Below, piece after piece: positions 1-64,000 of a stretch of 64,000 nt of DNA. Source of the stretch: Patellaria atrata CBS 101060 (lineage: Eukaryota > Ascomycota > Dothideomycetes > Patellariales > Patellariaceae); the NCBI GenBank assembly GCA_010093705.1, contig MU006099.1:782757-846756 (forward strand), in the 5' to 3' direction. Within the stretch, counting starts at the first letter, position 1, and each line of letters begins with the position of its first letter. A model generated the notes under the pieces. It did no database searches, was not told the DNA's origin, and saw only the letters and a list, made by a program, of their open reading frames with translations. Position numbers and translations under genes: made by a program.

Positions 1-193
1 CGCAGAGCTTGTTGCCGGATCGATGAACTTCATATGGATTGCAACACTTCCGGCAGACTTGAGCGTGGGTTTCGAAGTCATACATCGCCCAGGCTTCGGT
101 ATTGTTGAGTGGACGCATGATGCTAGTGACGGGGGAGGAAGCGAATTCCACCTTGGGCACTACGGCCTTCTTGTGGTGGATGACGGTAGGCAT
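1..193 (-). CDS. Conserved fungal protein of unknown function, N-terminal part (cut by window edge)
   Basis: An open frame starts at ATG 193 and runs off the left edge without a stop, giving 64 codons. It begins MPTVIHHKKAVVPKVEF and continues with a cysteine-bearing stretch, YDFETHAQVCRKCCNPYEVH then RSGNKLC. A Cys-x2-Cys pair followed by a basic Gly-x-x-Leu-Cys segment looks like the small conserved motif at the start of many uncharacterised filamentous-ascomycete proteins; this comes from memory of the family, not a search. The Cys spacing could bind zinc, but that is inference. Nothing can be said about the rest of the gene or its role. Confidence 0.6.
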   Translation of the reverse strand, partial: MPTVIHHKKAVVPKVEFASSPVTSIMRPLNNTEAWAMYDFETHAQVCRKCCNPYEVHRSGNKLC

Positions 194-1204
194 GGTGGAG
201 TGTCGTAGGAGAGAAGGCATGTTGGTATACTTTAGGATTGGCTTGTACGGGGAAGCCGTCGTAGGTATGGGGGTTGTTGGTAGTATAACAATGTTTCCAA
301 TCTGCCGTTCGGAGTGTACGGGGCACAGTGGTAGAGAAAAGGATTTGTGTAGACTAGTAATCTTGGGTTGTTTGAATAGAGCAAAGGATTCATGAGATGG
401 TGGGTGGGGAGAAGTGAAGTCTTATAAGTTTTATGTGGCATCGACAAATGTAGGTGCCTGAAGCTCAGATGTGTCTGGTGAAAGCATCGAAACCAAAACC
501 AGGACCCCTGTACGCCCCCAGACCAGGTGCTGCGCATGACGATAGTGAACGGTGGGAACGAAACAGACAAGAAACGAAATGCTTATACTTGTACTTGCAT
601 TTTGAGTCGTCGAGTCACCGGGCTCACGCATGTCTGAAAAGATTATTGGTCGATCAGCGGGAGGGGAGAAGGGGTTGTGTGTTAGTTCTACAAAGTACAC
701 AGTAGGTTGGCGAAGCTCGTAGGATAGAACTACCGCCTTTGAAAATGAGCCACTGATTGTAACAAAATCGGCGTGAACGTGAGATTACATGCGCGAAAGC
801 CACGATCAGAGCCATTCATCTTTGCTCTGACCAGCACGATCGGAAACCAGAAGCGCGGGAAACGTTACACACCTTAGACACTCGAGCGCCAAACCGGCCC
901 CTTGAAGAGTGACTGCGCCTTCGTGCGGCGTGTAGTTTTAGGGGAACGTGTGGCCGTGACAGAGAGTTGACAGTTTGGGAAAGACGGTGTCGAAATCACA
1001 GAAAGTTGGGTGTTTCCTTGGTGATTCAGTTAATCAACGAGGGTGAGATGGGTGTGGCAGAACTACTCCGTACTACTGTGTGCCGCCCTCGCGATGAGAA
1101 TTTCGAAAGAAAAAGAAAAACGAATAATCATCGACTGATTTGGGTAAGGTAACTCCCAAAAGGGGTCATACTTGGTATTGTACGAGTACTGTAAGCGAGG
1201 AATA

Positions 1205-1264
1205 ACCCCCTTGGACCCCCTTGTGGACCCCCCTGTGGACCCCCTTGGAGACCCCCTTGGAATC
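1205..1264. repeat. C-rich minisatellite, about five degenerate units
   Basis: A run of CCCCCTT blocks separated by GGA, GTGGA or GGAGA spacers repeats about five times, unit 10-13 bp. The plus strand is strongly C-rich and the minus strand G-rich, so the minus strand has several runs of five or more G. The frames across it encode Gly/Pro-rich low-complexity peptides and are not taken as genes. Confidence 0.8.
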
Positions 1265-3091
1265 CCGTCAACAAGCGCGCTCGACTCTCTGTAATCTCTG
1301 TAATCTCGTAATCTTTCCAAGTCTCCACCGCTGCTTTCAGGATGTTAACACTGCCAAAACACTGCCAAAACACTGCCTCCTTCGCGCCCTCTAGGGCTGC
1401 AGTTCAAGACTCAAGACTTCAAATGGCATATCCATCAAGACAAACGCGTGTAATTCCCATCTCATCTACCTCCATTCAAGACCGACTGATTCGATCGCGG
1501 TCGAGGTCTTTCACAACGGCCGGCGTCAAGACGTTTGTCTGTCTTGAACTACGCGGCAGTGCTCTTGAACAGCCTTTCGTTCTCGTGTTTCGAAAGAAGT
1601 ATTTTTATTTTCGCAACTCCGAAATCGATCAGTCTCCCCTGGAGCTTGCAGCCTGAATGCCAGAGAGGTTGTTTGCTCCAAACTGTAGCTTAACTAACAG
1701 TAGTTTGGCAAGCCATGGGTCGATTGAGGATTTTCGCTTCTCCCCTTCTGCGCATGCCGCTCCGCGCAACGCTTCCCGGCTGTTGTCGTCCGGGTTCACG
1801 AGGACAATGATTACAGTGATCGATGAGTCTTCTCGCTGCCTTAGCCAAACGGTGATCTGCCTCCAAGAGCTCCCGAATTGGCTTCACCGGATTGGCTACC
1901 TTGTCGATTATTGCGCAACCATCACAGATCCGCTCAAGGCTCCCACCAGTTCCACCACCACCACCAGCTGAAAGAGCTGCAAGGCCTCCCAAAGTCAGAA
2001 TCTTATCTGGCTAACGTTCTACCAAAAATTCATTACGAAGCACAGTGAAGCCACACTTTCGACACAATCCTGTGCTCCGAGACAGGTCAAGAATTCGCTC
2101 TTTTGGGCCTTGGGTCTCATCATAGCACAGTTGAGTCACCAAGTCTAGACGGCAGATACTTTCAAGGCGTAGAGATGATTATGATGACTCTAATAACCAC
2201 AAGAGTGCGGGGAAATCATGTCAAATTCTTCGATTGGGAGCTTTCTCATCGGTAGAGTACGACAATCGATCCGCACCGTCGTCCGTATACCGCCCTTATC
2301 CTCAATTCTTTCGAAAGTCGTCGTTTCTAAGACTTGCATGTTGACAATACAATCTCAACTTGAAAAATTCATCGCCCTTCTTGGCAAGAGCCATTGGAAA
2401 ATCTCTCCGATGTATGTTCTGGCACATGATAATCTGATCACTCCACCGATCATTATCGTTCTCCATGCTGTCAAACCTTTTATGCCTCTTTGCGTTGTTT
2501 CCTCTACCCTCCCTTTTCCCCATCAGAAGAAGGGAATGGTGGCCAATTCGAGAGATGCAAACCGCAGTCGCTAAGTTTTAGTTGCCTGATAATACCATCC
2601 CTAAGAGGGCGTGCAGGATGCAAAGATCCTTGCCGTCTCCCCAATCGGTTGATTTCCTAACTGGTTCTTTGCCACTGCTGTCTGGGTCAAAGGAGCCGTT
2701 GCATCCGACCTTCAAACTCGGCGACTAGGCCTTAACCGGTAGTCTTGTTAAAGACCGTATACAGTCATATCTAGCTATAACCGCGGAAACGGATACCTCG
2801 AGAACTCTCGAACGCTCGAACGTTGGGCTATAGCGGGTAAACTCTGAACTCGAGACCTCAAGTATGACTGTTACTCAATTGAACTAATTGTGGTATCTAT
2901 GGATCGTCGCTTTGGACTTGCAGCAAGTTGTCTGTTTCGGTCTTGGTCAACCGACAACTTCCTTCAGTACCAATGTCCAACTTCATATGGTATCGAATTA
3001 CTATATCCTTCCCGAGACCTAACACTCTTAACTTAGTTTACGGTTGCTGTGGAAAAGCACCATCTGACTACGGTACACGTAATGGACTAAG

Positions 3092-3129
3092 CTGTACAAA
3101 CGACGACGAGCTGTACAAACGACGACGAG
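3092..3129. repeat. 19-bp exact tandem duplication
   Basis: The unit CTGTACAAACGACGACGAG occurs twice in a row and is followed by another CTGTAC and then TGTAC. It lies in non-coding DNA and ends in the TACTGTAC-type word that recurs in other spacers of this window. Confidence 0.85.
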
Positions 3130-3946
3130 CTGTACTGTACAAAGGTTTAAGCCGTACAGAGTACATATCTTGAGGAGTTATCGATACGTCAGATCCAGTG
3201 TTACTCCGATGATTACGCAGAGACCAAGTAGTGCCAGTCGTAGGAAAGAAAGAAATCACCTTAGCAACGCACAATACTCTCGGTCCGCAATCACCGAAAC
3301 TCACTCCTTATTCGATAGTATGAGCACCGTTGTGCTACCCGCATGGTTATCTGAAATTGTCTGAAATGGCTTTAGGTAAGAATAGATGATTGCAAGTTCA
3401 AGCGTCTTAATTACTATTGCACGTCCTCCTGATATGAGTTTCGGAGCATCTATCCGCGCCCATTTTCGTTATCCTCATAGATACATGTGGTTAGCTCTAT
3501 GATCACATCCACCGAGTAGTTAGATCACAACTCTCCTATTGTTGACTACTTTACTTATGTGAAATGCCCTTTGATTTATTCAGGGTTCAGCACTATTCGG
3601 TCACTGTACGCGTGGTATGCGCACAGTATAATACTACAAGTCTGTTGGATTTCAGAATTTCGTTGGTCTACATACCTAGGCCGCAAATATCCTCGTTAGG
3701 CGCGAGCAGCGAAGCAATGTGTGTTCATTCCGAAAATAGGGGTAGGGGCTTTCCTCCTCTATAATTTTGCGATTTATCTTCATATACGTGTGCTAATCAT
3801 GAAAGAGTACTTGGTAAGAGGTAATTGGTAATAGAATTGACATATTTATATCATAGAAGACTCCAGGTGTTAAGAGGACGATGTACCTTCTATCCAGAGG
3901 GAAAGGAACGATCATTTACAAAATAGGAGAACTCTATACGCTTTGA

Positions 3947-5691
3947 TCATCCTTCCAAAGACGCTCTGAACGATGTCCAATCACTCATTCGTTTGCCCCC
4001 TTCGAAATGCTCGGCAATGTGCTCACATCGTTCCGGCCAGGTCGCCAATGAGAATTTGCAGAATCCACACCATAAGTCCCTCTGCTTGACTTCGCTAGGC
4101 GACGAATCCGTTTTCCATGTGTCAAGAAACTTGCGACCCTTGCACTCTATGAATGGCCCTGCAACTTCAATTTCCTTGAAGTGGACGTTAATATAGTGTT
4201 GCCAGAAATGGTCTCGCCTGCGAAAGGTTCGATCATGTGGGGCTTTATCCTCACAGGCTTTGATATTGTGTTTCTGAAGATGGCTTTCATCAGGATCCTC
4301 GATACCGCAGAATACGCATCTGTTACCAACCAGTGGTGAGTTGTAAAGCATACATGTCCAGTGTTTCCCGTACGGAACATGGGTCAGTTCGTGCCGTTTC
4401 CATTCGGACTTCTGTTTGATCTCCTTCCCCTTCTCACAAAACGTGCAAGAGTAAAAAATTTCCTCGCTGCGCGTTTCGGAGCTGAATAGAGTTACTGGAT
4501 CGTCGGTTGGAGATGCGGTAGCGATTTCTGTACGATACCGACTCTTACCTCTGCGGCGCATAGGGCCAGGCCGTGGCTGCATGCCACCCTTCATTGACCA
4601 TAATGGCTGGTTCGTTTGCAGGTCTGGGTCTAGATTTTCTTTTTCACTTAGAAAATATACAGAAAAAAGCACTGGTGAATATTATTTACCTGGTACAATG
4701 TTCTGCGTCCGTAATTTGACGAGGTAATTGTTTATGGTCGCCTTACTTAGACTTGTCTTTGCTATTAAAGACACCAGACTTCCATTGTTGAGATATGGCC
4801 AGTGTTTATTATCCCAGAACCACCTATCGAGGAAATCTTTTGCTGAAGGATCAATCCGAGGACGTCTGCACGGGTGCGTCCCATTCGTACGTCTTGAAGG
4901 AGTTGATGAAGAAACTGAGTTTGGGACGGAAGAGTTTGGGTTGTGAGAATTGTCCGCGTCGGAGTGAATGGTTCGAAGAGTACTTTCAGAGACGGCTTCT
5001 TCTACCTGTATTCCTTGTTTACTCCATATGAACAAATCCTCCTCTTGCTCAAAGGGAACTGCTGGAAAGCCCTCAATGACTTCTCCTTGATCTGTTTCTA
5101 GGATGTTTGGAACTAAGGGTTGACTGCTGAAGCCCGTATCTGTAGCACATGATTGTCAGTATCAATCGATACCCGTGCTTGCCTAGGGGCAGAAGGTGAA
5201 TGATTTCGGATGAGCATTTTGGCGTCGAACTATATTTAGGAAAATCGACTGGGAAGTGATTGAACGTGACCAGGTTTCAGAGGATAATGATAAGATCAAC
5301 GCTCATAGGGGGAAGAAAAGTCAATCTCCCATTCTTAGGCTGAACTCTAAAACAATTGCCCGTGGGGGTCATAAATACCTGATGTAGGAAGGGTCTCATG
5401 CTGACCGATACCACTCCCATCAATAGGGCCGTATACCTCGTCGCTGCTCGGATATCCATATTGATTCTGAAACTGGTAGGCAGCAAGTTGGTTCCACGGA
5501 CCTTGAACGCTACAGGGCCAAAAATTGTCAATCTGTGCAAGTTGTTGACTAGTGGTGGCTAAGATATCATCGAGGGAGGAGTCGAAGGGCTCGATTGGAG
5601 AAAATTCACCAGGTACATCATGGGTTTCAAAACGCCCATGATTAATTTCATGGGCATCACCAATGTTCATAAGATCATAGTTGGCTTCCAT
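3947..5691 (-). CDS. Homeodomain plus C2H2 zinc-finger transcription factor
   Basis: Three exons by frame: 5691-5379, 5139-4690 and 4629-3947, giving 481 aa. Introns are 239 nt (donor GTATTTATG) and 60 nt (donor GTAAAT). The N-terminus (about 1-190) is acidic and unstructured-looking, as in fungal activators. A degenerate TALE/KN-type homeodomain lies near residues 195-252, with RPRIDPSAKDFLDRWFWDNK and then a recognition helix containing ATINNYLVKLRTQ. C2H2-like fingers follow, including YSCTFC with a later KRHELTH, NRCVFC with a later HLQKH, and DLWCGFC with a later CEHIAEH. This homeodomain/C2H2 arrangement is a known fungal family of putative nuclear regulators; targets are unknown. The recognition helix has Tyr where Trp48 is usual and lacks the usual Asn51, so DNA contact through the homeodomain may be altered. 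The large first intron could hide another small exon. Confidence 0.8.
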
Positions 5692-7274
5692 GTCGAGGGA
5701 AAAGGCTGTTCAACTAGATGTCATCTTTCTGGCGGTCACCCGCTCCGTTCCCTTTTATTCCTTATTAGTGTACAAGGCGCTACCATAGCCACGATTTACA
5801 GGGCAAAGATTAAGATCTTGCTTTTATTTAGAAGGCATTAATACCAGATCTCTTTCTTTCGAGCAATCACCAGGATATGGCAAAAGGACACGAGGCTCTA
5901 CATCAACCCATATATCTTTGGCGGACTCTGGGTCCACTTCTGGTTTGATCTGTATGTCTTACTACGCTGTAGCTTTGCCATTGCTATTACTTTCACCATA
6001 TAGAGTTTCCATCTTCTCGGTCTCTTACTGTTTTCGAGTCATGCTCCTCTCCGTCAAATGTCACTTCAATGACAGATGTGATTGGAATGCATGAGAGTTG
6101 AGTGAACATAATATTTCCTCTGATCTCTGATAGAAAGTCGGAAAGGATGGCAACGCACACTTATATACTCACCTCTGGGGCCAGAGGTGGTAAACCTCAC
6201 CAGTGCTTCACCGGATGTTCACCGGACGTTCGTCGGATCCAGGATAGGAAGTTCGAATATGCCTTGTATATCAACTTTTACTAGCCGTGTCCGATTGATT
6301 TAGAAGGCATTCAACCAGCATCCGCCCTTCCATACGGACCACTCTTTTTAGAATATCGCCTCAACGAGTTGGTTTTGCCTATTATCGCCTTGTGAATCAA
6401 GATACTGATCCGTATGAAGTAACGGAACGTTGCCGATGGCAGTGCTGGACCTCGTTCACGGCTTGCAACCTTGCCATCCATTGCCCTCAGTAAATAAGGG
6501 GGTAGTGTCATGTTTGCCTTGACGCCGCCATAAAGTCATAACCGGTGAATGTGATCTGAAATATTGTATCTGGGTCAGGATATGCGTTAAATCTCGGTGT
6601 TGTTCTTAGGTCTATGGAAGTGATGTAGCTCCCAGCTGTGTGGTACAGTACACCCCTTTCATATGATTGGTCAACAGTAGCCTCATAAATTAGCTCGCCC
6701 AGCCTTGCATGTTGTTGATAGTATTAGTATTATTGTCAGGTGAAATAGCCGAACTGGACTTTGTTCAATTGACCATTAGATGAATATACTTTTGGGATGA
6801 CATGATGAGGTAGGAGTGGGACGTGAGATCTTTTTAAAAGAAGAATATTCCCTTCACGCATAGCAGAATGGAGAATGCAATTGTACTGTGGTAGGAGCGT
6901 AATCTGAACTTGGGAAGCGGAAAGAGGAAATTCTTCGGACAGGTTTCTAGAAAGGAATTCACCGGCGACTCTTGACGCCCTATTATATGCAAGAAGTAAT
7001 GGAATTCAACATTATCATCACCATATTTACCACCTGACAGATTACACCCATATAATCCTCCTCCGTCTCTTCCAATGAGAGCTTTTGAGCGGGTGGTTCT
7101 TGTACTGTACATGTCATGTACACGCATGGGGCCACGTCCAACACCGGCTCATTAAGGATTCTCCACCTTTGTACAGTCCAGTCTGAGCTCAACATCATCC
7201 ACCAGCACAGCAGGGCGAGTTGTGCAATTCAAGGGTCCAGATACCTTGAACCCCCTTTCCGCCTTTTCTCTTGT
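5692..7274. other. Spacer upstream of the transcription factor, no gene seen
   Basis: This 1.6 kb lies between the start of the homeodomain/C2H2 gene (5691, reading left) and the stop of the glucanase gene (7275). It should contain the factor's promoter and the glucanase 3' UTR. All frames are short and lack family signals. A short perfect hairpin (CCTCTGG, 2-nt loop, CCAGAGG) lies near 6174-6189. Confidence 0.6.
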
Positions 7275-9902
7275 TTAATATTCTTCAGGCAAACCCATTT
7301 CGCCGAAATCGCCCCAGTCGTCACTGCACTTAAACGACCTCTCATAGGCCAACTTGGGTAAAATGCCCGCCTCCAGACCCCTCCTATAGCTCCAGTGGAC
7401 CGCCTTCTCCGTCTCCCATGTCCAGTAGAACCAGCCCCAGCCCTTCTCAAAGCTTTCCATCTGACCCTGGGCAAAATAAAGCAACCACTTCTTGTACGCA
7501 TCGCTGTAGTCCGCCGGATCAGCGTTCGCAGGCCCGCAGTCGCATTTGGGATCATTCTTCGTCGGACAGGTCGGAGATAGTACTGACGTCGACTTATTCC
7601 CCGTATTCAACGTGCCCTCCCAGCGGTTGCCGCGACCGACGTTGTTGAGGTTCGGCGCGCAATCCGTGTCGGCCTGGGACCACTCGCCACACATCGTCGG
7701 ACCGAAGCCGGTAGCCGTGTTTTGAGATCGCAAAGTTTGTGCCGTCCAGCCCTTGCAGGCAAAGGTCAACTTTTCGTCGTGCTCCAGTGCGATCTGATCG
7801 ACATTAAAAATAACATATTGGTGTACATCAAGGAGAAGGTTTTGGTGATCTTGTAGCTTGCCTTGCCATTTGTCAAGGCCCATGAAGCCGTCGCCAAAGA
7901 CAATGACAGCGGTGATACCGTTGTTCCGAACGAGGTTGATTGCTTTGTCATACCAGTTTAGCACGCTTTCTGTGTTGAGATCGACCATTCGTGGTTCGTT
8001 GACAAGGCCGTACATCGTGACTAGTTTTTTGTAGCGCGGCTGTGCGAAGAAGGTGCTTAATTGGTCATGGATGTCAAGACTTCGTTGTGCGTTTAGATCT
8101 CCATCCGTCCCATTCAGCCAGCCTATTACACCTTGTCTACCGCTGTGGTTCCATCCATTTTGAGATCCAGGAAGCCCATGGACGTCGAGATTGACGCGTA
8201 GTCCATTCTGGCGAGCATACTCAATCCCGCGAAGTAAATATCTCCATGAAATCTTTGGAACATAAGGATCCCCAGGATATGTAGTGATGGCCCAGTAATT
8301 GAACGGTATGCGAACATGGTCGAAGCCTGCAGCTCTGATATCGGCGAACGTCTTCTTAGTGATGAACGTCGAGTAGTGCTTTTCGAGCTTTTGTGCTGCT
8401 TTTGTGGGCCCAAGTTTCTTGGTGAGCGTCCACTCGTCGATTACATCGCGAGAATTGTAATCGGCGAAGAAAGACGGTGTTATGAAAGGCTCTAAATTTA
8501 GCCATCCGCCGACATTCATGCCTCGGATAGGCATGGCACCGTACTTGAACTCATCTTTGATCTTGGGAACGTTCGGATTCGCGCGAACATCATCATTCCA
8601 CGTAGAGTTGAGTCCCATGAGGCTGAGACCACCGATCGTTTCATCAGTGTATGTGAGATTGAAATCGGTCGTATCATACCACGTGAATGGATCTAGTAGT
8701 CCACCTTTCGCAGAAGCTGGGATATCGGATTCGGAGATGTTATTGAGGTTGTCGTTATTTGGGGAATCTGTGTTGTTGACCTCATCATCTGCACTGCTTC
8801 CTCCTTTCTTTGAGACGACAATGCCGACAGGAATAGCAATGATGAGTATTATCACAGTAATGGTGACCCCAATCCATATCGTCTTTTTTCTTCTTCTCAG
8901 GAAGCTTTCTTCGCTACTCGTGGTACTTCCCTTTCCGCCACCGCGGTGGAATCCGAATTTCTGTTCCCAGATCTCGTCCTTTTCCTCTTTCTCATTACCC
9001 CCTTCCTCCAGCAGGGGACCACTGACAACCCTCCTCTTCCTCTCTTCGTGTCGCCGCCGTCTCTTCTCTTCTTTCTCTTCCTGTATAAATCTCCTCCTCT
9101 CTTCTTCTTCTCTCTCAAACTTATGTCTCTCCTTTTCTTGTATGTATCGCCTCTTCCTCTCCTCCCTTTCGTCTTCCGTATATTTATTTCTTCTTTTTTC
9201 ATTCTCTCCATCAGTAAAGCCCCTCCGCTCGATTTCATGGGTATCGGGATCGACAATTTTAGACCTCCTCGTTCGCTCTCTACTACTTCGATACCCTTCT
9301 TTGCTCTCCCTCCTTTCTCTTCGCTCCCTCTCCTTGTCCTCACGGACCTTTCCCCTCTCAACCTCTCTCCTCTCTCTTTCCCTTACCTCCTCCCTTACCT
9401 CTCTCTCTCGCGTATCAAATGCCTTCCAACCCTTTGGTGTCCGCTCATTGATCTCGTTCAACCGCGCCAAGCTATCCAAACTCAAGGGTGTAGCTGAACT
9501 CGATGTCTCCCCTCCTCTGCTCTTCCTTTCTCTCCTTTCTTCTCTGTCTCTTCTCTCCTTTTCCTCGAAATCCCTTTTTCTTGTCGGAGTGACTCGAATG
9601 CCATCGTCTCCACTCTCCCTCCTGCGTCCTGGAGTAAGCCTTACCCCATCATCGTCTGCCCTTCTCCTCACCGGGACAACTCTAATCCCATCATCGCCTC
9701 CACGACTCCTTCTCCGGTCTCTTGCATGCCTCTGGGTTCTCTCCGTCGGGCTTTCGGACTCCGACTCCTCCCGTGGCCGTGGGAGTAGCTCCCCCTGACT
9801 GTCGGTAACTCGGTGCCCGGGTTTCCGCCGCCTCTGCTCGCGATTGCGATCACGGTTGCGGTCACGGTAAGGGTCTCGGGGAGAGGAGGGATCGTGGGGC
9901 AT
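7275..9902 (-). CDS. exgD: Membrane-anchored glucan exo-1,3-beta-glucosidase (GH5, ExgD type)
   Basis: A single uninterrupted frame of 875 aa from ATG 9902. The first ~335 residues are an extremely charged Arg/Glu/Lys-rich region with no cleavable signal peptide. One membrane segment (about 339-362, core IWIGVTITVIILIIAIPVGI) follows, so a type II membrane topology with a cytosolic tail is expected. The extracellular GH5 domain starts near 457 with RGMNVGGWLNLEPF. The predicted acid/base Glu sits in GLVNEPRMV (about 634) and the nucleophile Glu in CGEWSQADTDC (about 738). The protein ends FGEMGLPEEY, like ExgD proteins. In this family the enzyme trims glucose from beta-1,3-glucan at the cell wall. 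The charged tail seems long compared with described ExgD proteins (about 830 aa in total). The 438-codon frame on the opposite strand mirrors this biased region and is not a gene. Confidence 0.92.
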   Translation of the reverse strand: MPHDPSSPRDPYRDRNRDRNREQRRRKPGHRVTDSQGELLPRPREESESESPTERTQRHARDRRRSRGGDDGIRVVPVRRRADDDGVRLTPGRRRESGDDGIRVTPTRKRDFEEKERRDREERRERKSRGGETSSSATPLSLDSLARLNEINERTPKGWKAFDTREREVREEVRERERREVERGKVREDKERERRERRESKEGYRSSRERTRRSKIVDPDTHEIERRGFTDGENEKRRNKYTEDEREERKRRYIQEKERHKFEREEEERRRFIQEEKEEKRRRRHEERKRRVVSGPLLEEGGNEKEEKDEIWEQKFGFHRGGGKGSTTSSEESFLRRRKKTIWIGVTITVIILIIAIPVGIVVSKKGGSSADDEVNNTDSPNNDNLNNISESDIPASAKGGLLDPFTWYDTTDFNLTYTDETIGGLSLMGLNSTWNDDVRANPNVPKIKDEFKYGAMPIRGMNVGGWLNLEPFITPSFFADYNSRDVIDEWTLTKKLGPTKAAQKLEKHYSTFITKKTFADIRAAGFDHVRIPFNYWAITTYPGDPYVPKISWRYLLRGIEYARQNGLRVNLDVHGLPGSQNGWNHSGRQGVIGWLNGTDGDLNAQRSLDIHDQLSTFFAQPRYKKLVTMYGLVNEPRMVDLNTESVLNWYDKAINLVRNNGITAVIVFGDGFMGLDKWQGKLQDHQNLLLDVHQYVIFNVDQIALEHDEKLTFACKGWTAQTLRSQNTATGFGPTMCGEWSQADTDCAPNLNNVGRGNRWEGTLNTGNKSTSVLSPTCPTKNDPKCDCGPANADPADYSDAYKKWLLYFAQGQMESFEKGWGWFYWTWETEKAVHWSYRRGLEAGILPKLAYERSFKCSDDWGDFGEMGLPEEY

Positions 9903-10639
9903 TCGTTCGGAGAAATTGATGGCTGATCGAGGGGAGATATTGCGTTGGGATAGAGGAAGCTTGGATAAGTGTCTTGTGGAGACGAGCGGGAGCTACGGTG
10001 CGGTCGAAGAGGGGATGAATGTGGTCGTTTTGTGTTAAAACTCGAGATGGATCGCTTCCACTGAGGTGTGTGTATTATGGTACCGGAATGTGTGGTGTAA
10101 TTGCGATCGAATATCAGAAAAATATACGCTTTAAAGGAAGGGGAGCGGATTCAATTTCACAATAATAAACAATGCCATTGCCGGCGGTTGTCGCAAAACC
10201 TCATTTCCAAGATCTTGGGCTTGGCAATGTTGTTATTTTGCCTAATAGAGTTAAGCGTATATCGAGCTCGGTCGCGTTTAATGACGTGGATACCATCTTA
10301 TTTGAACATTCAAGAATGAAAACTTCATGCAATTATAAGATGATTATAACGGAACTTAGAACGCGTCTATACGGAATTCCGCTTCGCTCTTGTGCGATGG
10401 ATATCAGGGTATAAACTAAAACGCAAATCTCCTCCACCAGTGGTCTTCCTTGCCGGCGACGGCAAATCCAAGTCGACTTGAGTTTCCTCTATTCATTCCA
10501 ACACAGTTGCCGACGCTAATTGTAGATGAGATGGCCGCCAAAATACTGTAGTACATGTTGCATCATTATGCTGACCGGTCGAGCGGATTCACTGGCAATC
10601 CGAGCCGCTACAAGGAGTCAAGGAAACGGGTCCACCTAT
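9903..10639. other. Spacer with the exgD promoter, no gene seen
   Basis: The stretch separates the exgD start (9902, reading left) from the stop of the NMN adenylyltransferase gene (10640, also reading left). It must contain the exgD 5' region and the neighbour's 3' UTR. No frame with family similarity was found. Confidence 0.6.
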
Positions 10640-11874
10640 TCAAGAGCTGCTAGCGGTGATACCATCAGCAGCGCTTTTGCCCTTTTCTGCATCCACTTCT
10701 TGAGGGTTATTCATAGCCGGGATATCGTCTATGTAGAGCTTGTGCTGCTCGATGTATGCAATAACCTCTGGAGGGACCAGATAACGAATACCTAGAGTGA
10801 GATGAATTTAGCACAAACTTGCATTACCCTAGACCGGTAGGTACTTACTTAAAGACTTTTTGAGAAACAGTCGGATTTTGGTCGAAGAAACGTCGTTTTG
10901 AATGAGGGGCGCTATGACGCGAATATTGTCCCTGTACTTCTCGAGAGGTCCCATCGCAGCATCGATATCTGTACCAGCTCGCTCCACACAAAATAGCCCA
11001 AAATGGCCGAGAATTACGTCAAGGTCCTCTTGAGCTACAAGTCGGTCAGCAAGTGTTCCCGTCGTAATCAAAATTCGGGTGCATATGGACTTACCCCAAA
11101 CGCCAGGCGCACTCATCGTCTGAGAAGAATATTAGCATGACGAGGGCTTTTTCTACTATCGCGAGGGGCTACATGTTGTACCTCTACTAGATCCGCCCCA
11201 CTGAGAAGCGAGACATGCACCTTTTGTTGTTCTCCCGCTTCATTTCTCACTAACGCATGCTTATCAAGTTCGTCCTCAATATGCTGAAGTACACGTGCGG
11301 TAGGCTATACGAAATTAGTGTCATATTATATTTGTTCATGCAGCACGTATTTGTACCTGATAGTCGGCACATCTGGCCTCATGGTCGTCGACCATAAGTA
11401 CGGGTGAGTTGCGAACGGCAAGCCGAGCCATATTGACCCTATGGTGGACAGGAGCAAGACCTTGCTTCCGATATTTCGCGCCCACGGGGCTCATGTAAGC
11501 ACCTTGGAGCCAGATCAATTTTGGCCTCACAGTCTTAGGGTATCGCATGTACCTATGAACTCCCATTCCTGAGATAGTCGACAATAGTCTGCGGCCAACT
11601 CCACCATTCTTAGATCTATGTTCGTGGGTCATTAGCCTTGTGACACTCGATATCGGACTGTTCGCTGCGTTCGAGGATCATTGCGCTTACGGAGGTAGGT
11701 TGTAGGACTGAAACTTCCACATGATACTAACACCAAAGGTTTTTTGTTCGTTTTCAAGGTTGTCTGAAGTTTGGACTGGTCGAACTGATACCCTTCAAGG
11801 GTATCTCCAGGCTGCATGAACTCCATCGGTCTCCACAGGGAGCCACTAGATCCCCGACGTTCAGATAGTGTCAT
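10640..11874 (-). CDS. NMA1: Nicotinamide/nicotinate mononucleotide adenylyltransferase
   Basis: Seven exons by frame: 11874-11691, 11615-11553, 11502-11357, 11304-11182, 11119-11095, 11034-10849 and 10791-10640; total 879 nt, 292 aa. All six introns are 50-75 nt with GT-AG ends. The enzyme joins NMN or NaMN to AMP from ATP, making NAD or its deamido form. The nucleotidyltransferase signature appears as PLVLVSCGSFSPTTYLHLRM across intron 1. Later family motifs are GAYMSPVGAKY, WEFIG, LMVDDHEA and the C-terminal ATP-binding block NDVSSTKIRLFL. Exon 5 is only 25 nt and encodes TMSAPGVW, so simple ORF finding breaks the gene apart. The length fits fungal NMNATs (about 280-300 aa). Location is probably cytosol/nucleus (family knowledge). 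The start at 11874 is the only upstream in-frame ATG that keeps the block. Confidence 0.93.
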
Positions 11875-14017
11875 AGAACCTCTGCACCTTCTTTTGATAC
11901 TTTCGACTTGGAGGTTGTGTATGCTTCGTCTGCGGTGGTAGGAAGGCTTTTAGTGTAAAAAAGGTTTCGATCGTTCGAGCCTCGAGAGTTCGCAGTTCGG
12001 AAGAGGAGCGTTGAGTCAGGCTTTTGACCGGCGAGAACCGGCGGCGAGTTTTTTTCGTAAGCAAAGGGCTCAATCCTATGATCGGACGGGTGGGAGCGAG
12101 GAAAGCAGGTGGGTAGATTTGAGTTTGAACGGTTGGCGGGTAAGAAGAAGCAACTTTGTGGTAGTTTTAACTGTGCTAGTCGTAGTTTGAGGACGGGAGA
12201 ATGATAAATGGTAAAGTAACCCCGCGCTACCTACTATGCTGGATAGAAACCTACAGTAAGGTAATAATAAGGCAATAAGCAGGCAAGCGGGCGAGACCAT
12301 CCGACCTTCACTTCGGAAATTTCAGCAACGAACGATTGATAGTAATAAGTAAGGGGTTGAATAGTGATTTGTTGTCGGAAGGGTCTCTCCTAGACAAAGA
12401 GTTTTGTTTTCGTTCTTTTCCGCAATATTGATAAAGGTAATGGAGGGAGATACCTTTCAAAAGCAAGGCTGCGTCACAGCAAGCCACACCTCAAAACCAT
12501 AGATGCCTTATGAGTATTTCGGTATTTCCACACGTTTTGTGCCGGGGAAATCCTGGAGAGACATCAGAGGTTGTACAAGTATAAAATTAGTTCATTCATA
12601 TATGTCTGCCTGGCCTTATCTTATGCTAATAATAATGACAGTTTGTTCAAGAATAACAAGGTAGCCGGTAGATAAATGGAAGGCATAAGGTAGGTAGGAA
12701 AGATGCTCAACAAGTCAAACTGGACAAACATGCGGGGTACTGAGCTTTATACACATGCTCTTCACCTCACATCCAGATGTACGGATGTACGTTACCTTAT
12801 AAGCGTAAGGTACAAAAGGTACTGTAGAACCACAAAGCGATGGGTATGCTTTGCTCTCAGTGATATTTCCTTCGCCATATTCCATTACGACTTTTTACTT
12901 GGAATCACAAAACGTCTCTTGACTCTGTCTACTCTGTATACTACCGCTCTTTGCTCGGTAGAATTTCCGGCGACAGGGCGCGAAAGGCTTGCGCCGCGCT
13001 GCATTGAACTTGCACTTCCATTTACGGTACCTTATCCACCCACCTCATGGAGGTACACCTCAGTACACCTCAGCACAGTATACAGTAAAGTATACCGCAC
13101 AGTATACAGTACAGTATACAGCACAGTATACAGTACAGTATACAGCATAGTATACAGTACAGTATACAGCACAGTATACAGTACAGTATAAGTACAGTAT
13201 ACAGTACAGTATAAGAACAGTATACAGTACCGTATAAGCACAGTATACAGTACGGTACAGTAAAAGAAAACAGAGTAACCTAAGCTAAAGTACCTGATAT
13301 ATCTCATACCTGTGACTGATCTATGTGCTCTTGCGTCAATAATGTCGAGTAGGTAGAGTAACCCTGAATAATTCGCTTTTGAGATATCAATTGATGACTT
13401 TTAGCCGCGCGGATATTGAATACTAAGAGATCAAGCATTGTTCCCTATCCTCCATTGAATTAGAGAGGTAAAGTTAGCCGGCAGAGAGGTTAGGGGCAGG
13501 TTTGAAATAAGCGCGTTTCGCCAAACGGATACAACGATCGAATGGGTTAAGTGACTTAGTGAGGTGTAGACCGACAACACTACTACACCACCATCAATCA
13601 TCTTTGGAAGAAAGCTTCTGACTTCTTCATGTCCGCTGACTTTCCCTTCGACAAACCCATCAGCTTACCTGCACACTGCTGTAGGTAAGCACAAGATCGT
13701 GAAATTTTCTTTCTTTTTTGGCTTCTCACTTCATCTCCCCACCGTTGCGAATGAGTGCCTCGCCTATGGCAGACACGAGCGAGTGAATGTAAATGGAGAA
13801 GAGAGGGCCACCTCAATCCAATTTTCCCGACATTTCTTCACTCTCATCGACACCCGACTACAGGTACACTCCAGAAGTTCCTTTCTTTTCTTACCGCGCC
13901 CCACTAAGACCCTTCCATTAACAATCCTCAACCTTCATTTTCGACACTCCAAACTCCAAGCAATCCTCAACCCACTGGGATCAACCCTCGACCCACTTCG
14001 GAGTATCTAGATTCTAA
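11875..14017. other. Divergent spacer between NMNAT and UFD4 genes
   Basis: A 2.1 kb region between two head-to-head genes; it should contain both promoters. No convincing gene was found. It holds a 24-bp minisatellite (13075-13262) and several AAGGTAC/TACCTTA words around 12780-12830. The longer frames here either span the minisatellite or lack family similarity. Confidence 0.65.
13075..13262. repeat. 24-bp minisatellite of self-complementary ACAGTATACAGTACAGTATA units
   Basis: Eight tandem copies: four 24-bp units starting at 13075, 13099, 13123 and 13147, three 23-bp units at 13171, 13194 and 13217, and a degenerate copy from 13240. Each unit contains the palindrome CTGTATACAG or GTATAC, so both strands can fold into nested hairpins. 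The last unit bases vary (ACAGC, AAGT, AAGA, AAGC), which orders the copies. It lies 755 bp upstream of the UFD4 start. On the minus strand it reads as a Thr-Val-Leu-Tyr repeat, which I regard as an artefact. Confidence 0.93.
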
Positions 14018-17000
14018 ATGTCATCAAGGGTGACTCGCTCTGCTGCGAGAGCCTCTGCAGGTACAAATTCAGCGCCGACCCAACTCACGAACGATCCTGT
14101 ACCTGATCCCCCCCCGGTACGATCCTCACGTAAACGTAAAGCTTCTACCCGCGAACCTACTCCTCCAGACCCGTCCCCGGAATCTCCATCGCAACCATCT
14201 CGAAAGGCAACCAAACGTTCAAAGGTGGACAAGCCTGAATCTAGTGTTAGAGCTCCCCCCACCCAACCTCACCCACCTCCGGCCATACGCAGTCGAAAGG
14301 GAAAAGCTGCTGTCACCATGTCAAATGCTGGGTATGGAATTCATAACAGTCGGGAATAACGGAACATGGCTGACATGATTAGACCGTCGTCGGGACCTTC
14401 CGAGGAAACATCGCCGGCCCAAGCAATCGCGTCTTCTTCGACGAGTAAACGCAAGTCAACCCGTAAGAGGAGCAATATCGGTGAGGAAAATAAGAGTATC
14501 GCCGCTCAATCAAACCTTAAGCTTACGTAATATAGACAATGGGCCTTCAACGACCACTCCTACCTCCAGACGTTCGAAGAAGTCTCTTCCCAAACCTGAT
14601 GAAGATTTAGAAATGAACGACGTCGAAGACGAGAAGCACGAGGATTCAACATTGAAGTCCAATGAGGATACATTTCGCCCTCATTCGAGTGACGATAGCG
14701 GCGGAGATGACCAATCCCACAATTACCCTGAAGATGAGGATGACAATCCTTTTGAAAGTAATTTCTTACGACGTGCTACCGGAGCAGGGCTCTCGAGTAC
14801 CTTACGGGCGTTAAGTGGCATGATGTCTGGACAACATTCCAGACTTCGAGGTATACTAGAGAGACTCAAACAGAAAGATGATCCATCAATGCAATTGATC
14901 GCCTTGCAGGATCTTTCAGAGTTGCTCTTAATATCTACGGAAGACAACCTTTCCGGTCAATTCTCCCCCGATCAGTATATCAAAGAGCTTATTACCCTAA
15001 TGCAACCCAATGAGTTTGGAGAAGAGAACCCAGAAATCATGCTTTTAGCCTGTCGATGTATTGCTAACATGATGGAAGCTCTTCCAGCGTCTACAGGTAA
15101 TGTGGTTTATGGTGGAGCTGTACCTGTCCTTTGCCAGAAACTGCGTGAGATTCACTATATTGACCTAGCGGAACAAGCATTGAGCGTAAGTCTTCCACTC
15201 AAAAACTTCCGGCAATATCACTGACAAGCTTTTCAGACACTGGAAAAGATATCGGTCGAGTTTCCAGCGTCGATCGTCCGTGAAGATGGCTTAGAAGCGT
15301 GTCTAACCTACCTAGACTTTTTCGCAACGGGCACCCAGCGCACGGCCGTAACTACTGCAGCAAATTGTTGTCGGAATATACCGGAAGACAATTTCGATGT
15401 TATCAAGCGAGTGATGCCAATCTTGCAAAACGTTCTTAACAATAGTGACCAGAGAGTCCTGGAACAAGGCTGTCTCTGCGTGTGTAGGATTGTGGAGAGC
15501 TTTAAGTATCAGGATAAGAAGCTGGAGGAGCTCATAGAGCCAGAGTTACTTCGTGCCATTCTCCGCCTGCTCCTACCGGGGACCACGAATCTCATTGGAC
15601 CTAACATACACACCCAATTTCTACGTGTGCTTTCCATCACTGCTCGTGCAAGTCCACGTCTTTCCGTGGAGCTCTTCAAGATGAATGTGGTCGATACTCT
15701 GTATCAGATTCTCACTGGGATATCGCCACCATCCGGTACCGATGATATCGCTACGAAGATTGACACTGTAGTCATTATGCAGGCGCTGATTCACCGTCCT
15801 CGTGAGCAGATATTTGAAACTCTGAATGTAATCTGCGAGCTTCTTCCAGACATACCGGAATCTGAGCTTTTATCCCTTCATGGCACTCAGAACTTCAACT
15901 CTCTGAAAGAAGAAAACGTTGCAAGTTCGACTCGGTCGAAGAAATCGCCCAATGATAAGCGGATAGATTCCCTCGAGGAATGTAAAGTCGAGGTTAAGAG
16001 ATTTGCGGTAATTCTTCTCCCTACTCTGACTGATGCTTATTCTAGCACTGTTAATCTCAGCGTGAGACAAAAGGTCTTGAATGCGCAACTCAAGATGCTT
16101 TCGAACTTAGACGTCGAAATTCTAGGGGAAGCCTTACGCTCAGTACCATATGCTTCATATCTCGCATCAATCCTTTCTCAACGGGACCACCACTCGCTTG
16201 TAACATCTGCTTTACAAGCTGCAGAGTTGTTGCTGAAACGCATGGAGCCTATCTACCGATATCAATTCTATCGTGAAGGTGTCATCTCCGAAATATTGAA
16301 ACTTGCTGAAAGGCCATTGGAAGACTTGCCAGAGAGCAAATCTCAAACTGCTACGGCCGATTTCGAAGTATTACCCGTGGAAGCCTCGAAACGCCATGGG
16401 AACCCTTTTGAGGAGCCGACTAATGAGGAGGTTCCAAGTGATATTCACGTTCTAAACTCGAAGATAGGTGATGACGACGGGGAAGACGACGAGGACGGAC
16501 AGGAAGAACATCACGATGATAACTCCGAGTCCAATTCTGATTCAGAGTCCGATCGTAATATACCCATACCTCCACCTATTGCTCACATTGAGGATGTTAT
16601 AACCGAGCAGGCTAAGAAGCTTATTGAGCAGTATGAGTCGAACGGCGATAAAGCACCAAGAGACCGGGCTTCAGCAATCCTTACTGATTTGAAAGCTTTA
16701 GCTCAGGAGCTTAGAGAATATTACCGGGGTAACGGCTCAGGAGAGGGATCAATACTGTTCTCCCGTCTTGCGACATATTTTGATGGTAATGCTCTAGAGA
16801 GCATCACTAGTTACGAGCTTCTAACCTCAAAGGTCGTTGAAGTTCTGTTGGAAATATTCTCTGGGCCTGATGATGAGGTGTCAGCTGAAGCCCGTGCCGC
16901 TTTTCTCGAAGCGTTTATGGGTTCCAGATTACGCTCTAGTCAGAAGACAAACTCCTCGGCTACTCTGTTCAGTGTCCTGGTTCACAAGCTCCAAGATCTC

Positions 17001-19862
17001 TTAAGCCGCGCGGAGCACTTTGAGGTCATCACAGTCCATCAAAATACTTTTGATAGCAACCGGAGCAGTGCAGCCTCTATGCTTGCGAAACAAATTCGAC
17101 TAAAGTTAGTCGCTGATGAAGACTCGGGAATTCCAAGAGGATATAGAAATATTATGGTTTCTATCCACGCAATTGCAACGTTCAAGGCCCTTGACGATTA
17201 CCTCCGACCTCGTATCAGTCTAGCAGAACGTCCCCGCGGAGCCAGAGATCGCGGCGGCATGTCTGACGCCATTGCCGCCTATGCTGCTGCTCTGAGGGAA
17301 CGCGGAGTGTTCGATGGCAGAAGTTCTTCTGCAGGATCCCCAGCTGCTTTGCCATCCGATACTACTAACCGGCCAAATAAGCGGACCGCGAAATCGAAAC
17401 CACCCAATTCATCAGTCCCAACATCCTCCTTACAAGTTGCTTCCGGTTCTGTCCCTGAGAGATCCCCAGCTGTTCGTCGGTCGTCCAGGCGACATCAATC
17501 AAATTCGCAAGCACCGCCACCACCACCACCTCCTCCTCCCCCGCTACCCGATACTCTCGAGGCTGAAAATATGGGGGAACAGCTAGAGTGCGCGGATGAG
17601 GCTCAGCTTTCAGATGAAGATGACATGGATGATGACAGTGCTCTTGACGCCCTAGTGGATGATCTGGAGAACGAATTGGATGAGGAAATTCCAGACCCGT
17701 CTGCCGTGAGCGTTGAAGTTGCCTCCACTGGTAGAGTCACTGCACGAAAGGAGGATGGGACTCGAGTAGCTACGCCCCTTCAGGGTGCCAGTGCAAGTTC
17801 CTCCCACTTGTCACCAGCAGAACGTTTCGCCGCCATGGCTCGACAGAGCTTCGCCCAACAAGCTCTGGCAAGTCCCACATCGTCTCGGACTATGTCTTAC
17901 GCTGCTGCAGTGCAAGCGATTCCGCAGGATTGGCATATCGAATTTGAAGTTAACGGCGAAAGTATATCCAACGAGACCACAATCTATCGTGTCATTCACT
18001 TCAACCAACATCAGCCGAGCGAAGTTTCTGTTCGGAACATCTGGTCTGTTGTCCATACAATCAAGTTCAAAAAGGTTGCAGGGCCTCCACCAGCAGAGTT
18101 TAGCTCGCTGAGCCCACCTCCTGAGTCGAAATCTCCAACAGTATCTACCTTACCGGTGTCTCTCGACAAGAACCCAACCACATCAGGGATTCTTCGTCTT
18201 CTCAGTATGTTACATGAAATGAACGCGAATATTGACGATGTCCTTTCCGACAAGAAAGAGGCCCAAGGATTCACGACGGAACCAGTCTCACAATTCGTCA
18301 ATACCAAACTGACCGCGAAACTCAACCGTCAATTGGAGGAGCCACTCATTGTGGCTAGCAATTGCCTTCCTAGCTGGAGTGAAGATCTTGCACGCCTCTA
18401 TCCTTTTCTCTTTCCCTTTGAGACTAGGCATCTGTTTCTGCAGTCTACTTCGTTTGGTTACTCGCGCTCAATGACAAGATGGCAAAATGCACAGTCAAGC
18501 AGTGACGCCCGACATGATCGCCACCGTGATGATAGGCCTTTCTTAGGACGCCTCCAACGCCAGAAGGTTCGGATTTCTCGTAGCAGAATATTGGAATCTG
18601 CCATCAAGGTCATGGAGCTCTATGGGTCTTCCCCAAGCATTCTCGAGGTAGAGTACTTTGAAGAAGTAGGCACAGGTCTAGGCCCCACCCTTGAATTCTA
18701 CTCTACAGTATCAAAAGAGTTTTCGAAAAAGAAGATCAAGCTCTGGCGGGAGCATGAGTCTAATGTAAAGGACGAATTCGCTTTCGGAACACAGGGCTTG
18801 TTTCCTGCGCCAATGAGTGAGGAACTTGCTAATAGTGAAAATGGGAAACGGGTCCTTCACCTATTCAAGATGCTTGGGAAATTTGTGGCTCGCTCCATGC
18901 TTGATTCGAGGATTATTGATATCTCATTCAATTCGACATTCTTCCGGATCGGCGACGCCTCGGTTGCAGTAGCCCCTTCCCTTGGAGCCGTTAAGGGAGT
19001 TGATGCTGGACTTGCGAAGTCTCTTAAACTCCTTAAGAAGTTCGCTAATGCGAAGAAAAAGGTTGATGAAAATCCAAAGCTCAATGCCGCGCAGAAAGTA
19101 CAAGCACTTCAGGAGATTGTGATTGACGGTGCTAGGGTTGAAGATATAGGACTAGATTTCACGCTTCCAGGGTATTCCTCCATCGAAATGATCCCTAACG
19201 GCCGCGACGTAGATGTTACGATTGACAATGTCACTTTATACGTGGAAAAGGTCTTAGATTATACGCTCGGTCAAGGTGTACAGCGCCAAATTGATGCCTT
19301 CCGCGCTGGATTCTCCCTGGTCTTCCCGTATTCCGCCCTGAAAGCGTTCACGCCAGATGAACTAGTTATGTTATTCGGTAGGGTGGAGGAAGATTGGTCT
19401 CTTGAGAGTAAGTGAAAACATATCTAACGTAAGAAGAGACTAACCAATCATCATCAACAGCTCTTATGGACTCGGTCAAAGCCGACCATGGCTACAATCT
19501 CGACAGCAAGAGCGTTCGCAACCTCTTGCAAGCCATGTCCGAACTGAACCCTTCTCAACGCCGAGACTTCCTTCAGTTCGTTACAGGTAGCCCTAAGCTT
19601 CCTATCGGAGGTAAACAGCCCTTCCTTGAAGAGACCTCACTTCGACCTTTACTAACGGCTTTTAGGCTTCAAAGCTCTTACTCCGATGTTTACTGTGGTT
19701 TGCAAACCATCCGAACCACCATATACGTCTGATGACTATCTTCCCAGCGTCATGACCTGTGTCAACTATCTCAAAATGCCGGATTACAGCACCATGGAAA
19801 TACTAAGGGAGAGATTGAATGTTGCGATCAGGGAAGGTCAAGGGGCCTTTCACCTGTCTTGA
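14018..19862 (+). CDS. UFD4: HECT-type E3 ubiquitin ligase, UFD4/TRIP12 family
   Basis: Six exons by frame: 14018-14331, 14383-14480, 14536-15185, 15237-19407, 19461-19610 and 19666-19862; 1859 aa, introns 51-55 nt. The first ~220 residues are Ser/Pro/Lys-rich and basic. An armadillo-like helical region follows (roughly 230-550), with [16 protein letters not shown] and later [14 protein letters not shown]. Acidic linkers and a poly-proline run come before the C-terminal HECT domain, recognised from [20 protein letters not shown] and [14 protein letters not shown]. The catalytic Cys is in [18 protein letters not shown] (about residue 1826), some 33 residues from the end as usual for HECT ligases. 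Yeast Ufd4 adds ubiquitin chains in the ubiquitin-fusion-degradation pathway and with Ubr1; the same role is inferred here. The main exon is over 4 kb, and the C-terminal lobe is split by two short introns. Confidence 0.94.
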
Positions 19863-20502
19863 TCTCGTGGTGCGACACGCACATGAGTTATCGACGGCTA
19901 TGACGATAGATATTTTACACATGGAAAGGGAATGGAGTTGCTTTTCTTGCATTTTATGGGCGCACTGTTAACTCTTTATTATCATCTCATCTCCTCATTC
20001 GGAGTCATTAGTGATAATGGAGGATGGGAGGATTCCAATTAAATTGTGCATTGTACGGTTGTTGAGGTAGGGGGGCGCAGGTAGTTCTGGAGGCTTAATT
20101 CATAAAACCTTAAGTAGATAGGAAATATGAAGTAGAGCATTCTGCATAGCTTCTATCACGTAACATGAGCTCCACTTAGTCTCCTTGCCTTCAAAACCAG
20201 CGCCAGCTACCCTTTGTACCTAATGTGTGATACTCCGAAGTAAGATATGAATGACATAAAAGGTCCAGATTTCTTTGATGACAACCTACAATATTCTTCG
20301 ACATATTAGCGGTATAGTACAATACAGGGCGCCAGTCGCTCGTTCTATTTTGGCTTCTAAAACGTTCTCCGTCCTCTTACTTTGTACCACCAGCTACAGT
20401 ACTAAGGTGCTAGCACTCAGACTGACACTTACCTTGCTAATATAATTTACAATGTCCAAATCTCAAAAGGTTGCACCCCTCCCGACACAACGCTCACATA
20501 AA
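19863..20502. other. Convergent 3' spacer, no gene seen
   Basis: This lies between the stops of the UFD4 gene (reading right) and the CUE-Smr gene (reading left) and should hold both 3' UTRs. It is fairly AT-rich. No frame with family similarity was seen. Confidence 0.7.
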
Positions 20503-22146
20503 TCACTTCTTCGAAATACCAATGACGACAAGCTCGCCCCTGCCGACTTCAACCTTCCAGCCCTCATTGAGTAACATCTTCGTAACCGCTGGGCCTACCT
20601 TCGCCACTCCACCTTCACTATGCTTGCCCACGCCCGTCACGATCCTATATCCCTCTTCCATACCTAAGACTACCCTTTCTCTTCCGTTCCTCCCTACCTT
20701 CTTTTCTCCTAAGCCGGCCCACCAAGCTGCCACTTTCTCGCTTGTAATTCGCAAGGCATCTTTCACGGTAACACCGTGCAGATCCAGCTTTGTGGCCGAC
20801 GACTGAGTGGCTACTAATGCATCGGCATCGGCGGCCGTAGCATTTGAGAGAGCAGAGGAGAAATCGCGAGCTACTTGGCTATAGTAAGCGGCAGCACCAC
20901 CCATGTGATTGGAAGAGTTCGCCTTCCGGTATGAAGCCTGGGCTTGAGAGAAAGCGTATGCACGAGCAGTACTGAGGGTAGTTGAGTTCCCGATATAGGA
21001 TTGCGCTGCAAATGCTTGAGTTGAGGGCGTAGGCGGAGGAGTGGGGTTGAGGTCAATAGGGGCATAGCGGGGTATGACCTCGATGCCGCCCTTTTCTTTG
21101 GAGTGGATTGGACTTGCCAAAATCTTAGCAAGCTCATGTGCGCTTGCTGTGGATGGGTGGGTGAGCCGGATAAGGGCCAAGATTTCGGGAAAGTCTACTG
21201 AGGGGAAGTCTTTAGCCAAATCCGCGGCGTTCTGAAGTATTACTGAGTCCTCTAAGACGAAGGGATCAGTATCCTTTATGTTTCGCTCTATGATTGTTGA
21301 GATAGTTTTGGGCATAGAGGCTCCATTATGATGGTACACCGATGAAATTAGGGTACGGGGAAGTTTGGTCTTGGAAGTGAGGAATGCAATATCCTTTGTA
21401 CTGGTTTGCCAAACACTTTTCGGTACTTCCGGCGACGAGATATGGGCATCATCGCCGGTAGGACCCTGTTTTGCTTTTGATTTCTTGGGCCTTTTCTTCT
21501 TTACTTTCGTAATGTTGTTTACTTCGAAAAAGGCGTCAATCCCTTTCGTAGGCACCATCTCCTTTCCGCTCATGGGTTCATCAGCAAAAGAAGCATGATT
21601 CAATAATTCATCCACCGCTCTGTGAAAGTTTCCGTTACACTTCTTCAAGGTAAATGCGACAAAGGATGGTTTGATCCCCGGAAAAGTTTCACAAAGACTA
21701 GCTTCAGTGCCTCCGCTTTGAGTCTGTAAAACATCATCTAGAGGCTCATTCAGGCAGGTTGAGTCCGACGGCAGTCCTGAAAAGGAGGTAGAGTGCTGAC
21801 CCATACCAACCGACCAGAAACTATTAGAGAGATTTGTCGAGTTAGTGTCTTCAAATTGCGACGCAAACTGGTCAAAATTAGAGCGATCTCTATTGGGCAG
21901 TCCACTACTGCCTGATGCATCAAAATCTGTTTGTTGTTCAAAAACGGCATCAAACTTGAGAGTCTCTAGTAGGGTGCGCGCAACCTCAACACGAGGATCC
22001 ATCGGGTGGTCAAAATCAGAAAAGATGGCACGGACCAAAGTACGGTCGAGCGGGGGGCAGTATGTTTCCTGATATGTTTATCAGCACTTATCTTCGTAGA
22101 AACGAAATAGCCATCTTACCTCTAGCTTTGCGATTAGTTCATCCAT
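20503..22146 (-). CDS. CUE2: CUE-DUF1771-Smr domain protein, Cue2-like ribosome-quality-control nuclease
   Basis: Two exons: 22146-22120 (MDELIAKLE) and 22068-20503, with a 51-nt intron, giving 530 aa. A CUE-like ubiquitin-binding segment lies near 120-170 (ETFPGIKPSF, then CNGNFHRAVDELLNH). A DUF1771 helix (AYYSQVARDFSSA) leads into a C-terminal Smr domain with LDLHGVTVKDAL and the second signature TGVGKHSEGGVAKVGPAV. Yeast Cue2 binds ubiquitin on collided ribosomes and cuts the stalled mRNA with its Smr domain in no-go decay. The DLHG and GxGxHS signatures are present here, so nuclease activity is plausible. The gene is head-to-head with HBS1, another no-go decay factor. Yeast Cue2 has two CUE domains; I see only one clear one. 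A general Smr/CUE fungal protein of other function remains possible. Confidence 0.85.
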
Positions 22147-22577
22147 ATTGGGTATATGAGAGAAGGCGTGGATGGTAAGGTTTTCTGATATTCATGCTCG
22201 TAACGACGGAAAATACAGTGGTAAAATTTTGTTGGTGCATGGAAGTTGCGCGAGTGGAAGAGCCGTAGTCAAATAATGAAGGATAAGTGTAGTGAATGGT
22301 GACGGGTGAAGTAGAACTGAGATCTTCAGCATCCGTCGTAGTTCTAAGAGTTCGGTAATAAGTTCATCCGTCACCGCACTGAGAACATGTACATGTGAAG
22401 GAGGGGCAACTTTACGCGGGGGTATAACCTTCCTGTCATCATATCCTTATAGATACCTTAAACAACACCACAGACACCCTCCCTCCACCTCTGAAGTCTT
22501 TGTCTGATTCCAAGTGAATTGGAAAAGACTTTACCGAAAACACCTCCTCCAAACCAGATAACTGTCTCATCATCACA
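22147..22577. promoter_or_regulatory. Shared divergent promoter region of CUE-Smr gene and HBS1
   Basis: Only 431 bp separate the two start codons, which face away from each other, so both promoters and 5' UTRs must fit in it or overlap. I see no clear TATA box that would favour one side. A CACTCTCC-like pyrimidine-rich stretch precedes the HBS1 start. The assignment as a bidirectional promoter is inferred from geometry alone. Confidence 0.55.
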
Positions 22578-25451
22578 ATGTCAGGTCACCGAAGAGTGAA
22601 AGACATATCATATGATGAGGAGGACTATGACGATTATGATGAAGACGATTACGGTGAGATGGTCGAAGATGACATAGATGATCTCTTAGTTCATGTAATC
22701 AATCTATAATAGCTAATACAACTCCAGATCTGAGCCCTGAAGACCGAGGTATCACCTTCAACCTCAACGTTATTTCCAATGCGCCGATGACTGACATGCC
22801 TTACTCCTAGAACAGATGAGAATTGGTACGATTAAAGTCAAAGAAGCTCTCGGACCTTCCTATAACATACCAAATAAACAAATCGAGGACGCTCTATGGG
22901 ACTCATACTATGACGTAGCCAAAGCGACTACGAATTTGAAAAGTAGGCTCATATCAAGCATGATGGGCGGGCTGATATTGAACGTCAAGCAGGCACGCAT
23001 ACTCCGATTCAATCTAAGAAGCAAAGGCAGGAGTCAAGATTTGACCGAGCTGCCGGCTCAGCAGCTCAGAGTTCGCCAGCGAACAAGAAGAACGGTAGGT
23101 ACTTATTTTCATTGTGAGGTAAAACTTATTTTAAATGCTGTCCTCCTGAATCTTCCTTCTGGGGATATGATCTAAAAGAATATCATGGTGTATATTCTGG
23201 ATATTCTACCTCCCTTTGTCCAAGAATGGTCTGACGTCGGCGATTCCAGAGTCCGCGATCCCCTATCCCTTGCCAATTTCCGCGTCCTGCTGCCACTCAT
23301 TTCTCCATACGGAGAACTTCTTTCAAGATGCTCCTTGGGGTAACATACCTTCGGATCGTTTAGGTGTCCTAGTACCGAATAGTATCCGTCTTCGCTACGG
23401 TCTCTTAGGGGGTTCATCGAAACCTTCTAAGCTTGCCGCCCTTGCTGCAGCTCGGAAGAAGAAAGAAGATGAGAAAAAGGCAGGCACTACCCCATCATCT
23501 TTTAATTCTGGTAACCTTGAAACTGGGAAAAGTATCTTGCTTCTACACAGGTTGGGAAACAAACAGTCCAGCCACAGTAGCCAGCCTTCAACACCTTTAC
23601 CAGATGGCAGCATAACTGGAAAAGAGAATGTTGGAAAATACATAACACCTACCTTACCTAACCGACAGAAGGTAAAACCCACTCCAGCGATTGAGCGTCA
23701 AATACGAGACGTCAGCGATACCGTTGATCACTCAGAGGATACCCCTGCGAGAAATATACCACGGTCAGATTTACGTGCCAATCCTTCAGCGTTTGCTCAT
23801 AGCATGTTCGGGAAATCACTTTCTCAGGCAGTGGGTTCAAATGATCAGGAGGACAGCGCTTTTATGCTACCGTATCTTAGTGATCCGGACTTTGCTAAAT
23901 TAAATGCATTTGCAGGTCCAAGTCCGGATGACGTTGTACTTAACGCACAGGCAAAAGGTTCGATTCGCGCTTAAGCAGCGATACGAACAGGACTAATCCT
24001 CAATAGGCGCAAAAGGAACCAAATCACAATCGAAACAATCTATCGGAAAGGCCACAAAGAGTGCAACTGAAGGTTCTGATTCCTTAAGCGTTCAGGAGCC
24101 GCCAAAAGTCAAAAGCAAGAATTTAAATGTATTAGAGGAGTTCGAGAAATCCAAGTTGAAGAGTTCGGCAAACTTCGTTGTCATCGGTATGGATATTTGT
24201 ATTCGCAGTACTTGCACCATCTAACTGCCCGAATTAGGACATGTTGATCACGGAAAGAGTACGCTGATGGGAAGGCTTCTATATGATTTGAAGGTCGTCG
24301 ACCAAAGATCTGTTGACAAGCTTCGAAAGGAAGCCGAAAATATTGGCAAGCCATCATTCGCGCTTGCTTGGGTAATGGACCAGACGGCCGAGGAACGCTC
24401 AAGAGGTGTTACCGTTGATGTTGCCACCAACACCTTTGAGACGGATAGGGCACGATATACTATTCTAGATGCTCCGGGCCATCAAGACTTTATACCGAAC
24501 ATGATTGCTGGAGCTAGCCAAGCAGATTTTGCAGTGTTAGTTATTGACTCAAGCACAAACAGTTTCGAATCTGGTCTGAGAGGTCAGACCAAGGAGCATG
24601 CCCTACTCGCACGCAGTATAGGCGTGCAACGAATCATCGTCGTCGTAAACAAAATGGATACTATATCATGGTTCGAATCCCGATTTCAAGAAATAGCTCA
24701 ACAAATGTCTGCTTTCCTGTCGTCCGCCGGCTTCTCCCCTAAGAATGTCTCATTCATCCCATGCGCCGGTCTAACCGGCGAGAACGTTGTTCTCCCCGCT
24801 CCATCTACCGCATCATGGTATACCGGCAACACTTTCCTCCAGGAGCTCGACACATGCGAGCACTCTACCTGCCCGCTGGAGCGACCCCTCCGCCTCACCG
24901 TCTCCGATATCTTCCGAGGTGGCATCACGAACCCGCTCTCCATCTCCGGTCGCATCGACGCAGGCTCTCTCCAGGTTGGCGATACAATCCTTTCTATGCC
25001 CGCCAATGAGAACGCAACGATCCGCGCCATTGAGATAGATAGTGAATCGGTTGACTGGGCTGTCGCCGGCCAGATTGCCACTCTCCATCTGGCGGACATC
25101 GACCCAGTGCATCTTAGAGTTGGGGATATTGTATGCACACCCTCTGCTCCTGTAACGAACATCAAGTCCTTCACGGCCAAGATTCTAGCTTTCGATCACG
25201 TGTTGCCGATGCATGTGGATGTATTTCGGGGACGGCTGAATGTGCCGGCTAGGGTTGCGAAGTTGCTTGCCGTGTTGGATAAAGCGACGGGCGAACCGGT
25301 CAAGAAGAAGCCGAGGGTTGTGCAACCGGGACTCGTTGCAAGGGTGGTAGTGGAGTTGGAGAGGGCTATGCCGTTGGAGGTCAGAGAGAGGGTTGTGCTC
25401 AGAACTGAGGGAGCAACGGTTGCAGCTGGACTCGTGGAGGGGTTGGTATAG
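22578..25451 (+). CDS. HBS1: Hbs1-type ribosome-rescue GTPase (eRF3-like, Dom34 partner)
   Basis: Seven exons by frame: 22578-22653, 22728-22748, 22811-22942, 22993-23094, 23250-23957, 24007-24186 and 24238-25451; 810 aa. An acidic N-terminus (YDEEDYDDYDEDDYDLSPED) leads to the HBS1 N-terminal domain (EALGPSYNIP and ALWDSYYDVAKAT). A linker motif, GLLGGSSKPSKLAALAAARK, is typical of Hbs1. The GTPase starts near 405 with VIGHVDHGKS, then DAPGHQDF and NKMD, followed by EF-Tu-like beta-barrel domains to the end. With Dom34, yeast Hbs1 splits stalled ribosomes in no-go and non-stop decay. Exon 2 is only 21 nt and supplies LSPEDR. The intron at 23095-23249 (155 nt) is the least certain junction, and the 23958 intron has a GTTCGA donor. 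The start fixes the conserved acidic leader. Confidence 0.92.
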
Positions 25452-25679
25452 GGAATAATGAGATTAAGGATACGATGAGACATTAAAACTTAGGTTAAAG
25501 GTACCATGGATGGATAGGACCATGATCATATATCTCAAAGTGGTCAGTTGTAAAGCTTATGGACTTGACTTCACATTTTGTGCTTATTTCATGGTCTTTC
25601 TACACATCCCTGAAACTTTTGAGTACTTTCTGTTTGAACACTGTGAGATCATTTATGACTATTGGTCAATATATTCCAT

Positions 25680-27549
25680 CTACACATTACCTAAAGTAAC
25701 CGTACTTGCCTCCAGTACGCCATTCTCATCAATCAAGCCGTCCACAATTTCCTTGCCGGCCGGCTTATCCACTCCCAAAATCATCAAAGCTTCGTTCCTA
25801 TTCTTCCCCTCTCCCTCTCTCTCTAGCGGCGCAACGGACATGAAATTGATATTCACATCCGCTTTTCCAAGCCTCTGTCCGACAAACCCGATCCTACCGC
25901 ATGAGTCGTAGTTCCGGCAGATGAGCAGATTCCCGCTCGGGACAAAGTTCGTCGCAAATCGGTCCAGCCGCGAGATGTACGGCACGTTGCCGGCGACGTA
26001 GCCCTGGATGACTTGCTCGGTCTCGGCTTTGGGGTCGTTGCGGGGCCCGGACCGGGCGTGAGAGGCCGAGCGCGAGGTGCGTGCACGTAGCGTCACGAAG
26101 CTCGTGTACCCCTTTTCTTCGGGTGACTCGCGGGAGCGCTGCTCGTTGACGTAGAGGCCGCGCTCTTTGGCGACGAGCTCGGCGTTGACGATGTTGATGT
26201 TTATCTCGCCCGGAGAGGAGATGGGGGAGAGGAGCCCCTTGATTAGAGCGGCGAATAGGGGCTTGGTGGTGTTGAGCGTTGCGAGGGAGCCTTCGTATGT
26301 GATGTCGAAGGTGTTTCTGGTTTGTTGACCCGTCGATGCGGCACGGGTCGTGTAATGTTGAGTATAGAGGGATCCCATCTTCTCGACGAGGGTGACGAAG
26401 GGTTGAAGCGTGCGGTATTCTTCAGGCAGGATAATGGGCGCGTTGACCGCACTGCGCGGAAGGCTACCGGAGAGAATGAGGATGACTTGCTCGCAAACAT
26501 CGATGGACACGTTTTCTTGGGCTTCGACGGTCGAAGCTCCGAGATGAGGTGTCGCCACGACCTTTGGGTGCGCTATTAGGCGCGAAGCGGAGGAGTCTGG
26601 TTGTGGTGGCTCGGAGGTAAAGACATCGAGGCCAGCGCCGGCGATTTTGTTGGCCACGAGAGCTTCGAGAAGAGCGACTTCGTCAATCATACCTCCCCTG
26701 CTAACGTTGAGTATGCGGGCCGTCGGCTTCATCATTGCAAGCTCAGAAGCCCCAATCATACCCTTGGTGGATGCAATAAGGGGCGTATGTATAGTGAAAA
26801 AGTCTGCGTCTGGGAGAAGCTCGTTCAAGCTTGATTTCAAGGTCACATTTGTAGCTGCCGCAAGCTGTGTATTGGCATAAGGGTCGTAAGCAATGACATT
26901 CATCCCCAAGCCATTAGCAATTCTTGCAACGGTAAGACCAACTGTCACTTTTTGTGAGCTTTGGATCATTGGGGTACGATAATCACGAGCTGAGTACGGT
27001 ACGGACCTTTCCCAAGACCAACGATTGCCAGGGTCTTTCCTTTTGCTTCGACGCCAACCAATCGACTACGCTCCCACTTCCCGTCCTTGATACTTGCGCA
27101 AGCGTCTCCGATGTTACGGGCTACGGCCATCATCACTGAAAGGAATATCAGCACCTAGCGCTTTCAGTACTGTACACGAGGCAGAGATTCGTACAAGCAA
27201 TAGTATGCTCGGCGGCAGCATTGATGTTGCCAACGGGCGAGTTGACCACAATAATGCCGTTCTTTGTGGCGGCCTCTACATCTACATTGTCAACGCCAAC
27301 GCCAGCTCTTGCTACAACCTTGAGCTTCTTCGCTGCTTGGAGGAGTGCTGCTGTCACTTTGGTCTCGGAGCGTACAATGAGAGCCTCGTATTCAGGGATG
27401 ATCTCAAGAAGCTGCTCAGGGGATAGGCCTTTCCGCTCGTGTACCTCGAATGATTTCTGAAGAAGGGCCAGGCCATCGGGTGACACCTTTTCGGGAATCA
27501 ATATCTTGGGTTTGGACTGATCTGGTCCGCTGGATGTAGGAATGGGCAT
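25680..27549 (-). CDS. D-3-phosphoglycerate dehydrogenase
   Basis: Three exons: 27549-27195, 27135-27007 and 26947-25680; both introns are 59 nt; 583 aa. The enzyme oxidises 3-phosphoglycerate with NAD as the first step of serine synthesis in the cytosol. Visible motifs are the substrate-side RSETKVT and ARAGVGVDNVDVEAA, the Rossmann GLGKVTVGLTVARIA formed across intron 2, NVSRGGMIDEVALLEAL, GLDVFTSEPP and the catalytic-His block VATPHLGAST. After the catalytic part come an ASB-like region (ITYEGSLATLN) and a C-terminal ACT-like domain (PLEREGEGKNRNEALMILGV), as in long PGDHs that serine inhibits. Length fits long-type bacterial/fungal enzymes. The second intron donor is GTCCGT, which is unusual, but the joined frame is exact. 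The 5' leader has a 14-bp tandem repeat just upstream of the ATG. Confidence 0.93.
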
Positions 27550-28392
27550 GATGTTTGATGTATACTACAGATTGAGTGAGAAGTGAGACGTGAGAAGTGA
27601 GACGTGAGAAGTGAGACGTGAAAAGTGAGAAGTAAGAAAGTGAGAAAGTGAAAGGTGTAAGAAAAGAAGAAGATTTTTTGGGAAAGAAGAGAAAGTTTGT
27701 CCGCAATCGGCGAAGAAATATTTTACGGTTTTGATAGTCAGCTGCTCTCTCGTCATGTAGTACTTACACGTCGACAACTCCTTCCTCCCAACGCTCCAGA
27801 CCTCCTTCCGTCTTGACATTCCACCTCAGGCTCCTTCCTATTTGTGGCAAACAGCTACCCCGCTCTCTCTCTTTATTACCTTAGTCCCCCCTAGACTCCC
27901 CACAGCTGTCATGCACCCCACGCGACCTTACTCCACACTTCAGCTTCCATTGTCATCAGCCTTAATAATACTTTCTTGTTCTTGCCTAAGGTAACTATCG
28001 TGCCAAAGGAAAGAGCCGGAAGTAGGCAAACAGACAGACAACCAACAAAAGAAATAATGAGCTTCTTTTGATACTGTATACAATCCGTGGGCCCCTACAG
28101 TTTTGCGTTCAACCCTTAGCTCATACAAGTACAGTACGGATCTAGAATTACCATTTCGAGCAGTTATCATGGAATAGTGTGATGGTATAAAGTCATGAAG
28201 TGGACTGGTGGAGCAACTCTTGAATCTGACTTTGCCAGCTGTTGCTGATATATGACCTGATGGGGTGAGAGGAGGAATGCACGTCTGTCAAAACCGAGAG
28301 AATGTACAGTATGTGTATTGGTTATAGGGTGTACGAACACTAGCGACCTACAATGATTGACTATCTCAAGTAGTATTGACTGAAAAAGGCAT
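27550..28392. other. Spacer with PGDH promoter, no gene seen
   Basis: The 843 bp between the PGDH start and the glyoxalase stop hold the PGDH promoter, a 14-bp repeat next to the ATG (27576-27655) and AGTACTGTAC-type words near 28070-28140 and 28305. No coding frame of note was found. Confidence 0.65.
27576..27655. repeat. 14-bp tandem repeat in the PGDH 5' leader
   Basis: Unit GTGAGAAGTGAGAC repeats at 27576, 27590 and 27604, then decays through 27618 into GTGAAAAGTGAGAAGTAAG-like copies to about 27655. It begins only 26 bp upstream of the PGDH start codon. On the transcribed sense it is a pyrimidine-rich tract (CTCACTTCTCAC), which fungal promoters and 5' UTRs often show. Whether it is transcribed is unknown. 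Confidence 0.85.
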
Positions 28393-29516
28393 TTACCACT
28401 TAGTCCTCGTCTTGAGCTTCTCGTTCTGCACGATTTCAATCCAATATCCATCAGGATCTATTGTTAAAGTCAGTTCCGGCCATCATAACCATCTATACAT
28501 ATACTGCAGGAAACCTACCCAGAATGAATGCGATATCTTTCATTCGCCCATCCGTGAGCCTCTTCTTCCAGTTTACATTCTTCTCCTCCCACCTTGAGCA
28601 AGCAGCATCCAGGTCATCAACAGATACGCAAATATGACCAAACCCTTGAGGTTCTGCATTCCCGTCGTGGTATTTGAAATCCGGATCAACTTCCGTTCCG
28701 TAGTTATAGGTAAGCTCTAATAGTCCTTCCTGGTCTGCTACGGCACTGACACCGCTTGGAGACGATCCTGATGGAGGCGGTCCATAGCCCAAGAAGTAAA
28801 GATCGAACTTGGCACCTTCGTTTTTGGAGGTACGCTTCAGGGTCATGCCCATCACATCCCTATAGAACTCTAACGACTTCTTGATGTCCTTGACACGAAT
28901 CATTGTATGGTTCTATAAACGGTCAGCTAGCAATTTGGGACTGGTGTGCACACTGAACTACCATTCGATACGTTGTGAGATCACTCTCTTTTATACTCTC
29001 TGTAGACTCGGCAGGTTTCTGAGGGATGATCTCTACCCAATATCCATCAGGATCGAGGGCAAATGCAATGCTTCTCATTCGGCCATCCGTCAGCCTTTTC
29101 TGGAATTTGTAACCCGCGTCTTCAAGCCTCTGGCAAGCCGCTTGGATGTTATCTACAGAGATAGCTACATGGCCGAAACCTTTGTACGGGTCACTGTTGC
29201 CGTTTGTGATCTTGTAGGTGGGGTCGTCTTCAGTGCCGTAGTTGTGTGTCAACTCAATTAAGCCCTCTCGGTCCGTCCAATGGTTAGCATGTGAGGCAGC
29301 TTTAGGGCTGTCATACCCAAGGAAGTAGAGGTCGAATTTCGCTTCAGGAGACTCTATTCTGTTTACCAGCTTCATGCCGAGGAATTCGTAGAACTTGACC
29401 GACTCTTTTGGGTCTTTCACCCTCAACCTACAAAATCCCAATAAGCGACATCCCAAGGTCTGGAGACATCTGCCTTACATGGAATGATTCAGCTTGTATC
29501 TACCCGGATCCGTCAT
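28393..29516 (-). CDS. GLO1: Lactoylglutathione lyase (glyoxalase I), two-domain
   Basis: Four exons by frame: 29516-29479, 29427-28962, 28912-28519 and 28457-28393; introns 49-61 nt; 320 aa. Glyoxalase I turns the hemithioacetal of methylglyoxal and glutathione into S-lactoylglutathione in the cytosol. Two homologous halves are clear. Half 1 has AKFDLYFLGY, EGLIELTHNYGTE, GFGHVAISVD and DPDGYWVEIIPQ; half 2 has AKFDLYFLGY, EGLLELTYNYGTE, GFGHICVSVD and DPDGYWIEIVQ. The halves meet at an intron (YRM/NHTM). Fungal GLO1 is typically such a monomeric duplicate with two active sites; both halves keep the Glu (GLxELT) and His (FGH) positions expected to bind metal. The last exon (65 nt) encodes the DPDGYW block. 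Confidence 0.95.
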
Positions 29517-30305
29517 CGTTGGGAGATATCTTCTTAATTCGGAGTAAAACTTTGGGCAAAAGAAGCTCGAGCCAGTAGAATTGATTCGTCTTAACGCGGT
29601 TGAGTTCAAACTGCGAGAAAGAAGCATAGACTGAAATATCAAGCTCTAAGGTAATTGCTTGACCATCCATGAGAGGACCATGACGTTGATAATCCACCGC
29701 TGTAGGTTCGGGGGATTATCGGATGACCGCCGGATGATCGGCCCAATTCTTGTAGTTCTAGCACATTACTTGACCCAGCGATATACGTATATAAAGAAAA
29801 TGTGTATATATACAGTGAAAAAAACTTAGGATCAGATTCACCTAGTTACAGCTCGCAGCTGGTTTAGGATCCAGTTCTAAAGAAACTTGAACTAATAAAT
29901 GAAACAGGTTTGAAATAGTAGTGCACCTACCAACCCTCATGAAGCTAGATTAGGTTATAATGGTATGGTAAAGGACGTAACGGAATATTTGTAACAGCTA
30001 CCTTTCATTAGGTAAGGTAGGCCGGAGTGATGTAACCCCCGCCCAGGGCTTGCCCAGTAAATTATCTGGGGGGAGCCGTGGGGGAGGGGGGGGGGGAAGA
30101 GGGAGGGTAAGAGGGGTATTATCGTATGGGTCAAGTATTGTACTGTACCTTAATTGGGAGAATGAATTTATTCGGTTATATGAGATGGTACATCTTATCT
30201 TCCATTTTTCTGAAACAACAAATTCATAGAAATTCTTGGACGTGAAGCCGATGCGTGGAAAAATCTCGAGGCAAGGAAACTGTTTACTTACACTTTCCGA
30301 AGAAC
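29517..30305. other. Divergent spacer between GLO1 and the GH18-UBA gene
   Basis: A 789-bp head-to-head spacer that should carry both promoters. It contains a long G-rich tract (30068-30116) on the plus strand and the AAGGTA/GTACTGTAC words near 30003 and 30136. No gene seen. Confidence 0.6.
30068..30116 (+). repeat. G-rich tract with G-quadruplex potential
   Basis: Within 49 bp there are G runs of 6, 5, 10-12, 3, 3 and 4 separated by 1-7 bases, more than enough for a four-run G-quadruplex on the plus strand. It lies about 190 bp upstream of the GH18-UBA start codon, in the expected promoter/5' UTR. The length of such a homopolymer-rich tract may also contain sequencing error. Confidence 0.7.
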
Positions 30306-31587
30306 ATGGCACCTACAGCATCGAACCCAAACCCACCTCTTCTTCCCGTTGATCAAGGGCCTCGTTTAATCCTATACCATCAGACACATCATGATAGGAA
30401 TGGCAGCTCCATCTCGATTCTACCTCTTGTTCTTAATCCGACTGGAATAACGCATGTCATCATTGCTGCCATACACTTGAACGAAGGCCCTGGGAACATC
30501 ACACTAAACGATGACGTCCCGGACGCGAGAAAATTCGATGCTTTGTGGGGAGAGGTTGCATGGTTGAAGGGTACGGGTGTCAAGGTGATGGGTATGCTGG
30601 GTGGAGCGGCGAAGGGAAGCTTTTGGAGGTTGAGCGGGAGTGAAGAAGAGGTTTGCACGCACTACTCGTACAGTTATCTGAAGCCATCTTTGTGTACTCT
30701 ACTAACATACTGTATGTACCGACTTACAGTTTGAAGCATACTACAGACCGCTGTACGCGCTTATTCACGCTCGCAACCTTGATGGTCTCGATCTCGATAT
30801 TGAGGAGCCAGTCCCGCTGCACACATGCACCCGCCTTCTCACACGATTACGCACCGATTTTGGGCCTTCCTTCATTCTAACTCTTGCTCCAGTTGCCACC
30901 GCTCTTCTTCGACTTCCAGCAAATTACGAGTTACCACCCGCATCAGATGAACTCCCGCCCGTGCTCGTTCCACCTGCCGACACATTCCCTATGTCTTTAC
31001 CACAATTGAGCGGGTTTTCCTACTTCGCACTGGAAGCTTCAGAAGCGGGCAGGTTGGTCAGCTGGTACAACACACAATTCTACTGCGGCTGGGGTGAAGC
31101 GCGAACTACACAATGGTACGACGCTATCATCGCTACTGGCTGGAACCCGAACCGCGTCGTGATGGGTTTGGTTACAAATCCTGGTAATGGAGCTGGATTC
31201 GTGGACACGCCGTTGATGTCTCAAGTCCTCCGATCTCTTCGCTCGAAATATCCTAACTTTGGTGGTATTATGGGCTGGGAACACTTTAATGCTCTGGATG
31301 AAGGGTTTGCGAACGAAATTGGAGCCGATGAAGACGATAAAGGCCCGTGGAGATGGGCAATGCGCCTTGGTCGGGTCCTTCGAACTGAGATCCCAAGTAA
31401 TCCAGATATCACATTCATCGAGCAATTGGTGAGCGGATTACCTCAGCTACCGACGCCGCAGACAAGTTGGCCGCCGGAAGATATTCAGACCCTAATGGAC
31501 TTGGGATTCGACCGCCCGCGCGTCATTGCGGCATTGAATGCTACATCGGGTGCAGTAGATATGGCTGCCAGTCTTTTGTTTGAGTGA
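30306..31587 (+). CDS. GH18 glycoside hydrolase with C-terminal UBA domain
   Basis: Two exons: 30306-30650 and 30730-31587, intron 79 nt with a GTTTGC donor; 400 aa. The GH18 barrel begins near 20 (PRLILYHQTHHD), and the catalytic signature DGLDLDIE (DxxDxDxE) is intact just after the intron (near residue 134). LSGFSYFALEA and a C-terminal barrel strand, GGIMGWEHFNALDEG, fit the fold. No signal peptide or membrane segment is visible, so the protein looks cytosolic. The last ~40 residues form a UBA-like domain (WPPEDIQTLMDLGFDRPRV, then AALNATSGAVDMAASLLFE) that should bind ubiquitin. GH18 enzymes include chitinases and endo-beta-N-acetylglucosaminidases; the substrate cannot be told here. Cytosolic handling of ubiquitinated glycoproteins is a speculation from architecture. 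The frame is open 17 codons upstream of the chosen ATG without another ATG. Confidence 0.88.
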
Positions 31588-34525
31588 TATAACTTATCTC
31601 TTCTTCTTGCTAAGATTGGCAGTCCTCGGTTGCTGTACACTTGCTATACTGCGCTCAGTGGACACTCAAGCTAAGACCTGGAAAACTGTTGAGTGTTGTA
31701 ATACGGTTTTGACATTGTACAGCTGGCAGTCCATTGCATTGTACAGTCTTATCCAGTACATACAGTGACAGGACCGTTTCCAGATACAAGCATACAGCAT
31801 TAGCCGCTTCGTATGCTCGTATCATATTCATGTATTATCTAAGCTAAGTGCTATCTTCCTTTATATTTGGTTTCCCATGGTAAAGAGTCCTTCTCTCGAT
31901 ACCCCTCTTTCTTTATTCCCAGATGTATTTTGCGGATCACCGGCCATACAAGTGCGCAACAACAAATTAGAAGACTATCTCCGTACTGATGCTCTCAAGA
32001 GGGAGTTCCCACCTCACTGTATGTAATTATTCACAGTGTACAATCGTCTGTGAGCTATATAACTCCTTAACTGTACATATAATGAAGAGTCGACTATTGA
32101 GAAATTAGAGTCTTGCGGGTGAGTCGGTAGTAAGTATGTCTGAATTTAATGGTTTGACATCATTCGGAACCACCCTTAGGGCTGTCTGACTTTGTCGTAG
32201 GCCTTTCGCTCCGACTACTCGGAGATCGTGACTTGGATCTCTCGCGTTTACTCATCGATGACTTCGTCATTTGGGTGATCCCACAATTCATACAAAGGCA
32301 TCCCACACAGAAGCAATGCGCTTCGGTTTTGTAGACCGATGGTCAGTACAGGACGTCAGCCCTTCCTCTTACTGATCTCCTTGAAGAGCTTGATTCGATT
32401 CGAGGGCCGAAAGTCGACGCTATTGAACTCGGTGGCGGGGCTGAGTGCTGGTTCAGCTTGATCAATACAAAGATAATTTTTTGATACTCCACATCATAGT
32501 GTTTCTATTGCCGGACTGTATATGGTCATTGATCGACTCCAAAACCCGATACCCGTTGTAGAAACCTGTGCGAGATCCTCGTGACTAGTAAGGGGATCGC
32601 CTGGGCATGGAATTTACTGCAAGATCTGAAAGATATCGAACAAAGATTGCGGGAATCCCGTAGTTCGAAGGTCCGGCGCGTTCCCGAACCCTATCTGGGG
32701 ATGGCGTCTAGGTGTTGATAGTTGCATAGTTATCGGCACGGATCGCTTTGTTGACTTAACTTAGATTGGTAGACTCGTGATGGACCATACGATTATAAAG
32801 TCCGAGGATACGACCTGTCCGCCAGTCGAGGAACGAATTTCTACCCTCTGATCCCTGCGTCTATAAGGATATCTTGCTAGCGACACTTCTCGATTTCAGG
32901 ACATTGTTAATATCGCTCACATTCATTTAGTGTCTCACACTAGTATTCACATGATTTTAAGGGGTGGTCTGTTGGCCGTACAGTATAAGCTTTGTGATGT
33001 GGCCTTGATTGAATAGCACTGACGGTTGAAGTAAGTCATTGATACCGCTTTCTCAAGACGGTTCAGGACGACCGATTCGCAGGCTATCTGGTCAACACTC
33101 CGAGGAATGATATGAATTAGCCGTCTTTGCATTACACGTTGGGTCCTTATGACGATGATTCAATATCGAAAATGTTTGTTTCCCCCTCACGAGGAATCTC
33201 TAGGTACTATAGTTCTATATCCCCTCTTTAAGGAGACCATGACTCCACTATATAGGAAAACTGAGAACGTACGAGGTACTCGCAACCGTACGGACAACCT
33301 GACCAAATATACTTCTTTACTGTATGGTTGTCCCCCTGAGATCGTTTCGACTCTGCTGTACAGGGAAAAACGAAACATAACTAAGAACTACCGCTTGTCC
33401 GCATAACAAACTCCTTAGGCTATCACCCTGTCTACCTATAGTCTACGCATGGCGTCCGTTAACTTGCCAAATATATATATTTACTATTACTTCAACATAA
33501 AACGACTTGGAAGTGGGTGTATAGTAGGTGCATGGAGGCCGCGGCATTCTAAAAGAGGTCTTCGACTGCGCTATATAGCAAACGTCCAAGCGTACGGAGA
33601 CTCGTAGATTTCGAAACAACTTAATTGTATCCATAGCACCTATCTATGGTTACTTGCACTCTTCTCTCATCCAGTTTCGAATACTCTCTTCGTTACATCA
33701 TTTCTGTGCTTGTACTTGTACTTCAACCTCTTTCGACCGAATTCCACAACAAGGGCATAGGCACCTTAAGAAATCCTTCTATTACCTAAGTATTATACTG
33801 CCAAGATTTAATCCATGTCCCGTGCTAAAGCTCTTGGATAGGTTATCTAGACCATCAACCTTTCTATACTCTTCTCCAGTTTCCGAAATCTAGTGTGTTG
33901 CTCTCTTGGAAAGAACACGGACGAGAGACTAATAGTTGCAGTAATAACTTATCGTGGACACCGTAACGCACCTGCAAACGGTCTAAATGGGCAATCCCCT
34001 AAGATTTTCAGCAAGGGTAGAGTATAGATATCGAATGCACACCGCCCAGGATAGGGGGCAACAGAATAAGTCACAAAAAGGAGACATTTCAATATGACAT
34101 TCTGAATTATCTTCTCGCTGTACAGTGTCGCTAACTAGTCTGTCACTCCGTCTCCTCAAGGTGCATATCCTAGCCCAGTATATAAGACTTGAAAATAGAG
34201 GACTCAAATATGGTATTGTACACAGAGCTCCATTGAAGGAAAATCTCCCGGGAAAGATGAGAGATGTCGTGTTGGTCCCAGATCCAGAGTGGTAGGGACT
34301 TCATAGAACTCCAGAAATATAATTCCAAAATGGGAAGGCGGCCCGCTTTCATAAGGGATGCTCCTCATTCCAAAGACAGACAATTGATTAGGAGAATCCT
34401 CGCTATGCGCAGACCATTAAACAAAACCGCTGGATTCCAGCACATTATGAACGCCAAAACACAACATGCCTAATCGTTAGAACCGTGACAGCAGCAGTAA
34501 ACCGAGTTGGACATAACGTCTCGCA
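31588..34525. other. Gene-poor spacer with a decayed coding fragment
   Basis: A 2.9 kb region between the GH18-UBA stop and the stop of the Zds-like gene. Apart from the relic at 32170-32720 I see no gene. It is AT-rich in places (33440-33500) and contains several TGTACAG words (31730-31775, 33350, 34118). Longer frames here have no family signal. Confidence 0.55.
32170..32720 (-). pseudogene. Decayed protein-coding relic of unrecognised family
   Basis: On the minus strand, segments with protein-like composition appear in more than one frame and are interrupted by several stops. One segment reads FNSVDFRPSNRIKLFKEI; a later one reads VLTIGLQNRSALLLCGMPLY followed by ELWDHPNDEVIDE; an upstream one in another frame includes SINDHIQSGNRNTMMWSI. 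I do not recognise the family. The fragment could be a broken host gene or part of an unidentified old element; several breaks are present, so it is not expected to be functional. Confidence 0.45.
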
Positions 34526-37500
34526 TCACCACATATCGTCGTCCTTTGCGTCGTTACCGCCGTCGTCATCAAATGAAGAGCGCTGGTAGAAGCCATCCTG
34601 ATGCTTTGCCGCCGGTTGACCAAGATAATTCTGCCCGCTTGAAACGCTGTATCCACCGCTGGACTTGCCGCGTCGAGACTGGGCCGACGAATGGGCATAT
34701 TGTGACGACTGCGAGTCGGACGTATCGTCCTGGTTGGTATCATACTCTCCGTGTCCTTCCTGATCAGTAGAGGATTGGACAGTAGAGTGGTGAACGCCAT
34801 GGGCTGCTTTATCACCAGAACCTGCATCGTCGCGAGCTTGTTGCTATATTATGTCATTAGCGTACAGTTATAAATGCCATCTTTCCAATCAACTTACCTC
34901 CTGATACCTTTGATATTGTGAAAATTCTTCAGGCTGCTGCTGCTCTTTCTTGCGTTGCTGTGCAAGACGTTCTTGTTGTTTAGGTGTGGCGGATTGCCCA
35001 ATTTGCACTTGGGGATGCATTTGCTGGACCTTAGCTAGGTACGAGTACATGAAATTACTCAGCAAGACCTGAGAATAAAGCTCTCTTCTAGGATTGGCAA
35101 GTTTGAGGTGTGCCATTCGGTAGATTGCTCGTTCCTCCATGATCGAAAACCTGGTCCAGTTGTAGTCGATGTCTGGTTTAAGTACACGGGGAGGAGGTTC
35201 AGGAGAGAGGCCGCGCTGCGAGCTGCTCTTTTTGCCGCCCGAATCTCTATCACTCCTCTTCTTACCGCCAAAAAGGGAAGAGAATAGGCCGGAATCCTTC
35301 CCCTTACTTCCGTCACTACCAGTCGCCTTCCTGTTGCTTTCTTTTTTCCTTTCCTCTTCCAACCTAAAACTCTCGCGATTTATAACGACACTTTCTCGTC
35401 CTTTGGAGCCTCCATCAATTGACGACTGCAACACGTCTAGGCGTGTGTTATCGTGGACTTTTTCGGATGACCTGGAGAGCTTTAGCCTGCCTTTTCTTAC
35501 AGGCTCTTTCTCTTCTTTTTCTTTCCGTTCCCGTTCTTTTTCTTTTTCTTTCTCCTTATCCTCGCTACCCAGGAGCCATCCCCAACTCGTCTTCCGACCT
35601 GCACTATCAGATGCATCCTTCTTATCTTTTGACCTTCTTTGGGCTTGCTTGTCTTCCGAAAGGGTTGGAATGAGCGTTAAAGAATCAGTACGAGTGCTAT
35701 TTCCAGGGAGGGGAGAGGGATGGGTAACTATATCATCGAATGTCTGGCTGAGAGGGGCCTGATGCTGCAAAGGGGCCGTTAAGGGTTGTCTGTTCTGTGA
35801 ACGCGGTTGTGCAGCGTCTCGTGTAGGTACTGGATGCTGTACCGCAGATTGATTTTGATTGTATGAGGACTTTGACGATGTACGTGCAGGGAACTGTTGG
35901 TTATAAGTAACAGGGGTTCTTTGGGTTTCAGGAGGAGGTGTTTCAATGATCTGTGGAATAGGAGGATTATAACCAGGTAAGGGTGCTGTTGTCCGACCGT
36001 TGGACGCGATACGAGAATGAAACGCCCTCGGCTGAGGCGATCGCCTCTCCCCTGATTCTGACGGAGCAGTAATAGAGTCGACAGGTGGTACGGTATACGA
36101 TTGTTCCACAGTTATTGGAGGTGAGCGTTTTCGCCCTGGCCGAGAGAAATTCTCTGCCGACTCCCCCCTTGGTGGGATAGGCTCTGTATGTACTCTGGTT
36201 AGACCAAGGTGTGGTAGGTCCGGATGCGACGGAGCAATCGGTGATGTCGCTGGTGACTCTTCTGTGTCTGTCTCGACCTGACGTCCGGCCATTCGTTTAG
36301 AAAAGGGTACTCGTTCTCCTTTGCGTAGACTTCCTCTTCTATAGTTGGTACGCGTAGATCTCTTCAAAGATTGACCGGCCGGAGCAAGTGGCAGAATGGG
36401 CATATCTTCAGTTACTGGAACTTCCATTCCATCCTCAGAAGACCTCCGTGTCTGATCGATGCTGAGACGCCGAACGATAGAAGAAGGGTCGCTAATGAGA
36501 GATTCGAACTCTAAGATACTCGGATCTTTATGGCCTGCTAATGACCTTTTCTTCTCAAGTCTCTCAGCACCATCTTTGTACCCATTGGGCCCATCAATCT
36601 GTTTGGACAGCATCGACTTCTTCCTCCGCAGTCCACCGCCGGATCCTTGTCTGTCAACCCCTTCAGGTGACAATGTATCCTCCCCTCCAGACCTGCGCTT
36701 AATTTTCTCCACTTTGTCCTCTATAAAAGTCTTGAACTCCTTCGGCGCAAGTTCAGGGTGTAGCCTTGCTGGTACCCAGAATAGCCTGGAGGTGTCATTC
36801 TCATCGTCGGAGTGGGAAGGCGCTAGTGTGGGAATTGCAAACCCAGAGCTAAAGGATGGTAAATCAGGATCTGACGCATTGACGTCCATGGACATTCTTC
36901 TTATAGCCTGTAGATTGCTCAATTCCTGTGCGACAGCGGCGGGGCTTGATTCATAGTCAATGTCATTAAGCGGGAACTGCTGGCTAGCCGTTTCTGAGTG
37001 AGTCCGGGACAAAGTCGGAGGGGAACGAGAGATGTCTTCGCGTGGGAAGGAAGGGCTCCGTGAGGAGGGAATCTTTGGGGAGCCATTGGGAGAGTTCGTG
37101 GTTCGGTCATTGCTGGTCGATTCGCGTAGCTGTGAACCAGGAGACGGCCGATTGTTCAGACTTTGCAAACTAGCAACCTCGAATTTATCCCCCTGAGGCG
37201 ATGCTACGAAGCTCAAAGGTCGTTGCATACGGTTACTGGTCGGTTCATAATCTGCATCTCCGTACATATCTCCAATCGCTTCCGTGACATGGTGGTTGTC
37301 ATCACTGATTGAAATCTGGGGAACATGACCGCGCCTGGCCTGATATTTACGTTCTAACTCGCGCGCTCGCTGTGAACTCTGTAAAACCATGAAGTCGTTA
37401 GTAGTAGAAAGTAGAAAGTGGACTGGGGAAGGTGAGGGGGCGTTTGGTTGAAATATAACTCCGATTTTGAACCCCGTTTTATTTATGGCTAGTAGAGGCG

Positions 37501-37567
37501 AAGAATATGAACAGCTGATGTTCAAAGACCCCTAAATGGCTTAATAGATTGTCCAACTTACTTGCAT
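34526..37567 (-). CDS. ZDS1: Zds1/Zds2-like PP2A regulator
   Basis: Three exons by frame: 37567-37562 (only ATG CAA), 37378-34898 and 34843-34526; introns 183 and 54 nt; 934 aa. The Zds C-terminal domain lies near 738-790 (NWTRFSIMEERAIYRMAHLK, then LANPRRELYSQVLLSNFMYS). A second conserved block near 198-225 reads RLFWVPARLHPELAPKEF. Most of the rest is Ser/Pro/Arg-rich disorder, with a Lys/Glu run near 640. In yeast, Zds1/2 bind PP2A-Cdc55 and control its localisation, mitotic entry/exit and polarity; the same is inferred here. The C-terminus, encoded by the last exon, ends DDDMW. The 6-nt first coding exon is supported because no upstream ATG in other frames is compatible with the acceptor at 37379-37380 and the frame of the highly conserved HVTEAIG segment. 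Confidence 0.85.
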
Positions 37568-38973
37568 TGCGGAAGACGCTCGAGGAATGGATGTCCTCGT
37601 CGCACCGCTGCAACAATGGTGATAGGTTCACAGTCCGAGCCAGGTTCTCGAGGTGGGAAGAGCTCATCGAGTGAAAACGTACAGGAAGAGTTGAAAGAAG
37701 CAGAGAGGTTGCTTCATGCGGCAAAGAGATGCAAGTCGAGCAATAATCAAGAGTTCAAAGAGTTGCTGGTGTAAGTCGGGGTTTTGAGTGGGTAGGTAGT
37801 CGTATGCTTAGGTACAGTAGAGCAGTTATGCAAGCCCTAGCCGGGTCTATCTAACCTTCACTCTGTCAAGACAAAGGCATGACACTTTAAATGAAGAATT
37901 TTACTTATACTTAACTTCACGTGCCAACGAGTGGAAACTTCAGAGCTGTGTCTCATTCCATGGCAAGAACACATGTTCGAACTGAAGTCATCCAGAAATT
38001 CATTCATGATGAATGGTAAGTTTAATGTTTCTACTACAGTACTACTATACTACACTATAAGTCCTCATATTTTTATGGCCCCATTACTAAAATAATGACG
38101 AGTAAAACTAAAATTGAATACCAATCTATATATATACTGGTCATAGTTCTAGTCTACGATATCTATCTTTATTGTCATCTCCGTAGAGATACATCATAAA
38201 GATTGGCACAAGGGTATTCACACCAGCATTATGGCAGTGATATTCAACTGACACGGTGTGCAGTGCCATTCTGCTAAGCGCCAATTAAGCAGAAGGAAGT
38301 GGGTTTATGGAGTGCTTACTTGGATTATGGGCGAAGTTATCCTGAGAGACCAGTTGTGCGAACATCATAGATAATTTCCAAATCTTCGATGTTTGATAGC
38401 CCAACAGGCGAGTGGTTATTTAGTCCTCTGGTCAATTGATACGTAATTTGTTAGAGACGAGATCCCAGCTATCAAAAAGATCAACAAGATGACGGTCGAG
38501 TGACTCTTCACATAGTCACAATGTTACATATAGGACAAGAGGATGGTTTTTGGGGTGATCAACATAAGCGCCCTGGTCATGACTGTTGCCCGTCACGCCT
38601 CAAGCAATAGCTCTGGGTGTCCGGCCCCAAGACATCACAATAGCCGCCTTACTAGACTCCAACATACAAGACTCACTTTTAGTCGTTGGAGCCAACTCGA
38701 ATATCCCTATGATAAGTAAGTATAGCTGCTATGCATTTTACGACCATGGCGTCGGTGACTCCGTCGACTTATAGGGAATGAGGTAGAATGCTTTTGTCGA
38801 GCGAGCATCAACCCTCGTTGACCCTAACTACTCTAAGTTTCTAAGTGGAAATGCTCGCTCCTCAAATATGTTTAAAATGTTTGAGATCAGCGCGTTAAGT
38901 GGAATCATATCTGCTCATGGTTCACGTGAAAGCATGGACGCTTCTTAGCGACAACATGCATCCTATGGTTTTT
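37568..38973. other. Spacer with the ZDS promoter, no gene seen
   Basis: The 1.4 kb region lies between the ZDS start (37567, reading left) and the GEM1 stop (38974). The first few hundred bases should hold the ZDS promoter; the far end holds the GEM1 3' UTR. Frames near 37562-37774 and 38586-38774 lack family similarity. Confidence 0.6.
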
Positions 38974-40973
38974 TCACGCTGGTCCGCTCAGATTCTTTTT
39001 CCAAACGTAGGCAAGAGTGACTGCGGCACAGAGGCTAACGCCTATCGCCAGATACATGGTCGTATAGTCAACGGGCTCCTCGTCAGACTTTGGAAACGCG
39101 GTTGAAGGGTGAGTAGCACACTCTGCTAGCTAAAACAATCATTAAGTAGCCATAGCACAGGTTCTGATGTGGAATCGATCACTTACGTGCACAAATAGCT
39201 CAGAGATACTGCTCCATGTAGCGCTTACGTGTAATGGAGCTGCCATATTCAGAGCATTCGTATACTCATCAGGTTGTTGCTCGCACCGCTGAGTCGTCCT
39301 ATCCTGATCTGCTTTTAGAGCAATGTATACTGCCGGGATTTGATCTAGCTGCGGATACTTCTTTCGCAAGTCGACAATATGAGAGAAACTGTCTGGGTCA
39401 CTTGAATCGTAAGTGTAACAGAGGAGATCGCATGCGTCAAGTTTCGCCTGGTTTTCCAAAATTGCTGATTCGAGCTCTCCTAGTTCCTCGAGGATAAGAT
39501 AAACCTGTTTGCCGCCCTGTAGTTCAACGCTATTAACGGCTGATCGCGGTTTTATGGTGGGCGAATATGTAGAGTTGAATGGACGGTTGAGTAGAGCAGA
39601 GAGCAGCATGCTCTTTCCGCTTCCTCTGGAGCCGATGACATAGCATAAGATTACATTCCGTTCTACCCTTCCAGGCTTGTTACGTCTTTTCCGCGCTTTT
39701 GTGACCTTTAGTGCTGCTGTGGTTCCCCCTTTATCCAGGCTCTCGAAGCCGAGAAATGCAAGATATTCCAAGGTGGTCTTTGGTTCTTCAAAGGTAGTCA
39801 TACTCCATTGAGCAAGCCACCCTTGGAGCGTGATATGGCCTGCTTCATTGCGCACAGTACAGGATGGAAAGGATGAATCAAGCCAAGAAGACGGAAGGCC
39901 GGGAGTAGGGGCAAATAACGCTGCCAGTTCCGAATCGTTTAATCCACCATCGTTATCTTTATCGAAAAGAAGGAACAAATCGACGAAAAATCGGTAACCG
40001 GCAGGGCTGAGTTCAGCGGATGAAAACTGGGGTACTTCGAACTTGGGATGCAAAAAACTGTCTTTAAGACTGAGACTATCAGTATATTGGAACTTTCTCA
40101 AAATGATCCACACCGTCTCGTGCCGGCCTTTTTCGGCAAAGATTTTGTTAAGATGGATGAAGCCATTCTCATCTATTCCCCTCTCCGATGCGGACTCTTG
40201 GGCCCATTTTTGGATGGACGTTTTGATGTTCGAGAGGTCATCATCCGAAAGTGGTTTATCAAAGCACTTCTTCTGAAAGTCATGAATCTCTTTATCATTA
40301 AGATAGCCGTCCTGATCTTTGTCACATAAAAAAAAGACGCGCTGTAGGGCTGCAATTGCTGCAGGTTTTAAGGTAGCTTCCTTGGAATCATAAAGGGGCG
40401 CTATCGGATGGGTCACGGCCTTTTGACAGAGGAAGAATGCTTCATTGATGTTGTGATGCTCTTTGGCACTTGTGCGAATACACGAATCAATCTCTTTGAA
40501 TTCGTTCATGACTGGCAACATCTCGTCTGCCACCACTTGAGCGGTTGAACCATTATTCCGTAGATCTGACTTATTTGCGCATAGAACAACGGGTATGTTT
40601 ACTCCAAGGGACCTGAAGTATGGCATCCAGAACAAGGCCACCCTCTCATAGCTATAATGATCGGAATATACCAGGAGAATGACATTAGCTTTACGAAGCT
40701 CTTTTCGCAAGTTGTTCCGTTCCAGGGGTAAGGCAGAGGTATCTATGATAGTTGTTGTGACATTGTCTGGGGTACCAAGCGTTGGCGGGAGCGTTATAGG
40801 CGGAAGGACGGGTTGGATTTTATTGTTGATGAAGGTGTCCTTTACCAATCCTGTGATGATCGAGGACTTTCCAACTTCGATATCACCACATACACAAATT
40901 CGAACTAAAGCCAATGCACGTCAGTCGATCTATCCAATAGCGAAGGGGAATTCAAAGGGATACCTGTAGCCAT
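38974..40973 (-). CDS. GEM1: Mitochondrial Rho GTPase Miro/Gem1
   Basis: Three exons: 40973-40964 (MAT plus one base), 40904-39187 and 39129-38974; introns 59 and 57 nt; 627 aa. The first GTPase domain has [19 protein letters not shown] and LCANKSD. Two EF-hands follow: [16 protein letters not shown] and [16 protein letters not shown]. The second GTPase domain has [19 protein letters not shown]. The last exon adds a single C-terminal membrane anchor ([18 protein letters not shown]) with a short basic tail, fitting the outer mitochondrial membrane. Gem1/Miro governs mitochondrial shape and inheritance and regulates ER-mitochondria contacts (ERMES) in yeast. Without the last exon the anchor is lost, so the splice at 39130-39186 is functionally decisive. 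Length matches fungal Gem1 (about 630). Confidence 0.95.
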
Positions 40974-41878
40974 CGTAAACTCCTCTTATTCGCATCATGC
41001 ACACGGAGCAAAAGAGGCTCTCAAAGAGGTAGATAGAGAAGATGCAGGGAAGAATTACTTGCAGTAGGTAGGTGTAGAGATATTTATTGCACTTGCTGAG
41101 GTGTACTCTGTATCCTTACAGTAAATTATGGCGACCGCCCGTGGAGGAAGTTTGGGTGGGTAATAATACTGTGATGGACGGGGACCGGTTTACCGCAGCT
41201 TGCGCCGACAACTGGTGGGGAAGTACTGAGGCGTACTGTACCGGAATACAACCTTAATAAGTCGTTCTATACATACTCGTCGAGTAGTTCCAGGTTGATT
41301 GAGCCGCGAGCCTGGTAAAGGAGAAGTGAAGCTGTCAACAGACCGGTCGGCTGGTTGATTGTGCGTATACCCCTTGAAATTTGAAATCGTAGGATACTGT
41401 ATGGGCGCATAGTGGGCAGTGTCATCATTTGGTTTTTGAACAACCTCGCCGGTCCACCTCAGTGCCTTGAGGTTTCCAGGAAGACTTTTTATGAAGAGAT
41501 AAAGCAAACACGGGAATTCTCAAATTTATTTTTTCAGAATTCCTGACCCTGCATGCCGTACAGTACAGTAGTCGATAGTTCTACCTCATTTTAGTCCCGG
41601 CCGCTCTTCGCCGTATGAATCGTGGGATGGGCCACATGTTGGTCAATACTGAAGCCGCCAGAGCATTATTTGAATAACTACCCCAACTTCCCCAAGTTTC
41701 AATTGCGGCAAACCGTCTCCCTACCCCACAATCTCAAATCTCTCTTAGATCTTACGCTGGCACTCTTTCAAGTTGCTGTTCGGAAGTAGTCACCTCGAAC
41801 TCCTCCTTCTCTGGCGCTCGGATTACCGTCTGAGGTTGCTCTATCATAATAGCGGTTGGCGGTTGTGACAGATGCGCG
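40974..41878. promoter_or_regulatory. Divergent spacer between GEM1 and creC
   Basis: A 905-bp head-to-head spacer that should contain both promoters. TACAGTA-type words occur near 41110-41120, 41225-41240 and 41560-41570. CCCCAC/CTCTCC-like pyrimidine stretches near 41700-41750 may belong to the creC leader. No CreA-type site cluster could be established by eye, and no coding frame is convincing. Confidence 0.5.
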
Positions 41879-44289
41879 ATGTTGTAAGTGCTGCAGCCAG
41901 CGGCGGTCCCGTCTTGTCAGTCCTGATATGGAAAACCGCTGACTTTGCGCTGATAACGCGCGCAACAGTGTCCTTCCTCCACCACCGAGATATCCTTCCG
42001 GCGCATATCAAGGCGGCGCTCCCGGTACAGGTCTGATCGAGACCAACAATGTGCTATCGCACCCAACCGGCCCGGAACAACAGCTTGTTGTAGGCGAAGG
42101 TATATTTTTGCATATGCATCTGAGTATCCTCCTTATGACGTGCCATGGTAGGGACGTATATCCTTCGAGATAGTTTGCAGCTTGCGACTCCACCACCCCA
42201 TCCGTCCGAAGCTCCCATTCATAATCCAAATCCGTTAGCTACCACCTTATCACCTCCTTCAGCCGGCACAAAGCTCTCTCTTACGGTTATTTCGCCGCGA
42301 CACACCTCCTTGAAGCGATTGTATCATCTTGACTCGGCCAATGGTACAAGATCGGCGATACCTCCAAGCATACAAGAAAGCTCGAACGAGACGCAGAGCC
42401 TTGGTAGTGACAGCTCCCAGCACAGAGCAAATGGCACCAATGGATTCGACCATACCGACGAGCGGACACCTGTCTTTGGCGAAGGGAATCCTTCACTCGC
42501 TCTCGCAAATGCTAAAGATAGTAAAGATGCACAAAAAAAGAGAAAGCCTAAAGGAAACATTATCAAGAGCAATTCGTCCTTCGTCTCCCGAGTCATCCCT
42601 CATGAGGCTCTTCCAAAAAGATTGCAAGAACGCAATCTAGAGGGATTATTTGCTTTTGCCAACATCAATAGAGCTGTTCAATGGCTTGATCTGTCCTCGT
42701 CAATCAAGGTAGACCATGCTGATACCAAGCGATAGTGCCAGTTCACTCATATATATCATAGGAGGAAAATTTGACGAAGATTTTGTTCACAAAAGCACAC
42801 GCGTTATGTCATGATGTCAATCCGATCACCAAGAGCTCTAATCACATGGATGTAGTCTTGGGATTTTCAACGGGCGATATTATTTGGTATGAACCCATGT
42901 CCCAAAAATATGCTCGCCTGAATAAGAATGTAAGGAGAATTGCATAACGTTTTGCCAGCAAGTGACTAATAGTGTGCAGAGCGCAATAAATGGATCCGCG
43001 GTAGCAGAAGTTATTTGGTTACCGAATTCTGAAAACCTGTTCATAGCAGCGCACATGGACGGAGCTATAGTCGTATACGATAAGGAGAAAGAAGATGCGC
43101 CTTTTGCAGCCGAGGATACATCCAGCGAGGAACTCAATAGCACGGAGCGGAGATCGAAGCTGCAGATTCGAAAATCGGTACAGTCAAGAAACCAGAAAAC
43201 CAATCCGATCGCATACTGGAATGTATCTAATTCCAAGATAAACGGACTATCACTTTCCCCGGATGGTAGACATCTAGCGGTCGTTTCCGAAGACGGCTCA
43301 TTACGCATCATTGATTATCATACAGAAAAGTGAGTGAGGTTGTCCTTGGGACTTGAAATTCGGGCTAATGTTTTGCAGGATAAGGGATCTCTACACAAGT
43401 TATTATGGGGGCATGATGTGCGTGTGCTGGTCGCCAGACGGTAGATATATGGCGACAGGCGGACAGGATGACCTAGTATCAATATGGTCGCTGGAGGATA
43501 GTATGCTCGTGGCACGTTGTCAAGGGCACAATTCCTGGGTAACTGCAGTTGCATTCGATCCATGGCGGTGTGACGAAAGAAATTATCGGTTAGGTAGTGT
43601 TGGTGAGGATTGCAGGTTATTACTTTGGGATTTCAGTGTCGGCATGCTGCATCGGCCCAAACCAGTATGAATATGATCGACTTTCCAGTCCACATTTGGA
43701 CGAAATCGAGAGCTGACGGGTTCTTGTAGGCTTCAGTACGACAACGTGGCAGTATATCCTCTCACCTCCCGATACCTCGGAACAGAGCGGAAAGCTCAAC
43801 GTCGCGACTACGGTCAAACTCCAACCTCTCGGCGACGACTGTAGAGAAGGAGGAAATTATTCACGCAGTGGAGCCTCGGGCACGCACGGCGATGCTACCA
43901 CCTGTGCTGGTAAGTTTTCAACAAATTTTTCTTTTCTTTTTTAACATTAGTCTCTTCTGGCTCCCAAGCAGGCAACAAGTGTGTTAACTTATTTGACTCA
44001 GGCGAAAACGGTGGATGAACATCCGTTGTCATGGCTAGGCTTCGAGGAGGACTGTGTGATCACTTCCTGCAAAGAAGGTAGGTTATTCTCTCTTCTTTAT
44101 AGGTATTCCCGACTTCTGGGAACATTTCGAAACCCCCTACACGCTTCTAATCTGTGACTTTCCGGATGCCGCATTTTTCGGTGCTGACACCATTTCTCCA
44201 TGACAGGCCACATCAAGACTTGGGACCGGCCGAAAGAGGTAACTACAAGCAACGACGACCTCCCCTCCACATCAGGGAGTAATAGATGA
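41879..44289 (+). CDS. creC: WD40 protein CreC (deubiquitinase partner in carbon catabolite repression)
   Basis: Nine exons by frame: 41879-41883 (ATGTT only), 41969-42099, 42152-42708, 42762-42929, 42980-43329, 43379-43664, 43730-43909, 44002-44077 and 44207-44289; introns 49-129 nt; 611 aa. The N-terminus [13 protein letters not shown] and then [15 protein letters not shown] match CreC. WD40 repeats occupy most of the second half, for example [35 protein letters not shown] and [11 protein letters not shown]. The C-terminal block [17 protein letters not shown] is family-typical, ending with an HIKTWDRP strand. In Aspergillus, CreC stabilises the ubiquitin protease CreB; human WDR20 has the same kind of role with USP12/46. 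The 5-nt first exon splits the Phe codon between exons 1 and 2. Confidence 0.93.
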
Positions 44290-46100
44290 GTTGCGTTTTA
44301 AACTAGGGAAGAAAATATGTTCGGTGTTTACTTTGCGCCATTATTTCTGATATGCGGACATGTACAGGACTGGTAAAAAAAAAAAAACTGGGGATTTAGG
44401 GTATTCTAAGTTACTGTACGTTGGTTATGTCCGTAATAGACTTTGTACGACGGGTTCATGCATGTCACACGGATGATGCCGGGGGTGTATAAATAGTTGC
44501 TCTGACTCGATTTTCACGGGTAGTATTGTGAATAGATCATAATTCAACCGAACATATTCCAAAGTGCCTTAGGACTCTAAGGTGCCCTACTCGGATTACT
44601 GTAAGGTATAAACTTATGGATGACTGTGGTTGAGGCTCGGAAATCCGTAAGGTTATGATGGAACCCTGGAAGAGCAGAAGCAAACGTCCCGATTCGCTGG
44701 TTTAACAATTATAAGAACCTTACGGAAGGTAAGCCTGTCACTTCCGCAACCAATGACTTGGATAGTTACGAGGCCGCATGTGAAGATGCAGGAGGATTAT
44801 TGTTGGGTGTGGAAGAGTCTTAAGATACCTTATTACAAAGAAAGGTAAGGTACAGCAACTCGATCTTTTACCGTTGTTAGCGTTCCCGTCTGATCACGTC
44901 TTCGTTTCGGAATTCAACCAATCCAATGTCAAGAAAGAGAACGTTCTGGATGAATAATTTGCTGTATTTTTGCGCTGAACCGTGCCTCTAGGATGCGCTA
45001 ACGACCGTAGAAAATCGGGTGCTGTAGGTGCGTAATGAAATCCTCTCGTTCCTTGAATTCATATAACATGGAATAGCATGCATGGATGTATATATCTAGC
45101 TTTCTCAACCGTTCCCGTGAACGCTGTAACCCAACGATGAGTGGCTGCAAAACCATCTCAGCAGATTTGGTAGCAATATGGACAAGAACTTGGATGGATC
45201 AATAATCGGCTTGTACGGTATTACTGTGTAGAACGCACTCGTAAGGTAGAGCGCCTTACCTTATAAGGGTAAAGGGTTCCATCCATACGTCAGTTCTAGT
45301 CACACCGGACTGTATGACTACCGTACATACTATACAGTACCCACCGGTTTTATTCAAATGTTACCGGATATCTGACGCGATCAGGTTAACGTCATCTATA
45401 ATTATATGCGCTGGGCGGTTGTCGCTTTGTCGGGTGTAACAATAGGTAGAGCCCCATATTAAATCAACACTACCCTTTTATCCCTTATCTCAAAACAAGC
45501 TGAAAGGAAACAAAAAGAAGTTTTCCTGACCCCATCGCAATAGATGAGTGAAGGTGCGTATAAAGATCTAAGAATGTCTTTCAACGCCGTTCTCATCGAC
45601 TATACCCTCACTGCTTTTTCCTAAAGCTACACATCCCACGCGCACGAGCTGTGCTCATCCCTCGTCACCTCCGTCCCAGTCAGCGGAATTACCGTACTCA
45701 TCGTACTCATCACCTCTATAATAAATATACTATACCGGACCCTGTCGACCCTGCATGCATTTGTCCTCTTCAGCTCTCATATCTGTACAGCGTTAGTTTC
45801 GAATCCTAACGGCCTTTCTATTTCTGGCCTGGATTGCGAATACCAATTACAGATTGTCAGAAAAGCAAATCCCCAGGGCAGCTACAGTACAAACTCGCAT
45901 TTGACACATAGCCACACCTAACCTTACGACTTACCCTTCCCGCTGTCTCCGCTCCCTTGGGTGCCAGTGGTACCTCCCTTGTCCTTCAGATTTCGTAGCC
46001 TTGTGGTCAATATATAGCTTCGACAATCCCTGCCCCACTCGTCTTACAATCTAGAACTTCTTTTTTACTTTTCGTGCATCTCTGCACATGAATATTCATC
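44290..46100. other. Spacer between creC and the arrestin gene, no gene seen
   Basis: A 1.8 kb region holding the creC 3' UTR and the arrestin promoter. Repeated AAGGTA/TACCTTA words occur at about 44580-44890 and 45240-45280. A short poly-A run lies near 44377. I see no coding frame with family similarity. Confidence 0.6.
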
Positions 46101-48089
46101 ATGGTTTTTGGCAGTGGCCAGTCCCATAAGCCGCAAGTAGAGATACTGTACGTCTGTTCCTGCTCCATCGCCATCGGTAGAACCATCCAGCGTTGCTTGT
46201 CATTCTGATCTTCTCTTGTAGTCCGGACTCTAAATACGTGACATTCTATGGAACGGATGCGGAAGCTGCCGGCCTCGATGTCACCGGGAGACTCATCCTC
46301 ACAAATTCTGATCATGTAGACATCAAGAGCATAAAGTTGGTTCTCAATGGCGTTCGGAAGGTTTCGTATGTGTTGGGATCCATTGTTGCCCATGGGGAAA
46401 CTGACGAACTATCACCCAGATTTCTGGCCAAAATGGCGAATCCTCAGCAAGTTACCACTAGAGAAGTAATAATGAATGAGAGTTCTGTATTATACCCTAT
46501 AGAAGGACAAAAGAAAAAGGCACATAGATTCGGCCCGGGCCGCCATGAGTGGAACTGGGCCTTCAAGATGCCGGCAAACGCACCACAGAGCGTCGCTGGG
46601 TTAGGATCTTCATACGTGAGATATACTTTGACCGCATCTGTACAGACAGGCATGATGGACAAGAACATCGAAAAGGAAAAATTACTATACGTTATGAAAG
46701 CACCGCCCAGAGACACCGTAGATACGGAACCTTCCGAACAAGTAGGGATTCTACAGTGCTTATATGTGCAAATATGTTCAGAGAATGCAGGACTAATCCG
46801 AAATACTAGGTGAACGAAGACATTTGGACAAATAAAATCAGCTATAGGATAACCGTTCCCCGAATAAAATTCATATACGGGACGTGGGTAAACGTGGACT
46901 TCGTTTTAACCCCTCTCAAGAAGGGTCTATCAATTGGTAAAATTACCATGGAAGTCCATGAGAAGATTACACTTGCTACTGAGAAGTGGGGTCGGACGTG
47001 TACAAATACCGACACCATCACTGTGACGAGAAAAGAACTTGATATGCCAGAAGACGCAGAGCATCTTGGGTCGTCTGACGACCCCGACAACTTATATGAC
47101 GAGTCATACCGTTTCAAGTGTACCCTAGAACTGCCGAAAGATCTCAAGCTCTGCCGGCCTACGGTAGAAACCGACGCTATCAAGATTGAGCACAAGCTGA
47201 GGTTGCATGTTAACCTTTTAAACCCCGAGGGACACACTAGCCAGGTATGTTCACAGTCCGATAAGTTCGTATACTTCATCTAATTCGATTTCAGCTACTC
47301 GTCAAAAATATGCTCAAACTATACCATTCCCCACACATGCCCATGGGGGACGATCTTTGCGTTTCCATGGCGCAACTTTCACTGACAGAAGAATCAGTAC
47401 ATTCAGATTTGGCGGCAATAGCTCCTCCCCCGCACTATGGGGAGCACACTTTAGACATGGTTGTCGATGGGGACGACCCGAATATCATTACCCCAGCTTT
47501 GAGACATAGCCCTCATGGGAGTCATGTTGCCACGCCTATCCACGGCAGTAGACGACCGTCTGTGGAAGATATCTCCTTGGGTGCAATAGCAGCAGAAGAC
47601 GCTCGCGATGGCGCTTCTGCCACACAGCTTCACTCCCGTCTGAGTGGACTACAAGATCATGGGTCAAGCCGATGGGCGAGAGCCCAGGTTATTGATTCCC
47701 TTCAGTCATCCGGACAGAACACGCCGCATAACGGGTTGGACGATAGTCGTCGCTCCACAACTCCGAATGAAAATGGTTCTGCCAGCCGACATTCAAGACA
47801 AGCATCAGGGCAGGCGTATTTCTGGCCCCATGATGATGTTGTCCAGGCTCAATACGATATAGAGGCCTTGTCAAGAATCCCTAGCTACAACACGGCGGCC
47901 AGAACACCGATTCGCACTCCTGCACTAGAAGGTCTACCAACGTACGAAGCGGCGACAAGCAGACCGTCCAGTCCCTCCCCGCACGCGCGACAATCCCACG
48001 GTGGGACTGGCCTGAGATCCTTGCCGGAAGGAGTATCACTTGACGACAACCAGTCGATGACAACGTCTTCGACAGATGAGCGAAGGTGA
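46101..48089 (+). CDS. Alpha-arrestin (CreD/ART-like) with PPxY motif
   Basis: Four exons: 46101-46147, 46222-46741, 46810-47244 and 47295-48089; introns 50-74 nt; 598 aa. The N-terminal arrestin fold has SKYVTFYGTDAEAAGLDVTG and FGPGRHEWNWAFKMP; the C-terminal arrestin lobe starts with NKISYRITVPRIKFIYGTWV and contains LRLHVNLLNPEGHTSQ. A disordered tail begins with APPPHYGEH (near 377), which holds a PPHY motif able to bind WW domains of Rsp5/HulA-type ubiquitin ligases; LPTYE occurs later (near 545). In yeast and Aspergillus such arrestins bring Rsp5/HulA to plasma-membrane transporters for endocytosis. It lies next to creC, and Aspergillus CreD is an arrestin of this class, but the family has many members, so orthology to CreD is not claimed. 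Confidence 0.88.
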
Positions 48090-49136
48090 TTATAACCTTT
48101 ATTTAAGCGGAAAATACTTTCTTTTCCTGAGAGAGGTAACTTTGCTCGCACCACGAGCAGGCTACCTTTCCATTTTCCTTTTCATTGCTCCCTTTTCAAC
48201 GCAAGATACCATAGACGGATAGAAAAGGTTATTCACGTATTTGACTTTACTAATTCAGCATGGTGGTGCGGTACAGGTCTTTGTTCTCTCCCAAATTCTC
48301 CACTCACTGGTTAACCCGCATTCCGCGGATACTTGTTCAAGAGTTTTCGTAATAATAGATTGGCTTGAACGATGACCGGCTTAGCGGGGTTTTGGGAACT
48401 GATTAAAGGCGTTCGGTCGGGATTCTGTAAACAAAATCGGAGGAGCAAGCGATCAATGTTGGTGCAAGGGGGTCTTTTGTCTTCATTATATACGGTCTTT
48501 TGTGTATGAACACCATCAAGATTGCGCTTATAGAGAGGGTAATGGTTGCCCTACATGGTGGATAGAGAAAAAAGGAGAGGAATATTCAATTATAATGTAC
48601 AGAAATAGGATCATTTACTAAATGAAAACTCCTTTTTAGTAGTACATGGTTATAATGATATCCCCAACAGAACAATAAGTTACTGCGCTGTTGCCGAGTT
48701 GAACTTCTCTTTTGTCACGGGTTATATTTCCCACACATTTTACGACTGCTGCTATACAGGACGCATAGTTAAATGTCTTGAACGCTTTTTCTCAAGAGCG
48801 TATAATAATAATACTCGTTAAGGATACACGTAGGATATAAAAGTAACAGTAGGATAGAACCGTAGATCTCCCGTAGAACTCACCTTAGTTCTACCCCTCG
48901 CTTGGATCATGTCAGTGACGTCTGTATTTTCTTGTAAGAACTACATCCTTCCCCTCCCTCAGACCTCGAGCACAACACGTCATTATAAAGCTGGATTTGC
49001 CCTCCTCAATCCCCCCCCAAAGCTCTAAGTTACTAAATCTGGGATAGTATAAGATAGTTACACCTCCTGCTATAGTAAAGTTGGACCCTTAAGAGGCTTA
49101 CCCCATCATTCGCTCCACCAAGAAACATTCCTCAAT
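48090..49136. other. Spacer upstream of SLM1, no gene seen
   Basis: About 1.0 kb with the arrestin 3' UTR and the SLM1 promoter. CCTCCCC and CCCCCCCC pyrimidine runs occur near 48950-49020, shortly before the SLM1 ATG. No coding frame of note. Confidence 0.6.
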
Positions 49137-50902
49137 ATGACAACCCGCCCTATACCTACAAGAACCAGTACTACTGCTACGGATGACGATGCAGTCCCCG
49201 GTGAAGATACCAGTGAGGTATGCATACAGTTGTATTTTTCGGAGCTGTGACGCTCTTGGAGCTTTTGATAAGACGTGATCAGGATGGACTACGGAAGGGT
49301 TTCTGATATAAGCCTCCTGAACACAAATACTTTAAGGCGGTTTCTTGTGTAGCTGTCAAAATGGCTGATCTAAGAACGACTACAGGTTACTAGATTATTT
49401 CAGGAGCGTCTCCAAGCTTGGAAACATGCGGTAGTCTACCTCGAAGACTATATCGGCGCGACTGAGAAGGTGCATCACGCGCACGGTAAAGAATACGAGA
49501 AGGTCTTGAAGGTACTGGCGCTATTCATCTTAATATTGGTGGGCGCGCTGTGCTAATGGAGAACGTAGACCGTATCGCACCCTCTGAAAGAGGGAACGCA
49601 TTTCTCCCAGAGTCTGGGGGGAGTCGCAGGCATGTTTGATAATATTCGCTCGAATACGCAGGTAGGTATAACATCTTAATATACCAAACATTCCTTGTCT
49701 GAAGATCCGCAAAGGGCATATCCAATTCCCATTCCGATACGGCCAAGGTCTTGAAAGGCTCAGTGCTACCAGTTTTCGAACGCTTGCACGCTGAAATTAA
49801 GAATAAGAATAAAGAGCTCACTAAAGGTGCAGGCAAGGGAGCAAAGTTGGTTGACAAGGCCCGGAATTCTACTCAGAAGCAGATTGAACTGTTTGGCCAG
49901 CATACTGCTACCTTTGACAGCACAGGTGGGCGCATACGTGCCGAAGACGATCCCTATGTTCTTCAACGTGGTGTTTTGCACCGTCTCAACAAGCAAGTCA
50001 TCGAAGAGAACAACAATCGACAAGATCTCCTGGCCGTGCAGGATGGCTTCGCTCAATTTGAAGCACATGTGCTACAAACGGTTCAGACTGGTATGGGCCA
50101 ATTTATGCAAGTCGTTAACGGACAGGCCGAACAAAGCAAGGCCATGTACTCCGACATGGTTGGAACCATCCAGCGTATTCCTCCTGACTTCGAATGGAAA
50201 GGGTTCCTCTCACGTAACACGCACATACTGATCGATCCTAACGTTCCCCAACGGACCGTCTCCAGCATTCAATTTCCCAACCAGAATCACCGTTCCACAA
50301 AGCCTCTTATTGCAGGCTCGCTGGAAAAGAAGGGTAAGCTCCTCAAGAGATATGAAACGGCATATTACGTCGTAACGCCTTCGAAATACCTCCATGAGTT
50401 CAAGACCGACGATGACTTCGGCAAGGAGCCGACCCCTGAAATCTCGCTCTATCTCCCTGACTGTGTTGTCGGTGGCATCGACGGTCAAAAGTTCAATGTC
50501 AAGGGTAAAGACGTTTCAAAGGGCTCTGTCGGGAACAAATTCAGCATGAGCCACGAATTTGCGTTTAAAGCACATACGCCTTCTGATGCGCAAGCCTGGT
50601 GGGAAACGCTCCGCAGCGCAGCTGGACAGGTCACGAACGAGCTACCGGAAGCTAGCACGGTTAATAGCCCCGTGAGCCCTGTCGATCAGAAGGAAAAGAT
50701 GCCAGCGTTACAGACGGAGAATCTGCCGCAGCAAACGCAAACACAAGGGGTGACGAGCGCCGGAACGACAGCTCCGACTACGGCAGGCACTAGTAAGAGT
50801 AGTATACAGAGTCCACAGACGGCGAGTACGGCTTCGACAAGTGCAGGGACGGGAGTAGCGTCTCCGACTACCGGAATTGAAAAGCAACCGGGCCAGTCGT
50901 AA
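49137..50902 (+). CDS. SLM1: Slm1/Slm2-like PI(4,5)P2-binding protein (BAR-like plus PH)
   Basis: Four exons: 49137-49217, 49404-49511, 49569-49661 and 49715-50902; introns 186, 57 and 53 nt; 489 aa. A helical BAR-like region (about 30-240) holds YIGATEKVHHAHGKEYEKVL, SLGGVAGMFDNIRSNTQ and LPVFERLHAEIKNKNKEL. A PH domain (about 285-400) has AGSLEKKGKLLKRYETAYYV and ends near WWETLRSAA. The tail is Thr/Ser/Gln-rich. In yeast, Slm proteins bind PI(4,5)P2 at the plasma membrane and eisosomes and hand TORC2 its substrate Ypk1. The first intron is longer than the rest and may hide an extra exon. The exon 4 acceptor at 49714 (CAAAG) was chosen because it restores QGISNSHSDTAKVLKG, matching the family. 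Confidence 0.88.
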
Positions 50903-51285
50903 CTTAGGGGTTCGTAGATATGATGATCCCGAAAACGACGGATAAGTGTGATGGGACATGATCAGGAGGGATAGCGACTCGGACACACTTTACGTTGATG
51001 TATTTTCTTTACGTTTCCTTTAATTTGTGCGCCTTGACGATGATAACTTGACGATACTTATATTTAGTTTATTCAATGAACCCCGTCGGTAATGTAGACT
51101 GGCAACTTGGCCTACTTTCCAGTTCGATGTCCGGTAGCATCCATGTACTCTCCCTTATATGCACTAATATGCGATCAAACTAGACACATACCAGTTCTCT
51201 CAGTTCCGCTCAAAACTATGGAGTCATGAGTTCTCTGAAAAATAAGGCTAAATTCGGATAGATCGTCATGAAAACATGCTTTGTA
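50903..51285. other. Convergent 3' spacer, no gene seen
   Basis: Between the SLM1 stop (reading right) and the ALKBH1-like stop (reading left). It should hold both 3' UTRs. No coding frame or RNA gene seen. Confidence 0.7.
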
Positions 51286-52738
51286 TCAGTCCCACACCTG
51301 CCGTACATTGAGATTGATCCGCTTGTTCGCCATCCAACCTTTCCAATGTGCATACGGATCTCTTTGTTTGCTTGTAGGATAGCTGATATCATCAGTACCA
51401 GTTCTATTCTCGAACCGGGAGCATTCGATCTCGTTCACTTCTTCATCACGTTTCCCACATACGAGCTCTGCAGGCCAGTCTTTCAGGAATTTCGGAGAGG
51501 TTCCCTCGATGACCTTCGGAACGCCGTGCCATGCGAACCTACTCTTCCCCGTCATGAAGACGGCATCACCCGAGCGGAGACGGAGGACGATGCATTCGCA
51601 GTTATTTTCAGCTTCCGTACAAGCACTATTTTCGAATTTTGACCCGTCGGACGATTTGTGAGATGGTTCGTTTTCTAGCCCAAGCACGAGGATGCCATCA
51701 CAACCTATGCTCATGCTCACGAGACCTTTTCCCACTTCCTCACTAACATCGCGATGTACGCTGAGCGTGTCGCCCGCAGAGTATATGTTCACGATCGCCG
51801 CTTGTGGGATCATGGAATACCATGTCTCTGCAACGTGAGAAGAGGAAGTTTCCTCACCCTCCGTATCAGTTTCGTATGTGATTTCACCACCGTTCTGCTC
51901 CACCTCCGAACGAGAAGATGGAGCGGAATCGGAGAACAAACGAGAGAGGAGGAATGAAAGGTCTGCAGGAAAGGGAGGGGCCGGGGTGGAAGGGTAGGTC
52001 TTCTGAGTCCAGTCGTACTGAGCCCCGAGGGTGAACCACCGAAGTTTAGAGGAGAGGAATGAGGAAAATGGGAGAGGCTTGTGCAAGGTTAAATCTCTTG
52101 GGGGAAACGGTTCGAAAGATTGTATTCCACCATCTGAAGAAGCGATGGCGATAGGAAAGGACGTCCTAGCGGAAGCTTTCTTTGAGAGCTTAGGAGATGT
52201 TGGTGAAGATGGAAGGGAGAAGAACGAAGCGTGATTGGGAGGATATGAAACGTGGTAGTGGGTGTGGATGTTAGAAAGATGGGAGGGGTTTGAGAGGTCC
52301 CGGTGAAGGAGTCGGGAGAGGAGAGTGAGTTGAATGCGAGGAGGGAGAAGAGAGGGGATGATGTAGAGACCTGACGAACGGTATCAGATGGAAAATTGAA
52401 ATAGAGCGTTGGAAAAAGGAAATGTAAAATTGAATTATTCAATTACCTGGCATGGAAGAATGCTCATAGATACGAACGCTTTGGAGATCCATACATGATA
52501 TAGTACTTAGTTCGTGTGGAGAGCCATAGTGAACGAATTCATTGTAGATATCAGAGAGATGCTCAGGTTGGAACACGCTGACTTGTCTTACACATTTTCT
52601 CTGCGCCTGTGATAGATCTCTGGTTAAATCGATTATATCAGAATCTTGATCTAGAGCGCGGATTGACGATTTCTGGTAGTCCTTATAGATTTTGCGGATT
52701 CGATCCGGAGGTCGCTGATAGGGATCAAGATGCTCCAT
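51286..52738 (-). CDS. ALKBH1: AlkB homologue 1-type 2-oxoglutarate/Fe(II) dioxygenase
   Basis: Two exons: 52738-52447 and 52370-51286, intron 76 nt; 458 aa. The segment GLYIIPSLLPPRIQLTLLSR follows the intron, then ARTSFPIAI and LRWFTLGAQYDW. The iron-binding His-x-Asp is in VNIYSAGDTLSVHRDVS (about residue 302); the distal His is in SRFAWHGVPKV; the 2-oxoglutarate-binding Arg pair is in RINLNVRQVW near the end. These are the AlkB signatures. Fe(II), 2-oxoglutarate and oxygen are used to remove methyl groups from nucleic acids. ALKBH1 members act on tRNA and, in some reports, mitochondrial RNA or DNA; the substrate here is unknown. The gene is head-to-head with CDK1. Confidence 0.92.
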
Positions 52739-53247
52739 GGCGGGCCTGTTCTAATGCTCGATCGAGATATGTTTCCTTTCTCGTCCGAAGTTGAGGAATA
52801 ATTAATTTGAAATCTGAAATCTGATAACTGATAACTGATGTTCGACGTTTGATGTTTGAATATCTCGATGTCTGATTTATGATTTACCACCATTTTGCCG
52901 ATGTAGCCAATCATCGCGCGCAGAACCCTCAGCAACAGTTTTGTGTACCTTACCTCAAGATGTTTACCTTAGACACGCCTCAAACCTCCGACCACACCCA
53001 ACATCCATCACGCTTCTTTCAAAGGTCCAAGCACAACCTACTAACCAGCGGGCACCTTAGAATATTCTCTTCCTCGCTCATCACATTCTTCTCGATTCGA
53101 AGCTCACACCCGGGGAGGAGAGCCGAATCAACCTCATTTGAAGCGACCTGAAGGGGTAAACGAATCTTTCTCCCTAATCTCACAGACTCAAGAAGTCTCA
53201 ATCCCTTCGGAAAGGATACAAACTTCCTCCATATCAAGAGTACTGCA
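52739..53247. promoter_or_regulatory. Divergent promoter region, ALKBH1-like and CDK1
   Basis: A 509-bp head-to-head spacer between start codons. It includes a patch of short direct repeats at 52808-52876 (GAAATCT twice, GATAACT twice, then GATGTT/GATTT words). TACCTTACC occurs near 52928. Shared promoter use is inferred from geometry. Confidence 0.5.
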
Positions 53248-54477
53248 ATGGAGAACTACCAGAAATTGGAGAAGATCGGAGAAGGTACAACACCCCACGT
53301 CCACTATACTCTCACAAACATTATAACCATGGTTGCGCGAATGCTAATCTATAGCCGCAAATAGGAACTTATGGCGTTGTCTACAAGGCTCGCGATCTTC
53401 TCGCCAAAGATCAACGTATAGTAGCCCTCAAGAAGATTCGTCTTGAAGCTGAAGATGAGGGCGTTCCCTCCACCGCAATTCGCGAAATTTCATTGCTGAA
53501 GGAAATGAACAATGAGAACATCGTTCGTCTACTCAACATCGTGCACGCTGATGGTCACAAGCTCTACCTCGTTTGTGAGTTCCTCGAATTGGACTTGAAG
53601 AAGTATATGGAAGCACTACCGGTCAGCCAGGGAGGACGGGGTAAACCTCTACCCGAGGGAAGCGTCATGCAGCACAAAGGTCTAGGGCCAGAGATGGTAA
53701 AGAAGTTTATGACTCAGTTAGTTCAAGGAATTAAACACTGCCATTCGCATCGTGTTCTGCACAGGGACTTGAAGCCTCAGAATCTGCTCATTGACAAGGA
53801 TGGGAATTTGAAGCTCGCAGATTTCGGCCTTGCCAGAGCGTTTGGCGTACCATTGAGGACATATACGCATGAGGTATTTCACCCACTCCTTTTCGGCACC
53901 TTGATTGGATGAAGACTTTGCTGATAGATCTCAAAAGGTCGTCACTCTCTGGTATCGCGCACCGGAGATTCTCCTCGGTGGCCGCCAGTATTCAACTGGT
54001 GTCGACATGTGGTCGGTCGGCTGTATCTTCGCTGAGATGTGCACTCGGAAGCCCCTATTTCCCGGTGACTCAGAGATAGACGAAATCTTTAAAATCTTCA
54101 AGTACGTTCTATACCTTCTCCTTACGTTCACTTTCCACGGTACGGGAACTATCAATCCCACTCTCTTACAGTTTCAGGCTTGAAATCCTTCAAGACTTCC
54201 CTCTAACCATACCCTGAACAGGATCCTTGGTACGCCCACCGAACAAGATTGGCCCGGCGTAACATCGTTCCCAGACTTCAAACCCTCGTTCCCCAAATGG
54301 CAGCGCCAGGATATTGCGGATGTGGTCCCTGGCCTCGATGATAACGGCTGGGATCTTCTCGACGCTATGCTTGTCTACGACCCCGCTGGCAGAATCTCGG
54401 CGAAGCAGGCAATAATACATCCCTATTTTACGGAGGGCGTCAGTGTTGGTCTGGAGGCAAGGAATGGTTTCTATTAA
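53248..54477 (+). CDS. CDK1: Cyclin-dependent kinase CDK1 (Cdc2/Cdc28/NimX)
   Basis: Four exons: 53248-53284, 53365-53873, 53938-54101 and 54222-54477; introns 80, 64 and 120 nt; 321 aa. [20 protein letters not shown] gives the Gly loop with inhibitory Thr14/Tyr15-type residues; the intron falls inside this loop. The cyclin-binding helix reads [17 protein letters not shown] (intact PSTAIRE). Catalytic [10 protein letters not shown], the DFGLARAF metal site and the T-loop [20 protein letters not shown] are all present. CDK1 drives mitosis with B-type cyclins. A short insert ([12 protein letters not shown]) after the hinge is typical of filamentous-fungal CDK1. Length matches NimX (323). The exon 3 acceptor, AAAAG at 53937, lacks a pyrimidine before AG but is the only one that keeps the T-loop intact. 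Confidence 0.97.
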
Positions 54478-55268
54478 GGGTAGGTCGGCGGCTATAAAGG
54501 GGCGTCGGGGAGGCCTGCTTGGGAAAGGACCGAAACGGGTAGAAATGGTCTCGGATATATGCATATATTGATGATTATTATTGCCTCACGAGAGCATGGG
54601 ATTCCATTGTCTAGGATTGAGCTTCTTGGGTTTTGTTGGAAGAAGTGCTGGACCACGGCAAATGGGCGTTGAAAGATTCTGGACTAAAAAAACTTCGGGA
54701 CTTATTGTTAATGCTGATGTGGGTTATGAAATGCATCTGTATTATCTCTCCTTCCTTGAACTGGGTGCATTCGGGGAAAACTATAATCTGGTTGCACGTC
54801 TACTCACCTACTCTAGTACGTACGATTATTGCACACAAGCTACTTTATATATGCAACTAACATCTCCGGATCGAAACTTCGCAATCTGCATAGTCAAGAC
54901 GAAGGACTTCTGTCCAAAACCCAGGACCTCACTGTGTTCCAAAGAAAATAATAGCAGTCGCACTGAGAATCCGCCTCAATTTGGAAGCAGAACGTCTGTC
55001 ACATAAACTAGGATTCATATAGTTCTATATAGTACTGGTAAACGTACTAGGGTATCATCCTCATTCTCGCCAGAGCGCCTTGTACCAGAACCCCCCAATA
55101 GAAAAGGAGCCCGAATTGACATAACACTCACACTTGCCATAAATCTGGTATATAGCGGGCATTAGATAGTTGTCCACCACCAAAGTTGTATATGGTATAG
55201 AATACCCCACAGCATACTAGGCTAAGACGCAAGTCTAGCTCTAGTAACAGGTATATAATCCCAACATC
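54478..55268. other. Convergent 3' spacer, no gene seen
   Basis: Between the CDK1 stop and the stop of the AT-hook protein gene. A 141-codon plus-strand frame (54581-55006) and a minus frame over 54190-54564 have no family signal; the second overlaps the CDK1 last exon. Both 3' UTRs should be here. Confidence 0.65.
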
Positions 55269-57408
55269 CTAATCGATTATGACGGGAATGTCACGAACCC
55301 ATTGTTCGATCTCGAGACCCCTTTCAGTATCGTCAGAGATGAACAGGTTCTTAAGAAGCCACGCCATGTATGTAATCTCTGTGGCGGTCCGCCCTCTCAA
55401 GGATTTCCCCCTCCCGCATGAGTCTTTAAAAATCTTCGCGAATACAGCTACTTCGCTACGGTTCTTGGAACTATATCTTGCTAAGCCGAAAATCAGGGCC
55501 TCCTTTTCCTCTTCACTCCAGCCTTGGTCATCCATCATGCGCCACCAATTCGGGGAAGACCGTTTATCGCTCTTTGTGGGGAAGACCTCGATGCGATCGA
55601 AGGGTTCGCCGTTGGCATCGATATCATAATGGTTGGCTGGCTCGATAGGCCATTCTGGTGCGGCTAGATGACCGTATCTCCGAGCGTCAGGCTCAGCTAA
55701 AAGTCGTGCGGTGTGCAGTGCAATCCAACGACGCCTTCTTGCGTCTTTGACAGCCTGTTCTTGTTCCCTTTGCACCCGAATAGCTTCCTCCAGCTGTTGT
55801 ACTCTTAGCCCCTTCTCTTTTCTCCTAGCTGCTTCTTGTTGACTGTCGTAGATATCGAGTTCTCTCTGGAAACCTTTGTAGATTGGCTCTAACTTTACGA
55901 AAATACCCTTGACTGGTTTAATGACGCCCATGTCGCGGGGCCGATATGTGACAGAGTGTAGTTTTTGTTTGATGTCAAGGATAATTTTCATGATCCGGGT
56001 TATTCTTCGCAATGAAGAGACAAAGAGATCGGTGTCCCGTTGACCCCGATGAATGATAGTATTGTGATAGTTAGTGGAGTGGCAAAGCACTCTAGTTAGA
56101 CACGGAACTATCGTCGTGTACACATCCTGCACTAATTCTTTAGTCTTGAAGTTCATACTAGCAATATTGTTTTGAAGGTCATCTAGCACGTCATTGACTT
56201 CGACCAACGCCTTCTTGATATCGTCCCTTGTTCTCGGTTTGGCCTCATAACTTGATCCCATAGTTTCACACTCTCGGTATATTTCCTCGCCGACTTCTGT
56301 AAGAATCTCAAAGTCACGTGTTGTTTTCGACCCTTGACTATAAGAGACTCCGACGGCTTTAATTGACCGGTATAGTCCACGAAGATTAATCTTTCGACCG
56401 AATAGATTGTCCTGGCTCTCTGTTTCCGACACTGCATGTTCCGACTCTTGCTCCACCGGTGTAGAAGATTTCCTGTAGGAAGACCTTTCATCCTCCTGTT
56501 CGGCGTCTTCGTTGGGTCCATGATCTAATCCGCGACCATCATCCTTGTCAGGAGGATCATCCACTTCAATAACCACATTCACATTTGAGCCCTTCGGGGG
56601 TCTGCCGCGGCGCTTTGGTTGCGCCTGCGACGGTTTCGCAGCTGTGAGTTCTGATTCTTGTCTTGGGTCATACTGCTGCGCCGTACTAGATTCTCTATGA
56701 CCCGACTTTCGGGTGGTTTGTTTCTTTTTTGCTCTTTGTGATTCAACCGTGGATGGTAACTTGTTTCCTAATGACCTTGTGGTACGGGTTGAAGACTTCG
56801 CCGACGAGCGTGTAACTTGCTGATTCCCCTCGATTGTTTTAGTTGTGGGTTCAATCACCTCATCAGCCTGTTTCCGGTTATTCTTGGGTCGAACAGTACT
56901 CGGGCTAGGACGTTGTATCCGGAAATCATGCAGACCATCACCGTCACCTGTTTTCGATCTCGTTCTTACATTCGGGCTGGGTAGAGACCGTGAGGTGTTT
57001 AATAGCGACGCAGATTCGGCCGCCAATACTGTCTCATTGGAGATTGCAGCACCAGGGCTAAGAAAGCGTACTGCAGTTGCTAGCACAGCTTCTGTCTTGT
57101 CCTCTTTCGATAGAGCTGCGCCCATACTGCGCGTCTGTTCCGTCAGCAATTGGTTTGACGGCAAATCCTGCGGTTCTGCGCTTTCGGTTTCAGAATCGGA
57201 ATCTACGTGTCTTCGATAAGCGACGTCGGTGATAGGTTAGGTGCAATCAGGTGAAGTCGAGGCAAGACGAACCCGTTTCGGGGAGATCATGAGCAAGATC
57301 AGACACATTAGGTCCTTCTTCATCCTCAAGTTCCTCATCCTGCGAAACATTATCCATCTCATTCTCTGAGTCCGACTCCGGATCAGCGTTATCGTTCCTT
57401 TTGGCCAT
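55269..57408 (-). CDS. AT-hook and SANT/Myb-like nuclear protein, unknown role
   Basis: Two exons: 57408-57273 and 57202-55269, intron 70 nt with a GTTCGT donor; 689 aa. An acidic start (MAKRNDNADPESDSENEMDN) leads into a long Ser/Arg/Lys-rich region with one clear AT-hook (QPKRRGRPPKGS, about 230-240), which suggests minor-groove DNA binding. The second half is helical, with a basic coiled stretch of Arg/Gln/Glu (QLEEAIRVQREQEQAVKDAR). Near the C-terminus a SANT/Myb-like segment starts DQGWSEEEKEALIFGLARY. I do not recognise the exact family; a chromatin or rDNA/telomere factor is possible but unproven. The gene is head-to-head with the PP2A activator RRD1. Confidence 0.75.
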
Positions 57409-57723
57409 GTTTTGATATTGTGTTTAGTTCAATTAGATGGCGAAGATTGGATCAGAAATGGAAGCTGGATGGATGGGGTCAAAGATGGGGTAAAACACGT
57501 CGCGTCCTCCACTGTCCCGTCCTCACATGAGCTGCTTTGTCAGCCGAATGCTTTAAAGTTACTATACTGCCGTACTGTAACATGGAATGGGAGCTACCTT
57601 ACTTGACCTCATTCGTATTTACAGTACATCAGCCCGACAACTACCTTACCTTACCGTACGGCTCAGTTCCTACGGTAACATACATCTACCCTAAACACAA
57701 CAAAAAGAGACAAATCCATTAAC
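57409..57723. promoter_or_regulatory. Compact divergent promoter, AT-hook gene and RRD1
   Basis: Only 315 bp lie between the two start codons. It includes CCTTACCTTACCGTACGG-type words (about 57640-57660) and a TACTGTA/TTACAGTAC pair (57572, 57619). Use as a shared promoter is inferred from the spacing. Confidence 0.55.
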
Positions 57724-59295
57724 ATGACCCTAAACCCAGCTCAAGCTTCTTCCTTACGAGTCTTTGAGCAAAACGAAACAGCTAGTTTTCAGGTCCCTTC
57801 AAAGAAGATCAATGAAGGTGAAGATGTATTATTTTGGCTTAAATCAAGGGCATACGCGGATATTATGACTTTTATATTGCAACTCAACGCTGCTATGTTC
57901 CCTAGCAAGATTTCTCGTACCGATTCCCATGATTCAGGAGTACAGATATGGGAGCTCGACACACCAGTTGTCAAGTTTTCGCCAACCGTAGAACGATTGC
58001 AAACTCTCATTTGCAAGCTTGACTCGATAATTGAAGAAGCTCCTCCAGATAAAGGTCCCCGTAGGTTTGGTAATATTAGTTTTAGAAGATGGTACGAAAT
58101 TGTCAATAGCCGCCTACAAGCTCTTCTGGACGAATGTTTACCAAGTGAAGTATTATATTTCGGCAACCCGATCGATGGTGATACATCATCTAAGGATGAA
58201 CTTTCAGCCTATCTTTACGATAGTTTCGGAAGTGCACAGAGACTAGACTACGGTACAGGTCACGAGTTGAGTTTCCTGGCATTTTTAGCTGGCATCTGGA
58301 AGCTACATGGCTTTGCTACTGGAGAACCCGGCGTCGAGGAACGTGGTATCGTGCTTGGTGTGATAGAACCGTACGTAATCCTACACTGAGAAGGACTACT
58401 CTACTCACCGAGAATAGGTATCTACGTCTAATTCGACGACTGATATTGACCTATAATCTTGAGCCCGCTGGATCACATGGCGTATGGGGTTTGGATGACC
58501 ACTCGTTCATTCCTTATATCCTGGGTTCAGCACAGCTATCACCAGCAGTTGCGTCTCTTGCAGATATTCCCACAGAAGGATCATTACCGGGCGCACCAAA
58601 CCCCGCGGACGTAGCCAAGTCCCCTATAGTGGAGAGGGAACGGAAGAAGAATCTCTATTTTGGGGCTGTTGGATTCATATATGACGTTAAGAAAGGCCCA
58701 TTCTGGGAGCACAGTTCCGTTCTTTATGACATATCAGGGGTCAAAGCAGGTTGGGCAAAGATTAATAAGGTAAATATCTGGTTAGTTAAGATTTGGACAC
58801 ATTCACTAATGATGCTATCAGGGTATGCTCAAAATGTATAATGCAGAAGTATTATCGAAATTTCCAGTTGTACAACATTTTCCGTTTGGCGCTCTGTTTC
58901 GGTGGGAAAGAGATCCTAATGCGTTACCCGCTGAATCCTCTATTCATATGACGAGCGAACCCACAAGACACCCAGCTGTCAGCGTAGGCACAGGGAACCC
59001 TTCTAGGCCTTCAATGCACGAATCCTCTAGGGCTCCTTGGGCTTTGAATCCTAGGTCGTCGACAGCAACCCCAACATCACGGTTTCCAATTGTACCGTCA
59101 GCCCAAAGGACATCCATGGAGAAGACTACAAGAGCACCGTGGGCAGTCAACTCATCGGCGGCTCATTCTGTGCTCCCGGTACCTAGACCCGGCACACCTA
59201 GTGCTTTTAGCAGTGGCGGGTCTACAACAGTACCGTGGGCTCGACAAGAAGAAATTGATTCAAGGACGAAGACTGGATCGCGAAGAATACCTTGA
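57724..59295 (+). CDS. RRD1: Serine/threonine protein phosphatase 2A activator (PTPA/RRD1)
   Basis: Three exons: 57724-58370, 58418-58769 and 58822-59295; introns 47 and 52 nt; 490 aa. The PTPA fold is clear: [79 protein letters not shown] and [14 protein letters not shown]. These are peptidyl-prolyl isomerase-like proteins that bind PP2A and Sit4-type phosphatases and help their activation. After the fold comes a ~120-residue Ser/Thr/Pro-rich tail containing three RAPWA/VPWA-like repeats ([24 protein letters not shown]). Length fits RRD1-type fungal proteins (which carry such tails) better than RRD2. Confidence 0.94.
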
Positions 59296-59888
59296 GCTGG
59301 AAAAGATAGGCCTTAACACTAGAATCTAAAGATCCTATATCAAGTTGCTCAAGTTGTTCAAGTCATCCTGTTTGCGCGGAAGTTAGGAGGCTATAACAGT
59401 TGATCTAAGTCTTTGATCGTTTAAGATATCCGAAATCCTACTCGGTATATGCGTGCCCTCTATTATATTCACTCATCATCTGTCACCGTACGCTCAGTGC
59501 ATACACCCAATCTTACTCCGTTACAGAGACTCGCTAGTTTATACTTCTGGATTGGGGCAAGGGGCCCTCAGACTATTTCAATTATCCTTGTCCTGTACAG
59601 TACCTGACAAGTGTTGCGAGTAGCAATGGATCGACAAGGAAAAATATATAGGTTCGGGTACTTATTGAGCCTCAATATGATTAAAAGTATGGATTTCGAT
59701 TTAGTAATTGTACTCTGAAGTTGATAAATAGAAAATTCTTTGATAAAGTGATGTATGAGTGCTCGTTGAATGATCGTGAGGGTTCATGGACTCGTCCGAG
59801 CTTGTTGTTTTTCAGTTCTAAGCAAACGAAATCCTTCAATCTCAATAGTACCATTACACACTCCACTATGATTGTACTTTAGAGTTCG
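59296..59888. other. Spacer upstream of SWF1, no gene seen
   Basis: Holds the RRD1 3' UTR and the SWF1 promoter. CTGTACAGTACC occurs near 59593. No coding frame of note. Confidence 0.65.
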
Positions 59889-61352
59889 ATGGGACCACTC
59901 CGAAGCATCGCGCTCGTTGTTCTACTCATCTCCTTCCTAACCTTTGTAGCTTTCTTCGGCAGACTTCCGGGTTTGAGGTTCGTGAGCTGCTTCTGCTTGG
60001 CTTGTCATCCGATGGATAGCATCACGCTGATAGGATCAGGAACACACCTATTGGATTTCTTCACCGCGCAATATGGATATATATTCCTAATACCCTTCGC
60101 CATGTAGACCTTCTGGTCACTGGTGGCCGTTTCTCGCGCTCCGCTTTACGCTTGTTCAATTATCTCCTCTACGATAAGCATCCTGTGGTTCTGGTACGCG
60201 GCCTCACCTTCTCCTGTCTTACTGCAGAGTTGATGTATACAGATCTTCTTTCTCGGCCTCATATCCGCCAGCGCTGCCCTTATAGTTCCTCGAACGTGGT
60301 CCAAGATCTCCTCCATTCACCATGTCGTGATTCCAGTTATCCTTCCGTTACCCTACCTATTCACCTACCTGGCCACATCCGCGCGCTTCTCACCCTACAT
60401 CACGCGCGATAACCATGCGCGACATATGTCATATTATCCCTACGATCGTATTCTTTACCATCCAGGCCATATGTGTCGAACATGTCTTTTTCTGAAACCG
60501 GCACGAAGCAAGCACTGTAGTATGTGTAAGACATGCGTCGCACGTAACGACCATCATTGCATCTGGGTGAATAATTGCCTTGGCCGTAACAACTACAGGT
60601 GGTTTCTTCTGCTTCTTCTGTCTACAAGTATGCTGCTCGCGTACGGAGCATACCTTGCGTACATTGTCCTCACCCCGCTAGTAGAAGAGCAGAAGCGAGT
60701 TTGGCCGGAGGCACATTATCGCTCTCCTATACTTCCCGCGGGGCTGTCATTTTACGCTGCTCGGATTCATGCCATACAAGACGCATTCTTCCACTTTACA
60801 GATACGTTGATCACGGCTGTCGCAGTTGGCGGAGTGAGAATTGCTGCAGTTGGGTTACTGGCTTTCATGACTGCGCCATTACCAGCTGCGTTGCTAGGTT
60901 ACCATATCTACTTGATATGGGCCGGTATGACGACTAATGAGAGTGCAAAGTGGTCTGACTGGCGACAAGACATGTATGATGGGCGTGTCTTCCTTGGAAA
61001 ACAGTTACCATGGACGGATATTACAACGATGGGAAGTCGGGCCTGGAAAACACGAGATTCAATGCTTGACCGTAACCCTGATAACGACAATGATGCGTAC
61101 ACGGAAGACAATGCCTTTGATGTAGGAAAAGTTGAAGGAATAGCCCCGACAGAACCGCCAACAGATTGGCCCGTCAGACCTTCTCAAATCCTTGTCCAGA
61201 CACGGGATGGCAAACCACCCCACGATCCTTTGCCCGAATCTTTGGTAGGTGTAGTTGATCCAGCGAGCTGGAAAAGGTGTTGGAGGTTGACGGAAGTGGA
61301 AAATATTTATGATCTCGGTTTCTGGGATAATCTCGTTGAAGTATTGCGATGA
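59889..61352 (+). CDS. SWF1: DHHC-family palmitoyltransferase Swf1-like
   Basis: Three exons: 59889-59977, 60034-60193 and 60243-61352; introns 56 and 49 nt; 452 aa. The N-terminus is a membrane segment ([18 protein letters not shown]), then [20 protein letters not shown], and a second membrane segment starts with [14 protein letters not shown]. The Cys-rich domain reads [36 protein letters not shown]: the catalytic sequence is DHHC. Two further membrane segments ([19 protein letters not shown] and the one around [14 protein letters not shown]) follow, then a cytosolic tail. In yeast, Swf1 palmitoylates transmembrane SNAREs and other ER-membrane proteins near their membrane span. The first intron has a GTTCGT donor. 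The exon 3 start at 60243 restores the [13 protein letters not shown] segment. Confidence 0.93.
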
Positions 61353-61737
61353 CATGCAAGCTTGGAGGAGGTTCTCGAACTGGTGAGTGTTATCTACACC
61401 TTTGTATACTAATCTAGCGGCATGTACATAGACACCACCTATGAAATCTTTGTGTACAGCACGAGTAAAGAGAGTATTTTTTGAGTTTATAGCTCTGAGC
61501 ATGTCTATTTTGTACGAGTTAGCAATTGATCAGGACTGGGATTTCAACTTCGAACTAGAGCCCCTTTCCAACCCCCCCACCTCCCCACCCCTTTCTCGAA
61601 TATCTAACAGACTTTAGTCACTGTACTGTGCTTATAAAAGTTTAGAATCCCGGTCGAGAAATTAACGAACCCCTTTCGTATGACCAACTGTACTGTAGTC
61701 TAGGAATAGTAGGAGGCGAAAGGACCTAAATCTCGGA
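61353..61737. other. Short spacer, no gene seen
   Basis: Lies between the SWF1 stop and the broken MYND/pRiA4b-type gene, and should include the SWF1 3' UTR. CACTGTACTGTGC (61619) and ACTGTACTGTAG (61687) are present. No gene seen. Confidence 0.65.
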
Positions 61738-62716
61738 TTATAACCGCTGATTGATCTCCTCTCTCGACCATAGCTTTTCTCTACCATCATGCAAGCTTGC
61801 GGGATCAGCATTGCTGCAAGTTCTCTCGAACCACCTAATCTTCTCTTTATGTTCCTTAGTAGGCCTTGCTGCGCGATATGCTTCCTTCAAGTTTTGCCAA
61901 CCCTTAACACTACCAACACCCTCGGAACACCATGACCGCAACCATCGATACACACAATCCGTTCGGTGGGATCTACACGGCCCTCAAGAATGATTTGATA
62001 AGCCCACATGTCTCCAAGGTCATAGGTATATTCAAAGGATAAACCTAGACAGCGTCAATGTTGTACCGTAATTCAACGTGTGCTGGGCGTACATACCTTT
62101 ATATTCCTCTTTAATCCAATACCTCAAAAAGCTTCCACCCTAGCTTTCCTCTCTGGTACTTTCAGATGCCTTCTTCGTGCATTTTCCATAATGGAATCGA
62201 CGGGAGTTCCATATGTCGGATGAGATCCAGTCCCGACGTCGTCAACAAAACGTGCTAAGAACTGAGGTCGCTATGTTCCACCTCCTTCATAATCAGGCCC
62301 TATCCGACCCCTTGACATACTGCTAATCATAATCAGTAATCCGCCGAATCCATCATCTTCCTCTTCCCACTCTGGATCGTGGACTACGAAGTCATAGGTG
62401 TGAGTCGTGGCCTAGCCGAATGCAATCTGAAGACTCCGATGCAGCCGAGCAAGAGTGGTGGTCGCCGGTACAGAGAGCGTACTCCATACGGCCGGATCGG
62501 TAATATCATTGGGTTTGAGATGTACCTTGAGGATATAGTTGGGACGCTTGCAGGAGGACTTGTGGCTCGGCCAGTTGCTACTCTGGCACGCTTAGAGCAG
62601 TAATACGCGGCATGAGAGCGACCGCAGCGTTGTAACGTATTTGGTGAGGCCAAAGTGGAGCAGCCTGTGCAACGGAGTTCCTGGGTAGTGGATATTCTGA
62701 CTCGGCGAAGAGACAA
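61738..62716 (-). pseudogene. Broken MYND zinc finger / pRiA4b ORF-3-like gene
   Basis: Read from right to left, the minus strand first shows a MYND finger start (LRCTGCSTLASPNTLQRCG then SHAAYYCS), where one Cys is Ser. A frame change follows, and the finger ends as NWPSHKSSCKRPNYILKVHL in another frame. The next frame carries a pRiA4b ORF-3-like domain (TDPAVWSTLSVPATTTLARL, then HTYDFVVHDPEWEEEDDGFG) with an in-frame TAG after LQIAFG and further stops. A probable intron precedes LSFEYTYDLGDMWAYQIILE, after which another frame change leads to the C-terminal segment EGVGSVKGWQNLKEAYRAAR, then PTKEHKEKIRWFER, ending at 61738. MYND plus pRiA4b ORF-3-like is a known fungal architecture, function unknown. 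At least two frame changes and three stops make it non-functional. Confidence 0.8.
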
Positions 62717-63305
62717 GTCATCGTCTAAGAGCCAACCTTTCTTTGTGTGAACGGTCTGAGAACGGGCATTATGCGGCTAGTAAGAGAGACTGGTGTCACC
62801 TCTAAATGTTTTGTTCGGTGTTGATTGCTTTTAACGCCAGGATGCTTTTCAGTATCAGCCCAGTGCGGGTGGGAGTAATTTTCCCTTTCAAAGAACTAGT
62901 AGGGTCGCGTCTTTTTCACCAACGCGTGGTCACAAAAATTGATGACCCACATCACAATTTTGCAAGTTTTAGCCCACTAATGTACGGAAATGGCATTCGG
63001 CTGAGGTGAGTCTTCATGCTATTGTGTAAGATATATCCACTGGCAAACTTTACGTAAGACTGGTATTGTTACAGTCGCATGCCATCGAAGCAATCTATCC
63101 GTCAAGGACGTCTATAATAGCAATTGAGTTTTCGATAGATGACTCCTTCTATGGACGTAAGTGATAGAACCAAAATTAGTGATAGTAATTAAGGAATGGG
63201 TATCGATATCTTAACTATCATATATCATCAGTTAACTGTCATATCTCAAGGACCCGGGTATAAAGTAGTGCAGTATAAGAGAGCGACTATCCTACAATCT
63301 CTCTA
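62717..63305. other. Spacer between the broken gene and RAP1, no gene seen
   Basis: Contains the lost gene's upstream region and the RAP1 3' UTR. A 67-codon plus frame near 62806-63009 has no family signal. The sequence is AT-rich near 63140-63240. Confidence 0.6.
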
Positions 63306-64000
63306 CTAATCCACTTTCCTCCACATGTCGAGAAACTCCATGCGTCCCTCAATGCCTCCTGGACCTTTCCAGCGATGTTTCTTATTCAGGCGCTGAATTG
63401 CCCCTGCATCGCTACCCTCGAGATCTGCATCATCACGTTCCGTCCACACCCCCCTCATATTCTCGGGTAGGTACCCATACTCTTTCAGATTTCTCGCAGC
63501 CACAATTGCTAGATGCGGATTCGCAGAGGTGCAATGGAGAGCAGTAGTGATCTGAGTTTCAGTGAAGCCGGCACCGATGAGATGGTTTATGTAGTCATCT
63601 AGTTCCTCAGCTTGAATGATGGATTGAGACTGTGCGGGAGGACTTGATGTCTGGATTTGCGAGGAGACAGGGGGGTTAGGCTCCCCATAGAGTCCTTGTG
63701 ACTCAGTTGGTGGCTGAGTTTGTGAAAGCTCGGGTTCGGGGACGTCAAGATCAAGAGGTTGGGTTTCGCGTAACAAGAGATCTTGCGTATCCCATAAGGT
63801 AATTCTCTGCCGATGAGGTATAGGCGTCTCTGAAAGCTCGCGGGTTGGAGAGGAGAGCCCAATGGGAGGAGGAACTTCGAGTTCGAGACCAAGATCTGAT
63901 GGAAAAGGATCTCCAGAATACTGCTGGAAGTTGTGGGTCGGCGAATCGGATGATTCGTGATAGCGGAGACCATTTGCCATATTCCGCTGTGGCAATCCTA
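63306..64000 (-). CDS. RAP1: Telomere protein Rap1, C-terminal part (cut by window edge)
   Basis: The frame ends at 63306 and is open through the right edge, so the 5' part lies outside the window; about 231 codons are visible. The first ~130 visible residues are disordered and rich in Ser, Gln, Thr and Pro. The C-terminal ~100 residues match the fungal Rap1 C-terminal (RCT-like) region: EELDDYINHLIGAGFTETQI, LPENMRGVWTERDDADLEGS and MEFLDMWRKVD. In fungi and vertebrates this protein sits at telomeres, in many species recruited by a TRF-like protein (for example Taz1), and the RCT domain makes that contact. The BRCT and Myb domains expected upstream cannot be seen, so the name rests on this one region. 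Confidence 0.72.
   Translation of the reverse strand, partial: GLPQRNMANGLRYHESSDSPTHNFQQYSGDPFPSDLGLELEVPPPIGLSSPTRELSETPIPHRQRITLWDTQDLLLRETQPLDLDVPEPELSQTQPPTESQGLYGEPNPPVSSQIQTSSPPAQSQSIIQAEELDDYINHLIGAGFTETQITTALHCTSANPHLAIVAARNLKEYGYLPENMRGVWTERDDADLEGSDAGAIQRLNKKHRWKGPGGIEGRMEFLDMWRKVD

Follow-up and report, generated by a model that had tools for sequence, protein, structure and literature searches.

A gene for a CUE- and Smr-domain protein and a gene for the ribosome rescuer HBS1 diverge from a short common interval in the genome of Patellaria atrata CBS 101060, which raises the question of whether the arrangement couples the steps of no-go decay or is an ordinary neighbourhood. The locus was examined within the window, that is, the whole analysed stretch of 64,000 nucleotides of contig MU006099.1. 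On recomputed gene models, the head-to-head adjacency, the coordinates and the 431-bp spacing reported in an earlier note on this DNA all hold (Table 1). The two genes are divergent neighbours, and the distance between their start codons lies within the limit of <1000 bp between genes applied to divergent promoters. Strands alternate here over four consecutive genes (14379-19415 on the plus strand, CUE-Smr on the minus strand, HBS1 on the plus strand, and 25680 onward on the minus strand). Our reading, to which we assign a probability of about 0.6, is that two conserved ascomycete genes stand head to head, one encoding a Cue2/SppC-type ubiquitin-binding SMR nuclease and the other being an alternatively spliced SKI7/HBS1 gene, and that their products would act by the mechanism proposed below.

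Table 1 Features of the divergent gene pair, in window positions.
Feature	Position	Strand	Basis or detail
CUE-Smr (Cue2/SppC-type) gene, exon 1, MDELIAKLE, ATG at 22146	22120..22146	-	gene model
CUE-Smr single intron, 51 bp, GTAAG...CAG	22069..22119	-	gene model
CUE-Smr gene, exon 2 and stop (at 20503)	20503..22068	-	whole protein 530 aa
CUE-like domain, about residues 134-170	21586..21696	-	sub-threshold PF02845, predicted helices, motif positions
DUF1771-like segment, residues 376-429	20809..20970	-	sub-threshold PF08590
SMR domain, about residues 437-530	20506..20787	-	phmmer to N4BP2 SMR, residue positions
Divergent intergenic region, candidate bidirectional promoter	22147..22577	.	candidate function from position only
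SKI7/HBS1 gene, 7 predicted exons (22578-22653, 22728-22748, 22811-22942, 22993-23094, 23250 or 23916-23957, 24007-24186, 24238-25451)	22578..25451	+	predicted splice sites
HBS1 N-terminal (UBA-like) domain, exons 1-4 with introns	22578..23094	+	PF08938 E=5.4e-21; 3mca E=5.8e-5
Alternative segment predicted as SKI7-specific, from the proximal to the distal 3' splice site	23250..23915	+	splice-site scan
SKI7-like motif RANPSAFAHSM	23774..23806	+	6/10 positions fit the metazoan consensus A+PShFAahL
Patch-4-like (S3) motif	23918..23950	+	position as described in the available part of PMC3597508
HBS1 GTPase region and following domains	24186..25451	+	profile and PDB matches

That the plus-strand gene encodes HBS1 is firm on sequence grounds. 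Its top PDB sequence matches are Hbs1 chains (Hbs1L, 5lzw, E=2.5e-106; 3mca, E=1e-93), the Pfam GTP_EFTU profile matches with E=1.4e-49, and the HBS1_N profile adds to the identification, which bears out the identity given in the earlier note. The P-loop GHVDHGKS is divided by the last intron (24187-24237), and the catalytic histidine is kept in the DAPGH (G3) motif of this HBS1-type GTPase. For the intron after exon 5 (23958-24006), a manual choice was made among 10 open combinations.

As a description of this gene, however, HBS1 is incomplete, since a SKI7-like motif, a Patch-4-like motif and an in-phase distal 3' splice site predict a SKI7/HBS1 gene; the gene looks like an alternatively spliced dual gene with a long product of 810 aa and a short one of 588 aa. 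Such dual genes with alternative 3' splicing have been described in Ascomycota, including Aspergillus nidulans, in the available part of the work of Marshall et al. (PMC3597508), which locates the alternative intron immediately 5' of motif S3. A candidate distal site near 23409 was dropped for that reason. The in-phase 3' splice sites at 23250 and 23916 are two among 19 in-phase AG sites listed for the stretch scanned; the distal site, which closely precedes the Patch-4-like motif, was chosen by position and by its CAG/G context, and no CTNAY branch-like match was found for it in the upstream bases searched. In six frames of the window, the SKI7-like pattern has one match (ANPSAFA, 23777-23797) and the Patch-4-like pattern likewise one, both patterns having been made after the motifs were seen; the metazoan consensus is that of PMC6143672. 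We infer the correspondence of these motifs to S1-S3 of PMC3597508. A PDB sequence search with the SKI7-specific segment returned no Ski7 chain and two unrelated rows (E 0.17 and 0.36). Like the SKI7/HBS1 genes of A. nidulans and Lachancea kluyveri, as far as their published description is available, the gene combines an HBS1 N-domain with a single donor predicted to serve two alternative 3' sites, proximal and distal, of which the latter lies directly before the S3/Patch-4-like motif, whereas the A. nidulans gene has four introns and six are predicted here. A dual gene of this kind should supply an exosome adaptor too, and cutter, rescuer and exosome adaptor may all be encoded by the pair.

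For the minus-strand gene, the call of a CUE-DUF1771-Smr protein proved right in kind, given the match to the N4BP2 SMR domain, the motifs and the layout of SppC, but weak by Pfam profile. The CUE profile PF02845 scores 12 bits at residues 138-166, below its cut-off of 21.1 (E=0.18), and the Pfam profile search gave one CUE-like segment only. This segment carries TFP at 137-139 and LL at 164-165, FP and LL being ubiquitin-contact residues. An AlphaFold single-sequence model of residues 125-345 is poor overall (mean 47.8) and has three helices over the CUE block with pLDDT of 82-88. With the CUE model, the first Foldseek row was a CUE domain, but none of the 37 rows with E<=10 was significant (best E 1.1, no row at E<=0.001), and querying PDB sequences with a 36-aa stretch (residues 145-180, the TFP end lying outside it) gave one unrelated row (E=0.4). 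The DUF1771 profile PF08590 reaches 11.6 bits, below its cut-off of 28.7 (E=0.37). Pfam Smr gave no match at E<=1, and NCBIfam contributed nothing beyond one spurious row (E=0.16); modelling the DUF1771-SMR part from its single sequence was uninformative (mean pLDDT 37.2). By phmmer and motif, an SMR domain with the LDxH and TGxG motifs (PMC3200294, available part) is present: phmmer matched the N4BP2 SMR domain with E=4.5e-4 for 524 aa and E=3.2e-6 for the C-terminal 101 aa, the best alignment being confined to the TGxG half (about residues 479-515), with the LDLHG half assigned by motif. Because the CUE, DUF1771 and Smr profiles fall below threshold or go unmatched, the nuclease is divergent.

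The SMR residues can be set against those of yeast Cue2, identified as the no-go nuclease in the available part of PMC6598757. There, cleavage was abolished when D348 and H350 were mutated together, and R402K had no discernible effect. D438 and H440, within LDLHG (from 437), fit the cleavage-essential pair and are kept; candidate positions for R402 are K499, aligned to the arginine in GGVAR of N4BP2, and Val489 of TGVGKHS (from 487), which stands where N4BP2 TGRG has arginine. The protein resembles S. cerevisiae Cue2 (N4BP2, NONU-1) in its CUE-like segment and its C-terminal SMR domain with LDxH and TGxGxHS. It differs from Cue2, in a comparison made without sequence alignment to it, in having a single recognisable CUE, preceded by about 130 residues, where yeast Cue2 has two at its N-terminus, and in its DUF1771-like segment and weak profile scores. 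A closer layout is found in Aspergillus oryzae SppC, published as a Cue2 ortholog in the available part of PMC10023807: SppC has 556 aa against 530 here, with 142 residues before a CUE at 143-185 followed by DUF1771 and SMR, and our protein has about 130-140 residues, then a CUE-like domain with LL and a changed MFP, a DUF1771-like segment and SMR, a likeness taken from the published layout and not from sequence alignment. According to the same source, the presence of the CUE is variable among SppC orthologs; a single CUE therefore separates yeast Cue2 from the SppC type and does not exclude orthology.

Both core promoters most likely lie within the 431-bp gap. A functional bidirectional module, in which a shared promoter would keep the Cue2-type cutter, the HBS1 rescuer and the SKI7 exosome adaptor in step, is suggested by the divergent spacing, by the predicted dual coding and by published pathway links (PMC6598757, PMC13232801, as available). 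We consider it somewhat unlikely. No significant shared element was found among the promoter elements sought in the gap, and the best inverted repeat (13 nt, 22298-22310 / 22363-22375), taken as a symmetric pair of binding sites, was rejected, being equalled in 22 of 500 shuffles and in 8 of 148 real 431-bp tiles; when <=2 mismatches are allowed, its motif occurs 4 times in the window where 2.49 occurrences are expected, and 25 of 100 shuffles reach 4. Deletion of CUE2 in wild-type yeast did not demonstrably change reporter levels in the available part of PMC6598757, so that strict matching of dosage is not evidently required. The shared promoter use and matched dosage proposed in the earlier note are unsupported, having only distance as their basis. 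To chance or neutral inheritance of two housekeeping genes in a compact genome, without functional coupling, we give even odds: the four genes in a row alternate in strand, the 431-bp sequence, with its near-chance repeat, is unremarkable, and the pair would have been singled out after the fact among many possible pathway pairs. Against this, short-distance divergent pairs are the most strongly conserved in fungi and conserved ones tend to be functionally related (PMC2871058, available part). RAD7/RAD16, one such pair, shares with ours the head-to-head order, the short gap and a possible functional relation. Table 1 of that paper, as available, has no row naming HBS1 or a CUE/Smr protein, and several of its rows are "uncharacterized". 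In viral contigs no relatives were found for the HBS1 GTPase (3 pattern stretches) or the CUE-Smr protein (30 stretches); in genome contigs, 22 stretches yielded one relative, from Robinsoniella peoriensis (27% identity), which is bacterial and hence uninformative on fungal gene order.

Published work also offers a reading in which the CUE-Smr protein of this lineage works mainly at septal pores, its SMR domain irrelevant to no-go decay and its HBS1 neighbour of no consequence. SppC acts in wound-induced septal-pore plugging, its N-terminal region is described as Pezizomycotina-specific, and residues 1-185, without the SMR domain, fully rescue septal plugging in the deletion strain (PMC10023807, available part); that paper refers to Cue2 in connection with ubiquitin binding, and its main text nowhere contains the term "ribosome". 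The SMR domain here, too divergent for Pfam and with valine at the TGRG position, agrees with this. The retained LDLHG and TGxGxHS nevertheless suggest continued selection, and septal work that dispenses with the SMR domain leaves room for a second role; we regard the reading as unlikely. Far less probable still would be a regulatory module, conserved in filamentous ascomycetes, that links collision clearance by the SMR cutter, HBS1 and SKI7 to septal-pore sealing, the CUE-Smr protein reporting ribosome stalling at septa caused by wounding or stress and a shared promoter keeping it in step with SKI7/HBS1.

We retain the reading of a Cue2/SppC-type nuclease gene beside an alternatively spliced SKI7/HBS1 gene. 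Gene structures, domain and motif matches and distance were computed here; function, splicing and regulation are extrapolated. By the most likely mechanism, drawn from yeast and from published work on the splicing, the CUE module of the nuclease would recognise collided ribosomes by their ubiquitin, and the SMR domain would cut the mRNA. The short HBS1 form with Dom34 would release the ribosome left at the severed end, and the long SKI7 form would bridge the Ski complex and the exosome, which would remove the 5' fragment. The nuclease N-terminal part probably also serves septal pores in filamentous ascomycetes. That the two products belong to one pathway, as had been claimed, is backed by the yeast role of Cue2 (PMC6598757) and by a 2026 paper that unites Cue2-type cutters, HBS1L-PELO and SKI7 within a single scheme of no-go decay (PMC13232801), both as available; that scheme also weighs against chance adjacency. 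The no-go reading of the CUE-Smr protein keeps this yeast link but had overlooked the septal role of its ortholog (PMC10023807, available part); because the function reported there for SppC is septal and carried by a fragment without the SMR domain, a no-go role for the SppC subfamily would be carried over from yeast. In sum, the observation of adjacency was correct, and its functional interpretation is partly supported.

Full-text searches, whose coverage mostly leaves out subscription journals, found no literature joining the septal pore and no-go decay, none on a Cue2/HBS1 divergent pair with a bidirectional promoter and none on the conserved arginine of the Smr-domain endonuclease N4BP2; among the matches listed for HBS1/CUE2 gene order or synteny, none was about the pair by title. 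Two literatures meet at this locus, one treating Cue2 as a no-go nuclease and the other SppC as a septal-pore protein, and their meeting raises the questions of whether SppC cuts mRNA at collided ribosomes and whether ribosome stalling influences septal sealing. Should the pair turn out not to be conserved, the neighbourhood is an ordinary one; conservation would be a hint that in fungi the cutting, rescue and degradation steps of no-go decay are coordinated through transcription.

The CUE-Smr gene, a predicted Cue2/SppC-type gene, and the HBS1 gene lie head to head and diverge, with 431 bp between their start codons, which bears out the adjacency described in the earlier note. Gene content and introns of the window suggest a filamentous ascomycete. 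The CUE-Smr gene is convergent with a gene for a TRIP12/UFD4-type HECT ligase, a further ubiquitin-related neighbour, and the HBS1 gene is convergent with a D-3-phosphoglycerate dehydrogenase gene, about 230 bp separating their stops. In another open reading frame of the window, a chitinase-like stretch, recognized by eye, precedes a UBA match, an unusual combination.

Coordinates of the divergent gene pair, of the repeat between the two genes and of neighbouring features
Feature	Position	Strand	Details
TRIP12/UFD4-type HECT ubiquitin ligase	14379-19415	plus	PF25579 E=2.9e-25; PF00632 E=2.4e-32
CUE-Smr gene	ATG 22146; 27-nt exon; 51-bp intron 22119-22069; long exon, stop 20503	minus	530 residues
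Inverted repeat GGTGACGGGTGAA / TTCATCCGTCACC	22298-22310 and 22363-22375		mid divergent region; 12/13 complementary
SKI7/HBS1 gene (predicted)	ATG 22578, end 25451	plus	seven predicted exons
D-3-phosphoglycerate dehydrogenase gene	25680-27549	minus	2-Hacid_dh_C E=8.5e-42, PGDH_inter E=2.8e-17 (both for 25683-27065); identification of the ORF upstream (to 27549) by eye
ORF with UBA domain at C-terminal end	30706-31587	plus	PF00627 E=6.2e-9

Pfam searches with the CUE-Smr protein returned CUE (E=0.18) and DUF1771 (E=0.37), both under the Pfam cut-offs, and no match to the Smr profile at E<=1. In the PDB, three entries for the N4BP2 SMR domain were the best matches to its C-terminal 101 aa (E=3.2e-6 to 2.3e-5), and a 524-aa query matched N4BP2 SMR entries at E=4.5e-4 to 1.5e-3, the alignments covering the TGxG half of the domain; these matches identify the C-terminus as a predicted SMR domain despite the sub-threshold profiles. 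The LDLHG motif supplies D438 and H440, which fit the D and H of yeast Cue2 whose joint mutation leaves the enzyme unable to cleave (PMC6598757). There are two candidates for the counterpart of Cue2 R402: K499, opposite the arginine of GGVARIK in N4BP2, and Val489, opposite that of TGRG. In yeast, R402K was without discernible effect (PMC6598757), so K499 would be harmless; Val489 might not be. Yeast Cue2 has two N-terminal CUE domains, whereas a single CUE-like segment, with TFP and LL, is evident here; structure prediction was informative over the CUE only, and a fold search with the predicted CUE structure gave no significant match. W229 (KSVWQ at 226), between the CUE and the next helical region, lies roughly at the position of Cue2 W122, a residue that Cue2 requires to cut within collided ribosomes (PMC9841427).

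The predicted layout is the same as that published for the Aspergillus oryzae septal pore plugging protein SppC (556 aa), in which 142 residues precede a CUE at 143-185 and which also contains DUF1771 and SMR (PMC10023807). Across 81 fungal species, OrthoFinder placed yeast orthologs in the same clade as SppC, and the authors name Cue2 as the budding-yeast ortholog (PMC10023807). The shared layout together with this published orthology supports the Cue2 assignment.

In the plus-strand gene, exons 1-4 encode the HBS1 N-terminal domain (PF08938 E=5.4e-21; PDB 3mca E=5.8e-5) and the last exon the Hbs1 GTPase region (GTP_EFTU E=1.4e-49), with PDB matches to 5lzw Hbs1l (E=2.5e-106), 3mca (1e-93) and 3p26 (4.6e-84), the latter two being Hbs1 of S. 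pombe and S. cerevisiae, respectively. The P-loop GHVDHGKS (24186-24260, plus), interrupted by the 51-bp last intron (24187-24237), has His where 5lzw and 3p26 have Ala and 3mca has Ser. The catalytic histidine of G3 (DAPGH), altered in post-duplication Ski7 proteins (PMC3597508), is retained. The N-domain of mouse HBS1L/SKI7 binds ubiquitin and has VLGD/E as its hallmark (PMC13232801, 2026), whereas the N-domain encoded here (22811-22942, plus) has ALGP, and the loop that follows is longer by about two residues, counted by hand; ubiquitin binding should therefore not be assumed and may have been lost, as described for S. cerevisiae.

The same gene also looks like SKI7, a point overlooked in the earlier note. 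Exon 5 could start at 23250 or 23916, both in frame from one donor (23095) and both among 19 in-phase AG sites in the scanned stretch, giving predicted products of 810 and 588 residues, respectively. Site 23250 has a CTGAC branch-like site and CAG; site 23916 lies in a TTTGCAG|G context, with no CTNAY match upstream. The segment between them encodes RANPSAFAHSM, which fits 6/10 positions of the metazoan SKI7-like consensus A+PShFAahL, and PSPDDVVLNAQ, immediately 3' of the distal site, is near the Patch-4-like consensus (PMC6143672). Each search pattern, composed after the motifs had been seen, matched once in the six frames of the window. RT-PCR on A. nidulans, L. kluyveri and Saitoella complicata revealed alternative 3' splice sites in use immediately upstream of motif S3; the L. 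kluyveri long form takes on the function of Ski7 and the short form that of Hbs1 (PMC3597508, Marshall et al.). Likening S3 to the present motifs by position, we predict similar alternative splicing here.

Since N4BP2/NONU-1/Cue2, HBS1L-PELO and SKI7 have been placed in one no-go scheme (PMC13232801, 2026), the two genes might between them supply three activities of a single pathway. The earlier reading as a no-go-decay pair is partly supported: it was right about families and layout; it has to be amended in that the second gene is a predicted SKI7/HBS1 gene and the role demonstrated for the first in these filamentous fungi is septal. In fungi, conservation of gene pairs peaks at 100-1000 nt spacing, and divergent pairs stand out when close; those divergent pairs that are conserved show a tendency towards related functions, and divergent genes lie 1343 bp apart on average (PMC2871058). 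No row of Table 1 in that paper, where some rows are uncharacterized, names HBS1 or a CUE/Smr protein, 'HBS1' is absent from its main text, and the contig collections searched yielded no fungal relatives. An inverted repeat equal in quality to the best of the 431-bp region occurred in 22/500 shuffles and 8/148 real tiles, about as often as by chance, so the intergenic sequence adds nothing. We consider a no-go-decay module rather doubtful and give chance adjacency, with one genome considered, a probability of roughly 0.5; shared regulation of the two genes is speculation.

The demonstrated function of SppC is wound-induced septal-pore plugging, for which its SMR is dispensable: a fragment spanning residues 1-185 accumulates at the pore and fully complements the deletion, unlike one of residues 143-556 (PMC10023807). 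SppC offers a modest but clean opportunity as a test case for no-go cleavage.
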